This document shows positions 1 to 64,000 of a stretch of DNA of 64,000 bases, one piece after another. Position numbers and translations under genes: made by a program. Position 1 is the stretch's first letter, and each line of letters starts with the position of its first letter. This stretch comes from Ignavibacterium sp. (GTDB taxonomy: Bacteria; Bacteroidota; Ignavibacteria; Ignavibacteriales; Ignavibacteriaceae), in assembly GCA_032027145.1 (NCBI GenBank), contig JAVSMP010000001.1, positions 1,702,903 to 1,766,902 of the forward strand. The letters run 5' to 3'. The notes beneath the pieces are model-generated. The model was not told the origin of the DNA. It did no database searches and worked only from the letters and a program-made list of their open reading frames with translations.

Positions 1-288
1 GATGAAGAAGAATCTTATACCTGGGCAAGAGTACCACACTTTTATTATAATTTTTATGTCTATCAGTATGCAACAGGATTTGCAGCTTCAGAAGCTTTAG
101 CAGCAAAAGTAAAATCTGAAGGAAAACCTGCAGTTAATAAGTATCTGGATTTTCTGAAAGCAGGCAGTTCAGATTATCCGATAAATATCTTAAAAAATGC
201 TGGCGTTGACATGAATTCGCCGGAACCGATTTTAACGGTAACAAAAAAAATGAATCAGATAATTGATGAAGTTGAAAAATTAATTTAA
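1..288 (+). CDS. pepF: Oligoendopeptidase F, C-terminal fragment (gene cut by window edge)
   Basis: The reading frame is open from base 1 to a TAA at 286-288 and gives the last 95 residues of a protein that starts outside the window. The tail contains YQYATGFAASEALA, the conserved helix near the C-terminus of M3-family oligoendopeptidase F, followed by an NILKNAGVDM-type segment also typical of that family. These zinc metallopeptidases cut short peptides in the cytoplasm. The zinc-binding HEXXH motif would lie upstream and is not visible. The next gene starts 17 bases downstream on the same strand. Family assignment is fairly sure; substrate range is unknown. Confidence 0.75.
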   Translation, partial: DEEESYTWARVPHFYYNFYVYQYATGFAASEALAAKVKSEGKPAVNKYLDFLKAGSSDYPINILKNAGVDMNSPEPILTVTKKMNQIIDEVEKLI

Positions 289-305
289 ACTAATTTGAGA
301 AAGCA

Positions 306-1319
306 ATGAAGGTATATTCAAAAACAGAACTAAACTCTTATAGTCAATCACTTACTTATGACGATATAAGCCTTATTCCTACACAGATTTCAAGAATAAA
401 ATCCAGAACAGAAGCCTCTACTAATTGTAATTTTTTAGGACTTAAACTAACTGTACCGGTAATTTCCAGTCCGATGGATTCTGTAACAGGAATTGAAATG
501 GCAAAAGAACTGACAAAGCTGGGAAGTCTTGGCATTATAAACAGATTTGATTCTTCTTTGGATGCAGTGTTGAACGCAAAGAATGGAAAGGGTATAAAAG
601 CTGTTTCAATCGCACTGAATACAGATTTAAAAACAATAGAAAAAATTGCCGAAAAGAAATATTTAATTTGTATTGATACAGCAAATGCCAATAATAAAGA
701 GGTGCTTAAGAAAACTGAAGCGATAAAAAAGAAATTTGATGTAAAAGTTATAGTAGGAAATATAGCTCACGGTGATAGTTTACATCAGTTAGAAAATGCC
801 GGAGCTGATGCTGTTAGAGTTGGAATAGGCAGTGGAAGTGTCTGTACAACTTCAATCCAAACAGGTATTGGGATTGGACAGGTTTCATCGCTTCTGAATA
901 TCTGCTTCTCAAGAGCTCAGAAAAATTTGAAAATTAAAATCATTGCCGACGGCGGAGTGAAGAGCCCCGGCGATGTTGCTAAGGCAATTGCGCTTGGTGC
1001 TGATATAGTTATGCTTGGCAGAATGCTTTCCGGAACAAGGGAAACTCCTGGTGAAGTAATTAAGTACAATGGACAACTCTGGAAAAAGTATCGCGGCTCA
1101 GCATCCTTTGGAGTAAAAATGAGAAATGAGTTTATTGAAGGTGAAGAAACAATGGTTGCATACAAAGGCGCTGTTAAAAATGTAATTGATGGAATTTCTG
1201 ACGGACTTAAAAGTTCTATGAGTTATATGAATTGCCTTAATTTAAATGAATTACGAAAAACCGAAACTTTTGCAGTATTAAGCAACAGCTCATTTTTAGA
1301 AAGACTACCGCGAATTTAA
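306..1319 (+). CDS. guaC: GMP reductase-like enzyme of the IMPDH/GMPR family
   Basis: This 337-residue TIM-barrel protein shows the nucleotide-binding loop with the catalytic cysteine (GSGSVCTT, Cys180), the [14 protein letters not shown] phosphate-binding segment and MLGRMLSG. It has no CBS pair between the barrel strands. The length of about 340 residues and the lack of CBS domains favour GMP reductase (GMP + NADPH to IMP + NH3 + NADP) over IMP dehydrogenase, which is usually near 490 residues. The C-terminal [11 protein letters not shown] segment resembles the EG...PFKG part of GMP reductases. A CBS-less IMPDH cannot be excluded. It stands alone, converging with the copper ATPase gene. Confidence 0.8.
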
Positions 1320-1326
1320 TTATTCA

Positions 1327-1379
1327 AATGCCGGGAGAGGAATTTTTAGTAATGTTTTTAAAATGAATCTTCCGGTATT
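1327..1379. terminator. Possible hairpin between convergent genes
   Basis: AATGCCGGGAG (1327-1337) can pair with CTTCCGGTATT (1369-1379) over 11 positions with two G-T wobbles. The loop is about 31 bases and there is no clean T-run, so this is a weak candidate. It sits exactly between the convergent stop codons of the GMP reductase and copper ATPase genes, which is its main support. Confidence 0.3.
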
Positions 1380-3606
1380 AAAGTTTACTGTTCTTAAGTC
1401 TAAGTGAATTACTTATTACAGATACTGAGCTAAGAGACATTGCTAATGCAGCAAACATTGGATTAAGCATTCCTAATGCAGCAAGGGGAATCCCGATTAC
1501 ATTATAAATAAATGCCCAGAAAAGGTTTTGTTTAATAACGCTGATTGTTTTGTTGGAAAGTTTTATTGCTTTTAAAACGCCTTTAAGATCACCGCTTAAT
1601 AACACAACACCGGCGCTTTCAATTGCAACATCTGTCCCTGTACCAATTGCAATTCCTATATCGCTTTGTGCCAATGCAGGGGCATCATTTATACCATCAC
1701 CAACCATAACTACTTTTTTATTTTCAGACTGCAATTCTTTTATCTTTAATAATTTGTTATGAGGCGTAACCTCTGCAAAATATTTTTCAATTCCAGCCAG
1801 TGCTGCAATTTTTTTTGTAGTGTTTTCGTTATCCCCTGAAGAAAGAACAGGAGTTACATTAATCTTTTTCAACCCGTCAATTACTTCTTTTGAAGTTGGT
1901 TTAATTGAATCAACTACAGTTACGAATCCTTTCAATTCTTTTTCAACAGCTAAAAAAATTATGGATGTATTCTTTATATTTTCATTTGATAATTCTTTAG
2001 AAAACCGTTCAACTGAAATCTTATTTTCCTGCATCAATTGAGCGTTACCTGCAAGAATAACTTTATTGTTGATTTTTGCAATTAGTCCTTTGCCTGATCT
2101 GTTTTCAAACTCTTCTGTTTCATAATAATTAACATCTTTATCAGCGGCATAGTCTATAACAGCTTTTGCAAGCGGATGATCGGATCTTTTTTCGAGTGAA
2201 GCTAAAACTGAGAAGAATTCTTTCTCAGAAATTCCATCAAAAAAGAAATTTTTTATCGAAAGCTTACCTTCGGTTAAGGTGCCAGTTTTATCAAAGACAA
2301 TTGTATCTGCTCTGTGCAGTTCTTCAAGACTCTCACCGTCTTTGAACAATATCCCATTATGTGCAGCTTTTCCCATTGCAACTATCAGCGCTGTTGGAGT
2401 TGCCAAACCAAGTGCACAGGGGCAGGCAATTATCAAAACAGCAACAAAATTTATTAAAGCAATACTCAAATCTGACTGGGCAAATACTAACCAATAAATA
2501 AAAGTTAAGATTGCTATGATAATAACTGAAGGAACAAAGATAGATGCAACTTTATCTGCAATATTTTGTATAGGCGCTTTTGATCCCTGAGCGTCTTCAA
2601 CAAGTTTTATAATATGACCAAGCACTGAGTTCTTTCCGATATCGGTGATTTCAAATTCAAAGTATCCGTTAGTGTTTATAGTACCGCCGATTACTTTTGA
2701 ACCGATGATTTTTTCTACCGGCACACTTTCACCGGTTATCATTGATTCGTCAATTGCTGATGAACCGGAAATAATTAAACCATCGGCTGGGATTTTTGCC
2801 CCTGGCTTAATTATAATTATATCACCGGTTTTTATTTCGCTTAGTGGTTTTTCAATTTCAAGATTATTCTCTTTTACAAGTGCTGTTTTTGGCTGCAGCT
2901 CAAATAGTTTCTTTATTGCTGTACCTGTCTTTGATTTAGCTTTTGCTTCAAGCCATCTTCCTAATAATATTAAAGTAATTATCACTGCAGTCGTATCAAA
3001 ATAAACATGGCTGATGTTTTGATGATGTGGAAACATTTCTGGAAAAAGTGTAACCAGCAGACTATATGTATAAGCCGAACCAGTTCCAACAGCTACCAGA
3101 GAATTCATATCAGCAGTAAAGTGCTTAAGATTTTTCCAGAATATTGAAAAAAATCTTCTGCCGGATATAAATATAACCGGAGTAGTAAGAATGAGTAGAA
3201 TTTTGTTTATCTGTTCAGCATTTAAATGATTATTCAGAAAAAAATCTTCCCACATTATACCCATATTAATAATTGCAATGGGTATTGTCATAATGATTGA
3301 AAAGATAAGATTCTTTTTTAACTCCAGTTGATAATCAGTATTTGATGTTTTTAACTCAGTTTCCGGTATTTCTTCTTTAGTTGTTTCAGTAATATCAAGT
3401 TTATATCCAGCATCTTCAATTTTTGCAGCAACATCTTTCAAATCAACCAATTGAGGATCATAATCGAATGAAACTTTTTCTGTTGCCAGATTAACACTGA
3501 CATTCTTTATTCCCTCAACTTTAGAAACTGTCTTTTCAACTCGGGCAACACAGCTTGCACAAGTCATTCCTTCAACCGGAAGTGATATTTTCTTTACTTC
3601 GATCAT
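1378..3606 (-). CDS. copA: Copper-translocating P1B-type ATPase
   Basis: A 742-residue P1B-type heavy-metal ATPase. One N-terminal HMA domain carries GMTCASC (Cys16 and Cys19). The membrane metal site is ACPCALG (Cys395, Cys397), the phosphorylation motif is DKTGTLTEG (Asp439), and the hinge is GDGINDAPALAQSD. The CPC motif with a CxxC HMA domain is the pattern of Cu(I) exporters, which move copper from cytoplasm to periplasm using ATP. The ATG at 3606 is preferred over a TTG at 3612; neither has a clear Shine-Dalgarno. The gene lies just after a copZ-like gene on the same strand, so the two are probably co-transcribed. Transport of silver is also possible. Confidence 0.93.
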   Translation of the reverse strand: MIEVKKISLPVEGMTCASCVARVEKTVSKVEGIKNVSVNLATEKVSFDYDPQLVDLKDVAAKIEDAGYKLDITETTKEEIPETELKTSNTDYQLELKKNLIFSIIMTIPIAIINMGIMWEDFFLNNHLNAEQINKILLILTTPVIFISGRRFFSIFWKNLKHFTADMNSLVAVGTGSAYTYSLLVTLFPEMFPHHQNISHVYFDTTAVIITLILLGRWLEAKAKSKTGTAIKKLFELQPKTALVKENNLEIEKPLSEIKTGDIIIIKPGAKIPADGLIISGSSAIDESMITGESVPVEKIIGSKVIGGTINTNGYFEFEITDIGKNSVLGHIIKLVEDAQGSKAPIQNIADKVASIFVPSVIIIAILTFIYWLVFAQSDLSIALINFVAVLIIACPCALGLATPTALIVAMGKAAHNGILFKDGESLEELHRADTIVFDKTGTLTEGKLSIKNFFFDGISEKEFFSVLASLEKRSDHPLAKAVIDYAADKDVNYYETEEFENRSGKGLIAKINNKVILAGNAQLMQENKISVERFSKELSNENIKNTSIIFLAVEKELKGFVTVVDSIKPTSKEVIDGLKKINVTPVLSSGDNENTTKKIAALAGIEKYFAEVTPHNKLLKIKELQSENKKVVMVGDGINDAPALAQSDIGIAIGTGTDVAIESAGVVLLSGDLKGVLKAIKLSNKTISVIKQNLFWAFIYNVIGIPLAALGMLNPMFAALAMSLSSVSVISNSLRLKNSKL

Positions 3607-3616
3607 TATCAATTAA

Positions 3617-3814
3617 TTATTGAATTACTGTATAACCTGCTTCAGTTATCGCTTCTTTTATCTGGGATTCACTTACTTTCTTTTCATCAAATTTTACAAT
3701 TGCTTCACCGATTTTTACATCAAGACTATCAACATCAAGTTTTTGTATTTCTTTCTTTACTGCCATTACACAATGATTACAGCTCATTCCATCAATTTTA
3801 AATGTTGTTTCCAT
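3617..3814 (-). CDS. copZ: Heavy-metal-associated (HMA) domain metallochaperone
   Basis: This 65-residue protein is a single HMA domain. GMSCNHC near the N-terminus holds the two metal-binding cysteines in the usual CxxC spacing, and the rest fits the beta-alpha-beta-beta-alpha-beta fold. It probably carries Cu(I) to the ATPase encoded 10 bases downstream. The ATG at 3814 is preceded by AAGGA at good spacing. The metal is inferred from the neighbour and is not shown by the sequence itself. Confidence 0.85.
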   Translation of the reverse strand: METTFKIDGMSCNHCVMAVKKEIQKLDVDSLDVKIGEAIVKFDEKKVSESQIKEAITEAGYTVIQ

Positions 3815-3845
3815 TATTATTCCTTTTTATAATTTTTCTTCGAAT

Positions 3846-3853
3846 CAAATATA
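3846..3853 (-). promoter_or_regulatory. Candidate -7 element for the copZ-copA pair
   Basis: Read on the minus strand, TATATTTG is a perfect match to the Bacteroidota -7 consensus TAnnTTTG and lies about 32 bases upstream of the copZ-like start codon. No convincing -33 element was found at the expected distance, and no CueR/CsoR-type operator was recognised. Confidence 0.4.
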
Positions 3854-3934
3854 CTAAAGAATATTTTTTAGGTGATGATTGGAATAATATCTGTGATTTG
3901 CATAACCGGAAAATTCAATAAAAGCAAATCGGCA

Positions 3935-4291
3935 TTACTTGGTTTTGGGAGGTTGTTTTTTATCAGAAATTTTGGTTTGAGTGTGTGGATAATTATTACT
4001 TGCCGGCTTGAATATTTCAAACTTGTTTTTTTTCTTTTCAGCAATTGTAGGTTCACGTGTCAACGATTTATCTGGACTAAAACTATCATCTGTTTCGATA
4101 GACTTTTTAATTAAAACAGAATCCTTACTGGCTTTAGTAATCTCTTTGCTAACATCTTCAGAAGATATTTGCTTTTTTGTGTGGACTAATTGCTTCCGTC
4201 TTCTATAGGTAAAATAGGTGGTTACAAGAATGACCAGGCTTATAACTGTAAACCCAAGAAATATAAGTTGAATGATTTCAATTAATTGCAT
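3935..4291 (-). CDS. Small single-TM protein of unknown function
   Basis: This 118-residue protein was not recognised. Residues 5-28 form one hydrophobic segment followed by YRRRK, so the N-terminus probably lies outside and the rest in the cytoplasm. The remainder is polar, lysine-rich and low in complexity, and looks disordered. A GGAAA sequence precedes the ATG at 4291. It lies upstream of copZ-copA on the same strand with a 120-base gap, so it may be separate from that pair. No homology is claimed. Confidence 0.55.
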   Translation of the reverse strand: MQLIEIIQLIFLGFTVISLVILVTTYFTYRRRKQLVHTKKQISSEDVSKEITKASKDSVLIKKSIETDDSFSPDKSLTREPTIAEKKKNKFEIFKPASNNYPHTQTKISDKKQPPKTK

Positions 4292-4469
4292 TATTATTTC
4301 CTATCCGCTAGCGATACCGACAATCATCTTGCCAAAATCAGCAATCTTTTATTTCGTTTTCCTTAAAATAACAAAGATCTTATATAAATTTCCTTTTCAA
4401 TGTGAGAGAAAGTCTTAGATAATTCAAAAACGATGCACTTTCTAATATATTATAAAATAAGCATTTAAG

Positions 4470-4501
4470 TTGGATTTAGCTCAAATCTTTAATATTTTTT
4501 G
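4470..4501 (+). promoter_or_regulatory. Candidate promoter for the HU gene
   Basis: TTG at 4470-4472 is followed after 20 bases by a TATTTTTTG run (4493-4501), one T longer than the TAnnTTTG consensus. The position, 38 bases before the HU start codon, is suitable. The 240 bases upstream hold no recognisable gene. Confidence 0.3.
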
Positions 4502-4538
4502 CCTCCAAAAAAATTACTGTCAGAAAAATAGGTTTAAA

Positions 4539-4832
4539 ATGACAAAAGCTGATATTGTAGATAGAGTTGCAGCAGGCACAGGGCTGACAAAACTTGAAAC
4601 TGAGGCAATTATTGAAGGATTCTTTACTACTGTGATTGAAGCATTGAAAGAAGGGAAAGGCATCGAAATTCGTGGCTTTGGAAGTTATAAGGTTAAAAAG
4701 AAAAATGCCAGAACTGCCAGAAATCCAAAAACCGGTGAAAAGGTTTTTGTTGATGAACATTTTGTTCCTACTTTTAAGTTTTCTAAAGAATTTAAAGAAA
4801 TCGTTAAAACCGGTCTTGCCGATAAATTATAA
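4539..4832 (+). CDS. hup: HU family DNA-binding protein
   Basis: At 97 residues from the ATG at 4539, this is a standard-length HU/IHF-family protein. It opens with MTKADIVDRVA, carries GFGSYKVKKKNARTARNP (the DNA-binding arm with the conserved RNP) and ends at the C-terminal helix. HU bends and compacts DNA as a dimer. An in-frame extension back to 4470 exists but its residues do not resemble the family and it overlaps the likely promoter, so the internal ATG is chosen. HU versus an IHF-like role cannot be told from sequence alone. Confidence 0.92.
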   Translation: MTKADIVDRVAAGTGLTKLETEAIIEGFFTTVIEALKEGKGIEIRGFGSYKVKKKNARTARNPKTGEKVFVDEHFVPTFKFSKEFKEIVKTGLADKL

Positions 4833-4843
4833 GGATATGTTTA

Positions 4844-5551
4844 ATGTCTAAGTTTTGTAATCAATGCGGAAGTAAATTAGAAATAAATCATAAGTTTTGT
4901 CCGGAGTGTGGTGCTAAAATAGCTTTTAATAAAAACTCTAAATCCGGAGCTGATAACAATCAAAATATTTCTACTGTCAATGGAAAAACTTTAAATCCAA
5001 AAATTATTTACGGAGTTTTAATTGGCGGTATTGTTGTAATTGCAGTTATTATGTTTTCATCTGGAATGCTGGATTCTTCAAGTGGAGTTGTAAGTTCTGT
5101 TAATCAAAATGAACAGCAGGAAGTAACTAATTCGGGTGTAAATCTGAATAGTCTGCAGGCGATCAACGAGCTTGAAGCAAAAGTAAAGCAAAATCCGGAT
5201 GACCAGCAGAGTCTTCTTGAACTTGCACATTTAAAGAATGATTCAGGTTTGTTTGAAGCTGCAATACAGAATTACAAAACATATCTTGAAAAAAATCCTG
5301 CCGATGCCGATGCAAGGGTAGATATGGGAGTATGTTATTTTAACTTAAGAGATTATCCAAATGCAATTAAGGAGATGGAAGCGGCACTAAAGTATGTGCC
5401 TAATCATCAGATAGCTCACTTAAATTTAGGAGTTGTAAATTTATCTGCGGGTAATCTTTCAAAATCAAAAGAGTGGCTGCAAAAAGCTTACGATCTAAAT
5501 CCGACAAACGAGATCGGGCAAAAAGCAGAACAGTTATTGAAAAATCATTGA
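4844..5551 (+). CDS. Zinc-ribbon, single-TM, TPR protein
   Basis: This 235-residue protein begins with a double CxxC zinc ribbon (CNQCGSKL, then CPECGAKI at residues 5-25). A polar linker, a TM helix at about residues 57-78 and a tetratricopeptide region of three or more repeats (about 105-230) follow. The zinc ribbon would be cytoplasmic and the TPR domain outside the membrane. TPR domains mediate protein contacts; no partner is evident. It lies 11 bases after the HU gene and 27 before the small ribosomal protein gene, so all three are probably one transcript. Confidence 0.75.
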   Translation: MSKFCNQCGSKLEINHKFCPECGAKIAFNKNSKSGADNNQNISTVNGKTLNPKIIYGVLIGGIVVIAVIMFSSGMLDSSSGVVSSVNQNEQQEVTNSGVNLNSLQAINELEAKVKQNPDDQQSLLELAHLKNDSGLFEAAIQNYKTYLEKNPADADARVDMGVCYFNLRDYPNAIKEMEAALKYVPNHQIAHLNLGVVNLSAGNLSKSKEWLQKAYDLNPTNEIGQKAEQLLKNH

Positions 5552-5578
5552 TTAATATCTTAAAAGGAGAAGAATAAT

Positions 5579-5674
5579 ATGCCTTGTGGTAAAAAAAGAA
5601 AACGCCATAAAATGTCAACACACAAAAGGAAAAAAAGACTAAGAAAGAACAGACATAAAAAAAGAGTAAGATAA
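5579..5674 (+). CDS. Tiny basic ribosomal protein, AURKAIP1/COX24 domain (bS22/mS38-like)
   Basis: This 31-residue ORF starts MPCGKKRKRHKMSTHKRKKR, and about two thirds of it is Lys, Arg or His. The KRHKM...HKRKKRLRKNRHKKR pattern is that of AURKAIP1/COX24-domain proteins. That family includes the mycobacterial 30S protein bS22 and mitochondrial mS38, with annotated counterparts across Bacteroidota. It likely binds rRNA in the ribosome. An AAGGAG precedes the ATG at good spacing and a clear terminator follows 20 bases after the stop, both supporting a real gene. It is shorter than common gene-finder cut-offs. Confidence 0.82.
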   Translation: MPCGKKRKRHKMSTHKRKKRLRKNRHKKRVR

Positions 5675-5694
5675 TCCTTTACGTTTGATTTGCG

Positions 5695-5724
5695 GGCGGA
5701 GAGTTTTTCTTCGCCTTGTTTTTT
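5695..5724 (+). terminator. Rho-independent terminator after the small ribosomal protein gene
   Basis: GGCGGAG (5695-5701) pairs with CTTCGCC (5709-5715) with one G-T wobble around a 7-base loop. It is followed by TTGTTTTTT. It would end the HU / zinc-ribbon / small protein transcript just before tRNA-Thr. Confidence 0.75.
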
Positions 5725-5739
5725 GCAGTAAAGATATAA

Positions 5740-5812
5740 GCCAACTTAGCTCAGCTGGTAGAGCAAATCATTCGTAATGATTAGGTCGCCGGTTCGAATC
5801 CGGCAGTTGGCT
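5740..5812 (+). tRNA. tRNA-Thr (anticodon CGT)
   Basis: A complete cloverleaf: acceptor GCCAACT pairs with AGTTGGC (5805-5811), discriminator T. The D arm is GCTC...GAGC, the anticodon stem AATCA/TGATT encloses loop TTCGTAA (anticodon CGT, reading ACG), and the T arm contains GGTTCGAATCC. The 3' CCA is not encoded. Confidence 0.93.
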
Positions 5813-6027
5813 CTTCTTTTGGGGGGCTTTAAAACTAATCCTCATTTGCTTTTCTATTTATACCTTCAATTACAACACTATCAGGTTATTATTTTCATTA
5901 GAACAAAAACTATTGACAATATCAGATTTTAATTGCTAATTACTATTAGAAAGATAATTGGTTTGTTAAGCCTATTTATTTTTCATTAACATAATTAGAA
6001 AAACAACTAAGCTTATAGAGGTGTAAA

Positions 6028-6642
6028 ATGAAAAAGATAATTTTCATTTGTCTATTATTATTCATCTCGGGCTGTAAAGTTTTTCAACCCGAAGAGTCAA
6101 ATTTTGTTCCTCCTTCTCTTATTAAGCAATCAGAACTGCCTCCACTTCAATTGTTAAACTTTCTGGATAGTTATGAATTCACCTGCGAGATGAGGGTAAA
6201 TTGTTGTGGAGATGTGGTAAATGCCAAGATACTTACAACCAGCGGAGATGCTGAATGGGACTCGCTTGCCTGTCTCTCAATATTAAACTGGAAATACACT
6301 CCAGCTATCTACGAAGGACGTGCAATTGAACTTACTATTAAAAGAAGGGTTAGAATAGTAATTGAAGAACCTCAATTCTATTCACTTGCAGAAATTGAAA
6401 TCCAAAATTACCATAAAGCAGATTCTGTTTATAAAGCATTGCTCGCAGGTGCTGATTTTGCCTGGCTCTGTATTAATTGTTCTTGTAGTCAATCAAAAGA
6501 AAGAAATGGTTTGCTTGGAAGAGTTAATATAAATTACTTTAACAATGAAATAAAAACTCAGATAGCAGCTCTGAAAGAAGGTGAGTTTACTAAACCGATC
6601 GTTTATGGTGAGCATTATATTATTTATAAAAGACTGGAGTAA
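6028..6642 (+). CDS. Lipoprotein joining a TonB-C-like and a parvulin-like domain
   Basis: This 204-residue protein has a lipoprotein signal (lipobox FISGC, Cys16). Residues 45-115 resemble the TonB C-terminal domain: a strand-rich segment with a Gly-Asp-Val-Val turn, TSGDAEWDSLA, then WKYTPAIYEGR. Residues 120-204 resemble a parvulin-type peptidyl-prolyl isomerase: an alanine-rich LLAGADFAWL helix, a CSCSQSKERNGLLG segment in place of the usual Ser...GGDLG loop, then ALKEGEFTKPIVYGEHYIIYK. It would sit in the periplasm or outer membrane and could act on protein folding or envelope contacts. Both domain calls are by eye. Some parvulin active-site residues look altered, so isomerase activity is uncertain. 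Confidence 0.6.
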   Translation: MKKIIFICLLLFISGCKVFQPEESNFVPPSLIKQSELPPLQLLNFLDSYEFTCEMRVNCCGDVVNAKILTTSGDAEWDSLACLSILNWKYTPAIYEGRAIELTIKRRVRIVIEEPQFYSLAEIEIQNYHKADSVYKALLAGADFAWLCINCSCSQSKERNGLLGRVNINYFNNEIKTQIAALKEGEFTKPIVYGEHYIIYKRLE

Positions 6643-7024
6643 AATAATAAATCATTTTTCTTTTTTAGGTGCTTACAGTGTGTTGTTTAAGAGAATTGTT
6701 GAAAATCCTAAAATTACCAGATACTAAAGTAGCAGAAGATTAATGGTTTGTTCATTATCGCAAAAAATTCTATTGAATAATTAAATCATCAAAATCATAT
6801 TGAAATAAATCTTACTATTCTTTCTTATTCAACAGTTGGCTTTTTAACGGAATGCTTCTGCAGAGAAATATTTGTGTAATGATTTTGAAGTATTAAGTAT
6901 CTGAATAATATTATTACAAGTAATAATCTGACAGAATCAACCGACATTTTGTTAAGTAATTGTAATTGTTCTTCTGCGGCTTAAATCATAGGAGAGTTAA
7001 ATTCAGTTAACAATTAAGCTACAA
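6643..7024. other. 382-base gap without a recognisable gene
   Basis: AT-rich sequence with stops in all frames. A short stretch near 6708-6722 (CTAAAATTACCAGATA) resembles 7592-7607, where a perfect hairpin lies, so a degenerate short repeat may be present. No promoter or RNA was recognised. Confidence 0.4.
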
Positions 7025-7423
7025 TTACGGTTTTTTAAGATGTCTATTTCCTAACAATAACAAAGATATAGCAATTCCGGCTGCAATTAAGTTTATGATA
7101 CTGCTATTGCTTATAAGTTTATTAAGTATAAAATAATCCTGTATTAAAGAGTAAATAATATAGGTCAATAAAAGGAGTACTCCATAAAAAATATAGTTTC
7201 TGTCCTGTTCGAATAAAGCAATAGCAACAATAACAGAAGCAGAACTTAAGGCAATACAAGTAATAATTAGCAGAATCAGGATTATATAGCTATAATTAAT
7301 ATCAATCAGTATTTCAGAGTTATTTATCATAGCAATCAAACCACCAATACCTCTAATTAAACCAAACATAAATATGATTAATGAAGCTGAGCATAAATAC
7401 CGACATTTCTTTTTTATATTCAT
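7025..7423 (-). CDS. Four-TM membrane protein of unknown function
   Basis: This 132-residue, very hydrophobic protein has four predicted TM helices at about residues 12-32, 45-68, 76-98 and 106-125, with short polar links and basic residues at both ends. No family was recognised. The ATG at 7423 follows an AAGAGA sequence. It lies on the minus strand downstream of the DUF3892-like gene, separated by hairpins, so it is probably transcribed on its own. Confidence 0.5.
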   Translation of the reverse strand: MNIKKKCRYLCSASLIIFMFGLIRGIGGLIAMINNSEILIDINYSYIILILLIITCIALSSASVIVAIALFEQDRNYIFYGVLLLLTYIIYSLIQDYFILNKLISNSSIINLIAAGIAISLLLLGNRHLKKP

Positions 7424-7508
7424 AATGTCTCTTACTTAGGTTAAATATTTGTAAAATAGTTTTCGGCTGTATTAAAAAGTTATACAACCATTTTGTGTTA
7501 AAAAGATT

Positions 7509-7538
7509 TCCGGTTTGTTAGCCTCCAAACAAACCGGA
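7509..7538 (-). terminator. Strong hairpin, probable terminator
   Basis: TCCGGTTTGTT (7509-7519) and AACAAACCGGA (7528-7538) form a perfect 11-bp stem with an 8-base loop. Read on the minus strand it is followed by AATCTTTTT, so it fits a terminator for the gene at 7661-8008. Confidence 0.55.
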
Positions 7539-7582
7539 TTGATGTATTATATAAGTAATCTTATATCTACATCTTAATAATT

Positions 7583-7605
7583 TCCGGTAATCTAAAATTA
7601 CCGGA
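7583..7605. repeat. Perfect 9-bp inverted repeat
   Basis: TCCGGTAAT (7583-7591), five-base loop, ATTACCGGA (7597-7605). No strong T-run follows on either strand. Both this and the 7509-7538 hairpin start with TCCGG, so they may be related palindromic repeats or tandem terminators. Confidence 0.5.
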
Positions 7606-7660
7606 TATCTGTACAGGGTAATTATTAAACCAAACCCTTCCACCAGTAGGGTGTGGGAGT

Positions 7661-8008
7661 TTATAATTCCTGCAAATTAATAAAATAGTCAAGCTCAGAT
7701 GAGTCAGAATCAGTAATGATTGATTTTCCATTTTTGGTTATCAATGCAACAATTGACCCTTTCTTCCACTCTCCTGTTTTTTCTTTTATAATAGTGTAAA
7801 AAGTTTTTCCATCATACATTGCATTGATTACTTCTTCTTTGGTCCAGGTGTAGCCCGCACCAATTTCTGTTCCCATATCATGATGTACTTTTAAATAAGC
7901 AATGGAATTTTTGATCACTTCATTTTCGTACCTGATTGCAGAGATAAGGAAATCTGCCCATTTAGTTATCTTGAATCCTGCTTGTATGTTGTAATCAACT
8001 TTAAACAT
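7661..8008 (-). CDS. Small DUF3892-like protein
   Basis: This 115-residue protein starts at the ATG at 8008, which has GGAG eight bases upstream; a longer frame to 8050 lacks such a site. The second half has a TKEEVINAMYDGKTFYT segment, an alternating strand region and IITDSDSSELDYF. This loosely fits the DUF3892 pattern of a small alpha/beta protein that reads a key-and-value-like sequence near the C-terminus. Function is unknown. A perfect 16-bp palindrome lies 192 bases upstream. The family call is tentative. Confidence 0.5.
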   Translation of the reverse strand: MFKVDYNIQAGFKITKWADFLISAIRYENEVIKNSIAYLKVHHDMGTEIGAGYTWTKEEVINAMYDGKTFYTIIKEKTGEWKKGSIVALITKNGKSIITDSDSSELDYFINLQEL

Positions 8009-8337
8009 TTTGACTCCACTCCTAATGTTAAATGAATTACTACTGTTCATTTTTTCATACTACAGTTGCAATAAATTTTGTCTGTTTCTCTGAATTGCTT
8101 ACATCAGCATTCATATATTATATATCACATCTGCAGTAACAGATTAAAAAAATTATTAAAGAACCTATGTAATTCTAAAAGGTTGTTAAGAGAAAAGCAT
8201 TAGTACATGTACTAACGAATTTATAGTGAAAAGTGCAATTTCAAACAGTTTTATATCTGAAATTAGGATGCAATTTTGCGAATTTGATTTTGGTAAAGTA
8301 ATCGAAATAGAAAATCCGAAAAAATCCCGGATCATTT
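8009..8337. other. 329-base gap containing a 16-bp perfect palindrome
   Basis: No gene is visible. TTAGTACATGTACTAA at 8200-8215 is a perfect palindrome without spacer, as expected of an operator for a dimeric regulator. An imperfect hairpin (ATCCG...CGGAT, near 8313-8332) lies just after the stop of the gene at 8338-8913 and may help end that transcript. Confidence 0.45.
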
Positions 8338-8913
8338 TTAGGTTGATTGAACAACTTTGTAATTCATTTTTGGATTATTCTCACTGAATATTGAAAAGAA
8401 AACAGCTAACAATAACTGAAATGCCAAATTAGTGTAAAACAATACTAATCCCTGATAATCGCCATTCAAGTATATCAATAGACTTGCAACAGATGTAATC
8501 ATATAAAATGCAAGTACAAGACGAACGATATTAATTTTTTGATTATAGTGAAGATCTATTATAATTCTATAAATTGCTCTGATTGCTATTAAAGTATGAA
8601 TGATAAGAAGAATGATATTTAAGTTGCTGACGAAATAAACCAGCGAATAGGCAAGTATAAAAACAAAAATCTCAATTTTACTAATCTTGAATGGCTTTGA
8701 GCGGTCAACGTTTATTGTGTAAAATAAGATTGGTGCAAATATAACAGCAATCAACTCATTCTCAACTGGTAGTATTGATATGACCAGAGATGTAAGTGGG
8801 TCACATATACCAAGAAAAAGGAAAAAATAGAAAAGATTAGTTTTAAATTGTCTGAATATTGGAAGTATCCAGACAACCATAGAAACATATAAAATTAGTA
8901 ATGCCAATTTCAT
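8338..8913 (-). CDS. Polytopic membrane protein of unknown function
   Basis: A 191-residue protein with about six hydrophobic helices spread over the whole length (about 3-20, 27-48, 54-68, 81-110, 128-148, 153-175). No motif was recognised. The layout recalls small 6-TM sensor or permease-like domains that occur near two-component genes, but this is inference. It follows the lipoprotein gene at 8917 with only 3 bases between them, and that follows the response regulator gene, so the four genes from 11295 down to 8338 may be one operon. Confidence 0.5.
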   Translation of the reverse strand: MKLALLILYVSMVVWILPIFRQFKTNLFYFFLFLGICDPLTSLVISILPVENELIAVIFAPILFYTINVDRSKPFKISKIEIFVFILAYSLVYFVSNLNIILLIIHTLIAIRAIYRIIIDLHYNQKINIVRLVLAFYMITSVASLLIYLNGDYQGLVLFYTNLAFQLLLAVFFSIFSENNPKMNYKVVQST

Positions 8914-8916
8914 GTT

Positions 8917-9381
8917 TTAATCTGGACAATTAGGTGGACACTTGTTCCCAGTTTCCAGGGTTTTATTTTCAGTTGATAGTGATAATACTTCTTTACGTTG
9001 TTCTATATTAACAGCTTCAGATTCATCAGTACTTTGTTTATTCAATTTACTGTCAGTCAATAATTCTCTTACCTTCTTAGTGCCGTAAACAGTAAATACA
9101 TCAGAATCACTATAATCTGCTTGTTCAGGAAAAATCAGTTTACGATTATCGTCGAGAATAATAAGCTGTCTATTTATTAATCCGAACATAATAGTTGTAT
9201 TAGTTTTGTCCAACAAATTAATAAGATGATTCGAATCCATTTCAACAGAATAGATTACATTTCCGAATAGTTCATTGGCTTCATCAGTTGTATAAAATTT
9301 TCCTATTTTGGATCCTGGAGTACAACTGAAAAATAAAAGAGTCAGAGGGATAAGAACGATTAAATAATAATTTTTATTCAT
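8917..9381 (-). CDS. Small lipoprotein of unknown function
   Basis: The ATG at 9381 (AAGGT seven bases upstream) is preferred to an ATG at 9396. From there the protein is 154 residues with a lipoprotein signal ending in LLFFSC. The mature part starts with a region that could be a small alpha/beta domain and ends in a polar tail with a terminal CPPNCPD motif. No family was recognised. It sits between the response regulator gene and a membrane protein gene on the same strand, with a 41-base gap to the former. Confidence 0.55.
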   Translation of the reverse strand: MNKNYYLIVLIPLTLLFFSCTPGSKIGKFYTTDEANELFGNVIYSVEMDSNHLINLLDKTNTTIMFGLINRQLIILDDNRKLIFPEQADYSDSDVFTVYGTKKVRELLTDSKLNKQSTDESEAVNIEQRKEVLSLSTENKTLETGNKCPPNCPD

Positions 9382-9422
9382 TGTATTACCTTTCATAAAT
9401 TATGACAAAGATTTTAATTGCA

Positions 9423-10103
9423 TCATATAACATTTTCACTATTTCTTTTTGAAAAATACAGCATGCCGCATTTTACAAGTTCTATTTGAGTCTTAGTGTC
9501 AAATTTTCTTAATAAGTTCGATCTATAATAATCAATTGTCTTTTTACTTAATGACATTTTTTCTGCCATTTCTTTACTTGTAATACCTTCCATTATCATT
9601 TTAAGTATTTGCTCTTCTCTGAAGTTAAGATCAATTAAGTGTTTTGTTTCTTCACTGAATTTTTTCTCATAATTCTGGAATAATGAACTGAGTGAAGCAT
9701 CGTTCCAGTTTTTGCCAAAATATTTTTCTCCATTACTCACTTTTGAAATCGCATACACTAATTCCTCATCCAATATGTTTTTGTTAACTAATCCCATTCC
9801 GCCTGATTTAAGTACGTGGTAAACATATTCTTCAGTATCATACATAGAAAGAAATAACGCTTTAGTATTTCTATCCCGTTTAAGAATCTCTTCCACTGCT
9901 TGTATTCCGGTAAGCTCAGGCATAGCAATATCAGTAAGAACAATATCGGGACAATTATTAAAATATTTTTCTATCAGGTCTTTTCCGTTTTCAGCTTCAG
10001 CGATAACATGGTACTCTTTATGTTCTTCCAAAAGCTTAATAATACCTTGTCTGAACAAGGTATGATCATCTGCTACTAATATTTTAATTGTTGCTGTCTT
10101 CAT
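9423..10103 (-). CDS. NarL/FixJ-type response regulator
   Basis: A 226-residue regulator. The receiver domain has the acidic pair Asp12-Asp13, the phospho-acceptor Asp58 (VLTDIAMPE), a conserved Ser/Thr position in LFLSMYD and a Lys in VNKNI. A linker leads to a LuxR-type helix-turn-helix (LNFREEQIL...GITSKEMAEKMSLSKKTIDYYRSNLLRKF, about 158-205). It overlaps the sensor kinase gene by 20 bases, so the two form a pair. Targets are unknown; the neighbouring lipoprotein and membrane protein genes are candidates. Confidence 0.9.
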   Translation of the reverse strand: MKTATIKILVADDHTLFRQGIIKLLEEHKEYHVIAEAENGKDLIEKYFNNCPDIVLTDIAMPELTGIQAVEEILKRDRNTKALFLSMYDTEEYVYHVLKSGGMGLVNKNILDEELVYAISKVSNGEKYFGKNWNDASLSSLFQNYEKKFSEETKHLIDLNFREEQILKMIMEGITSKEMAEKMSLSKKTIDYYRSNLLRKFDTKTQIELVKCGMLYFSKRNSENVI

Positions 10104-11295
10104 TTGTCATCAATACTTCAATTGGAAAAGCTGCAATTATTATTGTCCCGCTGTTATTTGAAGAATCAATTTGAAAACTGCCTTTAAGTTTTTCAACACT
10201 TTCCTGCATGTTCATCATTCCAAGACCATCAGAAATATATTTTTCATTTAGCAGTTTTTTGGGTTTAAATCCAATCCCATCATCAGAAATAAACAATACC
10301 AGCGCAGTCTCTTCAAAAAACAGATTAATTGTAAATGATGTAGCTTTTGCATGTCTTATCATGTTATTAATTGACTCCTGAATAACTCTGAAAATACATA
10401 TCTCAATATTTTTAGGCAAATGCAATGGCTGTTCAGGAAACTGTAATTGATATTTATACTTACCTTCGCGTGCAACATTATTACACATTGATCTTACAAC
10501 AGTTTCTAGACCAAGCTCTTCAATATTCAAAGGTTTTAAATTATGAGCAAGCTCTCTTACATCTTTTAATGTAGAATCAAGAATATTAATTGTTCTGTAA
10601 TATTCTTCTTCAATTAATCCAGAATTCAAAAACTTTTTATAGTTATTAACATTTAGTTTAATCAATAATAAATTCTGGGCGATTGAATCGTGTAATACTC
10701 TTGAAAGCCGGTTTCTTTCTTCTTCTATTACTTTTTGTAAATGTGCAGAAGAATTTCTTAAAAGATTTTGATAGTGAGTCATTTGCCGATCATATTCCTT
10801 CTGCTCGGTTGTATCCCAAAAATAAAGTTGTGCCATGCCAAGGAAGGATATACCGTGAAAATTAATATCATAATATCTGTCATTTATTTCCAGAGGAAGG
10901 ATAAAAGATTTATCATTATTTATTATATCTGCTATCTGCAGATCAATTCCGGATATAATTGAATTAATGTAACTCTCATTTATCTTAAGATAAGTAAATC
11001 TGTTTTTAGCAGATTCATTCAAATTAATAATTAAACCATCCTGGCTAATTCTGACAATAGGATTCGGGTCAAGTTCTGAAAACATAGAAAGAATTTTTTC
11101 TGTTGTTACCTCAAATTGCTTTTTATCTTTCTTATGTTTTTTGATCATCGGGATGTAAATGCCTTTATATGAAATATAGATAATGGCAAGAACAAGAATA
11201 AAAATAAGTATAGATATAAAAACCGGATTGTACGTACTAGGAAATGATTTTAGATAATCATTAAACTCAGATGAATTTTGGATTAATACTAACAA
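10084..11295 (-). CDS. NarX/DegS-type sensor histidine kinase
   Basis: This 403-residue protein has one N-terminal TM helix (about 24-44), a PAS-like domain (about 65-170), a HisKA_3 dimerisation domain with the phospho-acceptor in RVLHDSIAQNL, and an ATPase domain (SDDGIGFKPK, GLGMMNMQESVEKL). It should phosphorylate the regulator encoded next to it. With almost no extracytoplasmic part, it probably senses through the PAS domain inside the cell. The apparent start is TTG at 11295 with a weak ribosome site; no nearby in-frame ATG keeps the TM helix. The signal is unknown. Confidence 0.87.
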   Translation of the reverse strand: MLVLIQNSSEFNDYLKSFPSTYNPVFISILIFILVLAIIYISYKGIYIPMIKKHKKDKKQFEVTTEKILSMFSELDPNPIVRISQDGLIINLNESAKNRFTYLKINESYINSIISGIDLQIADIINNDKSFILPLEINDRYYDINFHGISFLGMAQLYFWDTTEQKEYDRQMTHYQNLLRNSSAHLQKVIEEERNRLSRVLHDSIAQNLLLIKLNVNNYKKFLNSGLIEEEYYRTINILDSTLKDVRELAHNLKPLNIEELGLETVVRSMCNNVAREGKYKYQLQFPEQPLHLPKNIEICIFRVIQESINNMIRHAKATSFTINLFFEETALVLFISDDGIGFKPKKLLNEKYISDGLGMMNMQESVEKLKGSFQIDSSNNSGTIIIAAFPIEVLMTNEDSNN

Positions 11296-11476
11296 AATAC
11301 TTTCTTTATTATTAAATCATAAATTGAGCTAATACTAAATACAGTTTATAACATAATATTTCAACTTCTCATATTTTCTGATTGCCTGCTGTGTAATCCA
11401 AATACAAAATTTAACTTCTGATCCAGTCTTACTTAAAAAGATAATTCTCTTAGGTGAAAAATTTTTAATCTTTTTC

Positions 11477-11506
11477 TTGACTTTCGGTAAAATTTTCCAT
11501 TATTTT
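11477..11506 (+). promoter_or_regulatory. Promoter of the dcw operon
   Basis: TTGACT (11477-11482), an 18-base spacer and TATTTT (11501-11506) form a good sigma-70-like promoter. The second box also nearly fits the Bacteroidota TAnnTTTG element. It is directly followed by the MraZ-type repeats and lies 44 bases before the mraZ start codon. Confidence 0.6.
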
Positions 11507-11530
11507 GGGGTGTAGTGGGGAAAAATGTGG
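11506..11530 (+). promoter_or_regulatory. MraZ operator: three TGGGG-type repeats, 10-bp period
   Basis: TGGGG at 11506, TGGGG at 11516 and TGTGG at 11526 are separated by exactly 5 bases each. This is the layout known for MraZ binding sites (TGGGN repeats with 5-bp spacers in enterobacteria). It starts at the last base of the -10 box, so bound MraZ would block transcription of its own operon. Confidence 0.75.
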
Positions 11531-11549
11531 AAGATTAATTAAAAAGGAA

Positions 11550-11990
11550 ATGTTTAGAGGTCAATTTACATATTCAATGGACTCTAAGGGCAGGATTGCA
11601 ATTCCTGCTAAACTTAGAAAACACATATCTGCCGAAGCAAATGAAACGTTTGTGATGACCAGAGGTCTGTCTAATTGCATCGATTTGTATCCTTTAGACG
11701 AGTGGGTGAAGATTGAACAAGCATTGCTTAATCTTAACTCGTTTCAACCGGATGATGCAAGATTTATTAGAATGTTCGTTCAATTCGCTTCAGAAGATGT
11801 AATGGATGTTCAATCTAGAATAATGATCCCACCAGCGCTTATTAGTTATGCAGCAATTGAAAAAGAGGTTTTGATTTTAGGTGCTTTGAAAAAAATTGAA
11901 GTCTGGAATCCAAAAGTATATGAAGATTATCTTAGCCAATCGCCGCAAACTTATGAACAGATTGCAGCAAAAGTTATGGCAAGTAAATGA
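11550..11990 (+). CDS. mraZ: Transcriptional regulator MraZ
   Basis: The start is set at ATG 11550 (AAGGA just upstream), giving 146 residues that begin MFRGQFTYSMDSKGRIAIPA, the standard MraZ opening. An in-frame extension to 11505 runs back through the operator and is rejected. The protein has the two AbrB-like DXXXR motifs of the family: DSKGR near the start and DVQSR in the second half. MraZ forms ring-like oligomers that bind repeats at the head of the dcw operon. Here it is the first gene, overlaps rsmH by 4 bases and has its own operator upstream. Confidence 0.93.
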   Translation: MFRGQFTYSMDSKGRIAIPAKLRKHISAEANETFVMTRGLSNCIDLYPLDEWVKIEQALLNLNSFQPDDARFIRMFVQFASEDVMDVQSRIMIPPALISYAAIEKEVLILGALKKIEVWNPKVYEDYLSQSPQTYEQIAAKVMASK

Positions 11991-12910
11991 TAGAGCATCA
12001 TATTCCTGTGATGCTTTTTGAAAGTCTGGACCTTTTAATAACTGATCAATCAGGTGTTTACTTTGATGCGACACTTGGTTTTGGAGGACATACAACTGAA
12101 ATTCTCAAACGGCTGACTAATTACGGGAGAATTGTAGCAGCCGATGTTGATACAGATGCGTTTGAATATTCACAGAAAAAATTTTCAAAAGAAGATAGAG
12201 TTAGTATTTACAATTTTAATTTTTCATTTATTGATGTGATTACAAAAATAGAATCATTAAAATATTTCGATGGTGTAATTGCTGATCTTGGTGTTTCATC
12301 ATTTCAACTTGATAATCCTGAATCCGGATTTACTTTTCGTGCTGATGCACCATTGGATTTACGAATGGATAAGACAAAAGAAATTACGGCTGCAGATATA
12401 ATTAACAGCTATAGTGAAGAAGATCTTGCTGACATTCTTTTTAAATATGGCGAAGAGAAGAATTCCAGGAAAATAGCGCGAAGTATAGTTCAGAAAAGAC
12501 TGTTAAAAAAAATTGAAACTACAAGAGATATTACTGAAATAATTAGTGAACTGGTTCCTGAAATCTATCTCAGAAAATCTTTAGCAAGGATATTTCAGGC
12601 TTTAAGAATATATGTTAATGATGAACTTGGTAACCTTAAACTTTTTCTGGAAAACTCTGTTAACGTATTAAAAAAGGGAGGAAGGATTGTTGTTATCAGT
12701 TATCATTCTCTTGAAGATAGAATTGTTAAAGATTTTTTCAAAGGTGAAACAGTAGTAAACCTTAGTCCAAAAGAAGATCCTCTTGGACTGGTAAAAAGAG
12801 AAGCCAGATTAAAACTGATAAATAAAAAACCAATTGTTCCATCTGAAAACGAAATTAAAAATAATTATCGCGCCAGAAGTGCTAAATTAAGAGCAGCTGA
12901 GAGATTATGA
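11987..12910 (+). CDS. rsmH: 16S rRNA (cytosine-1402-N4)-methyltransferase RsmH
   Basis: At 307 residues it has the usual length. It shows HIPVMLFESLDLL at the start, a glycine-rich SAM loop (DATLGFGGHTTEIL), ADLGVSSFQLDNPESGFTFR, and the C-terminal ISYHSLEDRIVKDFF. RsmH methylates N4 of C1402 in the decoding centre of 16S rRNA using SAM. It overlaps mraZ and ftsL by 4 bases each, suggesting translational coupling. The mraZ-rsmH-ftsL order is conserved in dcw clusters. Confidence 0.95.
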   Translation: MIEHHIPVMLFESLDLLITDQSGVYFDATLGFGGHTTEILKRLTNYGRIVAADVDTDAFEYSQKKFSKEDRVSIYNFNFSFIDVITKIESLKYFDGVIADLGVSSFQLDNPESGFTFRADAPLDLRMDKTKEITAADIINSYSEEDLADILFKYGEEKNSRKIARSIVQKRLLKKIETTRDITEIISELVPEIYLRKSLARIFQALRIYVNDELGNLKLFLENSVNVLKKGGRIVVISYHSLEDRIVKDFFKGETVVNLSPKEDPLGLVKREARLKLINKKPIVPSENEIKNNYRARSAKLRAAERL

Positions 12911-13239
12911 AGAAAAGCTCTAAACCAACATTGCTGCTTGTATTAATTTTACTTTTAATAGTAACTGTCTTTGCTTTGTTAAATGTTGGTGTAAAACTTA
13001 AATATGAACAGAAACTGCTCTTAAAAGATAAGGCTGAAAAAATTATTAAAACTGAAAATCAGAAAAAAATAAAACTTACAGCTGAGTATCAAACAGTTAC
13101 TGCTGAAGAAAGAATTGTTAACATTGCAAAATCTGAACTTGGAATGATCAGAAATACTGAGAATCCCGTTACTATTAAATTCGATAGTAAAAAACTTGAA
13201 GAAAGCCTGGAAACTTTAACTCAAAAATATGAACAATAA
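12907..13239 (+). CDS. ftsL: FtsL-like cell division protein
   Basis: This 110-residue bitopic protein has a short basic N-terminus, a TM helix at residues 8-28 and a periplasmic coiled-coil-like region rich in Lys, Glu and Leu, followed by ERIVNIAKSELGM, which resembles the end of FtsL. FtsL proteins have little sequence conservation; the call rests on size, topology and position between rsmH and ftsI. It would pair with an FtsB-like protein and FtsQ to activate FtsW-FtsI. It overlaps ftsI by 11 bases. Confidence 0.8.
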   Translation: MKKSSKPTLLLVLILLLIVTVFALLNVGVKLKYEQKLLLKDKAEKIIKTENQKKIKLTAEYQTVTAEERIVNIAKSELGMIRNTENPVTIKFDSKKLEESLETLTQKYEQ

Positions 13240-15214
13240 TCGTGCTCTATTTGTAATACTGGTTTTACTGATCATCTTTATCACTTTGGTGGTAAGGTTA
13301 GTAAACATTCAGATACTTAAATCTGAAGAGTACTCTTATAACGCACAAAAGCAGCAGACCAAATTAGAAACCATTCAGGCTGAAAGCGGATTGATCTATG
13401 ATCGAAACAATATTCTGTTAGTTTATAATCGTACTGATATCTCTTTTTATGCTGATTTACGGATGCTGAAACAAAAAGATAAAAATGATATTGCCCGCTT
13501 GTTTGCAAAAAAGTTTAATAAAAGTGTTAATTACTATCTGAACTTGTTAAAGGGAAATAAAAAAACTGTTACAATCGAAAAGAAAGTACAATCTGAATTA
13601 GCAGAATCACTGAAGAAAATAAAAAAAGATGGATTTTTCTTCCGTGAAGAATCTTCTAGAGTAAACCACTATAATAGTCTTGCATCCCATATTCTGGGAT
13701 ATATTAGCAGTGATGGACAGTATGTGATGGGTATTTCTGAGTACTTTAAAGAAGATCTTAAAGGTGTTGATGGTTCAAGGTTAGTTCAAAGGGATGCACT
13801 TGGTCGCATTGTAACTGTTGTTGATGAAAGTATTACGCCAGCAGTATCAGGCGATCATTTTTATCTTACAATTGATAAGAATTATCAGCAGATACTGGAA
13901 GATGAAGTTAGAAAAGGAATTAAAGATTATTCAGCCGTTTCAGGCACAGCAATAATGATGAATCCAAATACCGGTGAAATACTTGCACTTACAAATATCG
14001 AAGATTATGACCCGAATGAATATTGGAAAGCTAATGATTTTCAGAGAAGAAACAGAGCAATAACAGATACTTATGAACCCGGATCTACATTCAAATCTTT
14101 TACTTTAGCATCATTGCTCGATCAAAATCTTTGCAGGCTCGGTGAAACGCTTAATCTTGAAAACGGCAAGTATAAATTAAATTCTGTAAACATAAGAGAT
14201 ACTCATCCATTTAATAAACTCAGTGTTGCAGGAATATTTGAGCAGTCCAGCAATATTGGATTTGCTAAACTTGTGCAGAGAATTGATAATGAAAGATTCT
14301 TTAAATATTTACGCGGCTTTGGATTTGGAAACACAACTTCCATTACTTTGCCGGGAGAAACATCCGGGAAACTCCGCAAACCGAATGAGTGGTCAAAAGT
14401 CTCTAAAACATATCTGTCTTTTGGTTATGAAGTTTCTGTTACTCCAGTTCAAATGGCAGCAGCATATTGTGCTCTTATAAATGGCGGTGTTTTATACGAA
14501 CCTCAATTAGTTCAAAGACAAATTTCTGCAAATGGTGAATTAATAAACGAGTTTAAACCGAAAGAAATCAGAAAAGTAATTTCAGAAAAAACATCTGAAG
14601 TTATAAAAAATCTTTTAGGTGATGTAGTTAATAATGGTACCGGAAAAAAGGCAAAATCTGATCTTATTACTATTGGTGGTAAAACTGGCACATCACAAAA
14701 ACTTGTTGATGGAGTTTATTCGAAACAGCATTATAACTCTTCATTTGTTGGATTTTTTCCGGTTGAAAACCCACAGGTTGTTTGTCTGATACTAATTAAC
14801 TCTCCCGATCAAGGGAAATATGGTGGTTTAGTAGCTGCACCAATATTTAAGAATGTTGCTGAGAGGATAGTTCAAACAGATAACGAAAAATTTCAACAAT
14901 ATCTGAATCCAAATTCTTCATTAAAACCAAAATTTGTTGAAGAAAAACAAGATGATTTCAAGAAGCAGGAATTAAAACATAAATCAAAAAATATTAAAGA
15001 AGTAAAATTATCTTCAAATAATAAAATGCCTGATCTGATCAACTGCCAGGTTAAAGATGCAATCAATGTACTTACAATGATGGGCATTAAGTATAAAATT
15101 AAAGGCTCAGGTGTAGTTGTTTCTCAAAGCATCACTGCAAATAAGAAATTAATTGGAGATGAGATTTGTTATCTGGAATGTGCTGAATACTTTGTTAAAG
15201 GGGCATCGTTTTAA
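13229..15214 (+). CDS. ftsI: Septal peptidoglycan transpeptidase FtsI (PBP) with PASTA domain
   Basis: This 661-residue class B penicillin-binding protein has one TM helix (about 7-25), a dimerisation domain and a transpeptidase domain with Ser286 in STFK, the SSN motif at 340-342 and KTG at 485-487. A linker rich in Lys and Gln then leads to one PASTA domain (about 596-655, KMPDLINCQVKDAINVL). It cross-links septal peptidoglycan with FtsW. PASTA domains are absent from the E. coli protein but occur in several phyla and may bind peptidoglycan. All active-site motifs are intact. Confidence 0.93.
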   Translation: MNNNRALFVILVLLIIFITLVVRLVNIQILKSEEYSYNAQKQQTKLETIQAESGLIYDRNNILLVYNRTDISFYADLRMLKQKDKNDIARLFAKKFNKSVNYYLNLLKGNKKTVTIEKKVQSELAESLKKIKKDGFFFREESSRVNHYNSLASHILGYISSDGQYVMGISEYFKEDLKGVDGSRLVQRDALGRIVTVVDESITPAVSGDHFYLTIDKNYQQILEDEVRKGIKDYSAVSGTAIMMNPNTGEILALTNIEDYDPNEYWKANDFQRRNRAITDTYEPGSTFKSFTLASLLDQNLCRLGETLNLENGKYKLNSVNIRDTHPFNKLSVAGIFEQSSNIGFAKLVQRIDNERFFKYLRGFGFGNTTSITLPGETSGKLRKPNEWSKVSKTYLSFGYEVSVTPVQMAAAYCALINGGVLYEPQLVQRQISANGELINEFKPKEIRKVISEKTSEVIKNLLGDVVNNGTGKKAKSDLITIGGKTGTSQKLVDGVYSKQHYNSSFVGFFPVENPQVVCLILINSPDQGKYGGLVAAPIFKNVAERIVQTDNEKFQQYLNPNSSLKPKFVEEKQDDFKKQELKHKSKNIKEVKLSSNNKMPDLINCQVKDAINVLTMMGIKYKIKGSGVVVSQSITANKKLIGDEICYLECAEYFVKGASF

Positions 15215-15216
15215 TA

Positions 15217-16683
15217 ATGGAATTAACACAGTTGATAAATAGCGTAAGCTCAATTCAGATTACAGGAAATGTTCAGCGTAAAGATGTTGCTGATATTGTT
15301 TATGATTCAAGAAAGGTACAAAAGAATTCAGTTTTTGTTGCTATTAAGGGATTTAGTAATGATGGTCACAGATTCTTGCTGGAGGCTATAACTAAAGGAG
15401 CGATTGCAGTTGTTGTTGAAAATAATGAAGCATTACCTGATGATTTAATAACTCATTCTCAGATTGCCAAAATACTTGTTAAAGACAGCAGAAAAGCCCT
15501 GGCTGAATTATCAAAAGGATTTTATAAAAATCCTACAAGCACTTTAAAGTTAATTGGAATAACAGGTACAAATGGAAAGACTACATCTGCTTTTATTTTG
15601 AAAAACATCTTTCAAAGTAATGGATATAAAAGCGGACTGATCGGAACTATCGCAAATTATATCGGTAATGAAAAAGTTGACTCAAAATTAACAACACCGG
15701 AATCGAATGACCTTAACAAAATGTTTTACGAAATGATTCAAGCCGGCTGCGAATATGCGGTAATGGAAGTTTCATCTCATTCATTAGTGTTAAACAGAGT
15801 ATATGGTTTAGATTTTAAGACAGCAGTGTTTTCAAATATAACTTCTGACCATCTGGATTTTCACAAATCATTTGATGATTACCTTAAGGCAAAGAAGATT
15901 TTATTTGATAACCTAAACAGCAATTCGTTTGCAATCATTAATAAAGATGATAAAAACTCCGGGCAGATTGTAAATGATTCCAGGGCAGAAGTTTTTACTT
16001 ATGGAATAAGCGATGGATCAGATTTTAAAATAAAAAATATAATTTACGATTTAACAGGAACCGATTTTACTATTACTCATAAAAATGTTGATTATAAAAT
16101 TCACACTTCATTAATTGGAGTGTTTAATGCTTACAATGCAGCATCTGCATTTGCTGCAGCTCTTTGTTTAGGCTTTAGTACTGATAAAATAGTAAAAGGG
16201 ATAGAATCAGTTCCTCAGGTTCCGGGAAGATTTGAAGTTTTAGGTAAAGGAAAGAAAAAGATTATTGTTGATTATTCACATACTGCTGATAGCCTTGAAA
16301 AAGCACTGCAAGCAATCAGAGAAATAGTAAAAGACAAAAAACAAGTTGTAACAGTTTTTGGATGCGGCGGTGACAGAGATAAAACTAAAAGACCGCTTAT
16401 GGGAAAAATTGCAAGTGAGCTTAGTGATAAAGTATTTGTTACATCAGATAATCCAAGGACTGAAAATCCAATTTCAATTATTGAAGATATTAAAAAAGGA
16501 ATTTCCAAAAATAACTTTGAGATTGAACAGAACAGGGAAGAGGCGATTAAAAAAGCTATTCAAAATTCTAATGAGAGTGCAGTAGTTTTAATTGCAGGTA
16601 AAGGACACGAAAGTTATCAGGAGATAAATGGAGTCAGAAATCATTTTTCTGATCAGGAAGTAGCATTAAAGTATTTAGTTTGA
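15217..16683 (+). CDS. murE: UDP-MurNAc-L-Ala-D-Glu:amino acid ligase MurE
   Basis: A 488-residue Mur ligase: N-terminal UDP-binding domain (YDSRKVQKNSVFVAIKG), central ATPase with GITGTNGKTTSA, EVSSHSLVLNRV, and a C-terminal domain with VFGCGGDRDKTKRPLMG. The DNPRTE motif fits enzymes that add meso-diaminopimelate as third residue; lysine-specific enzymes usually differ at this site. It adds that residue to UDP-MurNAc-dipeptide in the cytoplasm. It starts 2 bases after ftsI and overlaps murF. Confidence 0.94.
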   Translation: MELTQLINSVSSIQITGNVQRKDVADIVYDSRKVQKNSVFVAIKGFSNDGHRFLLEAITKGAIAVVVENNEALPDDLITHSQIAKILVKDSRKALAELSKGFYKNPTSTLKLIGITGTNGKTTSAFILKNIFQSNGYKSGLIGTIANYIGNEKVDSKLTTPESNDLNKMFYEMIQAGCEYAVMEVSSHSLVLNRVYGLDFKTAVFSNITSDHLDFHKSFDDYLKAKKILFDNLNSNSFAIINKDDKNSGQIVNDSRAEVFTYGISDGSDFKIKNIIYDLTGTDFTITHKNVDYKIHTSLIGVFNAYNAASAFAAALCLGFSTDKIVKGIESVPQVPGRFEVLGKGKKKIIVDYSHTADSLEKALQAIREIVKDKKQVVTVFGCGGDRDKTKRPLMGKIASELSDKVFVTSDNPRTENPISIIEDIKKGISKNNFEIEQNREEAIKKAIQNSNESAVVLIAGKGHESYQEINGVRNHFSDQEVALKYLV

Positions 16684-18071
16684 TGAAAAGAACATATTTA
16701 AATATTAAAGATATTTTTAACATCCCGACAGCAGTGATCCACAATCCTGATGTGTTTAAAACTATTTATAATGTTTCAATTGATTCAAGAACTGTTAAAA
16801 AAAATACTTTGTTCATTGCAGTTAAAGGTCAAAGATTTGACGGGCATAATTTTATAAATGAAGCTGTAAAAAAAGGTGCGGTTGCTGTAATAGTAAATGA
16901 AAATAATTTTAAAAACTTAAGTGAGATTGATATTCCGGTTATAACCGTTAAGGATACAACAAAAGCTTTAGGAGACATTGCAAAAATCTGGAGACTGAAG
17001 CTTAAAACTAAAATAATCGGAATTACCGGAAGCGCTGGCAAAACAACAACAAAAGAGATTCTTGCAGCTTTGCTTTCTGAAAAATTTAAAGTGAACAAAA
17101 CAATTGCAAATAATAATAATCACATAGGAGTGCCGCTGACAATACTGAGCACTAACGAAAAACATAATATCCTTGTTGCGGAGTTAGGAACAAATCATTT
17201 TGGTGAAATACCATATACAGCCTCGATCTTAAGTCCTGACTTTGCACTGATTACAAACATTGGCGATTCGCATCTCGAATATTTTAAAAACCGCAAAGGA
17301 GTTTTAAAAGAGAAATCTGCATTATTTAATGAAACAATAAAACGTAATGGAAAAGTATTTATAAACAATGATGATAAACTGCTGAAAGAGATTGGAAAGA
17401 AAATAAAAAGTAAAGTATCATTTGCTTTGGATGAAAAGGCAGATTATAAAACAAAGATTTTAGGATACGATAAATCCGTAATGCCGCATATTGTAATCAA
17501 GAATAAGAAAAAATTATTTGATGCAGTTTTACCGGTTATTGGCGAGAAAAATGTATTAAACTTTACTTCAGCATTTGCAATTGCATCTGAACTTGGTCTA
17601 ACTGATTTACAAATAAAAAATGCATTAAAGAAAGTAAAAACTTATAGAAAAAGATTAGAAGTTAAGAATTATAGAAAATTTACTCTAATCAACGACACTT
17701 ATAATGCAAACCCTGATTCAATGAGATCTTCATTTGATGTATTAAATAAGATTCAATCACGCAAAAGAAGAATTGCAGTAATCGGTGATATGTTTGAACT
17801 CGGAAATGAATCAAAAGCCAAGCATTTAGATCTTGCAGACTTAATTAATAAAACACAAACTGATGAAATTTACTCGATTGGTAAAATGATGAAACTGATG
17901 GATAAAAAGCTTAATGGTAAAACGAAAACCCATCAGCATTTTACACAGCGGGAATCATTAAAAAATATTTTAAAAAAAATTGATATTACTGATTCTGCAA
18001 TTTTGATTAAAGGTTCACGCGGAATGAAAATGGAAGAATTTGTTTCAGTAATTGAAGACAGAAAAAAATAA
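16683..18071 (+). CDS. murF: UDP-MurNAc-tripeptide:D-Ala-D-Ala ligase MurF
   Basis: The ATG at 16683 (overlapping the murE stop as TGATG) is chosen over a TTG one codon earlier, giving 462 residues. Motifs are DSRTVKKNTLFIAVKG, the ATP loop ITGSAGKTTTKE, ANNNNHIGVP and NDTYNANPDSM, all typical of MurF. It adds the D-Ala-D-Ala dipeptide to complete the cytoplasmic pentapeptide precursor. A ddl gene, which would supply that dipeptide, is not present in this cluster. Confidence 0.94.
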   Translation: MKRTYLNIKDIFNIPTAVIHNPDVFKTIYNVSIDSRTVKKNTLFIAVKGQRFDGHNFINEAVKKGAVAVIVNENNFKNLSEIDIPVITVKDTTKALGDIAKIWRLKLKTKIIGITGSAGKTTTKEILAALLSEKFKVNKTIANNNNHIGVPLTILSTNEKHNILVAELGTNHFGEIPYTASILSPDFALITNIGDSHLEYFKNRKGVLKEKSALFNETIKRNGKVFINNDDKLLKEIGKKIKSKVSFALDEKADYKTKILGYDKSVMPHIVIKNKKKLFDAVLPVIGEKNVLNFTSAFAIASELGLTDLQIKNALKKVKTYRKRLEVKNYRKFTLINDTYNANPDSMRSSFDVLNKIQSRKRRIAVIGDMFELGNESKAKHLDLADLINKTQTDEIYSIGKMMKLMDKKLNGKTKTHQHFTQRESLKNILKKIDITDSAILIKGSRGMKMEEFVSVIEDRKK

Positions 18072-19180
18072 TGCTTTATTATTTATTTGAATACATAAAT
18101 AAAACTTTCAATCCTCCGGGATTTGATATTTTCAGATTCTTAACATTCAGATCTGCACTTGCAGCGATAACAGGATTGTTCCTGGCATTTTATCTGGGTC
18201 CCAAGATAATTAAAAGATTACAGGCTCATCAAATCGGTGAGGCTAAAAAAGCAGATGGTCCGAATTTTCACTGGTCAAAAGTTGGAACACCTACTATGGG
18301 AGGAATGATCATCATATTATCTGTGGTTATTCCGGTTTTACTCTGGGGAGATTTGAAAAGCATTTATATTATTTTAATTCTTGCCGGAACTATCTGGCTT
18401 AGTCTGGTGGGTTTTTTGGATGATTATTTAAAAGTAATTAAGAAACTTCCAAATGGATTAATTGCTCGTTATAAATTATTAGGACAGGTTTTTATTGGAT
18501 TAGTTGTTGGATCGGTAATTTATTTTTCACCTGAGTTTAATGGATATAGTACTTTAACAACAGTACCATTTCTAAAAAATGTTAATCTGGATTTTTCATA
18601 TCTGTACATCCCGTTGGTTGTGTTTATAATAACTGCAACTTCAAACGCAGTTAATCTAACCGACGGATTAGATGGACTGGCAACAGGAGTAATTGTAATT
18701 ATAATGATTGCCCTTGCTTTGCTTTCTTACTTCAGCGGTAACCTAATCTTTGCAAACTATCTGAATATAATTTATTTGCCGGGCTCAGGCGAATTAACAA
18801 TTTTTATTGCCGCACTTGTTGGTGCAGGATTGGGATTTCTTTGGTTCAACTCGTATCCGGCGCAAGTATTTATGGGTGATACAGGATCGCTTGCATTAGG
18901 CGGAGCTTTTGGAATTATTGCTGTGCTGATTAAGAAAGAATTGTTTATCCCAATTCTTGGCGGAATCTTTTTTATGGAAACTCTATCGGTTATCATTCAA
19001 AGACTTTACTTTAAATACACAAAGAAAAAGTACGGCGAAGGAAAAAGAGTTTTTAAAATGGCTCCGATTCACCATCACTTCGAGATGGTTGGATGGGCTG
19101 AACCAAAAATTGTTGTTCGTGCTTATATAATAGGAATAATACTTGCAATCATAACTTTGGCTTCATTTAAGATAAGATGA
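18071..19180 (+). CDS. mraY: Phospho-MurNAc-pentapeptide translocase MraY
   Basis: This 369-residue polytopic protein has about ten TM helices and the MraY signatures: GTPTMGGMIII, GFLDDYLKV, NAVNLTDGLDGLATG, FMGDTGSLALGG and the PIHHHFE loop. It transfers phospho-MurNAc-pentapeptide onto undecaprenyl phosphate to make lipid I at the inner face of the cytoplasmic membrane. The start overlaps the murF stop by one base and its end overlaps murD by 4. Confidence 0.96.
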   Translation: MLYYLFEYINKTFNPPGFDIFRFLTFRSALAAITGLFLAFYLGPKIIKRLQAHQIGEAKKADGPNFHWSKVGTPTMGGMIIILSVVIPVLLWGDLKSIYIILILAGTIWLSLVGFLDDYLKVIKKLPNGLIARYKLLGQVFIGLVVGSVIYFSPEFNGYSTLTTVPFLKNVNLDFSYLYIPLVVFIITATSNAVNLTDGLDGLATGVIVIIMIALALLSYFSGNLIFANYLNIIYLPGSGELTIFIAALVGAGLGFLWFNSYPAQVFMGDTGSLALGGAFGIIAVLIKKELFIPILGGIFFMETLSVIIQRLYFKYTKKKYGEGKRVFKMAPIHHHFEMVGWAEPKIVVRAYIIGIILAIITLASFKIR

Positions 19181-20526
19181 TAGAAATCAGAAATAAAAAA
19201 ATATCAATTATTGGTGCTGTAAGAAGTGGAATTGGCGCTGCTAAGTTATCAAAACAACTTGGTGCAGTTCCATTTGTAAGCGATTCCGGTTCAGAAAATA
19301 AATTAAAACCATCAATAGAAATTTTAAAAAACGAAAGAATTGATTTTGAAATTGAAAAACACTCTGATAGAGTATTTAATTGTGATATAATGATTGTTAG
19401 TCCGGGTGTACCTTCTGATTCAGAAGTTATTAAAAAAGCCAGGGCAAGAAATCTGAAAATTATAAGTGAACTTGAATTTGCTTCAGCATTATGCAGAGGA
19501 AATATAATAGGTATAACCGGAACTAACGGTAAAACTACTACAACAAGTTTATGCGGTTATCTTTTTAATGAATGTGATAAGAAAACTTATACTGCCGGTA
19601 ATATCGGTTTAGCTTTTTCAGAAGTGGCTGATAAAGTTAATGAGAATGAATTTGTTTCTTTAGAGATATCAAGTTTTCAGCTTGATCTGATAGAGAACTT
19701 TAAACCAAAAGTTGCAATGATACTGAATATTACTCCAGATCATTTAAATAGATATGAAAACAGCGTTGAGAAATACGCAAAATCTAAATTGAGAATATTT
19801 GAGAATCAGAATGAAGATGATTTTCTGATCCTAAACAAAGACAGCGATTTGTTAAATCAGTATTTCACTAAAGCAAAAAGTAAGATTTTCTTTTTCTCAA
19901 CTAAGAAAAAAGTTACTAACGGATGTTATCTAGAAAACGATGAGGTAAAATTTCTGAGAAATGATGTAGTTGAGTTTAGCTGCAAAGTCTCAGATATAAA
20001 CATTAAAGGTGAACATAACATACAAAATGCAATGGCGGTTATAATTGCAGCTAAAATATTTGAACTTAATCATGAAAAAATCTTAGAAGCGTTAAAATCG
20101 TTTAAGGGTGTTGAGCACAGATTGGAATTAGTAAGAGAAATTGCAGGGATTAAATTTATAAATGATTCCAAAGCTACCAATGTCGATTCTGTTGAAGTTG
20201 CATTAAAGAGTTTTGATGAGCCGATATTTTTAATTCTTGGCGGGCAGGATAAAGGAAATGATTATTCAATGATTGAAGATCTTGTGGTAAAAAAAGTAAA
20301 AAAAATATATGCCATAGGTTCATCGGCAGAAAAAGTTTTTAATTACTTTCATCGCAAAGTTAAAACAGAAATAAAAACTGATTTTAACGATGTTGTTAAT
20401 GCTTCTTTAAGCGAAGCACGAAGTGGGGATGTTGTTTTACTTTCTCCGGCTTGTGCAAGTTTTGATATGTTTGATAATTATGAACACCGCGGAAAAATTT
20501 TTAAGGAAATTGTAAATAGTAAATGA
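19177..20526 (+). CDS. murD: UDP-MurNAc-L-Ala:D-Glu ligase MurD
   Basis: A 449-residue Mur ligase with an N-terminal Rossmann-like domain (IIGAVRSGIGAAKL), the ATP loop GITGTNGKTTTTS, EISSFQLD, a catalytic-domain NDSKATN motif and a C-terminal LLSPACASFDMFDNYEHRG. The last segment is diagnostic for MurD. It adds D-glutamate to UDP-MurNAc-L-alanine. It overlaps mraY and ftsW by 4 bases each. Confidence 0.95.
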   Translation: MIEIRNKKISIIGAVRSGIGAAKLSKQLGAVPFVSDSGSENKLKPSIEILKNERIDFEIEKHSDRVFNCDIMIVSPGVPSDSEVIKKARARNLKIISELEFASALCRGNIIGITGTNGKTTTTSLCGYLFNECDKKTYTAGNIGLAFSEVADKVNENEFVSLEISSFQLDLIENFKPKVAMILNITPDHLNRYENSVEKYAKSKLRIFENQNEDDFLILNKDSDLLNQYFTKAKSKIFFFSTKKKVTNGCYLENDEVKFLRNDVVEFSCKVSDINIKGEHNIQNAMAVIIAAKIFELNHEKILEALKSFKGVEHRLELVREIAGIKFINDSKATNVDSVEVALKSFDEPIFLILGGQDKGNDYSMIEDLVVKKVKKIYAIGSSAEKVFNYFHRKVKTEIKTDFNDVVNASLSEARSGDVVLLSPACASFDMFDNYEHRGKIFKEIVNSK

Positions 20527-21680
20527 AAAAATTAGCTGTCATAGTATTTTTCGCAACTCTTAGTCTTATCCTGATCGGGTTGATAATAGTTATGAGTGCA
20601 AGCAGTACTTATAGTGCAACTAAGTTTAACAACTCATTTTATTTATTTAATCAGCATCTTTATAAAGTTTTGTTTGGCATAGCTATGTTGATTGCATTTA
20701 GTTTTATTCCATACGAGTGGTATAGAAATGTAAGTAAACCAGCAGTTATATCAGCAGCTTTACTTCTTTTAATTACACTCATTATAGCTCCACAGGTAAA
20801 AGGTTCTGGGCGCTGGCTTAATCTTGGATTTACAACAATTCAGCCGGCAGATATTGCAAAGCTGGTACTTATAATTCATTTGGCTTTTTTACTAGAAAAA
20901 AAGAAAGAATATGTAACAGAATTAAAAAATGGTTTTTTGGCTTTGCTTAGTTGGGTGTTCATCTTTGTTGTATTAATATTTTTTCAACCAAATGTCAGTA
21001 ATGCTTTATTAATTACAGTAGTGTCATTAACTATGATATTTGTGGGCGGTGCAAGGTTAAAACATGTTTTGGTTTCTTCTCTTGTGTTATTAGCCAGTGC
21101 GGGAGTCTTTATGATGTTTTTAACGCACTCAAGAAAAAGAATTTTAAGTTTTATTCATTCGTTTGGAGAAAACGGACAATTAGCTCATCAGGTCAAACAA
21201 GGAATTATTAGTCTTGGCAGCGGCGGTTTATTTGGTATAGGAATCGGCGGAAGCAGACAAAGTAATCTATTTTTACCAGAATCTTATGGCGATTTTATTC
21301 TTGCAATTCTTGGTGAAGAAACTGGATTTGTTGGTGTAATAGTAGTTTTGTTTTTATATCTGACATTATTTACTGCGGGTATTTTAATAGCGAAAAAAAC
21401 AAAGGACAGGTTTGGTCAGATGCTGGCTTTTGGAATATCATATTCAATAATTATTTATGCTTTTGCTAATACAGCAGTTGCAACCGGAGTAGTGCCGACA
21501 ACTGGATTTCCGCTGCCATTTATAAGTTATGGCGGTACTTCAGTTGTTTTTTTGTGTATCTCAATTGGAATCCTGATTAATATAGCTATTAACAATTACT
21601 TGCTGGAAAAAAACAAACTCAAATCAACAGATACTAATTCGTATAACAAAACAACTTTAGCAGTTGAGGAAATAAGATAA
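20523..21680 (+). CDS. ftsW: Septal peptidoglycan glycosyltransferase FtsW
   Basis: This 385-residue SEDS-family protein has about ten TM helices and family motifs: VKGSGRWLNLG, QPADIAKLVLI, LGSGGLFGIGIGGS, PESYGDFILAILGEE and a C-terminal FPLPFISYGGTS. FtsW polymerises glycan strands at the septum with FtsI. Position between murD and murG argues for FtsW rather than the elongation paralogue RodA. It overlaps both neighbours, by 4 and 1 bases. Confidence 0.94.
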   Translation: MKKLAVIVFFATLSLILIGLIIVMSASSTYSATKFNNSFYLFNQHLYKVLFGIAMLIAFSFIPYEWYRNVSKPAVISAALLLLITLIIAPQVKGSGRWLNLGFTTIQPADIAKLVLIIHLAFLLEKKKEYVTELKNGFLALLSWVFIFVVLIFFQPNVSNALLITVVSLTMIFVGGARLKHVLVSSLVLLASAGVFMMFLTHSRKRILSFIHSFGENGQLAHQVKQGIISLGSGGLFGIGIGGSRQSNLFLPESYGDFILAILGEETGFVGVIVVLFLYLTLFTAGILIAKKTKDRFGQMLAFGISYSIIIYAFANTAVATGVVPTTGFPLPFISYGGTSVVFLCISIGILINIAINNYLLEKNKLKSTDTNSYNKTTLAVEEIR

Positions 21681-22780
21681 TGAAAAGTACAACTCCATAT
21701 AGATTTTTATTTGCCGGAGGAGGTACTGGCGGACATCTATATCCTGCAATTGCTGTTGCGAATGAGATTAAAAGAATTAAACCAGAATCAGAAATAATTT
21801 TTGTGGGTACGAAATCAAAAATTGAAGGAAAAGTTGTTCCGAAGTTAGGATATGGTTTTAAATCGATATGGATAAAAGGATTTTCCCGAAAATTTAATTT
21901 TGAGAATTTAATATTCCCGCTAAAACTTTTTGTCTCGCTGATTCAGTCGGTAGTTATTTCTTTCAGGTTTAAACCAAAGGTTGCAATTGGTTCGGGCGGT
22001 TACGTTGCCGGTCCAGCTATCTGGGGCGCATCAGTACTTGGTGCAAAAATTATTTTAATGGAATCAAATAGTTATCCAGGAATTACAACAAGACTTTTGG
22101 AAAGATATGCAGATGAATTGCATGTTGCTTTTGAAGATTCGATAAAATATTTGCGAAAACCAGAGAAGGTTAAAGTAACAGGTAATCCTGTAAGAACAGA
22201 ACTCGGTTTAACTAAGAAGGAAGAAGCAAAAAAATATTTTGGACTGGATGAAAACAAGAAAACTATTCTTGTACTTGGAGGAAGTTTAGGTGCAGCGTCT
22301 ATAAACGAAGCGATTGCTGGTTGTGTGGAAGAGTTAGAAAAAAAATCATTACAAGTAATCTGGCAGACAGGAAAGAATTATTATCATAACTATAAAAATA
22401 TTAACTTTAGTTCCGTGAAAATTCTGGATTTTATTGAAGACATGGACAAAGCTTACTCAGCTTGCGATGTTTTGGTTGCCAGAGCTGGTGCAACAACAAT
22501 AGCTGAGTTAACCGTGCTTGGAATTGCTTCAATATTAATCCCTTCGCCCCACGTCGCGGAGAATCACCAATATTATAATGCTAAGTCTCTTGAAGATAAT
22601 GATGCTGCTGTGCTTATACAGGACTCTGATGTAAAAAATATATTACATAATAAGATTATTGAAATTGCAGGTGATGAAAAGCAGTTAAAAAATTTAAGTG
22701 AAAATGCAAAAAAGCTTTCCAGACCGGAAGCTGCAAACATAATTGCAAAGAGTGCAATTAATTATGTGTTAAGTGTATGA
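21680..22780 (+). CDS. murG: Lipid II synthase MurG (GlcNAc transferase)
   Basis: A 366-residue GT28 family protein. The N-terminal GGGTGGHLYPAIAVANEI loop and GSGGYVAGPA contact the lipid acceptor and pyrophosphate, and the C-terminal half has GGSLGAASIN and RAGATTIAELT for UDP-GlcNAc binding, followed by HVAENHQYYNAK. It converts lipid I to lipid II at the cytoplasmic membrane face. Its end overlaps the start of the following unknown gene by 4 bases. Confidence 0.95.
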   Translation: MKSTTPYRFLFAGGGTGGHLYPAIAVANEIKRIKPESEIIFVGTKSKIEGKVVPKLGYGFKSIWIKGFSRKFNFENLIFPLKLFVSLIQSVVISFRFKPKVAIGSGGYVAGPAIWGASVLGAKIILMESNSYPGITTRLLERYADELHVAFEDSIKYLRKPEKVKVTGNPVRTELGLTKKEEAKKYFGLDENKKTILVLGGSLGAASINEAIAGCVEELEKKSLQVIWQTGKNYYHNYKNINFSSVKILDFIEDMDKAYSACDVLVARAGATTIAELTVLGIASILIPSPHVAENHQYYNAKSLEDNDAAVLIQDSDVKNILHNKIIEIAGDEKQLKNLSENAKKLSRPEAANIIAKSAINYVLSV

Positions 22781-23256
22781 CGGATGAACAATTAAAAAAT
22801 AAAAGTAAGTTTAAATACAATATGTCGTTTTACTATCAGTCAACAATTATTTACTTCATTGTTTTTATAGTTTATTTGTTGATAAGAGGACAGTTTGTAG
22901 AAAGCTCATATACTTTGATTATGCATGATCCAATTATTTATTTACTTGCTTTTATTGTTGTAGTTGCAATGATTGCTTTGTTGTTTAACATATATCGAAA
23001 CAGATTTATTGAATTTAGCAGGGAAGGATTGATCTTTAGTGATCGCTTTGGTTCAAAGCTTATTAATAAAAGTGATATTAATATTATTAAGATAGGTAAA
23101 GACAGAAGATTTGATAAATCTAATCCATTAAAATTTATAAGGATTAAAATTAAATCAAGGATCAGACCGATTATTGTAAGACCAAGTGATTATGAAAATG
23201 AAAATGAATTAGTTAAAAGATTTCATCAACTTAAAACTGAAATTGAAAAACCATAA
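22777..23256 (+). CDS. Two-TM protein with PH-like C-terminal domain, inside the dcw operon
   Basis: This 159-residue protein of unknown function has two TM helices (about 24-42 and 51-71) followed by a strand-rich cytoplasmic part with REGLIFSDRFGSKLINKSDINIIKIG. That pattern (membrane pair, then a small beta domain) resembles bacterial PH-like (bPH) proteins, but the match is by eye only. It overlaps murG by 4 bases and murC starts directly after its stop, so it is translated with cell-wall enzymes. An envelope or division role is inferred from that position. It is not part of textbook dcw clusters. Confidence 0.65.
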   Translation: MTDEQLKNKSKFKYNMSFYYQSTIIYFIVFIVYLLIRGQFVESSYTLIMHDPIIYLLAFIVVVAMIALLFNIYRNRFIEFSREGLIFSDRFGSKLINKSDINIIKIGKDRRFDKSNPLKFIRIKIKSRIRPIIVRPSDYENENELVKRFHQLKTEIEKP

Positions 23257-24624
23257 ATGTTTAAGAATATTAAAAAAATTCACTTCGTTGGAATAGGCGG
23301 AATAGGTATGAGCGGAATTGCAGAGATTCTGTTCTATCAGGGTTTTAAAATTTCGGGCTCAGATAAATCTTTAAGTGAAGTTACAGATAGACTGCAAAAA
23401 ATTGGAATCACTGTTTATGAAGGACATTCAGCTGAAAATCTGAAAGATGCTGATGTATTGGTTTATTCTTCTGCTGTTTCATTTGATAATCCGGAAATCA
23501 AAGCAGCAATCGCAAAAAAAATTCCGGTAATTAAAAGATCTGAAATGCTTGCTGAGACAATGAGAGTGAAATATGGAATCGGTATTGCAGGAACACATGG
23601 TAAAACTACAACAACTTCAATGGTAGGTTTAACATTAACTGATGGTGGAATTGATCCTACAATTATTGTTGGAGGAAAACTCAGCAGTCTGGGCGGAACG
23701 AATGCGAGATTAGGGAAGGGAGAATTTATTGTTGTTGAAGCTGATGAATTTGACAGAACATTTTTAAAACTTACTCCAGTTATTGCTGCACTTACAACTT
23801 TGGAAAGTGAACATCTTGATACTTATAAAGATCTGGATGATATAAAGGGAGCGTTTACTGAATTTGCAAATAAAGTTCCGTTTTACGGATTTGTTACTCT
23901 TTGTATTGATGAACCAGCGCTTAGAGAAATAATGCCGAAAATTAACAAGAAAATAATTACCTATGGATTAAATACCGAAGCAGATGTTCGTGCTGTTAAT
24001 ATAACTCATAGCGGGTTTACAAGTTCATTCAAAGTAGAATATTTTGGAAAGGAACTTGGTGAGATAACATTGAAAATTCCTGGTAAACATAATATTAAAA
24101 ATTCACTTGTGGCAGTTGTAATTGCAAATGAACTTAGTGTTGATTTTAAAATTATTAAATCATCTTTAGAATCTTTCTCAGGCGTTTTCAGAAGATTTGA
24201 AGTTAAATATAATAAGGAAATTCTGGTTATTGATGATTATGCACATCATCCAACTGAAACAGAAGCAACGTTAAAAGCCGTAAGAGATGGATGGAACAGA
24301 AGGTTAATAGCTGTTTTTCAGCCGCATCTTTATTCACGTACAAAAGATTTTTATCAGGAGTTTGGTAAAGCATTTCTTAATTCAGATGTTTTTATTTGTA
24401 CAGATATTTATCCGGCAAGAGAATTACCGATAGAAGGAGTAACTGGTGATTTAATCGCAACATCAGCAAAGGAGTTAGGTCATAAAAACGTTCATTATGT
24501 TGCTGATAAAAAAGAAATACCTGGATTTTTAAATCAAATTAAAAAAGATGGTGATATAATAATTACAATGGGTGCCGGTGATATCTGGAAGTACGGAGAG
24601 CAGTTAATAGCAATGCTCAATTAA
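23257..24624 (+). CDS. murC: UDP-MurNAc:L-alanine ligase MurC
   Basis: A 455-residue Mur ligase. It opens with a glycine-rich loop (HFVGIGGIGMSGIAEIL), then has the ATP loop GIAGTHGKTTTTS, EADEFDRTFLKL, a DDYAHHPTE motif and FQPHLYSRTKDF, all characteristic of MurC. It adds L-alanine to UDP-MurNAc, the first peptide step. The gene begins immediately after the stop of the PH-like gene. No murB, which makes UDP-MurNAc, is found beside it. Confidence 0.95.
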   Translation: MFKNIKKIHFVGIGGIGMSGIAEILFYQGFKISGSDKSLSEVTDRLQKIGITVYEGHSAENLKDADVLVYSSAVSFDNPEIKAAIAKKIPVIKRSEMLAETMRVKYGIGIAGTHGKTTTTSMVGLTLTDGGIDPTIIVGGKLSSLGGTNARLGKGEFIVVEADEFDRTFLKLTPVIAALTTLESEHLDTYKDLDDIKGAFTEFANKVPFYGFVTLCIDEPALREIMPKINKKIITYGLNTEADVRAVNITHSGFTSSFKVEYFGKELGEITLKIPGKHNIKNSLVAVVIANELSVDFKIIKSSLESFSGVFRRFEVKYNKEILVIDDYAHHPTETEATLKAVRDGWNRRLIAVFQPHLYSRTKDFYQEFGKAFLNSDVFICTDIYPARELPIEGVTGDLIATSAKELGHKNVHYVADKKEIPGFLNQIKKDGDIIITMGAGDIWKYGEQLIAMLN

Positions 24625-24629
24625 GTGTT

Positions 24630-25397
24630 ATGAAAAAAGATTTTGGAAAATTATTAAGTGTTATTCTTTTATCGGCGATCGTTGTTTTAACAACTTATTT
24701 ATCTCTTGTTACCTACAGTAAAAAAGGAAAAGAGGATATAAAAATGATAAATATTTTCGGAAATAAATTACTGAACAAAGATATATATATGCGTTTTGCT
24801 AATATAGATCAGATATCAGTTAATGATAACATAAATCTAAACATTATTAAAAAAAGAATAGAAGAACATCCCTACATTGCAAAGGCTGAGGTAAAATCTG
24901 ATGGACGCGGCAATGTTGATGTTAGGATTAAAGAAAAAGATATTTATGCAATACTGCTAACAAAAGCAGAACCGTTTTTTGTTACAAGTGATTTTGAATT
25001 GTTAAAGATAATGGAACATACAACCTATTCTGATATTCCTGTCATAAGTAATTTCAGATTATCAGAGAAACCTGTTCCGCAAAAATTGTACAAAACGGAA
25101 GATATTATTGAAGCATTTAAAATAATTGACGCAGCTAAAATTACTGATACAGACTTAGCAAAAAGAATATCGGAAATAAATCTGAAAAACGGCGGTGATG
25201 TTGTACTCACGTTTTCAGGAGTTAATTATCCTGTTGTTTTCGGAAGAGGAAGTGAATCAAAGAAGATGATTTATCTTAGTTTAGTCTGGGAAAGAATTAA
25301 TAACTTAAAGGGTGCTTATCAGAATACTGAGTATATAGATTTAAGATTTAATAACGAAGCTTACATTGGAAGCAGAGAAAATACAGGTTTGATTTAA
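24630..25397 (+). CDS. ftsQ: FtsQ/DivIB-like cell division protein
   Basis: This 255-residue bitopic protein has a short cytoplasmic N-terminus, one TM helix (about 9-27), a POTRA-like segment (INIFGNKLLNKDIYMRF... to about 105, with IEEHPYIAKAEV) and an FtsQ-like beta region ending in YIDLRFNNEAYIG. The PYIAKAEV and final YIDLRF segments are typical of the family. It links FtsL/FtsB to the rest of the divisome in the periplasm. It is placed between murC and ftsA as usual. Confidence 0.88.
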   Translation: MKKDFGKLLSVILLSAIVVLTTYLSLVTYSKKGKEDIKMINIFGNKLLNKDIYMRFANIDQISVNDNINLNIIKKRIEEHPYIAKAEVKSDGRGNVDVRIKEKDIYAILLTKAEPFFVTSDFELLKIMEHTTYSDIPVISNFRLSEKPVPQKLYKTEDIIEAFKIIDAAKITDTDLAKRISEINLKNGGDVVLTFSGVNYPVVFGRGSESKKMIYLSLVWERINNLKGAYQNTEYIDLRFNNEAYIGSRENTGLI

Positions 25398-26647
25398 TGG
25401 AAAAAGATATTCTGGTTGGATTAGATCTTGGTACAACAAAAGTTTGCGCAGTAATTGCAAAAAAAGTTCCTGAACAAAACAGAATTGATGTACTTGGATT
25501 TGGTATTGCTCCTTCTGAAGGATTGCATAAAGGATTGGTTGCCAATATTGGTAAAACCGCTGAGGCAATTAAAACAGCTATGGATATTGCTGCTAACAGA
25601 GCTGGGTTTGAAGTTACAACTGTAAATGTTGGTGTTGCTGGCGAACATATTACAAGTATGCGCCATAGAAATTATGTAACAATCAATCGTGCAGAAAAAG
25701 AAATTATAAAGGAAGATCTTGATAGATTGGAAGCTGATGTCAGAACAATCAGCATTCCGGGTGATAGGCAAATTCTTCATATTATTCCCGAAGAGTTTTC
25801 AATTGATCATCATGCTGGAATTGAAGATCCGATTGGTATGTCAGGTTCAAGATTAGAAGCAAGCAATCATGTTGTACTTGCATCAATTCCGGCAATGGAA
25901 AATATAAGAAAGTCAGTTGAACGTGCCGGCTTTCAGGTTCAGGATTATATCCTACAGCCGATAGCTTCCAGTGCATCAGTGCTTGAAGAAAGCGAGAAAG
26001 ATCTTGGAATTGCTTTGATTGATATCGGAGGCGGAACAACTGATATTGCGATCTATCATAAAAAAGCGATTAAACATACACGGGTAATTGGTGTTGCCGG
26101 TAATCAGGTTACAAATGATATACGTGAATCACTCGGTGTTATGACAGATGAAGCCGAGAGGTTAAAAAGAGAATATGGCTATGCAAGTGAAAATGCAATT
26201 ATAAAAGATGAAGATATTTTAATTAAAGGTGTCGGTGCAAGAGGAAATACAAAAATTCCTATCAGCTTACTAACACAAATTATAAGTTTAAGAATGAAGG
26301 AATTATTTACTCTTGTAGATAATGAATTACGAACTGCAGGATTTAAATCAAAGATTAAAGCAGGAATTGTACTTACCGGTGGGGGATCATTATTAAGAGG
26401 CGTAACAGAATTAGCTGAGGAAGTTTTTGGACTGCCGACAAGAATTGGCGTCCCGCAGGAGCTTGGCGCCGGATTGTCAAATGAAATTGAAAGTCCGGAG
26501 TTTGCAACTGTTGCCGGATTGATAAGAGGAATACCTGGCGGCAAATCAAGTGAGTATAAAGGCTTGATTAAAAAACAGAAAGATAAATCGCAAGGGCGGT
26601 TTATTATGACACTTAAAAAAGTTAGAGATTTTTTTAACGAATTATAA
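25397..26647 (+). CDS. ftsA: Cell division protein FtsA
   Basis: This 416-residue actin-like ATPase shows GLDLGTTKVCAVIA (phosphate 1), IDIGGGTTDIAIYH (phosphate 2) and LTGGGSLLRGV (adenosine loop), plus the SHS2-type 1C domain between them. The C-terminus (RFIMTLKKVRDFFNEL) can form an amphipathic helix for membrane binding. FtsA anchors FtsZ filaments to the membrane. It overlaps ftsQ by one base and lies 20 bases before ftsZ. Confidence 0.95.
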   Translation: MEKDILVGLDLGTTKVCAVIAKKVPEQNRIDVLGFGIAPSEGLHKGLVANIGKTAEAIKTAMDIAANRAGFEVTTVNVGVAGEHITSMRHRNYVTINRAEKEIIKEDLDRLEADVRTISIPGDRQILHIIPEEFSIDHHAGIEDPIGMSGSRLEASNHVVLASIPAMENIRKSVERAGFQVQDYILQPIASSASVLEESEKDLGIALIDIGGGTTDIAIYHKKAIKHTRVIGVAGNQVTNDIRESLGVMTDEAERLKREYGYASENAIIKDEDILIKGVGARGNTKIPISLLTQIISLRMKELFTLVDNELRTAGFKSKIKAGIVLTGGGSLLRGVTELAEEVFGLPTRIGVPQELGAGLSNEIESPEFATVAGLIRGIPGGKSSEYKGLIKKQKDKSQGRFIMTLKKVRDFFNEL

Positions 26648-26667
26648 AATCATATTTAGGAGGACCT

Positions 26668-27954
26668 ATGTCGCGATTTGCAACCATCGATAGAGAAAAA
26701 CCGATGTCAGCAGTTTTAAAAGTTGTTGGTGTTGGCGGTGGTGGCTGTAATGCCATCGAAAGTATGATAACACGCGGATTAAATGGTGTTGAATACATTG
26801 CTGTAAACACAGATGCTCAGGTATTAAGAAGCAGTACGGCAAACTTAAAAGTGCAGGTAGGTAATTCAATTACCAGAGGCTTGGGCGCTGGTGCTGATCC
26901 TAACATCGGAAGAAAATCTGCTGAGGAAGATCGCGACCAAATTGCAGATGTTTTATCAGGAAGTGATATGGTTTTTATAACTGCCGGTATGGGCGGTGGA
27001 ACCGGAACCGGTGCTGCTCCGGTGATTGCTTCAATTGCTAAAAGTATCGGCTCTCTTGTAGTTGGTATTGTTACTAAACCTTTCAAATGGGAAGGTAAAA
27101 CAAGAATGATAAATGCTGAAAAGGGAATTCAGGAATTGAGGCAGCATGTTGACAGCTTGATTGTAATTCCTAATGAAAGATTGTTAAGTATTCTTGATAA
27201 ATCTTCTAATGTATTTGCTGCCTTTGATAAACCAAACGAAGTATTATATGAAGCAACTCGCGGAATAGCCGATATAATTACCATAGAAGGTTTGATTAAT
27301 GTTGATTTTGCTGATGTGCGTGCTGTTATGAATTCAAGTGGAGAGGCTTTGATGGGATGCGGAATTGCAAGCGGTGAAAATCGTGCAATAGAAGCTGCAC
27401 AAAAAGCTATCTCAAGTCCGCTGCTTGAAGGAGTTAATATTAAAGGCGCAAAAAGTGTACTTGTTAATGTTACCGGCTCAAGCAATATGACAATGCAGGA
27501 AGTTAATGAAGGTAATTATGTTATTTATGAAGCCGCTGGTGAAGAAGCTAATGTGATTTTCGGTATCGTTAAAAAAGAAGAAATGAACGATTACATTTCA
27601 TATACAGTAATTGCAACGGGATTTGATAGTGCCAGACCGGCAGGTTTTGGAAAGGCTTCAAGCAACAAAAAATCTACTAATTTTATCTCAGGCAAGCTTC
27701 AGAGTGGTTTTGTTGATCTGTTTAACAATAATACTCCGGATACAAATGTTGATGCAAATAATCTTGATGTTCCAACAATTCTAAGAGTTAATAGCCCAAA
27801 GGCATCACTTGATGACGATGAACAAAAAAATACTCCGAGTGGATTTACTGTGGAGAACTCAAGATATTCCTGGGCGAAGGAAAAAAATGAAAAGAAAAAT
27901 GATTCAGATAATGATGACGACAGCTCTTCATTTTTAAGAATGATTATGGACTAA
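26668..27954 (+). CDS. ftsZ: Cell division GTPase FtsZ
   Basis: A 428-residue tubulin-like GTPase with GVGGGGCNAIESM at the start, the tubulin signature GGGTGTGAAP, and the T7-loop region NVDFADVRAVM. After about residue 320 comes an unstructured linker rich in Asn, Asp and Ser, then a short conserved tail (SSSFLRMIMD) resembling the peptide that binds FtsA. An AGGAGG ribosome site precedes the ATG, the strongest in the operon, consistent with high expression. It is the last division gene of the cluster; no clear terminator follows. Confidence 0.97.
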   Translation: MSRFATIDREKPMSAVLKVVGVGGGGCNAIESMITRGLNGVEYIAVNTDAQVLRSSTANLKVQVGNSITRGLGAGADPNIGRKSAEEDRDQIADVLSGSDMVFITAGMGGGTGTGAAPVIASIAKSIGSLVVGIVTKPFKWEGKTRMINAEKGIQELRQHVDSLIVIPNERLLSILDKSSNVFAAFDKPNEVLYEATRGIADIITIEGLINVDFADVRAVMNSSGEALMGCGIASGENRAIEAAQKAISSPLLEGVNIKGAKSVLVNVTGSSNMTMQEVNEGNYVIYEAAGEEANVIFGIVKKEEMNDYISYTVIATGFDSARPAGFGKASSNKKSTNFISGKLQSGFVDLFNNNTPDTNVDANNLDVPTILRVNSPKASLDDDEQKNTPSGFTVENSRYSWAKEKNEKKNDSDNDDDSSSFLRMIMD

Positions 27955-28006
27955 TTATAAGCAATTAGATAGAACTTTTTAAATCAATAGCTTTAGGAGA
28001 GGATTT

Positions 28007-28204
28007 ATGAGTGATGGACATTCAAATTCTGAGTGTGAAAAAATTCTCTCTGCAATTAATACTGAAAATGAGTTCTTCGATGGTAAAGAATATTTCGAAC
28101 AACTTGATAGGACTATTAAATTAAATGGTAAAGTTATCGTTTATCTTTCCATTATCTACGGGATAATAATTTTTTTAGCCTTAATCTATTTGCTAATGTC
28201 TTAA
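28007..28204 (+). CDS. Small single-TM protein of unknown function
   Basis: This 65-residue protein has a polar N-terminal half with acidic residues and one TM helix at about residues 44-63. AGGAGAGG precedes the ATG at good spacing, supporting translation. No family was recognised. It lies 52 bases after ftsZ on the same strand and could be read from the dcw transcript; a link to division is only positional. Confidence 0.5.
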   Translation: MSDGHSNSECEKILSAINTENEFFDGKEYFEQLDRTIKLNGKVIVYLSIIYGIIIFLALIYLLMS

Positions 28205-28275
28205 GCTGAACTTTAATAAATAATTAAAGAACAAAGTTAGACTAACGTAGATCTATATAATTAAAAGAACTATTT

Positions 28276-28470
28276 TCACTCGTCAATCAACCGCGATTCA
28301 ATCATTACTTCTTTATCATAATCAACCGTAACAATTATTCGGTTTGGTCTGCAGCAAACACGGCAGTCTTCCACAAAATCCTGCTTACCCTCAATCGTTA
28401 AATCAATCCATACAGAATTTTCTACGCCGCAATATTGACAAACCCAATCTAATGTATCATCAGTTTGCAT
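28276..28470 (-). CDS. CPXCG-type cysteine-rich protein
   Basis: This 64-residue protein has a CQYCG motif near the start and CRVCCRP after about 25 residues, forming a likely zinc site. The layout matches the small CPXCG family (Cys_rich_CPXG), whose function is unknown. It ends in an acidic tail. It stands alone on the minus strand, converging with the small membrane protein gene. Confidence 0.75.
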   Translation of the reverse strand: MQTDDTLDWVCQYCGVENSVWIDLTIEGKQDFVEDCRVCCRPNRIIVTVDYDKEVMIESRLIDE

Positions 28471-28580
28471 ATTTACCTCGCAAGAAAATTTACACTTCTA
28501 ATAAGGCATTTAAATTGTTTAAAATCAATTGTTAATTACGCTATTGATTCTTTGATGCAAAAATTTTATATAGTGTTCAA

Positions 28581-30302
28581 GTGTTCACTATTTTATTAAT
28601 ATTGAATCTGAAAAGAAAAGAATTATCATCCTTAAGAATGGAACTTGAAGAATTAACATATCGGGCGCCGAAAGAATGGCGCGAAACTACAAAGTTGTTT
28701 TCACTGCATCCGCCTATACCACGAAACACAAAGAGAATTGATTTTGATATTTATGACTTTGAAATGCTTTTTAATGATATAAAGACAAATCAACTCATTC
28801 GCACAGGACAGACAATAGGATGTTTTTATATCGAATCACCAGGGATGAGAGCATTGCTTCGTAAACTTGATGTACATGATTTTGAAATGCTAACTGCAGC
28901 AAGTTCAATTATTCGCCCAGGTGTTGCAGAAAGCGGAATGATGCAGGAGTTTATTGCACGCCACAAAGATCCTGCTAAACGCAAATATTTTATTCCGGAA
29001 ATGCAAAAAGTTCTTAGTGAAACTTATGGAGTTATGATATATCAGGAGGATGTAATAAAAGTTGCACATCACATTGCAGGCTTAACTTTGGAAGAATCAG
29101 ACCTTCTCCGACGGGCTATGAGCGGAAAGCTTCGCTCTCATGCAACAATGCAAAAGCTGACTGAGAATTATTTTTCTTCATGTAAAAGAAAAGGTCTTAC
29201 AGATAAGCAAGCCGATGAACTATGGAGACAGATAGAATCTTTTGCAGGATACGCATTTTGTAAAGCCCACAGCGCATCTTTTGCTTTGCTTTCTTATCAG
29301 GTTGCATTTCTAAAATCACATTATCCTGCCGAGTTTATGGCAAACGTATTAAGCAACGGCGGTGGATTTTATTCTGCAGCAGTTTACATTTGGGAGTGTA
29401 AACGGCTCGGATTAAAGATTCTGTTGCCATCTATTAATAAAAGTAATTACGGATACACCGGCAGAAATGATGAAATACAAATTGGTTTGATGGCGATAAA
29501 AAATCTTTCTGCCAATAGCTGCCATATAATTGTTGATGAAAGAAAAAGAAATGGCGAGTATCATTCACTGGCGGATTTTCTTATTCGCACTAAACTTGGA
29601 TTTGAGGAAACATCAATACTTATCAAATGCGGGGCAATGGGATGCTTAAAAAAAACGAGACCGGAGCTTTTACGTTTGCTTGATATTTATATCCATAAAA
29701 GAAAAATACTTATCGAAAATTATAACGATCTTTTTTTACACGAAACATTTTTACTTGAAAATGAAGTAAGGACAAATGTAAACTTCAGTGTCGAAGAAAT
29801 CTGTAAAGCAGAATATCAAACATTTGATTATATGGTTACTCGTCATCCGCTTTATTTTTACCGAGATGAAACTGAAAAACCGGATATTGTTAAAGCCAGA
29901 GATCTTGAAAAACATCGCGGCAAAAATGTTAAGCTTATTGGATGGTATATGACTTCCAAGCGAATCAAAACAAGAAAAGGAGAGATAATGAAATTCCTTT
30001 CACTCGAAGACAGAACAGGAACTTTTGAGGCAGTTATTTTTCCGCGCGAGTATGAAAAATATGCCGAGCAGACAATCTCTATGGGTCCCTATGTTATTGT
30101 TGGCAAGGTTGATAAGAACGACGCGACGAATGTTGTTGTAAGTAGTTTATCAATTCTGTCATTTGCATCTGTAAAGGTTGCTGATCAAAAGGACAGCGTT
30201 GACAACAAATATTTTGGTGATATAGAAAAAGTAAGCGAAGATGATTTTACGCTGCTGGAAGGAATTGACAAAGAAAAACTTAGATTGGCTTATGCAGGTT
30301 GA
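28581..30302 (+). pseudogene. DNA polymerase III alpha-like, C-terminal half only
   Basis: This 573-codon frame matches the second half of a DnaE-type polymerase. It begins near the fingers (TIGCFYIESPGMRALL at about 80-95) and has IIRPGVAESGMM, YGVMIYQEDV, LLRRAMSGK and FAGYAFCKAHSASFALLSYQ. A helix-hairpin-helix region and an OB-fold (about 425-510) follow. Full DnaE proteins run to about 1000-1150 residues. The PHP domain and the palm with the catalytic aspartates are missing, and no such sequence lies upstream. The apparent GTG start has no clear ribosome site. The frame has no internal stop, so it is either a recent 5' deletion or a retained non-polymerising fragment. Sequence style resembles the second, DnaE2-like copy of Bacteroidota. 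Confidence 0.7.
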
Positions 30303-30335
30303 AGTTTATTATTACTAGTCTTAAAGAGAATTGAA

Positions 30336-30833
30336 TTATTTCATATTCACAAATTGAGTAGGGAAATCCAGTTCTGAATCTTTTATTAATTTTATAACCA
30401 CCTGTAAATCATCAATCTTTGGTGCAGTTACTCTGATTTGTTCATCTTGTATTTGTGCGTTAACCTTTAACTTTGATTCCTTAATCATTTTTGTAATGAT
30501 TTTTGCATTATCCTTTGAAATTCCGCTTTGCAGACTAATTGTCTGTTTTAGTCTTCCTCCGGCAGCAGCTTCCGGTTCATTAAACTTTAAGGCTTTAATA
30601 GAAATTCCTCTTCGAATAAATTTTGTTTCAAGAATATCAATTGATGCTTTGCGCGAGTAATCATCTTTGGTATTGAGTGAGAGTAATTTATCTTTTTTAT
30701 TTAACTCAATCTGAGTTTTAGAATCTTTCAAATCGTAACGCTGATGTATTTCTTTTAATGCCTGATTAACAGCATTATCTACTTCCTGAAAATCAATTTC
30801 AGATACAATATCGAAAGAATGATTTTGTGCCAT
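30336..30833 (-). CDS. yajQ: YajQ family nucleotide-binding protein
   Basis: This 165-residue protein is of normal length for YajQ: it starts with HSFDIVSEIDFQEVDNAVNQ, has a central KASIDILETKFIRRGI segment and ends in QVVIKLIKDSELDFPTQFVN. The two ferredoxin-like halves are recognisable. Some YajQ proteins bind cyclic di-GMP and regulate transcription; whether this one does is unknown. It is the last gene of a minus-strand set read from the GIY-YIG array through tRNA-Pro, and lies 21 bases after the tRNA. Confidence 0.92.
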   Translation of the reverse strand: MAQNHSFDIVSEIDFQEVDNAVNQALKEIHQRYDLKDSKTQIELNKKDKLLSLNTKDDYSRKASIDILETKFIRRGISIKALKFNEPEAAAGGRLKQTISLQSGISKDNAKIITKMIKESKLKVNAQIQDEQIRVTAPKIDDLQVVIKLIKDSELDFPTQFVNMK

Positions 30834-30854
30834 CTTAAACCCATTATTTTTAAG

Positions 30855-30929
30855 TCGGGGTGATAGGATTCGAACCTACGACCTCTTCGTCCCGAACGAA
30901 GCGCGCTAGCCGGACTGCGCTACACCCCG
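30855..30929 (-). tRNA. tRNA-Pro (anticodon CGG)
   Basis: On the minus strand, acceptor CGGGGTG pairs with CACCCCG and is followed by discriminator A. The D arm is GCGC...GCGC, the anticodon stem CTTCG/CGAAG encloses TTCGGGA (anticodon CGG, reading CCG), and the T arm contains GTAGGTTCGAATCCTAT. All stems pair perfectly. Its 5' end lies only 4 bases after the stop codon of the nearest GIY-YIG gene, so the tRNA is probably cut out of a longer transcript by RNase P. Confidence 0.93.
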
Positions 30930-30933
30930 AATA

Positions 30934-31191
30934 CTATTTGTAAAAGAAAAATTCTGCGTATTCGGTTCTAATAAATTTTTTATTTTTAAGTTTTTTGAGT
31001 TTTAACTCAAATCTATTCGCATCTAAGTTGTTTTCAAAACCTCTTAAAAAAATCAACTCCCAGGATCCTTTAGCTTTTGTTGATTTATTTTGTCCTGAAT
31101 TATGTTCAACTAATCTTCTTTCAATATCTCTAGTATGTCCTATATACCAGCGTTGATTAGCAGATGATTCAATTATATAAGTATAAAACAT
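30934..31191 (-). CDS. Mini GIY-YIG nuclease, copy 1 (next to intact tRNA-Pro)
   Basis: This 85-residue protein consists only of a GIY-YIG domain: YTYII (the GIY strand), WYIGHT (YIG), the catalytic arginine in DIERRLVEHN and the metal-binding glutamate region FELKLKKLKNKK. The ATG at 31191 has AAGG eight bases upstream, so it is preferred to a GTG two codons earlier. Such single-domain nucleases (UvrC N-terminus/YhbQ-like) nick or cut DNA. Its TAG stop lies 4 bases from the tRNA-Pro 5' end. It is identical in protein sequence to copies 2 and 3. Confidence 0.85.
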   Translation of the reverse strand: MFYTYIIESSANQRWYIGHTRDIERRLVEHNSGQNKSTKAKGSWELIFLRGFENNLDANRFELKLKKLKNKKFIRTEYAEFFFYK

Positions 31192-31195
31192 TTCC

Positions 31196-31246
31196 ACGAC
31201 CTTCCCGACCTGTCGGGACGCGCTAGCCGGACTGCGCTACACCCCG
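31196..31246 (-). pseudogene. Truncated tRNA-Pro-like fragment upstream of copy 1
   Basis: On the minus strand it reads as tRNA-Pro from nucleotide 1 through the D arm (28 bases identical to the intact gene). The palindrome TCCCGACAGGTCGGGA then stands in place of the anticodon arm, followed by AGGTCGT as in the variable loop. It then runs into the nuclease start codon. The T arm and acceptor 3' half are absent, so it cannot be a working tRNA. Confidence 0.75.
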
Positions 31247-31250
31247 AATA

Positions 31251-31508
31251 CTATTTGTAAAAGAAAAATTCTGCGTATTCGGTTCTAATAAATTTTTTAT
31301 TTTTAAGTTTTTTGAGTTTTAACTCAAATCTATTCGCATCTAAGTTGTTTTCAAAACCTCTTAAAAAAATCAACTCCCAGGATCCTTTAGCTTTTGTTGA
31401 TTTATTTTGTCCTGAATTATGTTCAACTAATCTTCTTTCAATATCTCTAGTATGTCCTATATACCAGCGTTGATTAGCAGATGATTCAATTATATAAGTA
31501 TAAAACAT
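31251..31508 (-). CDS. Mini GIY-YIG nuclease, copy 2
   Basis: Identical protein to copy 1 (85 residues from the ATG at 31508), in the middle unit of the array, with the same upstream AAGG and the same truncated tRNA-Pro fragment before it. The catalytic residues (GIY, YIG, Arg, Glu) are all kept. The lack of any decay between copies means recent amplification, homogenisation or an assembly duplication. Confidence 0.83.
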   Translation of the reverse strand: MFYTYIIESSANQRWYIGHTRDIERRLVEHNSGQNKSTKAKGSWELIFLRGFENNLDANRFELKLKKLKNKKFIRTEYAEFFFYK

Positions 31509-31512
31509 TTCC

Positions 31513-31563
31513 ACGACCTTCCCGACCTGTCGGGACGCGCTAGCCGGACTGCGCTACACCCCG
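31513..31563 (-). pseudogene. Truncated tRNA-Pro-like fragment upstream of copy 2
   Basis: Same structure as the fragment at 31196-31246: a 28-base tRNA-Pro 5' half, the palindrome, then AGGTCGT leading into the nuclease gene. Confidence 0.75.
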
Positions 31564-31567
31564 AATA

Positions 31568-31825
31568 CTATTTGTAAAAGAAAAATTCTGCGTATTCGGT
31601 TCTAATAAATTTTTTATTTTTAAGTTTTTTGAGTTTTAACTCAAATCTATTCGCATCTAAGTTGTTTTCAAAACCTCTTAAAAAAATCAACTCCCAGGAT
31701 CCTTTAGCTTTTGTTGATTTATTTTGTCCTGAATTATGTTCAACTAATCTTCTTTCAATATCTCTAGTATGTCCTATATACCAGCGTTGATTAGCAGATG
31801 ATTCAATTATATAAGTATAAAACAT
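31568..31825 (-). CDS. Mini GIY-YIG nuclease, copy 3 (promoter-proximal)
   Basis: Identical protein to copies 1 and 2. On the minus strand this is the first gene of the array, behind a candidate TATATTTG promoter element at 31902-31909. If that promoter is used, copies 3, 2 and 1 and then tRNA-Pro and yajQ would lie in one transcript. Confidence 0.83.
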   Translation of the reverse strand: MFYTYIIESSANQRWYIGHTRDIERRLVEHNSGQNKSTKAKGSWELIFLRGFENNLDANRFELKLKKLKNKKFIRTEYAEFFFYK

Positions 31826-31829
31826 TTCC

Positions 31830-31880
31830 ACGACCTTCCCGACCTGTCGGGACGCGCTAGCCGGACTGCGCTACACCCCC
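31830..31880 (-). pseudogene. Truncated tRNA-Pro-like fragment, outermost copy
   Basis: Same structure as the other two fragments, but its first base is G instead of C (GGGGGTG). That would break the 1-72 pair of a tRNA-Pro. It is preceded by a run of eight T, unlike the inner copies, which are preceded by the tail of a nuclease gene. It therefore marks the outer edge of the array. Confidence 0.7.
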
Positions 31881-31901
31881 AAAAAAAAGATATTAGCTGA
31901 A

Positions 31902-31909
31902 CAAATATA
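31902..31909 (-). promoter_or_regulatory. Candidate -7 element driving the GIY-YIG array and tRNA-Pro
   Basis: Read on the minus strand, TATATTTG matches TAnnTTTG perfectly and lies about 22 bases before the outermost tRNA fragment. No good -33 box was found. It is likely the ancestral tRNA-Pro promoter, now almost 1 kb from the intact tRNA. Confidence 0.45.
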
Positions 31910-31939
31910 AAAATAATTTTAAATACAGTTCGATAGTTC

Positions 31940-31970
31940 TTTACTTTAAAATCTTTTACCTTTAAGTTTG
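31940..31970 (+). promoter_or_regulatory. Candidate promoter of the pyrRBC operon
   Basis: TTTA (31940-31943), a 19-base spacer and TAAGTTTG (31963-31970) fit the Bacteroidota -33/-7 promoter with a perfect -7 box. Transcription would start near 31977, leaving a leader of about 110 bases that contains the hairpin at 32053-32085. It is divergent from the array promoter. Confidence 0.55.
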
Positions 31971-32052
31971 GGCAAATAAAATTAACCTTTAACTCTATCC
32001 CGCGAGATGGAAAAGGATGAAAGAAATTAAACATAAACTAAAATAAGGTAAA

Positions 32053-32085
32053 CCTCTGAGGAATTTGTTCCGAAGAGGCTTTTTT
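32053..32085 (+). terminator. Attenuator-like terminator directly before pyrR
   Basis: CCTCT (32053-32057) pairs with AGAGG (32074-32078), and GGAA with TTCC, around a TTTG loop. The two stem parts are separated by a symmetrical GA/GA internal loop. A CTTTTTT run follows and ends 4 bases before the pyrR ATG. No gene ends upstream on this strand, so its role is probably to stop or pause the pyr leader. The only Shine-Dalgarno-like sequence, AGAGG, lies in the 3' arm and would be hidden when the hairpin forms. A standard PyrR-binding consensus was not recognised. Confidence 0.65.
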
Positions 32086-32089
32086 GTAT

Positions 32090-32635
32090 ATGGTCATAAA
32101 ATCAAAAATATTGGATGAAGAAGGATTTGATAGAATCCTAACCAGAATAGCACACGAAGTTCTGGAAAAAAATAAAGGTTCGCATAATCTTGTTCTAATG
32201 GGTATGAGAACAAGAGGTGAGTTTTTAGCAGAACGGCTTAAAGAAAAAATTCATCAGATAGATAACAGCGATCTTCCATTTGGTGTTTTAGATGTAACTC
32301 TTTATCGTGATGATTTTAGAACAAGATTAAAACAGCCTGAAGTGTCAGTTTCAAATATAACTTTTGATATAAATGAAAAAGATATAATTCTTGTTGATGA
32401 TGTTCTTTATACAGGAAGAACTGTTCGCTCAGCATTAAATGCAATTATGGATATGGGAAGACCAAGTTCAATCCAACTTTGCATACTAATTGACAGGGGG
32501 CATCGTGAACTGCCGATTCGTGCTGATTATGTTGGTAAGAATATACCAACTTCGCACAGCGAAGAAATAAAAGTTAAAATGAAAGAATTTGATGGCGAGG
32601 ATGCCATTTATATTGTTGAATCAGAAAAGAAGTAA
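32090..32635 (+). CDS. pyrR: Bifunctional pyr operon regulator / uracil phosphoribosyltransferase PyrR
   Basis: The ATG at 32090 gives 181 residues; a TTG at 32084 lies in the T-run of the hairpin and is less likely. The PRPP-binding motif [27 protein letters not shown] near the start and [19 protein letters not shown] are typical of PyrR. PyrR binds nascent pyr mRNA when UMP is high and attenuates transcription; it also has weak UPRTase activity. As first gene of the operon with a hairpin at its start, it fits self-regulation. It lies 5 bases before pyrB. Confidence 0.93.
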
Positions 32636-32640
32636 AAAAT

Positions 32641-33561
32641 ATGTCATTATCAAACCGTCATTTATTAGGAATGAAAGATGTTCCTAAAGAAGATATACAG
32701 TTAATTTTAGATACAGCAACAACTTTTAGAGAGGTTTTAGAAAGACCTATAAAAAAAGTTCCGACATTGCAGGGAAAATCAATCGTAAATTTGTTTTATG
32801 AAAGTTCAACACGAACAAGAATATCATTTGAGTTAGCTGAAAAAAGATTATCTGCAGATTCAATAAACTTTGCAGTTTCAGGCAGCAGTGTTAGTAAAGG
32901 AGAAACACTAAAAGATACTGTAAAAAATATCGAAGCAATGAAAGTAGATATGATTGTTGTAAGGCATGCTGCTGCAGGTGTTCCATTGATGCTTACAAAG
33001 ATTTCAGATGCAAATGTCATAAATGCAGGTGATGGAATTCACGAGCATCCAACACAAGCTTTACTTGATATGTATTCCATAAGAGAAAAGCTTGGAAAAC
33101 TTGAGGGATTAAAAGTTTGTATAGTCGGTGATGTTGCACATAGCCGGGTAGCTCTATCAAATATCTATGGACTAAAAACAATGGGCGCAAAGGTTTCTGT
33201 TTGTGGTCCTTCTACAATGATTCCAAAATATCTTGATGAGCTGGGTGTAAATGTTATCCATAGTATTGATGAAGCAATTCAGGAAAATGATGTATTAAAT
33301 GTTTTAAGAATCCAGCTAGAAAGAAAAGCAAGAGAATATTTTCCGTCTATCAGAGAGTATTCTAAATATTTTGGAATTGACAAAGAACGATTAGAAAAAA
33401 ATGGTAAAGATATTTTAATACTGCATCCGGGGCCTATAAACAGAGGTGTTGAATTGTCTTCTGAAATTGCAGACGGCAGCTCGCAGATTATTTTACAACA
33501 GGTTACAAATGGTGTTGCTGTTAGAATGGCAGTACTTTATTTACTCGGGACACTCAATTAA
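32641..33561 (+). CDS. pyrB: Aspartate carbamoyltransferase, catalytic chain
   Basis: This 306-residue protein has the carbamoyl phosphate loop SSTRTRISFE, HPTQALLDMYSI, and the aspartate-binding HPGPINRGVEL near the C-terminus. It joins carbamoyl phosphate and L-aspartate, the committed step of pyrimidine synthesis, as a trimer in the cytoplasm. No pyrI regulatory chain gene is adjacent. Feedback control may therefore rest on PyrR attenuation, or on association with the dihydroorotase encoded 21 bases downstream, as known in some bacteria. Confidence 0.96.
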   Translation: MSLSNRHLLGMKDVPKEDIQLILDTATTFREVLERPIKKVPTLQGKSIVNLFYESSTRTRISFELAEKRLSADSINFAVSGSSVSKGETLKDTVKNIEAMKVDMIVVRHAAAGVPLMLTKISDANVINAGDGIHEHPTQALLDMYSIREKLGKLEGLKVCIVGDVAHSRVALSNIYGLKTMGAKVSVCGPSTMIPKYLDELGVNVIHSIDEAIQENDVLNVLRIQLERKAREYFPSIREYSKYFGIDKERLEKNGKDILILHPGPINRGVELSSEIADGSSQIILQQVTNGVAVRMAVLYLLGTLN

Positions 33562-33582
33562 AAATTTAGAAAGTTTATAAAA

Positions 33583-34875
33583 ATGAAATTAGTATTAGAC
33601 AATGTTAATCTTGTAAATCCAGATCAAAAGCTAAATGAAAAAGACGTAAGCATTTTAATTGAAGACGGAAAATATAAAAAGATAGGGAAGCTGACTGAAG
33701 CAGATAAAAAGGATGCAAAGGTTTTAGAATTAAAAGGAAAATTTGTTGTTCCCGGTTTTTTTGATATGCACGTTCATTTACGTGAACCAGGAAGAGAAGA
33801 TGAAGAGACAGTTATTACAGGATGTAATGCCGCAGCAAACGGTGGATTTACCGGAATTGCCTGTATGCCTAATACTGAACCAGCAATTGATTCTGCTGAA
33901 GTAGTTACATTGATCAAAAAACAGTCAGTAAAACATTTAGTTGATGTTTATCCTATTGGTGCTGCAACTGTTGGACGGAAAGGGGAATTGCTTTCTCCAA
34001 TGGCTGAATTAAAAGATGCAGGAGTCGTTGGATTTTCTGATGATGGAGTTGCAATTAAAACAGCAGCAATTCTGAAAAGAGCACTTGAATATGCAAGGAT
34101 GTTTAATCTTCCGATTATTGAACATTGTGAAGATGAATCTCTTGCCGGTGGTGCAATGAATGAAAGTATTAATTCCACATTACTTGGTTTGCCGCCAATA
34201 CCAACCGTAGCCGAAGACCTGATTGTTATGCGCGATATTTTATTGGCTGAATATGCTGATGCAAAAGTTCATATTGCACACATTAGTTCAAAAAAATCTG
34301 TTCAAATGGTCCGCGAAGCCAAGAAAAAAGGAATAAAAGTTACTGCAGAAGTTACGCCGCATCATTTTACACTTACGGATGATGCAGTTAAAACCTATGA
34401 TCCCAATGTTAAAATGAATCCACCACTTCGAACAAGGGCAGATATTGATGAAATTATTGCCGGATTAAAAGACGGAACAATAGATTGTATTGCATCTGAT
34501 CATGCACCCCATTCTCTTGAAGAAAAAGAGATGGAATTTGAATATGCTCCAAATGGAATTATTGGATTAGAAACTCAAGTTGGTTTAGCATTTACTGAGT
34601 TATATCATAAGAAAGTACTAACTCTTGAACAGATGATTGAAAAGCTGTCTATCAACCCAAGAAGAATATTAAATATTAATATTCCGCAAATAAAAGAAGG
34701 TGAGTTAGTAAATATCACAATTCTTGATCCAGATGTTATATGGACAGTAGATAAAACAAAATTTAAATCTAAATCAGTAAATACGCCCTTTGATAAACGT
34801 TTGTTAACTGGTAAATCTGTTGCAATAATTAATAAAAATCAGATATTTATTGATGGGAAGTTTGAAAGGCTATAA
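33583..34875 (+). CDS. pyrC: Dihydroorotase (class I)
   Basis: A 430-residue amidohydrolase with the zinc-binding DMHVHLREPG motif, an ACMPNTEP segment, HCEDESLAGG, ITPHH-like metal ligands (AEVTPHHFTL) and the catalytic ASDHAPHS. The length and DMHVHLREPG fit the class I (B. subtilis PyrC-like) type. It cyclises carbamoyl aspartate to dihydroorotate. All metal ligands seem present, so it should be active rather than a structural pseudo-enzyme. It ends the pyr operon, followed by a terminator. Confidence 0.95.
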   Translation: MKLVLDNVNLVNPDQKLNEKDVSILIEDGKYKKIGKLTEADKKDAKVLELKGKFVVPGFFDMHVHLREPGREDEETVITGCNAAANGGFTGIACMPNTEPAIDSAEVVTLIKKQSVKHLVDVYPIGAATVGRKGELLSPMAELKDAGVVGFSDDGVAIKTAAILKRALEYARMFNLPIIEHCEDESLAGGAMNESINSTLLGLPPIPTVAEDLIVMRDILLAEYADAKVHIAHISSKKSVQMVREAKKKGIKVTAEVTPHHFTLTDDAVKTYDPNVKMNPPLRTRADIDEIIAGLKDGTIDCIASDHAPHSLEEKEMEFEYAPNGIIGLETQVGLAFTELYHKKVLTLEQMIEKLSINPRRILNINIPQIKEGELVNITILDPDVIWTVDKTKFKSKSVNTPFDKRLLTGKSVAIINKNQIFIDGKFERL

Positions 34876-34960
34876 ATGATCTAAAGATTTAAGTTATTGT
34901 ATTCAGTTGTTGTTCATTTATCTATACAATTACTAATTGGAATACTAATTATTTCTTATA

Positions 34961-34990
34961 AAATGCCGCTTTTATAGTGGCATTTCTTTT
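34961..34990 (+). terminator. Rho-independent terminator after pyrC
   Basis: AAATGCCGC (34961-34969) and GTGGCATTT (34977-34985) form a 9-bp stem with one wobble and a 7-base loop, followed by CTTTT. It closes the pyrRBC operon. Confidence 0.7.
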
Positions 34991-35033
34991 GGCTAATTTT
35001 TGTAGTAATTGAATTTATCGAAAAGGTGACAAC

Positions 35034-35843
35034 ATGAAAAAGATAACTATAACCGCAGCTCTATTAACAACTATGTTAATAATAACTTCTTGTAATATTA
35101 ATGATAGTTATGACAACGATTACACTCCGCCAGCAGCACCAAGTGGAATACAAGTTTTAAATGGAGATAATAGAGTAGATATTTACTGGAATAAAAACCG
35201 CGAGTCTGACGTTGCCGGATATAACGTTTATTACAATTATACTTATGAAGGCAGATACACCTTAATTGGTTCCACTTCAAGTACACACTTTGCAAACATC
35301 TACGCCGAAAATGGTGTAAAATATTATTATGCTGTAGCTGCTTATGATTATAACGGCAATGAAAGTGAATTAAGCTATGATGTAATCTATTCAACACCAA
35401 GACCTGAGGGTTTCAATCAATCTATATTTGATTATAGAAGATTCCCAAATAAATCAGGTTTTACATTTAATGACTATACAACTGTTCCATATAATGATAA
35501 TGCAACTGATTTCTTTTTTGAGATTTATCAGGGAACACCTTATTTAGTTGTTTATGATGATACTGACATTCAGGATATGGGATTGACAAATGATATTTAC
35601 GATATTCCTTATGCACCTGTTAACGGTTGGAATCCTGACAAAGAAGAAATCGCTAAAATTGGTCATACTTATGTAATCTGGACTTTTGATAATCACTTTG
35701 CAAAAATCAGAGTTAAAAACATTACATCTGACAGAATTGTATTTGATTGGGCATTCCAGTTAGTCAGTGGTGAGTATCAGTTGAAACCAGTTATAAAGGG
35801 TACTGGAGTACGTGAATTACACAGAAGTAAATTGGCGAGATAA
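35034..35843 (+). CDS. Secreted lipoprotein with fibronectin type III domain
   Basis: This 269-residue protein has a lipoprotein signal (lipobox IITSC, Cys20). An FN3 domain at about 33-118 follows, with APSGIQVLNGDNRVDIYWN, a DVAGYNVYYN turn and YYYAVAAYDYNGNES. The C-terminal half is strand-rich and unknown. Such lipoproteins are common in Ignavibacteria and neighbours and would sit at the outer membrane. AAAGGTGAC precedes the ATG. It stands between two terminators, so it is a single-gene unit. The ligand or partner is unknown. Confidence 0.7.
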   Translation: MKKITITAALLTTMLIITSCNINDSYDNDYTPPAAPSGIQVLNGDNRVDIYWNKNRESDVAGYNVYYNYTYEGRYTLIGSTSSTHFANIYAENGVKYYYAVAAYDYNGNESELSYDVIYSTPRPEGFNQSIFDYRRFPNKSGFTFNDYTTVPYNDNATDFFFEIYQGTPYLVVYDDTDIQDMGLTNDIYDIPYAPVNGWNPDKEEIAKIGHTYVIWTFDNHFAKIRVKNITSDRIVFDWAFQLVSGEYQLKPVIKGTGVRELHRSKLAR

Positions 35844-35860
35844 TAAAGAATTTATTACTT

Positions 35861-35912
35861 TTGTCGTGGGTTTGTAAGTAAATATTAAATTACAAACTCA
35901 CGACAAATTTTT
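35861..35912. terminator. Long-stem terminator after the FN3 lipoprotein gene
   Basis: A 17-bp stem (35861-35877 with 35890-35906, one G-T wobble, TTGTCGTG...CACGACAA at the ends) with a 12-base loop is followed by ATTTTTAT. Confidence 0.75.
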
Positions 35913-35918
35913 ATCGAT

Positions 35919-36362
35919 ATGAACAAAATATTTTATATAATTTATTTTACATTTTCTCTAAGTCTTACTTTTTCTCAATCATCTAAGTTTACAAATAAAA
36001 CCGGTGAACATATTGAAAGTAATCAGCAAGAATCAATATTTAATGAAATTGAGTCGGGGATTAAAGAAGGTAATGTAGAAAGTATTTCAAAATATTTTGG
36101 GCAGCGGACTTATTTTAGTTTTTCCAACGGTATTAATGGATATTACAGCAGCAACCAGGCATTTTATGTGCTTGAAGATTTTTTTAGAATTTACAAAGTA
36201 ACATCATTTAAATTTGAGCATATAAAAAAAGACAAGCTTAATTCCTACGCAACCGGAAAGTATAATTATGACAATAAAGGTCAGCGAAGCACTGCACAAG
36301 TATATATTTCTATCAAAAAAGTTGGACCAAATTGGATAATAACTCAATTCACTATTAACTGA
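35919..36362 (+). CDS. DUF4783 exported protein
   Basis: This 147-residue protein has a Sec signal peptide (about 1-19, cut after TFSQ or nearby). The mature part contains FNEIESGIKEGNVESISKYF, YSSNQAFYVLEDFF and a C-terminal GPNWIITQFTIN. This is the pattern of DUF4783, a small NTF2-like family of Bacteroidota with no known function. It overlaps the large kinase gene by one base and so is probably co-translated with it; a role as an exported sensor partner is only inference. Confidence 0.75.
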   Translation: MNKIFYIIYFTFSLSLTFSQSSKFTNKTGEHIESNQQESIFNEIESGIKEGNVESISKYFGQRTYFSFSNGINGYYSSNQAFYVLEDFFRIYKVTSFKFEHIKKDKLNSYATGKYNYDNKGQRSTAQVYISIKKVGPNWIITQFTIN

Positions 36363-39300
36363 TGTTAAAAAAGATTGCAGAAAAATTCAAAGGCGATAGA
36401 AAATATTTCTCTATCGTCTTTTTTATTTTAATGATGCTTGTTGTATCTGGTATTGTTACAGATAACTATATTGATAAAACTAAAGGTAATTGGTCCAATT
36501 TAGTAGTTGAAAAAATTTCTGAGCTAGAAAACTCAGTTAAAAAAGATTTCAATTTTAAACAAAGTGATCTGCTGCAGAAATTAAACATTGTTAAAAAGGA
36601 TCTTCGCGCATCATTAGAACCGGAAAATGAAACATATAAAGAACTTTTAAGGTCTATAAATAACCGATCACTTGAGAATTTTTCAATTGAGATTTTTGCT
36701 CCAAATGGAAAATTAATCGCATGGAATAATCGTATTGCACTAAACCCAGAGGGATTATTTCCATTAAGTTTTCCATTGGGTGAAGTCTATTTCCTGTCTA
36801 ATGATATTGTTACTAATCTTGCTATTATAGATACTGCTCATATTCAGTCGGATGATTTTTATATTGCACTTTCTACTCCAATTGAAGAATTGGTAAAAAT
36901 TAATAATCAGTTTTCTAAAAATATAAGTTTTACGCAGGATATATTAGATAAATATGAGATTGATGCAGAGATAGACTATTCAGCATATTCAGAAAAATCA
37001 AAAGACGGAAGAAAATATTCATTTGAATTAATAAATAATCGGGGAAGTAAAATAGGCATAGTTTCTTTTGTTAAACCATCTTTGAATAATTCAATAAACA
37101 TTATAAAAGATAATTCAACAAAGATTCAATCATTACTTGTATTACTTACTCTTCTTTTTGTCGGATTAGGATTGATGTCTGACTTTAAAAAAATTCAGTC
37201 ATATTTCTTCAGATTTATTCTGCTTATTATTTATTTAGTGATATTAAGAATTCTGATCTTTGCATTCAGTTTTCCATCGAACTTTATTTCCGGACCACTT
37301 TCTAATCCGGCTTACTTTTCTTCCTCGTTTGCATGGGGATTTGTAAAGTCACCAATTGAGTTTTTTACAACTGTCTTTTTTGTATTGATTCTATCAATCC
37401 AATTTTTCCGTTATACAAAAAATTATTTGTTTAACTCTGAAAGAAAAACACACAAAAAGTATTTTATTGCTGCTGCATTAGGTTTATCAGTAATTATATT
37501 TTTATTAATAAGGGGTATAAGTGCAACAATAAGAAGTATAGTTTTTGATTCAACGATCAGATATTTTAAAGAACCCAACCTGATTCCTGATTTACCTTCA
37601 ATTACAATGAATCTGAATATGCTGCTTTTTACATTTGCAGTAGTTCTGATGATTTTGGGATTCTTAAATATCATTTTAAGTTTTATCTGTTCAGAGAAGA
37701 TTCGAATAAAACAGTATCTTTTTTTAGTAGTGATAATTTACATTGCATCTTTTATTGTTTACCTGATAAGTAATGATCAACTGCTTACACCAATAATGCT
37801 TTTTTTAATATTATTATTTCTGCTATTACTTTACTATCAGGTAATTATCAGAGAACAAAACTCTATCTACAATTATCTTATTATTTTACTTGTAAGCTCG
37901 GTGATTTCAATTTCCTTACTTAATCTCTTTAATACAAAGCTGGAAAAAGAATCGCTTAAAACTACTTCCTGGGAAATCAACAGAACAGATTCCAATTTAT
38001 TATCATTTATGCTTGATGAAACTATACGGAATGTAAAAAATGATAAGAATATATTAAGTCAGTTTGGTGAAAGATTTGCAAATTACAACGCTATTGCTTT
38101 TAAGCTGTGGGCACAAAGCCCGATGCAAAGAGAATCTCTCAATTCCGGAATTCAATTTTATAACAGTAAGAAGCAAATTATTGGTGAATATCTGATAGGA
38201 ATTCAGCCTGATCAGTCAATATTTAATAGCATTAGTAAAGATGATGAAATATTGGTAGTTCCGGTTTATGATAAACAAGAAAATGTTATTGATTATTACA
38301 GCGCAGTGATTGAGATAAAGGAGCGTGGAATATTAAGAGGGTACATTGCAGCTTTTGTGGATTTTAATATTAAATCTATTGGAGCTTTGAACTATCCGAC
38401 ATTTTTAGAATCAAATCTTTCAGTATTTAATAAAGTTGTTGATGTAAAGCAGCTTAAAATATTTCAGTTTAGTGATAGAGTTTTAAAAAATGTTTATGGA
38501 GATATTTATCCTTCAAGAGATCAGATAAAACAAATACTTAACACTTCAGTTGATAGTTTATTTAGCGACAGCTGGCTAAAAATAAATTTCAATTCAGAAA
38601 AGTATGAAGCCTATCTGCTTAAATCTGAAGAAGATGACTCTGAAATTTTAACTGTTGTAGCAATTCAGGAAAGTGCTTTTTCATGGGATCTGTTTAAATT
38701 TTTTAAGATATTTATAATTCATTCGTTGTTTATAATAATTGCTTATCTACTAATAGCTTTTTTCTGCGTACGCAAAATAAATTTGACTTTCAAAACAAAG
38801 CTTTTACTTTCATTTCTTTTTATCTCAATTATTCCTGTAATTGTATTAGCTGTTTATAATACAAATCTGGTTACCGAACGCGGCAGAGAAGAGATATTGA
38901 ATGAACTTAGTCAAAGGGCAGATTATATTGAGAAAAATCTCGTTGCTCAATTAAATAAATATAATAACAGAGATATAATAACCGCATCACAAAATGCCTC
39001 TGATGAGCTTGGAATATCTTTCGCTTTGTATTCTTCAACTGATCAAATTTATAATTCAAATGATATATACAATAAGATTGGATTGATGCACAAAAAACTG
39101 AATCCAAAAGCATATTACTTTTTAAATTATTTAAAGTATCAGGAATTTATTACAACTGAAAAAGTGAGCAATTATCAATATGATTCATACTTCAGATTTA
39201 TTCATATAAAAGATAAAGATTATATCCTTTCAGTTAATGATGCTTTTAATAAAATCAGGGTTACAATATCTACTAATGAAATTAATGTGGTGATATTTGG

Positions 39301-40192
39301 AATTTATTCTTTTGCTGTAATTATAATAATCATTATCAGTACCATTTTTGCTAATCAGATTTCTCAGCCAATCCAAAGATTAACAAAAGCTGCTGATGCT
39401 GTATCCAAAGGTGATTTGAATGTTACGATAGAACATAATGAAAGAGGAGAACTTAAAGATCTGCTTGATGGTTTTAATCAAATGACTTCTGAACTTAAAA
39501 AAAATCAAGCAGAAATTGCTGAAATGGAAAGGGAAGCTGCCTGGAAAGAAATGGCGAAACAGGTTGCACACGAAATTAAAAATCCGCTGACGCCAATGAA
39601 GTTAGCTTTACAGCAATTGATAATTTCTTACAAAGATAAAAGTAAGGATTTTGATAAACTATTTGAGAAAGTATCTGCTACTGTACTAAATCAAATAGAA
39701 AATCTGAATCATATTGCATCAGAGTTCTCTCACTTTGCTAAAATGCCAAGCCTTAAAATTGAAGAAGTTGATCTCCTAAGTGTGCTTAATGATACTGTTA
39801 ATATGTTTATGCACGAAAAATCAAAAATTAGTGTTAGCACAGATTTGAAGAGTGTTGTTATAGATGCTGATGTAGGTCAGTTAAGAAGAATGTTCATAAA
39901 CCTTATCAGAAATTCAATTCAAGCTGATGCTTCGGTAATTAATCTGAAAGTTTTTGTAAGTGAGAATAATTATATTTTAACTATTAACGATAACGGTAAA
40001 GGAATACCTGTTTTACTAAAAGATAAAATCTTTGAAGAAAACTTTACAACAAAAAAACAGGGAATGGGTTTAGGATTAAGTTTAGCAAGAAGATTTATGA
40101 CAAATATAAACGGAGAAATTAATCTCAAAGAAAGCAGTAGTGACGGCTCAACATTTGAATTGATATTTCCGGCAAAACTATTTAACAAATGA
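36362..40192 (+). CDS. Very large NtrY-like membrane histidine kinase
   Basis: At 1276 residues this is far larger than usual kinases. In order: one TM (about 18-34), an extracytoplasmic region, a block of about eight TM helices (255-520), a second extracytoplasmic region (520-780), two TMs and a third sensor-like part. Another TM (about 975-996) leads to a HAMP domain, a HisKA domain with VAHEIKNPLTPMKL (His at about residue 1078) and an ATPase domain (NDNGKGIP, GMGLGLSLA). VAHEIKNPLTPM is typical of NtrY-type kinases. No response regulator is adjacent, so its partner lies elsewhere. It overlaps the next gene by 4 bases. Confidence 0.88.
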   Translation: MLKKIAEKFKGDRKYFSIVFFILMMLVVSGIVTDNYIDKTKGNWSNLVVEKISELENSVKKDFNFKQSDLLQKLNIVKKDLRASLEPENETYKELLRSINNRSLENFSIEIFAPNGKLIAWNNRIALNPEGLFPLSFPLGEVYFLSNDIVTNLAIIDTAHIQSDDFYIALSTPIEELVKINNQFSKNISFTQDILDKYEIDAEIDYSAYSEKSKDGRKYSFELINNRGSKIGIVSFVKPSLNNSINIIKDNSTKIQSLLVLLTLLFVGLGLMSDFKKIQSYFFRFILLIIYLVILRILIFAFSFPSNFISGPLSNPAYFSSSFAWGFVKSPIEFFTTVFFVLILSIQFFRYTKNYLFNSERKTHKKYFIAAALGLSVIIFLLIRGISATIRSIVFDSTIRYFKEPNLIPDLPSITMNLNMLLFTFAVVLMILGFLNIILSFICSEKIRIKQYLFLVVIIYIASFIVYLISNDQLLTPIMLFLILLFLLLLYYQVIIREQNSIYNYLIILLVSSVISISLLNLFNTKLEKESLKTTSWEINRTDSNLLSFMLDETIRNVKNDKNILSQFGERFANYNAIAFKLWAQSPMQRESLNSGIQFYNSKKQIIGEYLIGIQPDQSIFNSISKDDEILVVPVYDKQENVIDYYSAVIEIKERGILRGYIAAFVDFNIKSIGALNYPTFLESNLSVFNKVVDVKQLKIFQFSDRVLKNVYGDIYPSRDQIKQILNTSVDSLFSDSWLKINFNSEKYEAYLLKSEEDDSEILTVVAIQESAFSWDLFKFFKIFIIHSLFIIIAYLLIAFFCVRKINLTFKTKLLLSFLFISIIPVIVLAVYNTNLVTERGREEILNELSQRADYIEKNLVAQLNKYNNRDIITASQNASDELGISFALYSSTDQIYNSNDIYNKIGLMHKKLNPKAYYFLNYLKYQEFITTEKVSNYQYDSYFRFIHIKDKDYILSVNDAFNKIRVTISTNEINVVIFGIYSFAVIIIIIISTIFANQISQPIQRLTKAADAVSKGDLNVTIEHNERGELKDLLDGFNQMTSELKKNQAEIAEMEREAAWKEMAKQVAHEIKNPLTPMKLALQQLIISYKDKSKDFDKLFEKVSATVLNQIENLNHIASEFSHFAKMPSLKIEEVDLLSVLNDTVNMFMHEKSKISVSTDLKSVVIDADVGQLRRMFINLIRNSIQADASVINLKVFVSENNYILTINDNGKGIPVLLKDKIFEENFTTKKQGMGLGLSLARRFMTNINGEINLKESSSDGSTFELIFPAKLFNK

Positions 40193-43100
40193 GCAAACTT
40201 ACACCTAATCAGGAATTAGCACTTAATACAAAAGGAAATATAGCTCTTACTGCAAATGCAGGATCAGGTAAAACTTTTGTACTTGCCAGAAGGTATTTAA
40301 GTGCGCTCTTGGAAGACAAACTTGATATATCTGCTATTGCTGCGATTACTTTTACTGATAAAGCTGCAAGTGAACTGTATAACAGAATATCTGGTTTGAT
40401 TGATAATTATATAAAAACCTGTACAGATAAAAAAGAACAGATAAGAGCTGAAAAAATAAGAAGACAACTTGTATCTGCAAACATTTCTACAATACACTCA
40501 TTTTGTATAAACATATTAAGAGATTTTCCGGTTGAATCGAATTTAGATGCCAGATTTATTCCTATTGATGAAAATTTATCACTGGATTTAATTGAACTTT
40601 CTGTAGAAGAAAGCATAAAAAAAAGTTTCGATGATCTATCTACTATTGATGAAATTAAAGACCTTATAAGAATTCTTGGATCAAAAAACAGATTGTTAAA
40701 GCAGGTTGTAAAGCTTGTTGAAAACAGAAAAAATGTTCAGGTATTGCAGAGTAAAATTTATTTGCAAAGTAAATCTGATATTAAGGATTTCTTTAATAAG
40801 ACTTTTGAGGAATACTTCGATCAGGTTTGGAATGGTATTAAAGGAAAATTTTTAAACCGTTTACAACAAATCAATAATAATGTATTAATTTCTGATCCGG
40901 AGAACCCAAATGCTAAACAGCTTATTCCGATACTTTCAGTACTTAAAGAAAGTAAATTATCAAACGAAATTATTCTGTCATTAGATCAAATCAGATCGCT
41001 TATCTTTACACAAAATTTAACTTTAAAAAAACGCGGATATCTTAGCAAAGTAACAAATGAATTAATCATAGAAGAAGTGAGAATAGTTGAAGATATTTTT
41101 TTTGATATTCATAAATTCGGGATACCTGAAGAAAACTTTGATAATGAAATTCTGCTTGCAGATTTTGGTATAAAACTGTTAAAATTATTTGATAATAGTT
41201 TACAAACCTATGAAAGAAAGAAGAAAGCCGAAGGTTATATAGACTATGAAGATATTTTACTTTATGTAAAACAGCTACTTCAAATTCCAACCGTACAGGA
41301 TAATCTTGCAGAAAAATACAAACTAATAATGGTAGATGAATTTCAGGATACAAATGAAATTCAGTATCAGATATTCTTACCTCTGCTAGACTATCTGCGG
41401 AAAGGTAATCTGTTTATTGTTGGTGATGAAAAACAGAGTATTTACAAATTCAGAGATGCAGAAATTGAGATATTTAACCTTACACGGAACGATATTAAAA
41501 AAGCAAGCAGTAATGATAATTTGTTAGTCCTGCCTGATAGTTTCAGAATGAGTCCAGAAATCTGTGTGTTCTGTAATTATATTTTCAGAAATATATTCAA
41601 AGATCCTGTTGAATTATTTGGAGAAGTTACTGCGGCAGATTTGATATGTGCACGCAAAGAAAAAGTTGATGGTAAAGTTGGATTCCTGATTAACATTGAA
41701 GATCCTGAATCAGAGATTACTGAAGAACAAATGATAATCAGGAAAATAAAACAAATAAAAAATCAATCGAGTTATAATTATTCTGATTTTACCATTCTTG
41801 TCCGTAAGCGAAAGCACTTTGACAGACTAGAAAAAGAATTAATCAATCATCTAATTCCTTACTCTATCATTGGAGGAAGAGGGTTTTATCAAAGACAATC
41901 TATAAATGATATTTATAATTACTTATCATTTTTATCTGATAAAAATAATAATACTGCATTAGTTGGAGTTTTAAGGTCGCCGTTTTTTAATGTAAGTGAC
42001 AGCGATTTATATAAAATATCTCTGCAAAACGGCAGAAGTTTTTGGGAAAGACTAAACAGTTTTTCCAAAGAAAAAGGATTGAATGATATAGTTAATACTC
42101 TAACAGAAAATCTTGCACTGTGTAATTCACTCAACATCTCTCAGTTAATCGAAAAGCTTATTACTGATAATGATTATTTAGCAGCTCTTTCATCAAGGAT
42201 AGATGGGAATCAGGAAGTTGCTAATGTGTTTAAACTTATTAGTATCGCCCGAAATTTTAATGCAACCGGATTCAGAAACCTTTACGATTTTATCAATTAT
42301 CTGAAAGATGCAATTACAGAATCATTAGATGAAGCGCAGGCATCCGGCATTGTTAATACCGATTCAGTTAAATTGATGACAATCCATCAGGCAAAGGGCC
42401 TTGAGTTCCCGATTGTATTCTTATATAAAACAGAAGAAATAAGTCAGCGTTCAACAGCGAAAACAGGAGAAGTAATTGTTGATAAAACATTTGGTTTGTT
42501 AACCAAGCTTCCAAAAAATGGAGAGTATTTTGATGATTATTATTCTAGCCCAATAGTTAGTCTTTATAATTTTATAACCGAAAAAAAAGACTATGCAGAA
42601 TTAAAAAGACTTCTTTATGTTGCTGTAACAAGAGCGATGGATCAATTATATATATCCGGAACAATAAAAAAAGATAAAGTACTAAACAAGAATTCTTTTT
42701 TGTCAATGCTTGGTTCAGGATTAAACAGTGATTTTAATTCGGAGAAAATTAATATATCCGAAGAGCTAAATTTTCTTAAACTTGAAGAAGATAGATATGT
42801 CAATGAAACCAAAAAGTATAATCTTGAAATTGTTTTTCAAAAAGAAATCGAAGATGTTGAAACACTTGGTAATGATGTAGAAAGTGAATCTTCAGAACTG
42901 ATAATTTCTACCGGCGGGCTGTACTCAACTGAAAAATTAGAAATCATTTCGGCTTCCAAAGTGTCCATATATAATCAATGTCCTCTTAAATATTACTTAA
43001 CTTACGAAGCAGGCTTTTCAAAACTTAATTCTTTACAACATACACAAATAAATGAGCAGTCAATTGATAATGAGTTTGATGAGGATACTGCTGATAATTT

Positions 43101-43761
43101 AGATGATTTGATTGGAGAAAATTTAATTGAGCCGGATAAAAACACTTCCACAGATTTTGATTCAGCTTTATATGGAAAAATGTTTCATAGCTGTATGGAG
43201 CAAAATTTAAGATATGAAGAAATTGATAAGTTTATTAACACAGATAAAGGTATTAAAGATTTAGAAAAATATACTGATGCTTTAAAAAATGATTTAAAAA
43301 AAATACAGCAATCTAACTTTGCCAAAAAATATTTAAGCATACCTACTTATAAGAATGAATTTGAGATGTACATTAAAGAGAATGATTATTTTTTGCACGG
43401 AATAACTGACCGGATAATATTTGATAAAAACAAAATAATTATTTGTGATTATAAAACTGATAATATTGAGTTGAAAGAAATAAAAAAACATTCTGAATAT
43501 TATTTAATGCAATTGAAGTTTTATTTATATATTTCCAGTAGATTATTTAGTGATTTTGAGATATTTGAGGGAAATTTAATATTTGTAAAACATCCTGATA
43601 ATATGGTCTCAGTCTTATATTCAAAAAAAGAATTAGAACTCCTTGAAAAAGAAATAACAGAAATTATTTTGAATATCAGAAATAAAAAGTTTGATAAAAA
43701 TTTATTTCATTGCAGATTTTGTTCTTTTTCTGATTCTGCAAACAGATGTGTGATTAACTAA
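40189..43761 (+). CDS. addA: AddA/RecB-like helicase-nuclease with Fe-S cysteines
   Basis: An 1190-residue UvrD-type helicase. Walker A is NAGSGKT (Lys28), Walker B VDEFQDTNE, then GDEKQSIYKFRDA, MTIHQAKGLEFP and VAVTRAMDQLY. The C-terminal RecB-like nuclease domain has Asp1074 (GITDRI) and D1087-Y-K1089. Four cysteines bracket it (Cys931 in YNQCP, then Cys1175, Cys1178, Cys1187), the layout of a 4Fe-4S staple as in AddB and related nucleases. It should process double-strand DNA ends for recombination. No addB-like partner gene is next to it. It overlaps the kinase gene by 4 bases. Confidence 0.85.
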   Translation: MSKLTPNQELALNTKGNIALTANAGSGKTFVLARRYLSALLEDKLDISAIAAITFTDKAASELYNRISGLIDNYIKTCTDKKEQIRAEKIRRQLVSANISTIHSFCINILRDFPVESNLDARFIPIDENLSLDLIELSVEESIKKSFDDLSTIDEIKDLIRILGSKNRLLKQVVKLVENRKNVQVLQSKIYLQSKSDIKDFFNKTFEEYFDQVWNGIKGKFLNRLQQINNNVLISDPENPNAKQLIPILSVLKESKLSNEIILSLDQIRSLIFTQNLTLKKRGYLSKVTNELIIEEVRIVEDIFFDIHKFGIPEENFDNEILLADFGIKLLKLFDNSLQTYERKKKAEGYIDYEDILLYVKQLLQIPTVQDNLAEKYKLIMVDEFQDTNEIQYQIFLPLLDYLRKGNLFIVGDEKQSIYKFRDAEIEIFNLTRNDIKKASSNDNLLVLPDSFRMSPEICVFCNYIFRNIFKDPVELFGEVTAADLICARKEKVDGKVGFLINIEDPESEITEEQMIIRKIKQIKNQSSYNYSDFTILVRKRKHFDRLEKELINHLIPYSIIGGRGFYQRQSINDIYNYLSFLSDKNNNTALVGVLRSPFFNVSDSDLYKISLQNGRSFWERLNSFSKEKGLNDIVNTLTENLALCNSLNISQLIEKLITDNDYLAALSSRIDGNQEVANVFKLISIARNFNATGFRNLYDFINYLKDAITESLDEAQASGIVNTDSVKLMTIHQAKGLEFPIVFLYKTEEISQRSTAKTGEVIVDKTFGLLTKLPKNGEYFDDYYSSPIVSLYNFITEKKDYAELKRLLYVAVTRAMDQLYISGTIKKDKVLNKNSFLSMLGSGLNSDFNSEKINISEELNFLKLEEDRYVNETKKYNLEIVFQKEIEDVETLGNDVESESSELIISTGGLYSTEKLEIISASKVSIYNQCPLKYYLTYEAGFSKLNSLQHTQINEQSIDNEFDEDTADNLDDLIGENLIEPDKNTSTDFDSALYGKMFHSCMEQNLRYEEIDKFINTDKGIKDLEKYTDALKNDLKKIQQSNFAKKYLSIPTYKNEFEMYIKENDYFLHGITDRIIFDKNKIIICDYKTDNIELKEIKKHSEYYLMQLKFYLYISSRLFSDFEIFEGNLIFVKHPDNMVSVLYSKKELELLEKEITEIILNIRNKKFDKNLFHCRFCSFSDSANRCVIN

Positions 43762-43778
43762 ATATATAGTTACAGAAT

Positions 43779-44237
43779 ATGAAAAAACAATTAACACAAT
43801 TAAGAGACATTGAGGAAATAGAAGAGCAGATTAACAAAGCTCATTCCGGTGTTTTATGTATTCATCTTGCAATAGAAAAGTTAATGCAGTTTGGCTGCAA
43901 TTTTATTTATCTGGATAAAAACATTTATACTTACCTTGATACTTCGGATGAAAATTACGTACATATTAAATATGGCTCGCTTGGAAGTTTTACAATTTTA
44001 TCTGAAGAAAAAGTTAATGCTAAATCAGCAGGACTAACTTACAAACTCTCTTACATAACAATTAGCGGAGAGATAAAAGAAGTTGATGATGCTAAACTTG
44101 CTGAACAGATTAAAGAGCTTTATCGATCAAAATATTCTGCGTCAGAAAAAGCCGAAAATTATAAAATTGATGAAAATCTTATACCTGTTATTCTTGATTC
44201 AAATGAGATTAAGGCTTTAATAGAAGAAGGAAATTAA
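43779..44237 (+). CDS. Possible FMN-binding split-barrel (PNPOx-like) protein
   Basis: This 152-residue protein has a helix followed by HSGVLCIHLAIEKL, NFIYLDKNIYTYLD and LSYITISGEIKEVDDAKLAEQIKEL. That order resembles the pyridoxamine 5'-phosphate oxidase-like split barrel, in which a small flavin or haem site lies at a dimer interface. The match is by eye and weak, and no cofactor-binding residues could be assigned. It lies 17 bases after the helicase gene on the same strand. Confidence 0.4.
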   Translation: MKKQLTQLRDIEEIEEQINKAHSGVLCIHLAIEKLMQFGCNFIYLDKNIYTYLDTSDENYVHIKYGSLGSFTILSEEKVNAKSAGLTYKLSYITISGEIKEVDDAKLAEQIKELYRSKYSASEKAENYKIDENLIPVILDSNEIKALIEEGN

Positions 44238-44281
44238 ATAATTCCTGTATAATACTGCTCATATAAATTCGGAGAAATAAC

Positions 44282-45907
44282 TTGTTAAATTATGTTTGGC
44301 TTGCTTTACTCTTTCTAGGAATCGCATCCGCTCTCTTTGTAGATATTAGTGACATCTCTAAAAACACCTACAAAAACGATGTGCCTCTCAGCGCAACAGT
44401 TCAAATAACTGGCGCCGACAACAATTCAAATTTTGCTTTAGAGCTGAAGATATCACCTGATAATTACAAAAAATTTTCCGATAGCGAGGAGAAATCCGAA
44501 ATTACAGTTAAAGGATTGGGAACATTCTCATCCGATAAAAAATCATTTCAGCTATATCTTACAATTGATAAATCAAATCCTAAATATTTACAAACCATCG
44601 CAGGCGCTTCTGGTAAAGATAATGATCTGATTGCTAATGCTGTTATTACTTCGCAGGTAGATTCTGTTACTTACTCAGCAAATGTTTATTTTGAAAAGAT
44701 AACATTTATTGAAATGAAGAAAGTAACCAATGATGCAATTAAGATTGCTCAAACTGCAGTTGAAATTGCACTTGGTTTAATTGGAATAATGGCTTTATGG
44801 CTTGGTGTAATGAAGGTTGCTGATGATGCAGGGCTGATTAAGATTATTGCAAATGTTTTAAGACCAATTACAAAAAGATTATTTCCCGAAATTCCGCCTG
44901 ATCATCCTGCAATAGGTTCGATGGTAATGAATATTTCGGCCAATATGCTTGGGCTTGGAAATGCAGCAACTCCTTTTGGATTAAAAGCGATGGAGGAGCT
45001 TGATAAGCTTAATCCAAACAAAGGAACTGCAACTAATTCAATGGTTACTTTTCTTGCTATCAACACCGCAGGAATGACCTTAATACCGGCAACTGCAATT
45101 GCTGTTCGTGCTGCTGCTGGCAGTTCTGATCCAACAATTATAATTGCTACATCACTTTTTGGTTCAACTTGTGCTACAATTACCGGAATAACTGTTGCAA
45201 AGCTGTTCGAAAAATTTCCAATTAAAAAAGGAGGATTTGGTGATTGGTTCAAAAGTAATGTTAAATTTTTAATTACTGTAATTTCACTTATAACCATTAT
45301 TGTTCTAACCTTTTCAACTGGATTATCAAAATCAATTGGTTCACTTTTCAGTTTTCTTCCTCCAACATTTTTTAAGGATTTAATAACAACAATTTCAACT
45401 TTGGCAATTCCATTTTTAATTTTTGTTTTTATCGGTTATGGCGCAATTAAAAAAGTAAGAGTATATGAACAGTTTGTTGAAGGAGCAAAAGAGGGATTTA
45501 ACATTGCAATCAGAATTATTCCTTATTTAGTAGCAATGTTGGTTGCTATTGCAATTTTCAGAGCTGGCGGAGCAATGGATAACTGGCTGATTCCTTTATT
45601 AAGAATTATCACTGATCCGATTGGTATGCCTGCCGAAGCTTTGCCGATGGCACTTATGCGACCGCTTTCCGGCAGTGGCTCGCTTGGTGTAATGGCTGAA
45701 ACAATGTCTGTTTATGGTCCCGATTCTTTTATAGGAATTTTAGTTTCAACTTTTTTTGGAAGTTCAGAGACTACCTTTTATGTTCTTGCAGTTTATTTTG
45801 GAGCTGTAAATGTTAAAAATACAAGACATGCATTACCTGCTGGTTTGTTGGCAGATGTAGCCGGTGCATTAGGTGCTTTGTTTATAGTTAAGCTTTTATT
45901 TGGTTGA
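44282..45907 (+). CDS. Fused SpmA/SpmB-type nucleoside-recognition membrane protein
   Basis: This 541-residue protein begins at TTG 44282, which has GGAG seven bases upstream; the nearby ATG is out of frame. After a first TM (about 3-20) comes a soluble strand-rich insert (about 30-145). Two Gate (nucleoside recognition) domains follow: the SpmA-like part (AIGSMVMNISANMLGLGNAATPFG) and the SpmB-like part (PLSGSGSLGVMAETM, FFGSSETTFYVLAVYFG). Such proteins resemble spore maturation proteins and nucleoside transporters, but occur widely in non-sporulating bacteria with unknown substrate. Confidence 0.8.
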   Translation: MLNYVWLALLFLGIASALFVDISDISKNTYKNDVPLSATVQITGADNNSNFALELKISPDNYKKFSDSEEKSEITVKGLGTFSSDKKSFQLYLTIDKSNPKYLQTIAGASGKDNDLIANAVITSQVDSVTYSANVYFEKITFIEMKKVTNDAIKIAQTAVEIALGLIGIMALWLGVMKVADDAGLIKIIANVLRPITKRLFPEIPPDHPAIGSMVMNISANMLGLGNAATPFGLKAMEELDKLNPNKGTATNSMVTFLAINTAGMTLIPATAIAVRAAAGSSDPTIIIATSLFGSTCATITGITVAKLFEKFPIKKGGFGDWFKSNVKFLITVISLITIIVLTFSTGLSKSIGSLFSFLPPTFFKDLITTISTLAIPFLIFVFIGYGAIKKVRVYEQFVEGAKEGFNIAIRIIPYLVAMLVAIAIFRAGGAMDNWLIPLLRIITDPIGMPAEALPMALMRPLSGSGSLGVMAETMSVYGPDSFIGILVSTFFGSSETTFYVLAVYFGAVNVKNTRHALPAGLLADVAGALGALFIVKLLFG

Positions 45908-45910
45908 TTA

Positions 45911-46861
45911 GTGAAAGTATTTATTACAAGAGAAATACCTGAAATAGGAATTTCATTTCTTAAGAAAAAAGGATTTGAAGTTTTTGTTTATAAAAAAGAT
46001 GAACCAATTACATATAAGCAGCTACTAAATTCAGTTAATGATTGTGATGGAATAATTTCTTTATTAACTGATAAGATTGATAAAGGAATTATTGACTCAA
46101 TGAAAAAATGTAAAGTGATTGCTAATTATGCTGTCGGCTTTAATAACATTGATGTTGATTATGCAAAAAGTAAAGGCATAATTGTTACTAACACTCCGGA
46201 TGTACTTACAGATTCCACCGCTGATTTAGCTATTACTTTAGTTCTAACTTGCGCAAGAAGAATTCTTGAATCAGAAAAATTTGTAAGAGAGAAAAAATTT
46301 ACCGGCTGGAAACCAAAACTTTTATTAGGGGTTGAGTTACGTAATAAATATTTCGGAATTTTAGGTGCCGGAAGAATTGGAACTGAAACTGCAAAGAGGG
46401 CATATTCTTTTGGCTGTAAAATCCTTTATTATTCAAATAGCAAAAACGAATATCTTGAAAAGCAACTAAGCGCAAAGAAATTATCTTTAAGACAAATCTT
46501 ACTGAAATCTGATATAATTTCGCTCCACTTGCCTCTTAACGCAAAAACCAAAAATTTGTTAAACCAGAAAATGCTGAATTTATTAAAACCTGATGCTATT
46601 TTAGTAAATACTGCACGGGGAGAAATTATGGATGAAGAATATTTAATAAAGATGTTAAAGCAAAAATCAATCCTTGCAGCAGGATTTGATGTTTACCAGA
46701 ATGAACCAAAATTAAACAAAGAATTATTTAATCTTAAAAATGTAGTATTACTTCCGCATATTGGCAGCGCCACAAACGAAGCAAGAGATCAGATGTCTTT
46801 ACTTGCAGCTAAAAATATTGCCGCTGTTCTATTGGGAAAATCCCCATTAACACCTGTTTAA
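45911..46861 (+). CDS. D-2-hydroxyacid dehydrogenase (glyoxylate/hydroxypyruvate reductase-like)
   Basis: A 316-residue NAD(P)-dependent enzyme. It has an N-terminal substrate domain with ANYAVGFNNIDVDYAK, a Rossmann loop GILGAGRIGTETA, the catalytic arginine in NTARGEIMDE, the glutamate in FDVYQNEPKLN and the histidine in LPHIGSAT. The motif set fits glyoxylate/hydroxypyruvate reductases; the exact 2-oxo acid cannot be told. It starts at GTG 45911, 3 bases after the stop of the membrane protein gene, so the two are co-transcribed. Confidence 0.85.
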   Translation: MKVFITREIPEIGISFLKKKGFEVFVYKKDEPITYKQLLNSVNDCDGIISLLTDKIDKGIIDSMKKCKVIANYAVGFNNIDVDYAKSKGIIVTNTPDVLTDSTADLAITLVLTCARRILESEKFVREKKFTGWKPKLLLGVELRNKYFGILGAGRIGTETAKRAYSFGCKILYYSNSKNEYLEKQLSAKKLSLRQILLKSDIISLHLPLNAKTKNLLNQKMLNLLKPDAILVNTARGEIMDEEYLIKMLKQKSILAAGFDVYQNEPKLNKELFNLKNVVLLPHIGSATNEARDQMSLLAAKNIAAVLLGKSPLTPV

Positions 46862-46875
46862 ATCAATCCTAATTG

Positions 46876-46907
46876 ATTGCTAATCTTGTAAGCCGTTGGT
46901 ATTTTTG
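46876..46907 (+). promoter_or_regulatory. Candidate promoter of the alanine dehydrogenase gene
   Basis: ATTG (46876-46879), a 20-base spacer and TATTTTTG (46900-46907), a perfect TAnnTTTG -7 box, lie 23 bases before the start codon. Confidence 0.55.
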
Positions 46908-46930
46908 AAATAAAAAAAAGAGAAAATTAG

Positions 46931-48052
46931 ATGAGATTTGGAATTCCCAAAGAAACTCTTTATGAAGAAAAAAGAGTTGCATTATCTCCTGCAGGAGTAG
47001 ATGCTTTAGTAAGAGCTGGACACACTGTCTTTATTCAAAGTGGAGCTGGATTAGGCAGCCACTTTAGCGATGAAGAATACCGCACAACCGGTGCTCATAT
47101 TGTTTACAGTGCTGATGAAGCATTTGCCCGTTCCGAAGTTATTGTTAAAGTTGCCCCTCTGTCTGAAGCGGAATCAGAAATGTTAGTAGAAAATCAGATA
47201 CTTTTTTCATTCCTTCATCTGGCAATTGGCAAGAAAAATATAATTGAGAATCTGTTAAAGAAAAAAATTACTGCTATTGGTTATGAACTGATTGAGGAAG
47301 ATGAAAGATTACCCGTTCTTCATTCAATGAGTGAGATAGCTGGACAATTAGCTATTCAGGAAGCTGAAAGATATTTAGAGAGTTTTGTACCTGGAGGTCG
47401 GGGAATTTTATTAGGCGGTATTACAGGCGTTGCTCCTGCGGCAGTTGTAATCCTTGGTGCTGGTGTTGTTGGTGTAACTGCTGCAAGTGCTGCTGTTGGA
47501 AGAGGAGCTCAGGTTATTGTGATTGATAAGAATCTTAACAGATTAAGAAACATTGATTTGAACTTTAGAAAAAAAGTTACAACTGTTATGGCAAACCCCT
47601 ACACAATTTCACGCGGAGTTAAGTTTGCTGATGTACTAATCGGAGCAGTTTTAATTAAAGGTGAAAAAGCCCCTAACCTGGTAACAGAAGAAATGGTTAA
47701 GCAAATGAAAAAGGGAAGTGTTATTGTAGATGTTTCAATTGATCAGGGCGGCTGTATTGAAACCAGCAGAATAACCACACAATCCGACCCTGTTTATTTA
47801 CTGCACGATGTTATACATTATTGTGTTCCGAATATGCCTGCCACGGTAGCAAGAACAGCAAGTTACGGTTTAAATAATGCAGCACTTGGTTATATCCAAA
47901 ATATTGCTGAAAATGGACTGTCTAATGCACTGATTGGAGATCAAGGTTTATCAAAAGGAGTTTGTACATATAATGGCTATTGTTGTAATGAAGCAATCGC
48001 ACATACATTTAATGTTGAATATCGAAGATTACATGTGTTTTCAAGCAATTAG
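46931..48052 (+). CDS. ald: Alanine dehydrogenase
   Basis: This 373-residue protein begins MRFGIPKETLYEEKRVALSP, as alanine dehydrogenases and the related transhydrogenase alpha chain do. It has the NAD loop VVILGAGVVGVTAASAAVGRGA and the C-terminal SIDQGGCIETSR and CVPNMPATVARTAS. It reversibly deaminates L-alanine to pyruvate and ammonia with NAD. The length and the PNMPATVARTAS end identify Ald rather than PntA. The N-terminal lysine and histidine positions used in catalysis (KVAP, FSFLHLA) are kept. It has its own candidate promoter. Confidence 0.94.
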   Translation: MRFGIPKETLYEEKRVALSPAGVDALVRAGHTVFIQSGAGLGSHFSDEEYRTTGAHIVYSADEAFARSEVIVKVAPLSEAESEMLVENQILFSFLHLAIGKKNIIENLLKKKITAIGYELIEEDERLPVLHSMSEIAGQLAIQEAERYLESFVPGGRGILLGGITGVAPAAVVILGAGVVGVTAASAAVGRGAQVIVIDKNLNRLRNIDLNFRKKVTTVMANPYTISRGVKFADVLIGAVLIKGEKAPNLVTEEMVKQMKKGSVIVDVSIDQGGCIETSRITTQSDPVYLLHDVIHYCVPNMPATVARTASYGLNNAALGYIQNIAENGLSNALIGDQGLSKGVCTYNGYCCNEAIAHTFNVEYRRLHVFSSN

Positions 48053-48088
48053 TTAGATTTTTTTTGAAATGAATTTAAAGAGAAATAA

Positions 48089-49444
48089 ATGACAACAACA
48101 GAAGAAATAAAAATTAAAAATCCAGTTCCAACAAATCTTCTTCGGATATATAATCAAAAACTTGTTAGCTCTGATGAAGCTGTAAAGCATATAAAATCAG
48201 GTGACAAAATTGTTGTACAACCGGGTTGTGCTGCACCAAATGAATTAATAAGGGCTTTGGTCAGAAGAAAAGATGAACTTGAAAATATTACGATTTACCA
48301 TATCCTGATTGTTGGCGAACTGCCGTATCTGCAACCAGGTATGGAAAAACATTTTAAGCATAAAGCGTTTTTTATCGGAGCTAATTCAAGAAAATCTGTT
48401 AATGAAGGCAGATCCGAGTTTATTCCAATCTTCCTTTCGGAGGTTCCGCTGCTTTTTAAGTTAGGCAGAATTAATACTGATGTTGCACTCCTAAATGTTT
48501 CGCCGCCCGATGAACATGGATTCTGCAGTTATGGAGTAGATGTCGGTACCATAAAAACTCCTGCTGAAAAATCTAAAATTATTATAGCTCAGGTAAATAG
48601 ACATCAGCCAAGAACTTTGGGTGATTGTTTTATTCATATTAATAAAATTAATTATATCGTTGAGCACGATGAAGAACTTAAAGAACTTCCACAGGTAGAT
48701 CCTGATGCAACTCCTGAGCTGCTTGCAGTGTTTGATAAAATCGGACGAAATGTTGCAGATTTGATAGAAGACGGTTCAACTTTACAGATGGGAATAGGTG
48801 CAATTCCAGATTCGGTTATGAGGTATTTGCACGATAAAAAAGACCTCGGCATTCATACTGAAATGTTTTCTGATGGGATTATTGAATTAGTTGAGGCAGG
48901 GGTTATAAACGGCGAAAAGAAAACTTTGCATCCCGGAAAAATAATTGCTGGCTTTGTACTTGGAACTAAAAAGGTTTATGATTTCATTGATAATAATCCA
49001 ATCATTGAGTTCCATCCGCAAGAGTATGTAAACGATCCGTTCATAATATCTAAAAATAATAAGATGGTCGCAATTAATTCTGCACTTGAAGTTGATTTAA
49101 CCGGACAAGTTTGTTCCGATTCGATTGGAACAAGATTTTATTCAGGTATCGGCGGACAAGTTGATTTTATAAGAGGCGCTTCAAAATCAGAGGGCGGTAA
49201 ACCTATCATTGCTTTACCTTCTACTACAAAGAATGATACAATTTCCCGGATTGTTCCTTCATTAAAACCCGGTGCCGGCGTAGTAACATCCAGAGGTGAT
49301 GTTGATTATGTTGTAACTGAATATGGTGCGGTTAATCTGTGGGGAAAATCAATTCAAGAAAGGGCAAAAGCACTTATTTCAATTGCTCATCCAAAGTTTA
49401 GGGATGAATTGACTAAATATGCTAATGAAATATTTCATATTTAA
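48089..49444 (+). CDS. Acetyl-CoA hydrolase/CoA-transferase family protein
   Basis: This 451-residue protein has both halves of the family: QPGCAAPNELIRAL at the N-terminus, then GIGAIPDSVMRYL and the catalytic glutamate in HTEMFSDGI. A glycine-rich IGGQVDFIRGA segment and VVTEYGAVNLWGKSIQERA follow near the end. The family covers acetyl-CoA hydrolase, succinyl-CoA:acetate and 4-hydroxybutyrate CoA-transferases. The sequence resembles the 4-hydroxybutyrate/butyrate CoA-transferase type most, but the substrate is not settled. It follows ald by 36 bases. Confidence 0.85.
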   Translation: MTTTEEIKIKNPVPTNLLRIYNQKLVSSDEAVKHIKSGDKIVVQPGCAAPNELIRALVRRKDELENITIYHILIVGELPYLQPGMEKHFKHKAFFIGANSRKSVNEGRSEFIPIFLSEVPLLFKLGRINTDVALLNVSPPDEHGFCSYGVDVGTIKTPAEKSKIIIAQVNRHQPRTLGDCFIHINKINYIVEHDEELKELPQVDPDATPELLAVFDKIGRNVADLIEDGSTLQMGIGAIPDSVMRYLHDKKDLGIHTEMFSDGIIELVEAGVINGEKKTLHPGKIIAGFVLGTKKVYDFIDNNPIIEFHPQEYVNDPFIISKNNKMVAINSALEVDLTGQVCSDSIGTRFYSGIGGQVDFIRGASKSEGGKPIIALPSTTKNDTISRIVPSLKPGAGVVTSRGDVDYVVTEYGAVNLWGKSIQERAKALISIAHPKFRDELTKYANEIFHI

Positions 49445-49450
49445 GTTATA

Positions 49451-50158
49451 ATGGTAGCTGTAATTGGTGATGTTCACGGATGTTTTAATACTCTAAAAGC
49501 ACTTGCTGAAAAAATCAGGACAAAGTATCCTGATATACTTATTTATTGTGTCGGGGATCTAGTTGATCGAGGGAATTTTAGTGAGCAGGTTATTGATTAT
49601 ATAATTACGGAAAATATTTACTGCACACTTGGTAATCACGATTATATGTTCTTTTGTAATATGAGAGAACCCTTCAGCCTGATGGCAAGATCCTGGAATT
49701 ACAACGGAGCTGAAACAACCCTGATATCTTACAGAGATAAAAATGATATAATGGATAAACATCTGGATTTTATTAATTGCTTACCGCTGTTTTATAATTT
49801 AGATGACTGCTTTATTTCACATGCCGGTTTATCTGCAAAATACAAATCACACATTTCTGACGGTGTTAAAGATGATAAAGAGCTAACAGAGATTTTAATG
49901 AAGGACTTGGATAATCAGGATAGTATTTTGTGGACCCGGGGAAATCTTCTTAATATCGGAAAACTTCAGATTGTAGGTCATACTCATAAAAAAGAAATAT
50001 ATCACGATTTAACAAGCAACACAATGTATATTGATACAACTGCTTATGGTAATAATAAACTGACTGCTGTTATAATTCGGGAAAACAAATGTTTAGAAAT
50101 AATCGAAGAAAAATCGGTTATTGATGATATTAATAAGAACTGGATATATCATTTTTAA
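49451..50158 (+). CDS. Metallophosphoesterase (PPP-type serine/threonine phosphatase-like)
   Basis: A 235-residue calcineurin-like phosphoesterase. The metal-binding motifs are complete and in order: IGDVHGCFNTL, VGDLVDRGNFS, LGNHDYMF, SHAGLS and VGHTHKKE. The set fits bacterial PPP-type protein phosphatases or ApaH-like diadenosine tetraphosphatases; the substrate cannot be told. It starts 6 bases after the CoA-transferase gene and converges with the NtrC-type regulator gene. Confidence 0.88.
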   Translation: MVAVIGDVHGCFNTLKALAEKIRTKYPDILIYCVGDLVDRGNFSEQVIDYIITENIYCTLGNHDYMFFCNMREPFSLMARSWNYNGAETTLISYRDKNDIMDKHLDFINCLPLFYNLDDCFISHAGLSAKYKSHISDGVKDDKELTEILMKDLDNQDSILWTRGNLLNIGKLQIVGHTHKKEIYHDLTSNTMYIDTTAYGNNKLTAVIIRENKCLEIIEEKSVIDDINKNWIYHF

Positions 50159-50179
50159 TTTGCAACAAGTAATACTTTT

Positions 50180-51544
50180 CTAAAGCTCATTAAAATTTGT
50201 TATCAATAATTTTTCCATTTTACTTCTTAGAGTTGTACGTGGAATTTTCAAGATTTTAGCTGCGGCGGTAACATTATTTGATGCTCTTTCCAATGCCCAA
50301 TTAATTATTTCCTTTTCTTTGTTGGAAATATATTGTTCAAAATCATCATACTTTTCAAACGCAATTTTATCTTGTTCTGTGTTCTCCGAATTATTTAACA
50401 ATGGCTCAAAAACTGCGGGATTAATAAAACTATTAGGAGAAAGTGCTATGATTCTTTCTGTTATGTTTTCAAGCTCTCTTACATTTCCGGGCCAATTATA
50501 TTTCAGCAAGGTTTCATAGATATCTTCATTTAACAATTGAATCTTATCTTCTCCGCCATGCTTTTTGAGAAAATGGATTAAAAGTTCAGGTATATCTTCC
50601 TTTCGTTCACGTAAAGGCGGAAGAAAGATTGGGATTATATTAAGCCTGTAGTATAGATCTTCCCTGAATTGTTTTTCTGCAACTTTTTGTTTCAAGTCAA
50701 CTTTTGAAGCACAAATTATTCTAACATCAATAGGAATGCTTTCTGTGCTGCCAACTCTTGATATTTCTTTTTCCTGAAGAACTCTTAATAGTTTTACCTG
50801 AATATTATACGGCAGATCATCTATATCATCAATAAATAATGTTCCATCATTAGCTTTTTCAAAATAGCCAATATGCTTTTTTATTGCACCTGTAAATGCA
50901 CCCTTTTCATGACCAAACAGTTCACTCTCAATCAGCGTTTCAGGGATAACAGCACAATTGATTGCAATAAAATTTTTGCTCTTCCTTGCAGAAAAATTGT
51001 GGATTGTACGGGCGCATAATTCTTTACCGGTGCCGCTTTCACCCTGTATCAAAACAGTGTAATCTTGCGGAGCAATAGTTTTAATTGTGTTCATAAAAGA
51101 CTTAACTTTTTCTGATGAACCAATTATAGTTTTATCTTCCAGTAAAGCTATCCGCTTTTTTAATTTTTCATTTTCGGACAAAACAAGTTTAAGCTGTTCA
51201 ATATGTTGTAAAATACTAAGTAATTGTACTGGAGAAAAAGGTTTTATCAGATAATCATAAGCTCCGAACTTTAAGGCTTCAATTGCTGTTTCAACACTTG
51301 CATAAGCAGTAATTATTATAACGATTATTTTAGGATTTATTTCCTTTGCATTTTTCAAAATGTCAATACCATTCATACCGGGCAATCTTATATCAGTGAT
51401 AATTACATCAAAATCATTTTTCTTTAATGATTCATAAGCCTGGCTTCCATTTTCAAAACTTACTACCTCGTGTTTTTCTGTAGTTAAAATATCAGTTAAA
51501 CTTTTTCTGGTAATTTTTTCATCTTCAGCTAATAATATTTTCAT
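50180..51544 (-). CDS. NtrC-family sigma-54-dependent response regulator
   Basis: A 454-residue regulator in three parts: receiver domain with Asp51 (IITDIRLPG), an AAA+ domain with GESGTGKE, the sigma-54-contacting loop GAFTGA and the arginine-rich RLNIIPIFLPPLRERKEDI, and a C-terminal Fis-type HTH (NVTAAAKILKIPRTTLRSKM). It should activate promoters read by sigma-54 polymerase when phosphorylated by the kinase encoded just upstream, whose gene it overlaps by 20 bases. A possible -24/-12 promoter lies in the divergent region at 54137-54153. Confidence 0.94.
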   Translation of the reverse strand: MKILLAEDEKITRKSLTDILTTEKHEVVSFENGSQAYESLKKNDFDVIITDIRLPGMNGIDILKNAKEINPKIIVIIITAYASVETAIEALKFGAYDYLIKPFSPVQLLSILQHIEQLKLVLSENEKLKKRIALLEDKTIIGSSEKVKSFMNTIKTIAPQDYTVLIQGESGTGKELCARTIHNFSARKSKNFIAINCAVIPETLIESELFGHEKGAFTGAIKKHIGYFEKANDGTLFIDDIDDLPYNIQVKLLRVLQEKEISRVGSTESIPIDVRIICASKVDLKQKVAEKQFREDLYYRLNIIPIFLPPLRERKEDIPELLIHFLKKHGGEDKIQLLNEDIYETLLKYNWPGNVRELENITERIIALSPNSFINPAVFEPLLNNSENTEQDKIAFEKYDDFEQYISNKEKEIINWALERASNNVTAAAKILKIPRTTLRSKMEKLLITNFNEL

Positions 51545-53000
51545 CAGATACCTCAGTTGGGAGAATGACAGTAAATATAGTTTCAGTATTTGGAATGGAT
51601 CTTACAAGAATCTTTCCGTTATGATTTTCAATTATGTTTAGACTAACCCATAATCCAAGTCCTGTTCCTTTACCTGGATCCTTTGTTGTATAGAAAGGGT
51701 CAAATAGTTTTTCAATTTCAGTTTGAGCTATCCCAGGTCCATTATCAGTGATGGAAAAAAAGACAGTATTATCAGAATCATATCCTGAACTAATAACAAT
51801 TTTGCCGTTCTGATGAATAGCATCGTACGAATTAATTAATAAATTCATAATAACTTCCTGGATTAACTGTGAGTCAACTTTAATAAGTGGAATGTCTTCA
51901 GATAATTTCAACTGTACATCTGCATTTTTTTGTTTTAATTTGTATTCCAGCAGTCTGTAAACATTAAAGATAAGCTCATTTAAGCTGTGCAAATTAATTT
52001 TTTGAGGCTGCTGACGAACAAATCCTAATAGCTTCTTAATAACATTATCAATATATGTTACACCTTCATTTATCAATGATAAATATTCATTGATTTGGTC
52101 ATTATTGGTTTGATTATTTTGAATTGCATAAATACAGCTTTTTATTCCATTCAGTGGGTTATTTATCTCATGGGCAATCCCAGATGCAAGCCTTCCGATA
52201 GAAGCAAGTTTTTCTGATTGATAAACTTGTTTTTGCGCAATTGATAATTGATCTTTTGATTTGTATAATCTTTTTAGCAGATCATCAAATCTTTCAAACA
52301 TAAATCCTATCTCGTCCTTACTCTCTATCAGATGTATTCTTTCATTAGTGTTAAAATCAATCTTATCAATTTGTTTAACAAGATTATTAAGTGAATATGT
52401 TATCTTATTCACTAACAAATACAATACTGATAAAGTTACGAGTGAAATAATTACAGTTAATCCCAAAAGAGCAAAGAAGATTTCTTTAATCTCGTTTCTG
52501 ACAGGCTTGGCATCAAATCCTATTTTTGTTATGCCCCATCTTTTATCTCCAATTACCAGCGGAGTATAAGTTTCCAAAACCCAGTTGTATTCTTTTGATT
52601 TATAAATTTTACTCTGGATATTATCCGATTTTATGTTTTCAATCTTTCCAAAAGATTTTTGGTTTTTCTTAAACACCACATCTTTTTCAGCAATTACATT
52701 ATAGTTCTCATCAAATATCTGTATATACTTAATGTCTGTTACTTTCTGCATAAAATTATCAATATAGGTTTCCAGAAGATCGCCTTTTAATAATTCACGC
52801 TGTTCAGCATAGATCATTGCATCCAGTGCAGGTACAACAAAAGCATTTGCAACCGACTGTGCATTATGAATTTCTTTTTTTATAAGAATTGTTCTCCATT
52901 GAAAAAGTATAGTGATAGAGATAAGCATCATTATAAGAATAAGAACTGATCCAGTAACAAAAAGTATTCTGGTTTTAAAACTATGCTGAATCGGAGTCAT
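51525..53000 (-). CDS. Membrane sensor histidine kinase paired with the NtrC regulator
   Basis: This 491-residue kinase has TM helices at about 11-31 and 176-198, an extracytoplasmic sensor domain between them and a HAMP-like linker (about 200-255). A HisKA domain (SGIAHEINNPLNGIKS, His at about residue 277) and an ATPase domain (TDNGPGIAQTE, GTGLGLWVS) follow. The gene overlaps that of the NtrC regulator by 20 bases and follows the PhnD-like gene by 2, so the three act together. The periplasmic domain may contact the anchored binding protein, as in binding-protein-linked sensors. Confidence 0.92.
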   Translation of the reverse strand: MTPIQHSFKTRILFVTGSVLILIMMLISITILFQWRTILIKKEIHNAQSVANAFVVPALDAMIYAEQRELLKGDLLETYIDNFMQKVTDIKYIQIFDENYNVIAEKDVVFKKNQKSFGKIENIKSDNIQSKIYKSKEYNWVLETYTPLVIGDKRWGITKIGFDAKPVRNEIKEIFFALLGLTVIISLVTLSVLYLLVNKITYSLNNLVKQIDKIDFNTNERIHLIESKDEIGFMFERFDDLLKRLYKSKDQLSIAQKQVYQSEKLASIGRLASGIAHEINNPLNGIKSCIYAIQNNQTNNDQINEYLSLINEGVTYIDNVIKKLLGFVRQQPQKINLHSLNELIFNVYRLLEYKLKQKNADVQLKLSEDIPLIKVDSQLIQEVIMNLLINSYDAIHQNGKIVISSGYDSDNTVFFSITDNGPGIAQTEIEKLFDPFYTTKDPGKGTGLGLWVSLNIIENHNGKILVRSIPNTETIFTVILPTEVSDENIIS

Positions 53001-53002
53001 TT

Positions 53003-53947
53003 TTAATTACTCCCTGAATACTTTCTAATCGGATTATAATCGCTGTCATTTGCTTCCACAAAGCCATATATAAATTCTTCATCCCAGTTTTTTACAAGGT
53101 TTTTATAATATGGTTTAGTTGAATCTATTTTAAGCAGTAATGATTTTATTGTTTCAATAACTTCTGCATCATAATTTTTTGCTGCAACGATTGGGGAGCC
53201 TGGTACAGGTTCGGAATAAGCAACTAATTTAAGATCACGATTTTTGTAATCTTTAAAAACTTTATCCTTCACTACTCCAACATCGTAGTTTCCATTTGTT
53301 ACCTGAAATACAACATTTTGATGGAATGGGAAGTTTTTTATTTCGATAAGATCTTTTTCAGAAACACCGATTTTTTTTAACTCATATTTAATAAGCCAGT
53401 TTCCTGAAAATGATTCCTGAGACGGCAAAGCAATTTTTTTTCCTACTATATCTTTTATAGTAATTATTCCACTGTTGTTTCTTGTAAAAAGAATAGAACT
53501 AAAAAATGGTTTATGATCTTCATTAAGTGGTTTTAATATTGGGACTATTCCGTACTGCTTGTGGGCATTTATGTAAAGCAAAGATCCGAAGAATGCAACA
53601 GATATATTTCCATTTATTAGCTGATCAACGGTTTCGCTGTATGATGTACTTAACTTAAGTTCAAAATGGTATTTGTCGTTCTGATTTAAATAATCTATAA
53701 TAGGTTGATATCCATTGAAGATTATATTAGGTGGATATCTGGATATAACACCTACATAACAAATTGGTTTCTTCAAATGATTTGTGTTTTCTATAGTATT
53801 AACTTCAGGACGAGTAATTGTCGAAATATCAACCACATAGTTATAGAATAAAACTGTACCTAAAATTCCTATTAAAAACACTGAGCTAATAAATATCAAA
53901 TACTTTTTTCGCATACTGACAGGAATATTTTTAAAATAATTATTCAT
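53003..53947 (-). CDS. Membrane-anchored PhnD-like (phosphate/phosphonate) binding protein
   Basis: The ATG at 53947 gives 314 residues; a longer frame to 54058 has an N-terminus that does not look like the family. A TM or uncleaved signal helix (about 15-34) is followed by a type II periplasmic binding fold. Its features are ICYVGVISRYPP, IDYLNQNDKYHFELKL, NGNISVAFFGSLLYINA, GKKIALPSQESFSGNWL and a DVGVVKD segment. This is the PhnD-type family that binds phosphonate, phosphite or phosphate. No permease genes accompany it, so it is more likely a sensor component for the kinase encoded 2 bases downstream than a transporter part. Confidence 0.8.
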   Translation of the reverse strand: MNNYFKNIPVSMRKKYLIFISSVFLIGILGTVLFYNYVVDISTITRPEVNTIENTNHLKKPICYVGVISRYPPNIIFNGYQPIIDYLNQNDKYHFELKLSTSYSETVDQLINGNISVAFFGSLLYINAHKQYGIVPILKPLNEDHKPFFSSILFTRNNSGIITIKDIVGKKIALPSQESFSGNWLIKYELKKIGVSEKDLIEIKNFPFHQNVVFQVTNGNYDVGVVKDKVFKDYKNRDLKLVAYSEPVPGSPIVAAKNYDAEVIETIKSLLLKIDSTKPYYKNLVKNWDEEFIYGFVEANDSDYNPIRKYSGSN

Positions 53948-54136
53948 CTTAGATACAAATACCAAACCGATTGCTAAAACTGAGCTTTCTTTTGTTAAAT
54001 TGATTAAATGCGGCGATATATCGCCAAAGTGACGACGAAAAATAGTCAAATAAAACATAATAGGTGTAATTTGGGGAGAAATACTTTTGTTTTTTTACAT
54101 TTTTAATCAACGATTTGCAAAAATCGAAAAATTTTT

Positions 54137-54153
54137 GGGGCACAAACATTGTC
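54137..54153 (+). promoter_or_regulatory. Possible sigma-54 (-24/-12) promoter
   Basis: GGGGCAC, then AAACA, then TTGTC approximates the sigma-54 pattern TGGCAC-N5-TTGC. The -24 GG and spacing fit, but the -12 GC is GT. It lies 41 bases before the start of the CYTH-like gene and faces away from the NtrC-type regulator operon. Confidence 0.3.
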
Positions 54154-54193
54154 TATTAAATGAAAACCAAATCATAAAAAAAAAGGAGTAATA

Positions 54194-54778
54194 ATGGAAA
54201 ATATCATACCGCGCTGGGAATGGCGCACCTTTACTAATGACCTGGGGAAGGCTGAAGAAAATATTCGTAAACATCCTGAAGGCAAAACCCGTGAAAGTGA
54301 TGAGGTATATATTCTCTCTGAAGTAAGTATGGATAATACAAAAGTTCGTGATGATCTGATGGACATTAAAACATTACAGCAAGTTAATGAGGATAGATTA
54401 GAGCAATGGCTTCCGATTATGAAAGGGACTTTTCCATTACCAGTTTCTGAAATTGAAAAAGTATTTAAATGCTTTAAAGTTGCTTTACCAAAATTTGAAC
54501 GAACTGAATATACTTTTCAACAATACATTGATGAGGTTATTAAACCATCTAAATTATTAAAAGCGGTTAATGTTCATAAAAAAAGGACTGGATTTACAAT
54601 TAATAATACAATTGTTGAAATTGCAGAAGTTACTGTTGATGGTAAAGTTATAAAAACTGCTGCTGTTGAAATGGAAGATCCTGCATTGGTAATAAAAACT
54701 GTAAGAGAACTTGAGTTGGATAAATTTCCAAATATTAATTACTTGCGCGGATTAAAAAATATGGTTGGAATGAAATAA
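54194..54778 (+). CDS. Probable divergent CYTH-like protein
   Basis: This 194-residue protein resembles a CYTH triphosphate tunnel fold in outline: PRWEWRTF in place of the opening ExExK strand, then VYILSE, NTKVRDDLMDIKTL, and a later strand pair HKKRTGFTI and TIVEIAEVTVDG. The conserved acidic/basic tunnel residues are only partly kept, so activity on polyphosphate or triphosphates is doubtful. AAAAGGAG precedes the ATG. It lies 11 bases before a clear CYTH gene, and paired CYTH genes support but do not prove the call. Confidence 0.5.
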   Translation: MENIIPRWEWRTFTNDLGKAEENIRKHPEGKTRESDEVYILSEVSMDNTKVRDDLMDIKTLQQVNEDRLEQWLPIMKGTFPLPVSEIEKVFKCFKVALPKFERTEYTFQQYIDEVIKPSKLLKAVNVHKKRTGFTINNTIVEIAEVTVDGKVIKTAAVEMEDPALVIKTVRELELDKFPNINYLRGLKNMVGMK

Positions 54779-54789
54779 GGAGAATTTTT

Positions 54790-55257
54790 ATGGCAAAAGA
54801 AATTGAAAAAAAGTTTTTGGTTAAAGGGGAGTTCAAAAACCTTGCAAGCAAACAAACAAGGATTGTTCAGGGTTATTTGTCATCTGTTCCCGAAAGAACT
54901 GTAAGAGTCAGAATTAAAGGAGATAAAGGATATATCACAGTTAAAGGGATTGGAAATGCTTCGGGCGCAAGCAGGTATGAATGGGAAAAAGAAATTCCCA
55001 CATCTGAAGCGGAAGAGCTTTTAAAAATCTGTGAACCTGGTGTTATTGATAAAACAAGATATTTAGTAAAAGTTGATAATCATACTTTTGAAGTTGATGA
55101 GTTTTATGCAGATAATCAAGGATTGGTTTTAGCTGAATTAGAATTATCCTCAGAGGATGAAGTATTTAATAAACCATCGTGGTTAGGAGAAGAAGTAACC
55201 GGAGATGTTAAGTACTATAATGCTATGCTGATGAAAAATCCGTTTACAAAGTGGTAA
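54790..55257 (+). CDS. CYTH domain protein, probable inorganic triphosphatase
   Basis: This 155-residue protein is a standard CYTH domain: it starts EIEKKFLVKG (the ExExK signature), then QGYLSSVPERTVRVRIKGDKGYITVKG, an EKEIP strand, DKTRYLV and EVDEFYADNQGLVLAELEL. The charged residues lining the tunnel are present. The family includes triphosphatases, thiamine triphosphatase and class IV adenylate cyclase; single-domain bacterial members mostly hydrolyse inorganic tripolyphosphate. Its place among phosphate genes favours that. GGAG precedes the ATG. Confidence 0.88.
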   Translation: MAKEIEKKFLVKGEFKNLASKQTRIVQGYLSSVPERTVRVRIKGDKGYITVKGIGNASGASRYEWEKEIPTSEAEELLKICEPGVIDKTRYLVKVDNHTFEVDEFYADNQGLVLAELELSSEDEVFNKPSWLGEEVTGDVKYYNAMLMKNPFTKW

Positions 55258-55291
55258 ACAATCTAATTTCTTTTAAACTAGCTGAGGAATA

Positions 55292-56884
55292 ATGACTAAA
55301 GCTGACATTCTTGATATGAGTAATTATCGTATCGAAAAACTGCCGAAACGAAAAAAATCAGAATTTGAAAAAAGACTTGCATTTATTGGTTCATTACTGG
55401 CTATTGCAGCATTTATCTTATTTGCATTTGTAATCAAACTGCCTTTTCTTGAATCAATAAATCCAAATGAAATTGTTTCTGATACTGCAAAGAATGTGTA
55501 TAATAAGATAGGTTCAACTGCATTTATAAGAAATAATGAGTTTATGCTTGCGATATTTGCTGCATCCATTATTTTATGGATGACAGAAGCAATACCTAAT
55601 TATCTAACATCTTTAATTTTAATTATATCGTTAGTTCTAACCGGAATATTACCTGAGAAAACTGCTTATGCACAACTTGGGCATCCTGTTATGTGGCTTA
55701 ATATTATGTCATTTGTTCTTGCTAGTATGCTGGTAACAACCGGACTTGCAAAACGATTTGCGCTTTGGCTGATTGTAAAGTTTGGTAAAAATGCTAGTAC
55801 AATATTTATAACTTTTATAATAATTAATCTGGTTCTTTCAGCATTTATCTCAGCGACAACAGCTAAAGCAGCAATACTGCTTCCTATCTTTATGGTTATT
55901 GCCGCAATCTATGGCGCACAAAGCGGGGTAAACAGAAATAATTTTGGAAGAAGTATTGTACTGCAGAATTTATTAAATATTAATATAGGTGCTGGTGCAT
56001 TTGTAACAGGTGCCGGTGCTAATCTGTTAGGTGCAGCGCTTCTTGGCAGTGCAATTCAGGGAAATATTTATTTTGGTCAATGGATGATGGCGATGCTGCC
56101 TTATGTTATTCTGCTTATGATCATTGGCTATTTTGTTGCTATGAAAATATTTTTTCCATTAAAACCGGAAGAAAGATTACCGCAAATTGAAGGCGGAATG
56201 GAAAGGTTAAAAACTGAGTATGAAAAACTTGGACCTTTAAGTCATAATGAAATAAAATCAGCTTTTATTTTTATTACCATTTTGGGTCTGTGGGCAACTG
56301 ATAATATTCATGGAATAAGCGCAACTGCTGTAGCATTTGTTGGGGCTATTGTAGCTTTGTTACCTAAAATTGGTATTGTAAAATGGAATGAGGTTGATAT
56401 TCCCTGGCACCTGATGTTATTCTCTGCAGGCGCTTATACTTTGGGAGCAGCATTGGACGAAACTGATTTGCCGTCTATTTGTGTAAATGCCTTTTTTAAT
56501 TCATTGGGAATCGGAAACCAATCACAATTCTGGGTACTATATTTATTTTTAACAGGTGTTATGATTTTTAGTGCTCTAATTTTTCAATCAAAAACCATGA
56601 GAGCAATGATATTTATTCCGATTGCTATTGGTGTGGCAAACAGATTTGGATTTGATGTAGTTAGTTTAGCTCTTCCCGTTGCGTTTATGAATATTCATGT
56701 TTATGTGCTTCCTTTTAACAGTAAACCGGCTGCTCTTTTATATGAAACTGATCAGTATAGTTTAACTGATACTTTTAAATACGGTCTTACAATAATGATA
56801 ATCGGCTGGATACTGGTAATAGCAGCCGGCGAAACCTGGTTTAGATATCTTGGTATTACACCCAATGGAGTATTTGGTATTTAA
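55292..56884 (+). CDS. DASS/SLC13 family anion symporter
   Basis: This 530-residue protein has about 12 TM helices. WMTEAIPNYLTSLILI near residue 95 is the typical WWxTEAxP-type motif of the DASS family; LSAFISATTAKAAILLPI and the C-terminal PVAFMNIHVYVLPFNSKPAALLY mark the two substrate/sodium-binding loops. Members carry dicarboxylates, sulfate or, in some cases, phosphate with sodium. The substrate cannot be told. An N-terminal cytoplasmic stretch of about 30 residues is basic. It lies 34 bases after the CYTH gene. Confidence 0.82.
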   Translation: MTKADILDMSNYRIEKLPKRKKSEFEKRLAFIGSLLAIAAFILFAFVIKLPFLESINPNEIVSDTAKNVYNKIGSTAFIRNNEFMLAIFAASIILWMTEAIPNYLTSLILIISLVLTGILPEKTAYAQLGHPVMWLNIMSFVLASMLVTTGLAKRFALWLIVKFGKNASTIFITFIIINLVLSAFISATTAKAAILLPIFMVIAAIYGAQSGVNRNNFGRSIVLQNLLNINIGAGAFVTGAGANLLGAALLGSAIQGNIYFGQWMMAMLPYVILLMIIGYFVAMKIFFPLKPEERLPQIEGGMERLKTEYEKLGPLSHNEIKSAFIFITILGLWATDNIHGISATAVAFVGAIVALLPKIGIVKWNEVDIPWHLMLFSAGAYTLGAALDETDLPSICVNAFFNSLGIGNQSQFWVLYLFLTGVMIFSALIFQSKTMRAMIFIPIAIGVANRFGFDVVSLALPVAFMNIHVYVLPFNSKPAALLYETDQYSLTDTFKYGLTIMIIGWILVIAAGETWFRYLGITPNGVFGI

Positions 56885-56939
56885 TATTATAAATTATACT
56901 ATGTTTCGATTCATAGTTAATCTTTTTAAGGAATAAAAA

Positions 56940-57578
56940 ATGTTTTTAAAGAAAACCAGAAAACTCGAGATACAAATTGATGAATATCTTGATTTAGTAA
57001 TAAAAGGGGGGCTAGTATTTAAACTTGGTATTAAATGCTATCTGGATAATCAGATGACTGAATTTGAAAGTCATCTTAAAGATTTAAGAAAGATCGAAGA
57101 AAATGCAGATGATTTAAGAAGGAACATAGAGATAAAACTTTATACCAGAACTCTAATTCCTGAAGCACGAGGAGACGTATTGGGGTTGTTAGAAAGCTGT
57201 GATAAAGCACTAAACATTACAACAGATACTCTGCTTGAATTCTCTGTTGAAATTCCGACAATCGTAAATGAACTTAAACCTGGCTTTTTGGAACTTGCTG
57301 ATAGCTCAATCTCTTGTCTTGAAAATACAGTAAGCGGTATAAGGTCTTATTTCAGAAATATTGATGCTGTAAGGGATTATGTAACCAAAGTTCAGTTTTA
57401 TAAAAAGGAAACCAATAAGATTGCCGAAAAAATTAAACGCGCAGTTTACAGAACTGATAATGATTTAAGTTTTAAAATTCATATTCGCTACTTCGCATTT
57501 CATATCGAAAGAATAGCTGAACAGTCTGAAGATGTTTGTGACAGATTATCAATTGCAATAATTAAAAGGCTGGAGTAG
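56940..57578 (+). CDS. PhoU-like (DUF47) phosphate transport regulator
   Basis: A 212-residue all-helical protein of the DUF47/TIGR00153 type, with a LRKIEENADDLRRNIEIKLY segment (acidic metal-binding helix) and, near the C-terminus, HIRYFAFHIERIAEQSEDVCDRL. These PhoU-like proteins are nearly always encoded before a PiT transporter and are thought to control it. Here the PiT gene starts 2 bases after the stop. It is cytoplasmic, probably membrane-associated through its partner. Confidence 0.9.
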   Translation: MFLKKTRKLEIQIDEYLDLVIKGGLVFKLGIKCYLDNQMTEFESHLKDLRKIEENADDLRRNIEIKLYTRTLIPEARGDVLGLLESCDKALNITTDTLLEFSVEIPTIVNELKPGFLELADSSISCLENTVSGIRSYFRNIDAVRDYVTKVQFYKKETNKIAEKIKRAVYRTDNDLSFKIHIRYFAFHIERIAEQSEDVCDRLSIAIIKRLE

Positions 57579-57580
57579 AA

Positions 57581-59074
57581 TTGAGTATTTCAGTATTGTT
57601 TTTCATATCGAGTGCTTTGTTTCTTGGCTGGGCAGCCGGTGCAAATAATGCAGCAAATCTTTTTGGTACTGCAGTTATTTCAAAAATGGTCAAATTCAGA
57701 ACAGCTGCTATCGTAGCTGGTATTTTTGTTATACTTGGATCTGTTATCAGCGGCGCAGGAACAACTGAAACACTAACTGATCTTGGATCAGTAAATGCTT
57801 TAGCAGGAAGTTTTGCAGTTGCAGTTGCTGTAGGTATTTCTATTATTTTGATGATTCGTGCAAAAGTACTGGTTTCATCTTCTCAGGTTATTTTGGGTGG
57901 AATAATTGGCTGGAATTTATTTACTGGTTCACCAACTGATAATAATGCCCTTTATAAAATCTTATCCAGTTGGGTCGCATCTCCGATTATTGCTGCAATA
58001 TTTGGGTTTATATTATTTAAGATCGTCAAGAATACTGTACTCAAATGGAAAATCCATCTTTTAGAACTTGATACTTATACACGCATTGGGCTTATTATTG
58101 CCGGAGCTTTAGCTGCATATTCTTTTGGGGCAAATAATATTGCAAATGTAATGGGAATGTTTGTTGATTCAGCACATCTGCCGGATTTGAATGTGGGCAG
58201 TGTTTTTAGTTTAAATGGAGAACAGCAATTATTTTTCTTTGGCGGGGCAGCAATCGCAGTAGGAATTTTTACTTACGGTACAAATGTAATGGATACCGTT
58301 GGAGAAGACTTTACTAAAATATCCCCGATTACAGGGCTTGTTGCAATTTCAGCCGAGATTATTGTGCTCTTTTTATTTACCTCACAACGACTTGAACAAT
58401 TTTTGTTAGAAAATAATTTACCAACAATTCCACTTGTTCCGCTTTCAATAACTCAGGCATTTATAGGCGCGATCATTGGAACAGGCTTGGCAAAGGATCC
58501 TCATTCAATAAATTTTAGAGTAGTTGGCAGAATGGTAGTGGGATGGGCTGTTGCACCGGTAACAGCAGCTTTAATAACAGTCATATCTCTTTTCTTTATT
58601 CAGAATGTTTTTGAGCAAACTGTCGTAATTCCAGAGCCTTATGAAATTACAAAATCTGTAATAATTAAGTTAGAGTCTGAAGGAATTGATGCTGAGAAGA
58701 TTGAAGATCTGTCGGATAAAAGATTTTTTAATAAGAAAGAATTTCGAAATGAAATTTTAAAAAGACATGACTATACCAATGAACAGTTATACAACATATT
58801 TACATATTCACTGATTGACAGCTTTGTAGTTGATTCAAATCTGATAAACAGCAGATTACACTCACCTGAGTATTCTAAAGCGGAAATTGATTTTCTGAAG
58901 TCTCTTCACTCAAAAAGATATTCACACAAAATCAATTTTGAAAAAGATGTTTTTCAGGCAAATGGTTTATGGCAGACCACAGGAGATAAATTAACTGATA
59001 AAAAAAATGAAGATAAAAAACTATTAATCGAACAGTTATTTAGAATTAAAGAATCAAATAAATCACATAATTAG
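57581..59074 (+). CDS. pit: PiT family inorganic phosphate transporter
   Basis: This 497-residue transporter carries the duplicated PiT signature GANNAANLFGTA (near residue 21) and GANNIANVMG (about residue 185), with about ten TM helices. The residues after about 350 form a soluble, charged tail of about 145 residues that is longer than in E. coli PitA. It moves phosphate (often as a metal complex) with protons or sodium. The start is TTG 57581, with GGAG five bases upstream; the gene is tightly linked to the PhoU-like gene. Confidence 0.92.
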   Translation: MSISVLFFISSALFLGWAAGANNAANLFGTAVISKMVKFRTAAIVAGIFVILGSVISGAGTTETLTDLGSVNALAGSFAVAVAVGISIILMIRAKVLVSSSQVILGGIIGWNLFTGSPTDNNALYKILSSWVASPIIAAIFGFILFKIVKNTVLKWKIHLLELDTYTRIGLIIAGALAAYSFGANNIANVMGMFVDSAHLPDLNVGSVFSLNGEQQLFFFGGAAIAVGIFTYGTNVMDTVGEDFTKISPITGLVAISAEIIVLFLFTSQRLEQFLLENNLPTIPLVPLSITQAFIGAIIGTGLAKDPHSINFRVVGRMVVGWAVAPVTAALITVISLFFIQNVFEQTVVIPEPYEITKSVIIKLESEGIDAEKIEDLSDKRFFNKKEFRNEILKRHDYTNEQLYNIFTYSLIDSFVVDSNLINSRLHSPEYSKAEIDFLKSLHSKRYSHKINFEKDVFQANGLWQTTGDKLTDKKNEDKKLLIEQLFRIKESNKSHN

Positions 59075-59108
59075 AATTATTTAACAACAACAATTCAATG
59101 GAGAAATA

Positions 59109-60386
59109 ATGAAAAATAATAAAAGAAGTTTCATAGCTTTCGGCTTAATTCTATTCTTTTTCATCAGCACCATAAACATTTTAGCTCAGGAAGTTCCAGG
59201 CGGATCGCAGAAAGTACCGCTTGGCGGCGAAGTACGTAATGGTAAACTTTTGTTCAAGTCTGATGATGGAAATTTCAGCTGGTGGTTCGACGCAAGAGTA
59301 CAGTTTGATGGGGCTATGTATTTTGAAAACAAAAATGCTTTAAGTAATGGCACTCATTTCAGACGTGTAACTTTTGCCTTAAAAACACAACTGTGGAAAG
59401 ACTGGAATGCTGAGGTTGATATGGGTTTGAATGAAGCCGTGGATACTAAATCCCAGATCAAACTTAGAGATGCATGGGTCAAATATACTTTTCCTAAATT
59501 CAATCTTGCAATTCAAGCTGGTAACTTTAAAGAACCATTTGGTATGGAAAGATTAAATAGTTCAAGATTGTTGCCATTTCTTGAAAGATCTGCTATAACA
59601 AACGCAATGGCATTAGGTAGAAGAGTTGGAGTTTCAGCTAGATATTGGACAGATTTTGCACAAATTACCGCAGCTGTTATGGGGCACGAAACAGGAACCA
59701 GAATTGATAAAGGGCAAAGGGATGAAACATTTTCTGCAAATATAAGAGCATCTTTGGCTCCAATAAATAACTTCGGTGAAAACCTGCATGTTGGATTAGC
59801 CTATTCTTATAAAATACCTGATGTAGTATCGGATATGAGACCAAATACGATTGAAATGAATGCGAGAGTAGAATCGTATGTTTTTAATCCTAAATTTCTT
59901 CACACTGGTGATATCTCAAATGTAAACTATTATGATAGATATGGATTTGAGTTTTTGTATATAAGAGGTCCATTCCTTTTACAATCTGAATTCCTTGGCA
60001 CAAGTATCTACAGATGGTACGGCAATCCGACAGTAAATCTTAAAGGCGGATATGTAACAGCATGCTGGGTGATTACAGGTGAGAATAGATATTATTATGT
60101 TGATGAAGGAGAAGTTGGTCCTATTGAAGCACCAAAAAACTCTTTTGGAGCTTTTGAATTAGCAGCACGTTACAGTGTTACTAATCTAAACGATCTTGAT
60201 GCTGGTGTAAAAGGCGGACAGGCAAACCAGTTAATGCTTGGGCTGAATTACTATCCTAACACAAATATTAAAATTCAGTTTAATTATTCAATGGTTAATC
60301 ATGATCAGTTTGCAACTAGAAAAGGTAATCTCATAGGTGATGATGACTTCTCATTTATTCAAATGAGAGTTCAGGCAGCATTTTAA
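59109..60386 (+). CDS. OprO/OprP-like phosphate-selective porin
   Basis: This 425-residue outer membrane protein has a signal peptide (about 1-26, ending near LAQ). A beta-barrel with alternating aromatic strands follows: FSWWFDARVQFDGAMYF, FRRVTFALKTQLWKDWNAEVD, KLRDAWVKY and AGNFKEPFGMERL. It ends in Phe (MRVQAAF), as outer membrane barrels do. The AGNFKEPFG segment is typical of the porin O/P family. With the PiT gene 34 bases upstream, uptake of phosphate or polyphosphate is likely. Confidence 0.86.
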   Translation: MKNNKRSFIAFGLILFFFISTINILAQEVPGGSQKVPLGGEVRNGKLLFKSDDGNFSWWFDARVQFDGAMYFENKNALSNGTHFRRVTFALKTQLWKDWNAEVDMGLNEAVDTKSQIKLRDAWVKYTFPKFNLAIQAGNFKEPFGMERLNSSRLLPFLERSAITNAMALGRRVGVSARYWTDFAQITAAVMGHETGTRIDKGQRDETFSANIRASLAPINNFGENLHVGLAYSYKIPDVVSDMRPNTIEMNARVESYVFNPKFLHTGDISNVNYYDRYGFEFLYIRGPFLLQSEFLGTSIYRWYGNPTVNLKGGYVTACWVITGENRYYYVDEGEVGPIEAPKNSFGAFELAARYSVTNLNDLDAGVKGGQANQLMLGLNYYPNTNIKIQFNYSMVNHDQFATRKGNLIGDDDFSFIQMRVQAAF

Positions 60387-60404
60387 ATTTTTAAGGAGAA
60401 AAAA

Positions 60405-61325
60405 ATGAAAAAAATTATTTTTGTATTATTTATTATAACTTCAGGCATATTTTTATCTTGTTCAAGAGACGAACCATTTGTTGCTCCACCGCCTCCTCCA
60501 CCGGCAGCGCCTGATATCAAGATTAATGAAATATATTCAAGAGGTACAGTTGGCAACGAAGATTGGGTTGAAATATATAATCCGGATAATACTTCTAAAG
60601 ACATTAGCGGATATAAAATTTATGATAATGGCGGACAATCCGGAACAAAACCTAAGAAAGAATTTCCTGCAGGAACAATTATACCTGCCGGCGGATTGTT
60701 AGTAATTATTGTTGATGATACAACTGACAGCGGTTTTGGTTTATCAGCTGGTGGTGAACAAATTTGGCTGGAAAAATCAGATGGAACTGTTATTGATAAT
60801 ATTACTTTTCCTGCACTTGGGGTTGATACTTCCTATGGAAGAAAACCTGATGGATCTAATAATTGGGAAAAACTTTCTCCACCAACTAAAGGAGCATCCA
60901 ACGGCAGTGGTGGTGGTGCAGTTCTTCCATTAGTTATGAATGAAATTTATTCCAGAGGTACAGTAAATGACCCAGATTGGATTGAAATTTATAACCCAAA
61001 CCCCATCCAAGTAGATTTATCCGGATATAAGATTTATGATAGTGGTGGAAATAGCGGTTCCAAACCTAAAAAAGAGTTTCCAGCGGGTACATTTATACCG
61101 GCAAATGGCTTTTATGTAATTGTTACAGATGATGCTGATGCAAGCGGTTTTGGATTATCTAGTGGAGGAGAATCTGTTTGGTTTGAAAATTCCAGTGGAA
61201 CTGTAATAGATAATATTGATTTTCTATCAATGGATGTTACACAGTCTTATGGAAGATATCCGGATGGAAGTACAAATTGGCAGATATTAGGTACAATTAC
61301 TAAGGGTGCACCAAACCAGCAGTAA
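60405..61325 (+). CDS. Lipoprotein with two lamin-tail domains
   Basis: This 306-residue protein has a lipoprotein signal (lipobox IFLSC), a proline-rich stretch (PPPPPPAAP) and two tandem lamin-tail domains at about 40-165 and 175-304. Each has a NEIYSRGT opening, DWVEIYNP or DWIEIYNP, SGYKIYDNGG, then GLSAGGE and SYGR.PDGS. Lamin-tail domains occur in secreted nucleases and surface proteins and may bind DNA or other polymers, but no catalytic domain is attached here. It is a paralogue of the gene at 62183. Confidence 0.85.
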   Translation: MKKIIFVLFIITSGIFLSCSRDEPFVAPPPPPPAAPDIKINEIYSRGTVGNEDWVEIYNPDNTSKDISGYKIYDNGGQSGTKPKKEFPAGTIIPAGGLLVIIVDDTTDSGFGLSAGGEQIWLEKSDGTVIDNITFPALGVDTSYGRKPDGSNNWEKLSPPTKGASNGSGGGAVLPLVMNEIYSRGTVNDPDWIEIYNPNPIQVDLSGYKIYDSGGNSGSKPKKEFPAGTFIPANGFYVIVTDDADASGFGLSSGGESVWFENSSGTVIDNIDFLSMDVTQSYGRYPDGSTNWQILGTITKGAPNQQ

Positions 61326-61339
61326 TTGTTTTATTTTTC

Positions 61340-61372
61340 AGAGAACCAAACATTGTTTGGTTCTCTTTATTT
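61340..61372 (+). terminator. Rho-independent terminator
   Basis: AGAGAACCAAAC (61340-61351) and GTTTGGTTCTCT (61355-61366) form a perfect 12-bp stem with a 3-base loop, followed by TTATTT. It separates the two-domain lamin-tail gene from the next gene and lies only 13 bases before its start. Confidence 0.75.
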
Positions 61373-61378
61373 AAAAGT

Positions 61379-62149
61379 ATGGATATGCTAAATAAATTAA
61401 GATTCTTTTTCTTATTGATCATAACTCAGATACAGTTCTTTTTGCCAGGATGTTCAAGAGATAATCCTGCTGTTGTAACTGATACAAAAACAATTAATAA
61501 GATTTTCCCACTCGAAGAATATAATTTAGATATTCCTGAACCATCAGGTATTACATATAATTCCAAGAATAATACTCTTATGGTTGTTTCAGATGGCGAA
61601 TCAAATATTTATGAGATTGCTTTTAATGGAGCAATATTAAATAGTATTCCTACTTCAGGATCAGATATGGAAGGTATAACACTATCAAAAAACTGCGATA
61701 CAATTTTTGTGGTTGAAGAAAAAAAGAAACTTGTTACAGCATTTGATTTATCAGGAAACAAGATTACCTCATTTAGTGTTAACGTTTCTACTTCTGATAA
61801 TCATTCACTTGAAGGGATATCATTAAATATATTAACTAATGAATTATTCGTTATAAATGAAAAAAATCCTCAAATGATATTGAAGTTTTTAAACAAACAA
61901 GAACTATGGCGAAAATCAATTGCATACACTTTGGATATTTCGGATATTTGTTATGATGAAACTTCAAATTGTATATGGATAATTAGTGATGAGTCTAAAA
62001 GGATATTAAAGCTTTCAACTACCGGAGAACTTCTTAAAGAGTGGGAAATACCATTTACAAAAGGAGAGGGGATTACAATTGTAAATGAGAAAATATATGT
62101 TGTTAATGATTCCAATAGTAAAATGTATGTTTTCCAAAAACCTAATTAG
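61379..62149 (+). CDS. SdiA-regulated-like beta-propeller lipoprotein
   Basis: This 256-residue protein has a lipoprotein signal (lipobox FLPGC) and repeated short strand blades: EPSGITYNSKNNTLMVVSD, SDMEGITL, SLEGISLNILTNELFVINE and a late GEGITIVNEKIYVVND. The SGITY and EGI repeats match the SdiA-regulated (YjiK-like) family, related to phytase-like propellers. No catalytic residues could be assigned. It would sit on the outer membrane. It starts right after a terminator, so it may have a weak or overlapping promoter. Confidence 0.7.
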   Translation: MDMLNKLRFFFLLIITQIQFFLPGCSRDNPAVVTDTKTINKIFPLEEYNLDIPEPSGITYNSKNNTLMVVSDGESNIYEIAFNGAILNSIPTSGSDMEGITLSKNCDTIFVVEEKKKLVTAFDLSGNKITSFSVNVSTSDNHSLEGISLNILTNELFVINEKNPQMILKFLNKQELWRKSIAYTLDISDICYDETSNCIWIISDESKRILKLSTTGELLKEWEIPFTKGEGITIVNEKIYVVNDSNSKMYVFQKPN

Positions 62150-62182
62150 TTATATTTTTTTAATAATTGCCCAGGAGTTTAT

Positions 62183-63775
62183 ATGAAATACAAGTTACAT
62201 TTGTTCATTATTCTCTCTTCATTTTTCCTTTGGAGTTCTTTATATGCTCAAACTCCATTGATCAATGAGTTGTTCTCACGAGGAACTGAAATCGAACCAG
62301 ACTGGATTGAAATCTATAATCCTACTTCATCATCAATAGATATTACTGGTTATAAGATTTATGATAGCGGCGGAAAGAACGGAACAAAACCCAAAAAAGA
62401 ATTTCCTTCCGGATCAGTTATTCCTGCTAATGGATTTCTTGTAATAATTACAGATGATACAGATCCAAGTGGTTTTGGTTTATCAAGCGGTGGTGAGTGG
62501 GTTTGGTTTGAAAATACAAGCGGAACAGTAATAGATAGTGTTAATATGGCTGCTGTTACCGATCCCGAAGCATCTTATGGCAGACTTCCTGATGGGAGTG
62601 CAAACTGGCAAATATTAATTCCAAGAACAAGAGGTACGTCTAATACAATAATTGTAGTAACACCTGTCATTAACGAATTGTTCTCACGCGGAACTGAAAT
62701 CGAACCAGACTGGATTGAAATTTATAACCCTTCTTCTTTAGCAATGGACATTAGTGGTTATAAGATTTATGATAGCGGCGGAAAGAACGGAACAAAACCC
62801 AAAAAAGAATTTCCTTCCGGATCAGTTATTCCTGCTAATGGATTTCTTGTAATAATTACAGATGATACAGATCCAAGTGGTTTTGGTTTATCAAGCGGTG
62901 GTGAGTGGGTTTGGTTTGAAAATACAAGTGGAACAGTAATAGATAGTGTTAATATGGCTGCTGTTACTGATCCCGAAGCATCTTATGGCAGACTTCCTGA
63001 TGGGAGTGCAAACTGGCAGATATTAATTCCAAGAACAAGAGGTTATTCTAATGTTCCTGTTACTTCTCCAGTAGTGATTAATGAATTATTCTCACGTGGA
63101 ACCGATACAGAACCAGATTGGATTGAAATCTATAATCCCTCTTCATCATCAATGGATATTACAGGTTATAAGATTTATGATAGCGGTGGAAAGAACGGAA
63201 CAAAACCGAAAAAAGAATTTCCTTCCGGATCAGTTATTCCTGCTAATGGATTTCTTGTAATAATTACAGATGATACAGATCCAAGTGGTTTTGGTTTATC
63301 AAGCGGTGGTGAGTGGGTTTGGTTTGAAAATGCAAGCGGAACAGTAATAGATAGTGTTAATATGGCTGCTGTTACTGATACATCAGCATCCTATGGAAGG
63401 CTTCCAGATGGAAGTGCAAACTGGCAGATATTAATTCCAAGAACAAGAGGTTACTCAAATTCAACCACGGATGTCGAAGATGAAATTAATCCGGTTTCAG
63501 GATTTCAATTATCTCAGAACTATCCCAATCCATTCAATCCAGCAACAAAAATAAATTTCAGCTTAACTGTTGCTTCTAAAGTTAAGATTACAGTGTATAA
63601 TTTACTTGGTCAGATTATAAATCAACTTGTTAACGGCAATTATACAGCAGGGAATCATACTGTTAGTTTTAATGCAGATGGATTAAATAGTGGAGTGTAT
63701 TTTTACAAAATTGAGGCTGTTGGAATTGATGGACAGAATTTTGTTTCTACCAAAAAAATGATTCTAACCAAATAA
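62183..63775 (+). CDS. Secreted protein with three lamin-tail repeats and a T9SS-type C-terminal domain
   Basis: This 530-residue protein has a signal peptide (about 1-22, ending LYAQ) and three lamin-tail repeats of 136 residues each (about 26-161, 162-297, 298-420), almost identical to each other. The C-terminal domain has GFQLSQNYPNPFNPATKI, VYNLLGQII, GNHTVSFNADGLNSG and VYFYKIEA. This last domain is the FlgD-like/type IX secretion sorting type found on many exported proteins of Ignavibacteria and neighbours. It is probably cell-surface or released. It is a paralogue of the lipoprotein at 60405; no enzyme domain is present. Confidence 0.85.
   Translation: MKYKLHLFIILSSFFLWSSLYAQTPLINELFSRGTEIEPDWIEIYNPTSSSIDITGYKIYDSGGKNGTKPKKEFPSGSVIPANGFLVIITDDTDPSGFGLSSGGEWVWFENTSGTVIDSVNMAAVTDPEASYGRLPDGSANWQILIPRTRGTSNTIIVVTPVINELFSRGTEIEPDWIEIYNPSSLAMDISGYKIYDSGGKNGTKPKKEFPSGSVIPANGFLVIITDDTDPSGFGLSSGGEWVWFENTSGTVIDSVNMAAVTDPEASYGRLPDGSANWQILIPRTRGYSNVPVTSPVVINELFSRGTDTEPDWIEIYNPSSSSMDITGYKIYDSGGKNGTKPKKEFPSGSVIPANGFLVIITDDTDPSGFGLSSGGEWVWFENASGTVIDSVNMAAVTDTSASYGRLPDGSANWQILIPRTRGYSNSTTDVEDEINPVSGFQLSQNYPNPFNPATKINFSLTVASKVKITVYNLLGQIINQLVNGNYTAGNHTVSFNADGLNSGVYFYKIEAVGIDGQNFVSTKKMILTK
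62261..63452 (+). repeat. Three tandem 408-bp coding repeats (lamin-tail units)
   Basis: Units begin at 62261, 62669 and 63077, exactly 408 bp (136 codons) apart, the last one shorter. Most of each unit is the same at the DNA level; long stretches (for example AAGAACGGAACAAAACC and what follows) differ by only single bases. The start of each unit (the IYNP segment) and the end vary more. Confidence 0.85.
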
Positions 63776-63797
63776 ACTTTCAGAAGTATTTTTTTCA

Positions 63798-63832
63798 GAG
63801 TTCATATCTTACAGGATATGAACTCTTTTTTT
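63798..63832. terminator. Bidirectional terminator between convergent genes
   Basis: GAGTTCATATC (63798-63808) and GATATGAACTC (63815-63825) form a perfect 11-bp stem with a 6-base loop. On the plus strand TTTTTTT follows. On the minus strand the T-run is TGAAAAAAA-complementary, so it can serve both sides. Confidence 0.8.
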
Positions 63833-64000
63833 ATATATCCTTCTGTAAAGATTTTAAACCAGCTTTTAAAAAAAAGTAAGAACTTAACGATGCTATTAAA
63901 AAGAGTATCAAAGTACTGGTTATCAGATTAAATCTGGAAATTTGGTAGCCGCTTTTAACTTCCTGAAAGAAATTAAATACAGGCACAAAAAGAATTACAA
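63831..64000 (-). CDS. C-terminal end of a membrane protein (cut by window edge)
   Basis: On the minus strand a frame is open from the window end to a TAA at 63833-63831, giving the last 55 or so residues. It contains one clear TM helix (LITSTLILFLIASLSSYFFL) and ends KAGLKSLQKDI. The protein was not recognised. A terminator lies directly after its stop, supporting a real gene end. Confidence 0.55.
   Translation of the reverse strand, partial: VILFVPVFNFFQEVKSGYQISRFNLITSTLILFLIASLSSYFFLKAGLKSLQKDI

What the first reader, a model, noticed from the sequence alone, without database searches (positions are those of the whole stretch)
30855..31909. Mini GIY-YIG nuclease element that targets tRNA-Pro and has piled up as a tandem array
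Seen: three identical 317-bp units, each bounded by a 28-bp copy of the tRNA-Pro 5' half and each encoding an 85-residue stand-alone GIY-YIG nuclease with intact motifs. The last unit ends 4 bases before the intact tRNA. The outermost tRNA fragment keeps what looks like the original 5' flank and a perfect TAnnTTTG promoter box. Inference: a one-gene element inserts within the tRNA gene and rebuilds the functional tRNA on its downstream side. It thereby stays transcribed from the tRNA promoter and does not kill its host. Repeated insertion at the rebuilt site, or crossing-over between the 28-mers, would produce the array. Integrating elements normally use the 3' end of tRNA genes and a recombinase; here the 5' half is duplicated and the only candidate enzyme is a tiny nuclease. 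This is the best candidate for an undescribed system in the window.
Basis: partly seen in the sequence, partly recalled or inferred. Interest (0 to 1): 0.88.

Follow-up and report, generated by a model that had tools for sequence, protein, structure and literature searches.

The report
Tiny nuclease genes nested in tRNA genes
A family of tiny genes for probable DNA-cutting enzymes lives pressed against tRNA genes, and sometimes against or inside other essential RNA genes, in many Bacteroidota; most carry a broken copy of the local tRNA next to a working one, many pile up in tandem, and they look like selfish elements that rebuild the gene they break.

Summary
The window holds three identical 317-bp units on the 5' side of tRNA-Pro(CGG), each with a 28-nt tRNA 5' half, a perfect palindrome where the anticodon arm should be, and an 85-aa GIY-YIG gene. 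Of 115 nuclease loci from 33 related genomes, 81 lie within 300 bp of a tRNA, all on its strand (chance about 1%). In 140 testable linked loci, 103 carry the matching tRNA half beyond the nuclease; antisense 0; other tRNAs 1.3% of comparisons. The nuclease tree follows tRNA identity (19 changes against 58 shuffled). Four loci sit at tmRNA genes; two lie inside RNase P RNA genes. The two closest relatives with this locus have clean empty sites and another tRNA-Pro allele, so insertion apparently also replaced the tRNA. Two related genomes without the nuclease almost lack partial tRNAs. Best reading: homing-type selfish elements whose homology arms are the two ends of the RNA gene; arrays form by recombination between halves. 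Cutting and homing are inferred, not shown. Ten searches of an open-access library listed no description. Closest known: phage SegB.

The parts
30854..30929 (-). intact tRNA-Pro(CGG); allele unlike that of the two closest relatives
   Evidence: ARAGORN; 82.9% identical to G002's tRNA-Pro(cgg), the outlier of 40 isoacceptor classes
30934..31191 (-). 85-aa GIY-YIG nuclease ORF, copy nearest the tRNA (ends 4 nt before it)
31192..31202 (-). tRNA-like remnant (variable loop and start of T arm, by eye) between palindrome and start codon
   Evidence: read
31203..31218 (.). perfect palindrome replacing the anticodon arm of the partial tRNA
31219..31246 (-). 28-nt copy of the tRNA-Pro 5' half
31251..31508 (-). 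identical nuclease ORF, second copy
31520..31535 (.). palindrome, second copy
31536..31563 (-). 28-nt tRNA-Pro 5' half, second copy
31568..31825 (-). identical nuclease ORF, outermost copy
31837..31852 (.). palindrome, third copy
31853..31880 (-). outermost tRNA-Pro 5' half (27 of 28), joined to the flank that in the empty relative precedes the whole tRNA
31902..31909 (-). promoter-like box TATATTTG, at the same place before tRNA-Pro in the empty relatives
30336..30833 (-). DUF520 (YajQ-like) gene, downstream flank used to find empty sites
   Evidence: Pfam PF04461
32084..32635 (+). phosphoribosyltransferase-domain gene (PyrR-like), other flank
   Evidence: Pfam PF00156

Best explanation
This is one member of a widespread family of one-gene, homing-type selfish elements of Bacteroidota that nest in essential structured-RNA genes, mainly tRNA genes. 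Each element is a minimal GIY-YIG nuclease on the tRNA's strand, with an intact tRNA on one side and usually a partial copy of the same tRNA on the other, so tRNA halves bracket the ORF. Inferred mechanism: the nuclease breaks a matching tRNA gene in an empty chromosome; the break is repaired from the element-bearing copy, with the intact tRNA on one side and the partial tRNA on the other as homology arms. The recipient gains the nuclease, keeps one working tRNA (sometimes the donor's allele) and is left with a broken half. The gene then rides on the tRNA's promoter. In the partial half a stem-loop is replaced by a palindrome, perhaps removing a cut site or keeping the RNA folded. Repeated cutting, or crossing-over between halves, makes tandem arrays and ORF-less arrays. 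Shown: association, strand, matching halves, target-following clades, empty sites, a tRNA allele difference at the filled site, arrays, palindromes, purifying selection. Inferred: cutting, homing, the role of the palindromes, selfishness.
For: Association: 81 of 115 loci within 300 bp of a tRNA, 81 of 81 same strand; phylum survey 59 of 70, all same strand, 51 of 61 outside the order. Of the other 27, 18 have a tRNA within 300 bp, 17 tRNA-Asn(gtt) and one unassigned; the 9 without lie within 433 bp of a contig end. Homology arms: the expected tRNA half (12 nt or more exact) beyond the nuclease in 103 of 140; antisense 0; tRNAs of other amino acids 225 of 16,754 comparisons. Specificity: 19 changes of tRNA amino acid on the nuclease tree against mean 58.3, minimum 51 of 1000 shuffles. 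Empty site: G002 and G005 have one tRNA-Pro, no nuclease, no second half; flanks align at 93% and 91% to G002. G005 lies outside G000+G002 in yajQ (86.5 against 92.7%), so gain in the window's lineage is the simplest reading. Allele: tRNA-Pro 82.9% identical to G002's, next lowest of 40 classes 95.4%, yet 98.7% identical to another genus's; G003's filled Leu-taa is 80% identical to G000's. Promoter. Constraint: dN/dS mostly 0.05-0.35 where measurable; Y16, R26, H30, E62 invariant in 40 chosen sequences. Dependence: partial tRNAs beside 14 of 84 tRNAs in two nuclease-bearing genomes, 1 of 62 in two lacking it (Fisher 0.002).
Against: No cleavage, homing or mobility was observed. The protein has only the catalytic domain, so how it would find one tRNA gene is unexplained. 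At most filled loci compared in the genus the tRNA is unchanged, so replacement is not general. G024 carries a relative (with an in-frame stop) beside the other tRNA-Pro allele type, and G021 an intact one beside a similar type, so allele type does not simply mark resistance. The intact tRNA beside the nuclease should itself be a target. 37 of 140 far sides lack a 12-nt half; 35 of 140 hold 12 nt of the other half too. A TAGATTTG inside each window ORF means a promoter nearer the tRNA is not excluded. The palindromes are not accounted for by homing alone. The nuclease-free control is two genomes. Gain in the window's lineage rests on a one-gene comparison.
Confidence: 0.62

Rival explanations
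1. Passive recombination: a nuclease gene once landed beside tRNA genes and is inherited; partial tRNAs and arrays arise by ordinary slippage and unequal crossing-over, without the nuclease.
For: Array periods equal one tRNA-half-to-half distance, as crossing-over between direct repeats would give. ORF-less partial copies exist at Asn, Asp, Ala and Pro-tgg in the same genome. Copy number differs between close relatives.
Against: Clades follow tRNA identity across genera. A recent gain with a changed tRNA allele is the simplest reading at the window locus. Two related genomes without the nuclease have 1 and 0 of 31 tRNAs with partial copies. Linked loci at 25 isoacceptors, tmRNA and RNase P RNA need many separate landings.
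Confidence: 0.15
2. A host function: the nuclease and pseudo-tRNAs were adopted by the cell, for example to change tRNA dosage, process tRNA precursors or act as decoys against tRNA-cutting defences or toxins.
For: Purifying selection. Same-strand position suggests co-transcription. In phage T6, SegB amplifies tRNA-Tyr with segB against a tRNA-cutting defence (PMC13096335, passages read). A few loci (L179, L242, L245) do hold extra full-length or nearly full-length tRNA copies.
Against: What is amplified in the window and most arrays is the partial, palindrome-bearing tRNA, not a working one. Presence is patchy (absent at the same tRNA in the two closest relatives with the locus), and copies with in-frame stops or truncation occur.
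Confidence: 0.13
3. An unseen recombinase or hairpin-processing enzyme acting in trans moves the units, and the nuclease is cargo or only resolves them.
For: Palindromes mark most partial-copy junctions (stem of 5 bp or more in 44 of 47 anticodon-arm, 19 of 22 D-loop and 26 of 44 T-loop junctions; base-shuffled means 6.1, 5.4, 7.6). ORF-less units with the same palindrome class exist. In two genomes the ORF lies in the loop of a perfect 19-24 bp inverted repeat inside RNase P RNA.
Against: The window unit holds no second protein gene. The nuclease itself follows the target by clade. Its nearest solved relatives are UPF0213 and SLX1, the latter titled as processing branched DNA, so it could act on hairpins itself.
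Confidence: 0.1

Closest known systems
SegB, free-standing GIY-YIG homing endonuclease of T-even phages (PMC13096335; passages and section 10 read)
   Same: Free-standing GIY-YIG gene enriched beside tRNA genes; its activity and recombination genes were needed for tandem repeats of a tRNA + nuclease unit.
   Different: Phage-borne; the paper reports no favoured tRNA isotypes. Here: chromosomal; the window protein has no match in the phage and plasmid collections and no confirmed relative in viral contigs (Asn-clade alignment likewise); mostly 70-99 aa; clades tied to tRNA identity; partial tRNA plus palindrome as part of the unit.
UPF0213 / SLX1 branch of the GIY-YIG superfamily (PDB 1zg2, 1ywl; SLX1 6seh, 7cq2)
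   Same: Best sequence and fold matches.
   Different: The UPF0213 entries are named hypothetical; SLX1 works with SLX4 on branched DNA by the entry titles. Nothing about tRNA genes is said in the matches.
Genomic islands and ICEs integrated in tRNA genes
   Same: Leave one complete and one partial tRNA copy around the insert (PMC9897764, passages read).
   Different: The inserts in those passages are about 9-23 kb, and such elements use a recombinase (recalled). Here the insert is about 0.3 kb with one nuclease, duplicates either half, and has palindromes in place of arms.
Group I introns with homing endonucleases in tRNA genes (PMC3984707, search listing only)
   Same: Homing endonuclease genes in bacterial tRNA genes.
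   Different: No intron family was matched in the 42 loci searched with Rfam, and the intact tRNA is uninterrupted.
Rickettsia palindromic elements (recalled, not searched)
   Same: Mobile palindromes, recalled to occur in structured RNA genes.
   Different: No nuclease gene associated, as far as recalled.

Membership tests
GIY-YIG nuclease superfamily | catalytic domain with GIY/YIG, Arg and Glu residues | tested here: met
   Pfam PF01541 E 3e-19; Y16, R26, H30, E62 invariant in 40 chosen sequences, Y5 in 90% or more; model pLDDT 90.5 nearest UPF0213 and SLX1
Free-standing homing endonuclease gene (SegB type) | cuts the element-free allele and spreads to it by recombination | not testable with these tools
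   only indirect: empty sites and a changed tRNA allele
Free-standing homing endonuclease gene (SegB type) | GIY-YIG domain plus a separate DNA-binding part (recalled) | tested here: not met
   124 of 136 ORFs are 70-99 aa, little more than the domain; NCBIfam group I intron endonuclease model matched by 4 of 5 proteins only far below its cut-off
Free-standing homing endonuclease gene (SegB type) | lineages tied to a target | tested here: met
   19 changes of tRNA amino acid on the tree against 58.3 shuffled
tRNA-integrating genomic island | integrase in the element | tested here: not met
   the only plausible gene per 317-bp unit is the nuclease
tRNA-integrating genomic island | one intact and one partial tRNA copy at the two ends | tested here: met
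   window; 103 of 140 linked loci
Group I intron | self-splicing intron fold interrupting the gene | tested here: not met
   no Rfam intron match at gathering score in 42 loci; the window itself was not scanned with Rfam; intact tRNA-Pro uninterrupted

The most novel reading that the evidence does not exclude
A natural cleave-and-rescue drive in bacteria: a minimal nuclease cuts an essential RNA gene (tRNA, tmRNA, RNase P RNA) and the element delivers its own functional copy, so cells that are cut survive only with the element's version. The palindromes mask the cut site in the homology arms, or splint the RNA fold when the ORF sits inside the RNA, as it does in the only RNase P RNA gene found in one single-contig genome. 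This would be a class of integrase-free mobile element specialised on structured RNA genes across Bacteroidota.
Probability: 0.3. Interest if true: 0.95.

Novelty: new variant of a known kind. Interest (0 to 1): 0.86.

Why it matters
tRNA genes are classic landing sites of integrating DNA, normally thought of with recombinases. A family of genes of about 250 bp that may do this with only a nuclease, seen here at 25 tRNA isoacceptors, tmRNA and RNase P RNA in many Bacteroidota, would be among the smallest mobile elements, would explain partial tRNAs and tandem arrays that end contigs, and would give a testable natural parallel to cleave-and-rescue gene drives. It also makes a question testable: can a bare catalytic GIY-YIG domain be gene-specific, for example by reading DNA folded like the RNA it encodes?

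Tried and rejected
Assembly error: unlikely as a general cause. The window's three copies are identical and could in principle be miscounted, but other arrays hold diverged copies (L046 dS up to 0.25, L048 0.21, L049 0.15), and arrays occur in four single-contig genomes (G000, G002, G006, G024).

Genome-wide dispersed palindrome that landed by chance: TCCCGACNNGTCGGGA occurs in this genome only in the three units. The wider class TCCCGA-N0-9-TCGGGA occurs 36 times (reversed control 1); by my reading of coordinates 24 of 36 lie beside tRNA genes in partial-tRNA units (Asn 11, Asp 5, Pro-tgg 4, Pro-cgg 3, Ala 1) and one inside RNase P RNA; the other 11 were not examined.

All short GIY-YIG genes sit by tRNAs: rejected. 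Eleven loci of two separate clades in the same genomes (L063, L072, L075, L088, L105, L113, L114, L117, L124, L143, L147) have no tRNA in the stretch held and no Rfam match (some lie near contig ends). Of 30 weak hits, mainly Patescibacteria and other phyla, 2 have a tRNA within 300 bp, one of them (L265) a Flammeovirgaceae record.

Carriage by phage or plasmid: no match to the window's protein in phages or plasmids at E 1e-5 and no confirmed relative in viral contigs.

A control mended on re-check: one search compared each far side with five random tRNAs of other amino acids and reported averages (mean longest match 6.8 nt). Counted singly against all such tRNAs, 225 of 16,754 comparisons (1.3%) reach 12 nt and 39 of 140 loci have at least one, as related tRNAs share arms; the matching tRNA reaches it in 103 of 140.

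Tree resolution is limited (81 columns for 107 rows, 39 of 104 inner branches starred), so the label test carries the weight. RNA folding of the partial tRNA was no more stable than shuffles. Four loci of the phylum survey (L189, L204, L213, L220) and some loci of the first survey remain without an identified RNA partner.

Literature: ten searches of the held open-access library (listings seen) showed no description of bacterial GIY-YIG genes with partial tRNAs; subscription journals are not covered. A recalled report of single-strand-specific GIY-YIG nucleases in Neisseria (Ssn) was not found and is not used as evidence.
Full report
OBSERVATION. The window's tRNA-Pro(cgg) lies at 30854-30929 on the - strand. 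On its 5' side three identical units of 317 bp fill 30902-31879. Read along the tRNA strand each unit is: 28 nt of the tRNA 5' half; a 16-nt perfect palindrome in place of the anticodon arm; a few more tRNA-like bases; an ATG and an 85-aa GIY-YIG ORF. The intact tRNA follows the last ORF after 4 nt. The palindrome class TCCCGACNNGTCGGGA occurs in this genome only in these three units.

SAME GENOME. Pfam GIY-YIG finds a second triple array (period 323) on the 5' side of tRNA-Ser(tga), and a degenerate nuclease after four ORF-less 124-bp units on the 3' side of tRNA-Val(tac). Four further tRNAs (Asn, Asp, Ala, Pro-tgg) carry ORF-less partial copies, in tandem at three of them: 5' halves at Asn, Asp and Ala, 3' halves at Pro-tgg. 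In all, 7 of 42 distinct tRNAs have a same-strand partial copy (12 nt or more) within 1.2 kb, none antisense; G002 of the same genus likewise 7 of 42, with different copy numbers; two relatives in which one search found no nuclease (G030, G025) have 1 of 31 and 0 of 31 (30 of their 39 tRNA loci each were held). Fisher p = 0.002 for 14 of 84 against 1 of 62.

RELATIVES. The window protein matches in 36 of 41 related genomes. I fetched 111 loci for the listed places, from 32 genomes besides the window's (the listing was truncated). With the own-genome loci and the window, 115 loci hold a nuclease; 71 lie within 100 bp and 81 within 300 bp of a tRNA, all 81 on the same strand. With 43 tRNAs in 3.67 Mb about 1% would be expected by chance. 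Of the rest, four are beside tmRNA on the same strand, several at contig ends carry tRNA fragments, and 11 belong to two separate clades not linked to RNA genes, an internal control.

PHYLUM. A profile of 32 members matches in 96 of 148 genomes; this includes whatever other short GIY-YIG genes the profile reaches, so it is an upper figure for the linked family. Of 70 loci examined (some repeat the first survey), 59 have a tRNA within 300 bp, 59 of 59 same strand; outside the window's order 51 of 61. Of the remaining 11, two lie at RNase P RNA genes, two have a tRNA 428 and 646 bp away, three are within 430 bp of a contig end, four are unexplained.

RNASE P. In L215 and L199 the ORF is inside the RNase P RNA gene. 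The 5' part (ending TAATCGC) is 320 and 323 nt upstream of the conserved GGAGGAAAGTCCGGAC; complementary 8-nt and 9-nt stretches at the two ends of the gene bridge the insert; and the ORF sits in the loop of a perfect inverted repeat of 24 bp (L215) or 19 bp (L199). In uninterrupted relatives (L473, L474) a TTATCGCC is followed after roughly 15-20 nt, a short hairpin by eye, by GGAGGAAAG. These are the only RNase P RNA matches in those two genomes; G098 is a single contig. The Rfam model aligns its 5' end to the ORF's tail with several mismatched pairs, which fits an interrupted 5' end. That the repeat extends helix P3 is my reading, and the end-to-end complement alone would be weak evidence.

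PREDICTION TEST. An Asn-clade alignment found 65 loci in named genomes. Of all 33, 22 have a tRNA within 300 bp: 21 tRNA-Asn(gtt), one unassigned, one of the 22 on the opposite strand. Without the six: 18 of 27, 17 Asn and one unassigned. All loci without a tRNA lie within 433 bp of a contig end. The cut at 46% was drawn after seeing the list; below it 2 of 30 have a tRNA within 300 bp.

TARGET SPECIFICITY. On a tree of 107 nucleases, the tRNA amino-acid label (83 labelled rows, 14 states including tmRNA) needs 19 changes; 1000 shuffles give mean 58.3, minimum 51. Isoacceptor: 29 against 64.8 (minimum 58). Side of the tRNA: 14 against 18.9 (minimum 15), so side is more labile. Some states interleave, for example tmRNA with Ala, and Lys with Val and Met.

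HOMOLOGY ARMS. In 148 non-redundant linked loci (147 same strand; 113 with the tRNA first, 35 with it last; 40 with two or more copies), 140 have enough far side to test. The expected tRNA half (3' half after the nuclease if the tRNA comes first, 5' half before it otherwise) is present with 12 nt or more exact in 103; the other half in 35; antisense in 0. Against all held tRNAs of other amino acids 225 of 16,754 comparisons reach 12 nt. Thus in most loci the ORF is bracketed by matching tRNA sequence on both sides, as a repair template for a broken tRNA gene would need.

PALINDROMES. Between retained blocks of the partial tRNAs the native arm is mostly replaced by a GC-rich hairpin: stem of 5 bp or more in 44 of 47 anticodon-arm junctions (shuffled mean 6.1), 19 of 22 D-loop (5.4) and 26 of 44 T-loop junctions (7.6). 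The position tends to be shared within a tRNA class (by eye). What they do is open: removing the cut site in the arm, or keeping a transcript folded.

EMPTY SITE AND ALLELE. Upstream of yajQ, G002 (98% yajQ protein identity) and G005 (95%) have one tRNA-Pro(cgg), no nuclease and no second half (G001, G010 and G015 gave no yajQ match). The window's flank beyond the array is nearly identical to G002's up to the tRNA's first base; flanking stretches align at 93.1% and 90.7%. The tRNA itself is 82.9% identical to G002's, while the other 39 isoacceptor classes score 95.4% or more (gap-penalised), 30 of them 100%. It is 98.7% identical to the tRNA-Pro of G007, in another genus. G005 branches outside G000+G002 by yajQ (86.5% to both; 92.7% between them), so an insertion that also swapped the tRNA in the window's lineage is the simplest history. 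Elsewhere in the genus, the filled Leu-taa locus of G003 is also diverged (80%), and G003's and G004's tRNA-Pro are of the window's type, but Cys, Glu, Ser, Ala and Met tRNAs at filled loci are 98.6-100% identical to G000's (a second tRNA-Met call in L104, at 88%, is a partial copy by my reading), so replacement is an occasional outcome. G003 at the Pro locus and G002 at the Ser locus carry ORF-less remnants.

EXPRESSION. In tRNA-last loci such as the window's, the tRNA therefore probably depends on read-through from the old promoter across the nuclease copies. Against a firm claim: a TAGATTTG lies inside each window ORF, about 80 nt before the next tRNA sequence.

THE ENZYME. Catalytic residues are invariant in the sequences aligned (intact ORFs chosen). 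Where synonymous change is measurable, pairs show dN/dS mostly of 0.05-0.35; array copies reach dS 0.25; several pairs with few changes give 0.47-0.53, the L074 copies differ by two nonsynonymous changes alone, and many between-locus pairs are saturated. The predicted fold (pLDDT 90.5) is nearest to UPF0213 and SLX1, then the I-TevI catalytic domain. There is no separate DNA-binding domain.

MECHANISM. The pattern is what a homing endonuclease specific for a tRNA gene would leave if its homology arms were the two ends of that gene. Self-cutting and repair from a sister copy, or plain recombination between halves, would add units with the observed period. Searches for phage, plasmid or viral carriage were negative. 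The demonstrated parallel is phage SegB, where nuclease activity and recombination genes were needed for tandem amplification of tRNA-Tyr plus segB (PMC13096335; passages and section 10 read).

LIMITS. No biochemical or population data exist here. Specificity without a DNA-binding domain, survival of the adjacent intact tRNA, and the palindromes are unexplained. The surveys cover the window's phylum; other phyla were only touched by weak hits.

Noticed in passing
L215 (about 1951-2604) and L199: A nuclease ORF of the same family sits inside the only RNase P RNA gene matched in each of two genomes (G098, G088), in the loop of a perfect 24-bp or 19-bp inverted repeat.
   Followed up: partly
L077, L095, L100, L155: Same-family nucleases directly downstream of tmRNA on the same strand; in L100 pieces of the tmRNA 3' end recur after the ORF.
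   Followed up: partly
L334, L329, L330 (window genome, tRNA-Asn, -Asp, -Pro-tgg): ORF-less tandem arrays of partial tRNA plus palindrome (units of about 67, 90 and 114 bp), with copy numbers that differ from the sister genome G002.
   Followed up: partly
L189: Eight nuclease units in tandem (period 364) with no intact tRNA found nearby; the first follows what reads like a tRNA 3' half.
   Followed up: partly
G000:C1:1066344-1066359: A TCCCGA...TCGGGA palindrome of the class found in partial tRNAs lies inside this genome's own RNase P RNA match (1066192-1066608), which is longer than in two other members of the phylum.
   Followed up: no
window 62259-63460: A tandem repeat of about 408 bp, 2.9 copies, 91% matches, perhaps a repeated protein domain.
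   Followed up: no
L179, L242, L245: Nuclease loci with extra full-length or nearly full-length copies of the tRNA beside partial ones.
   Followed up: no
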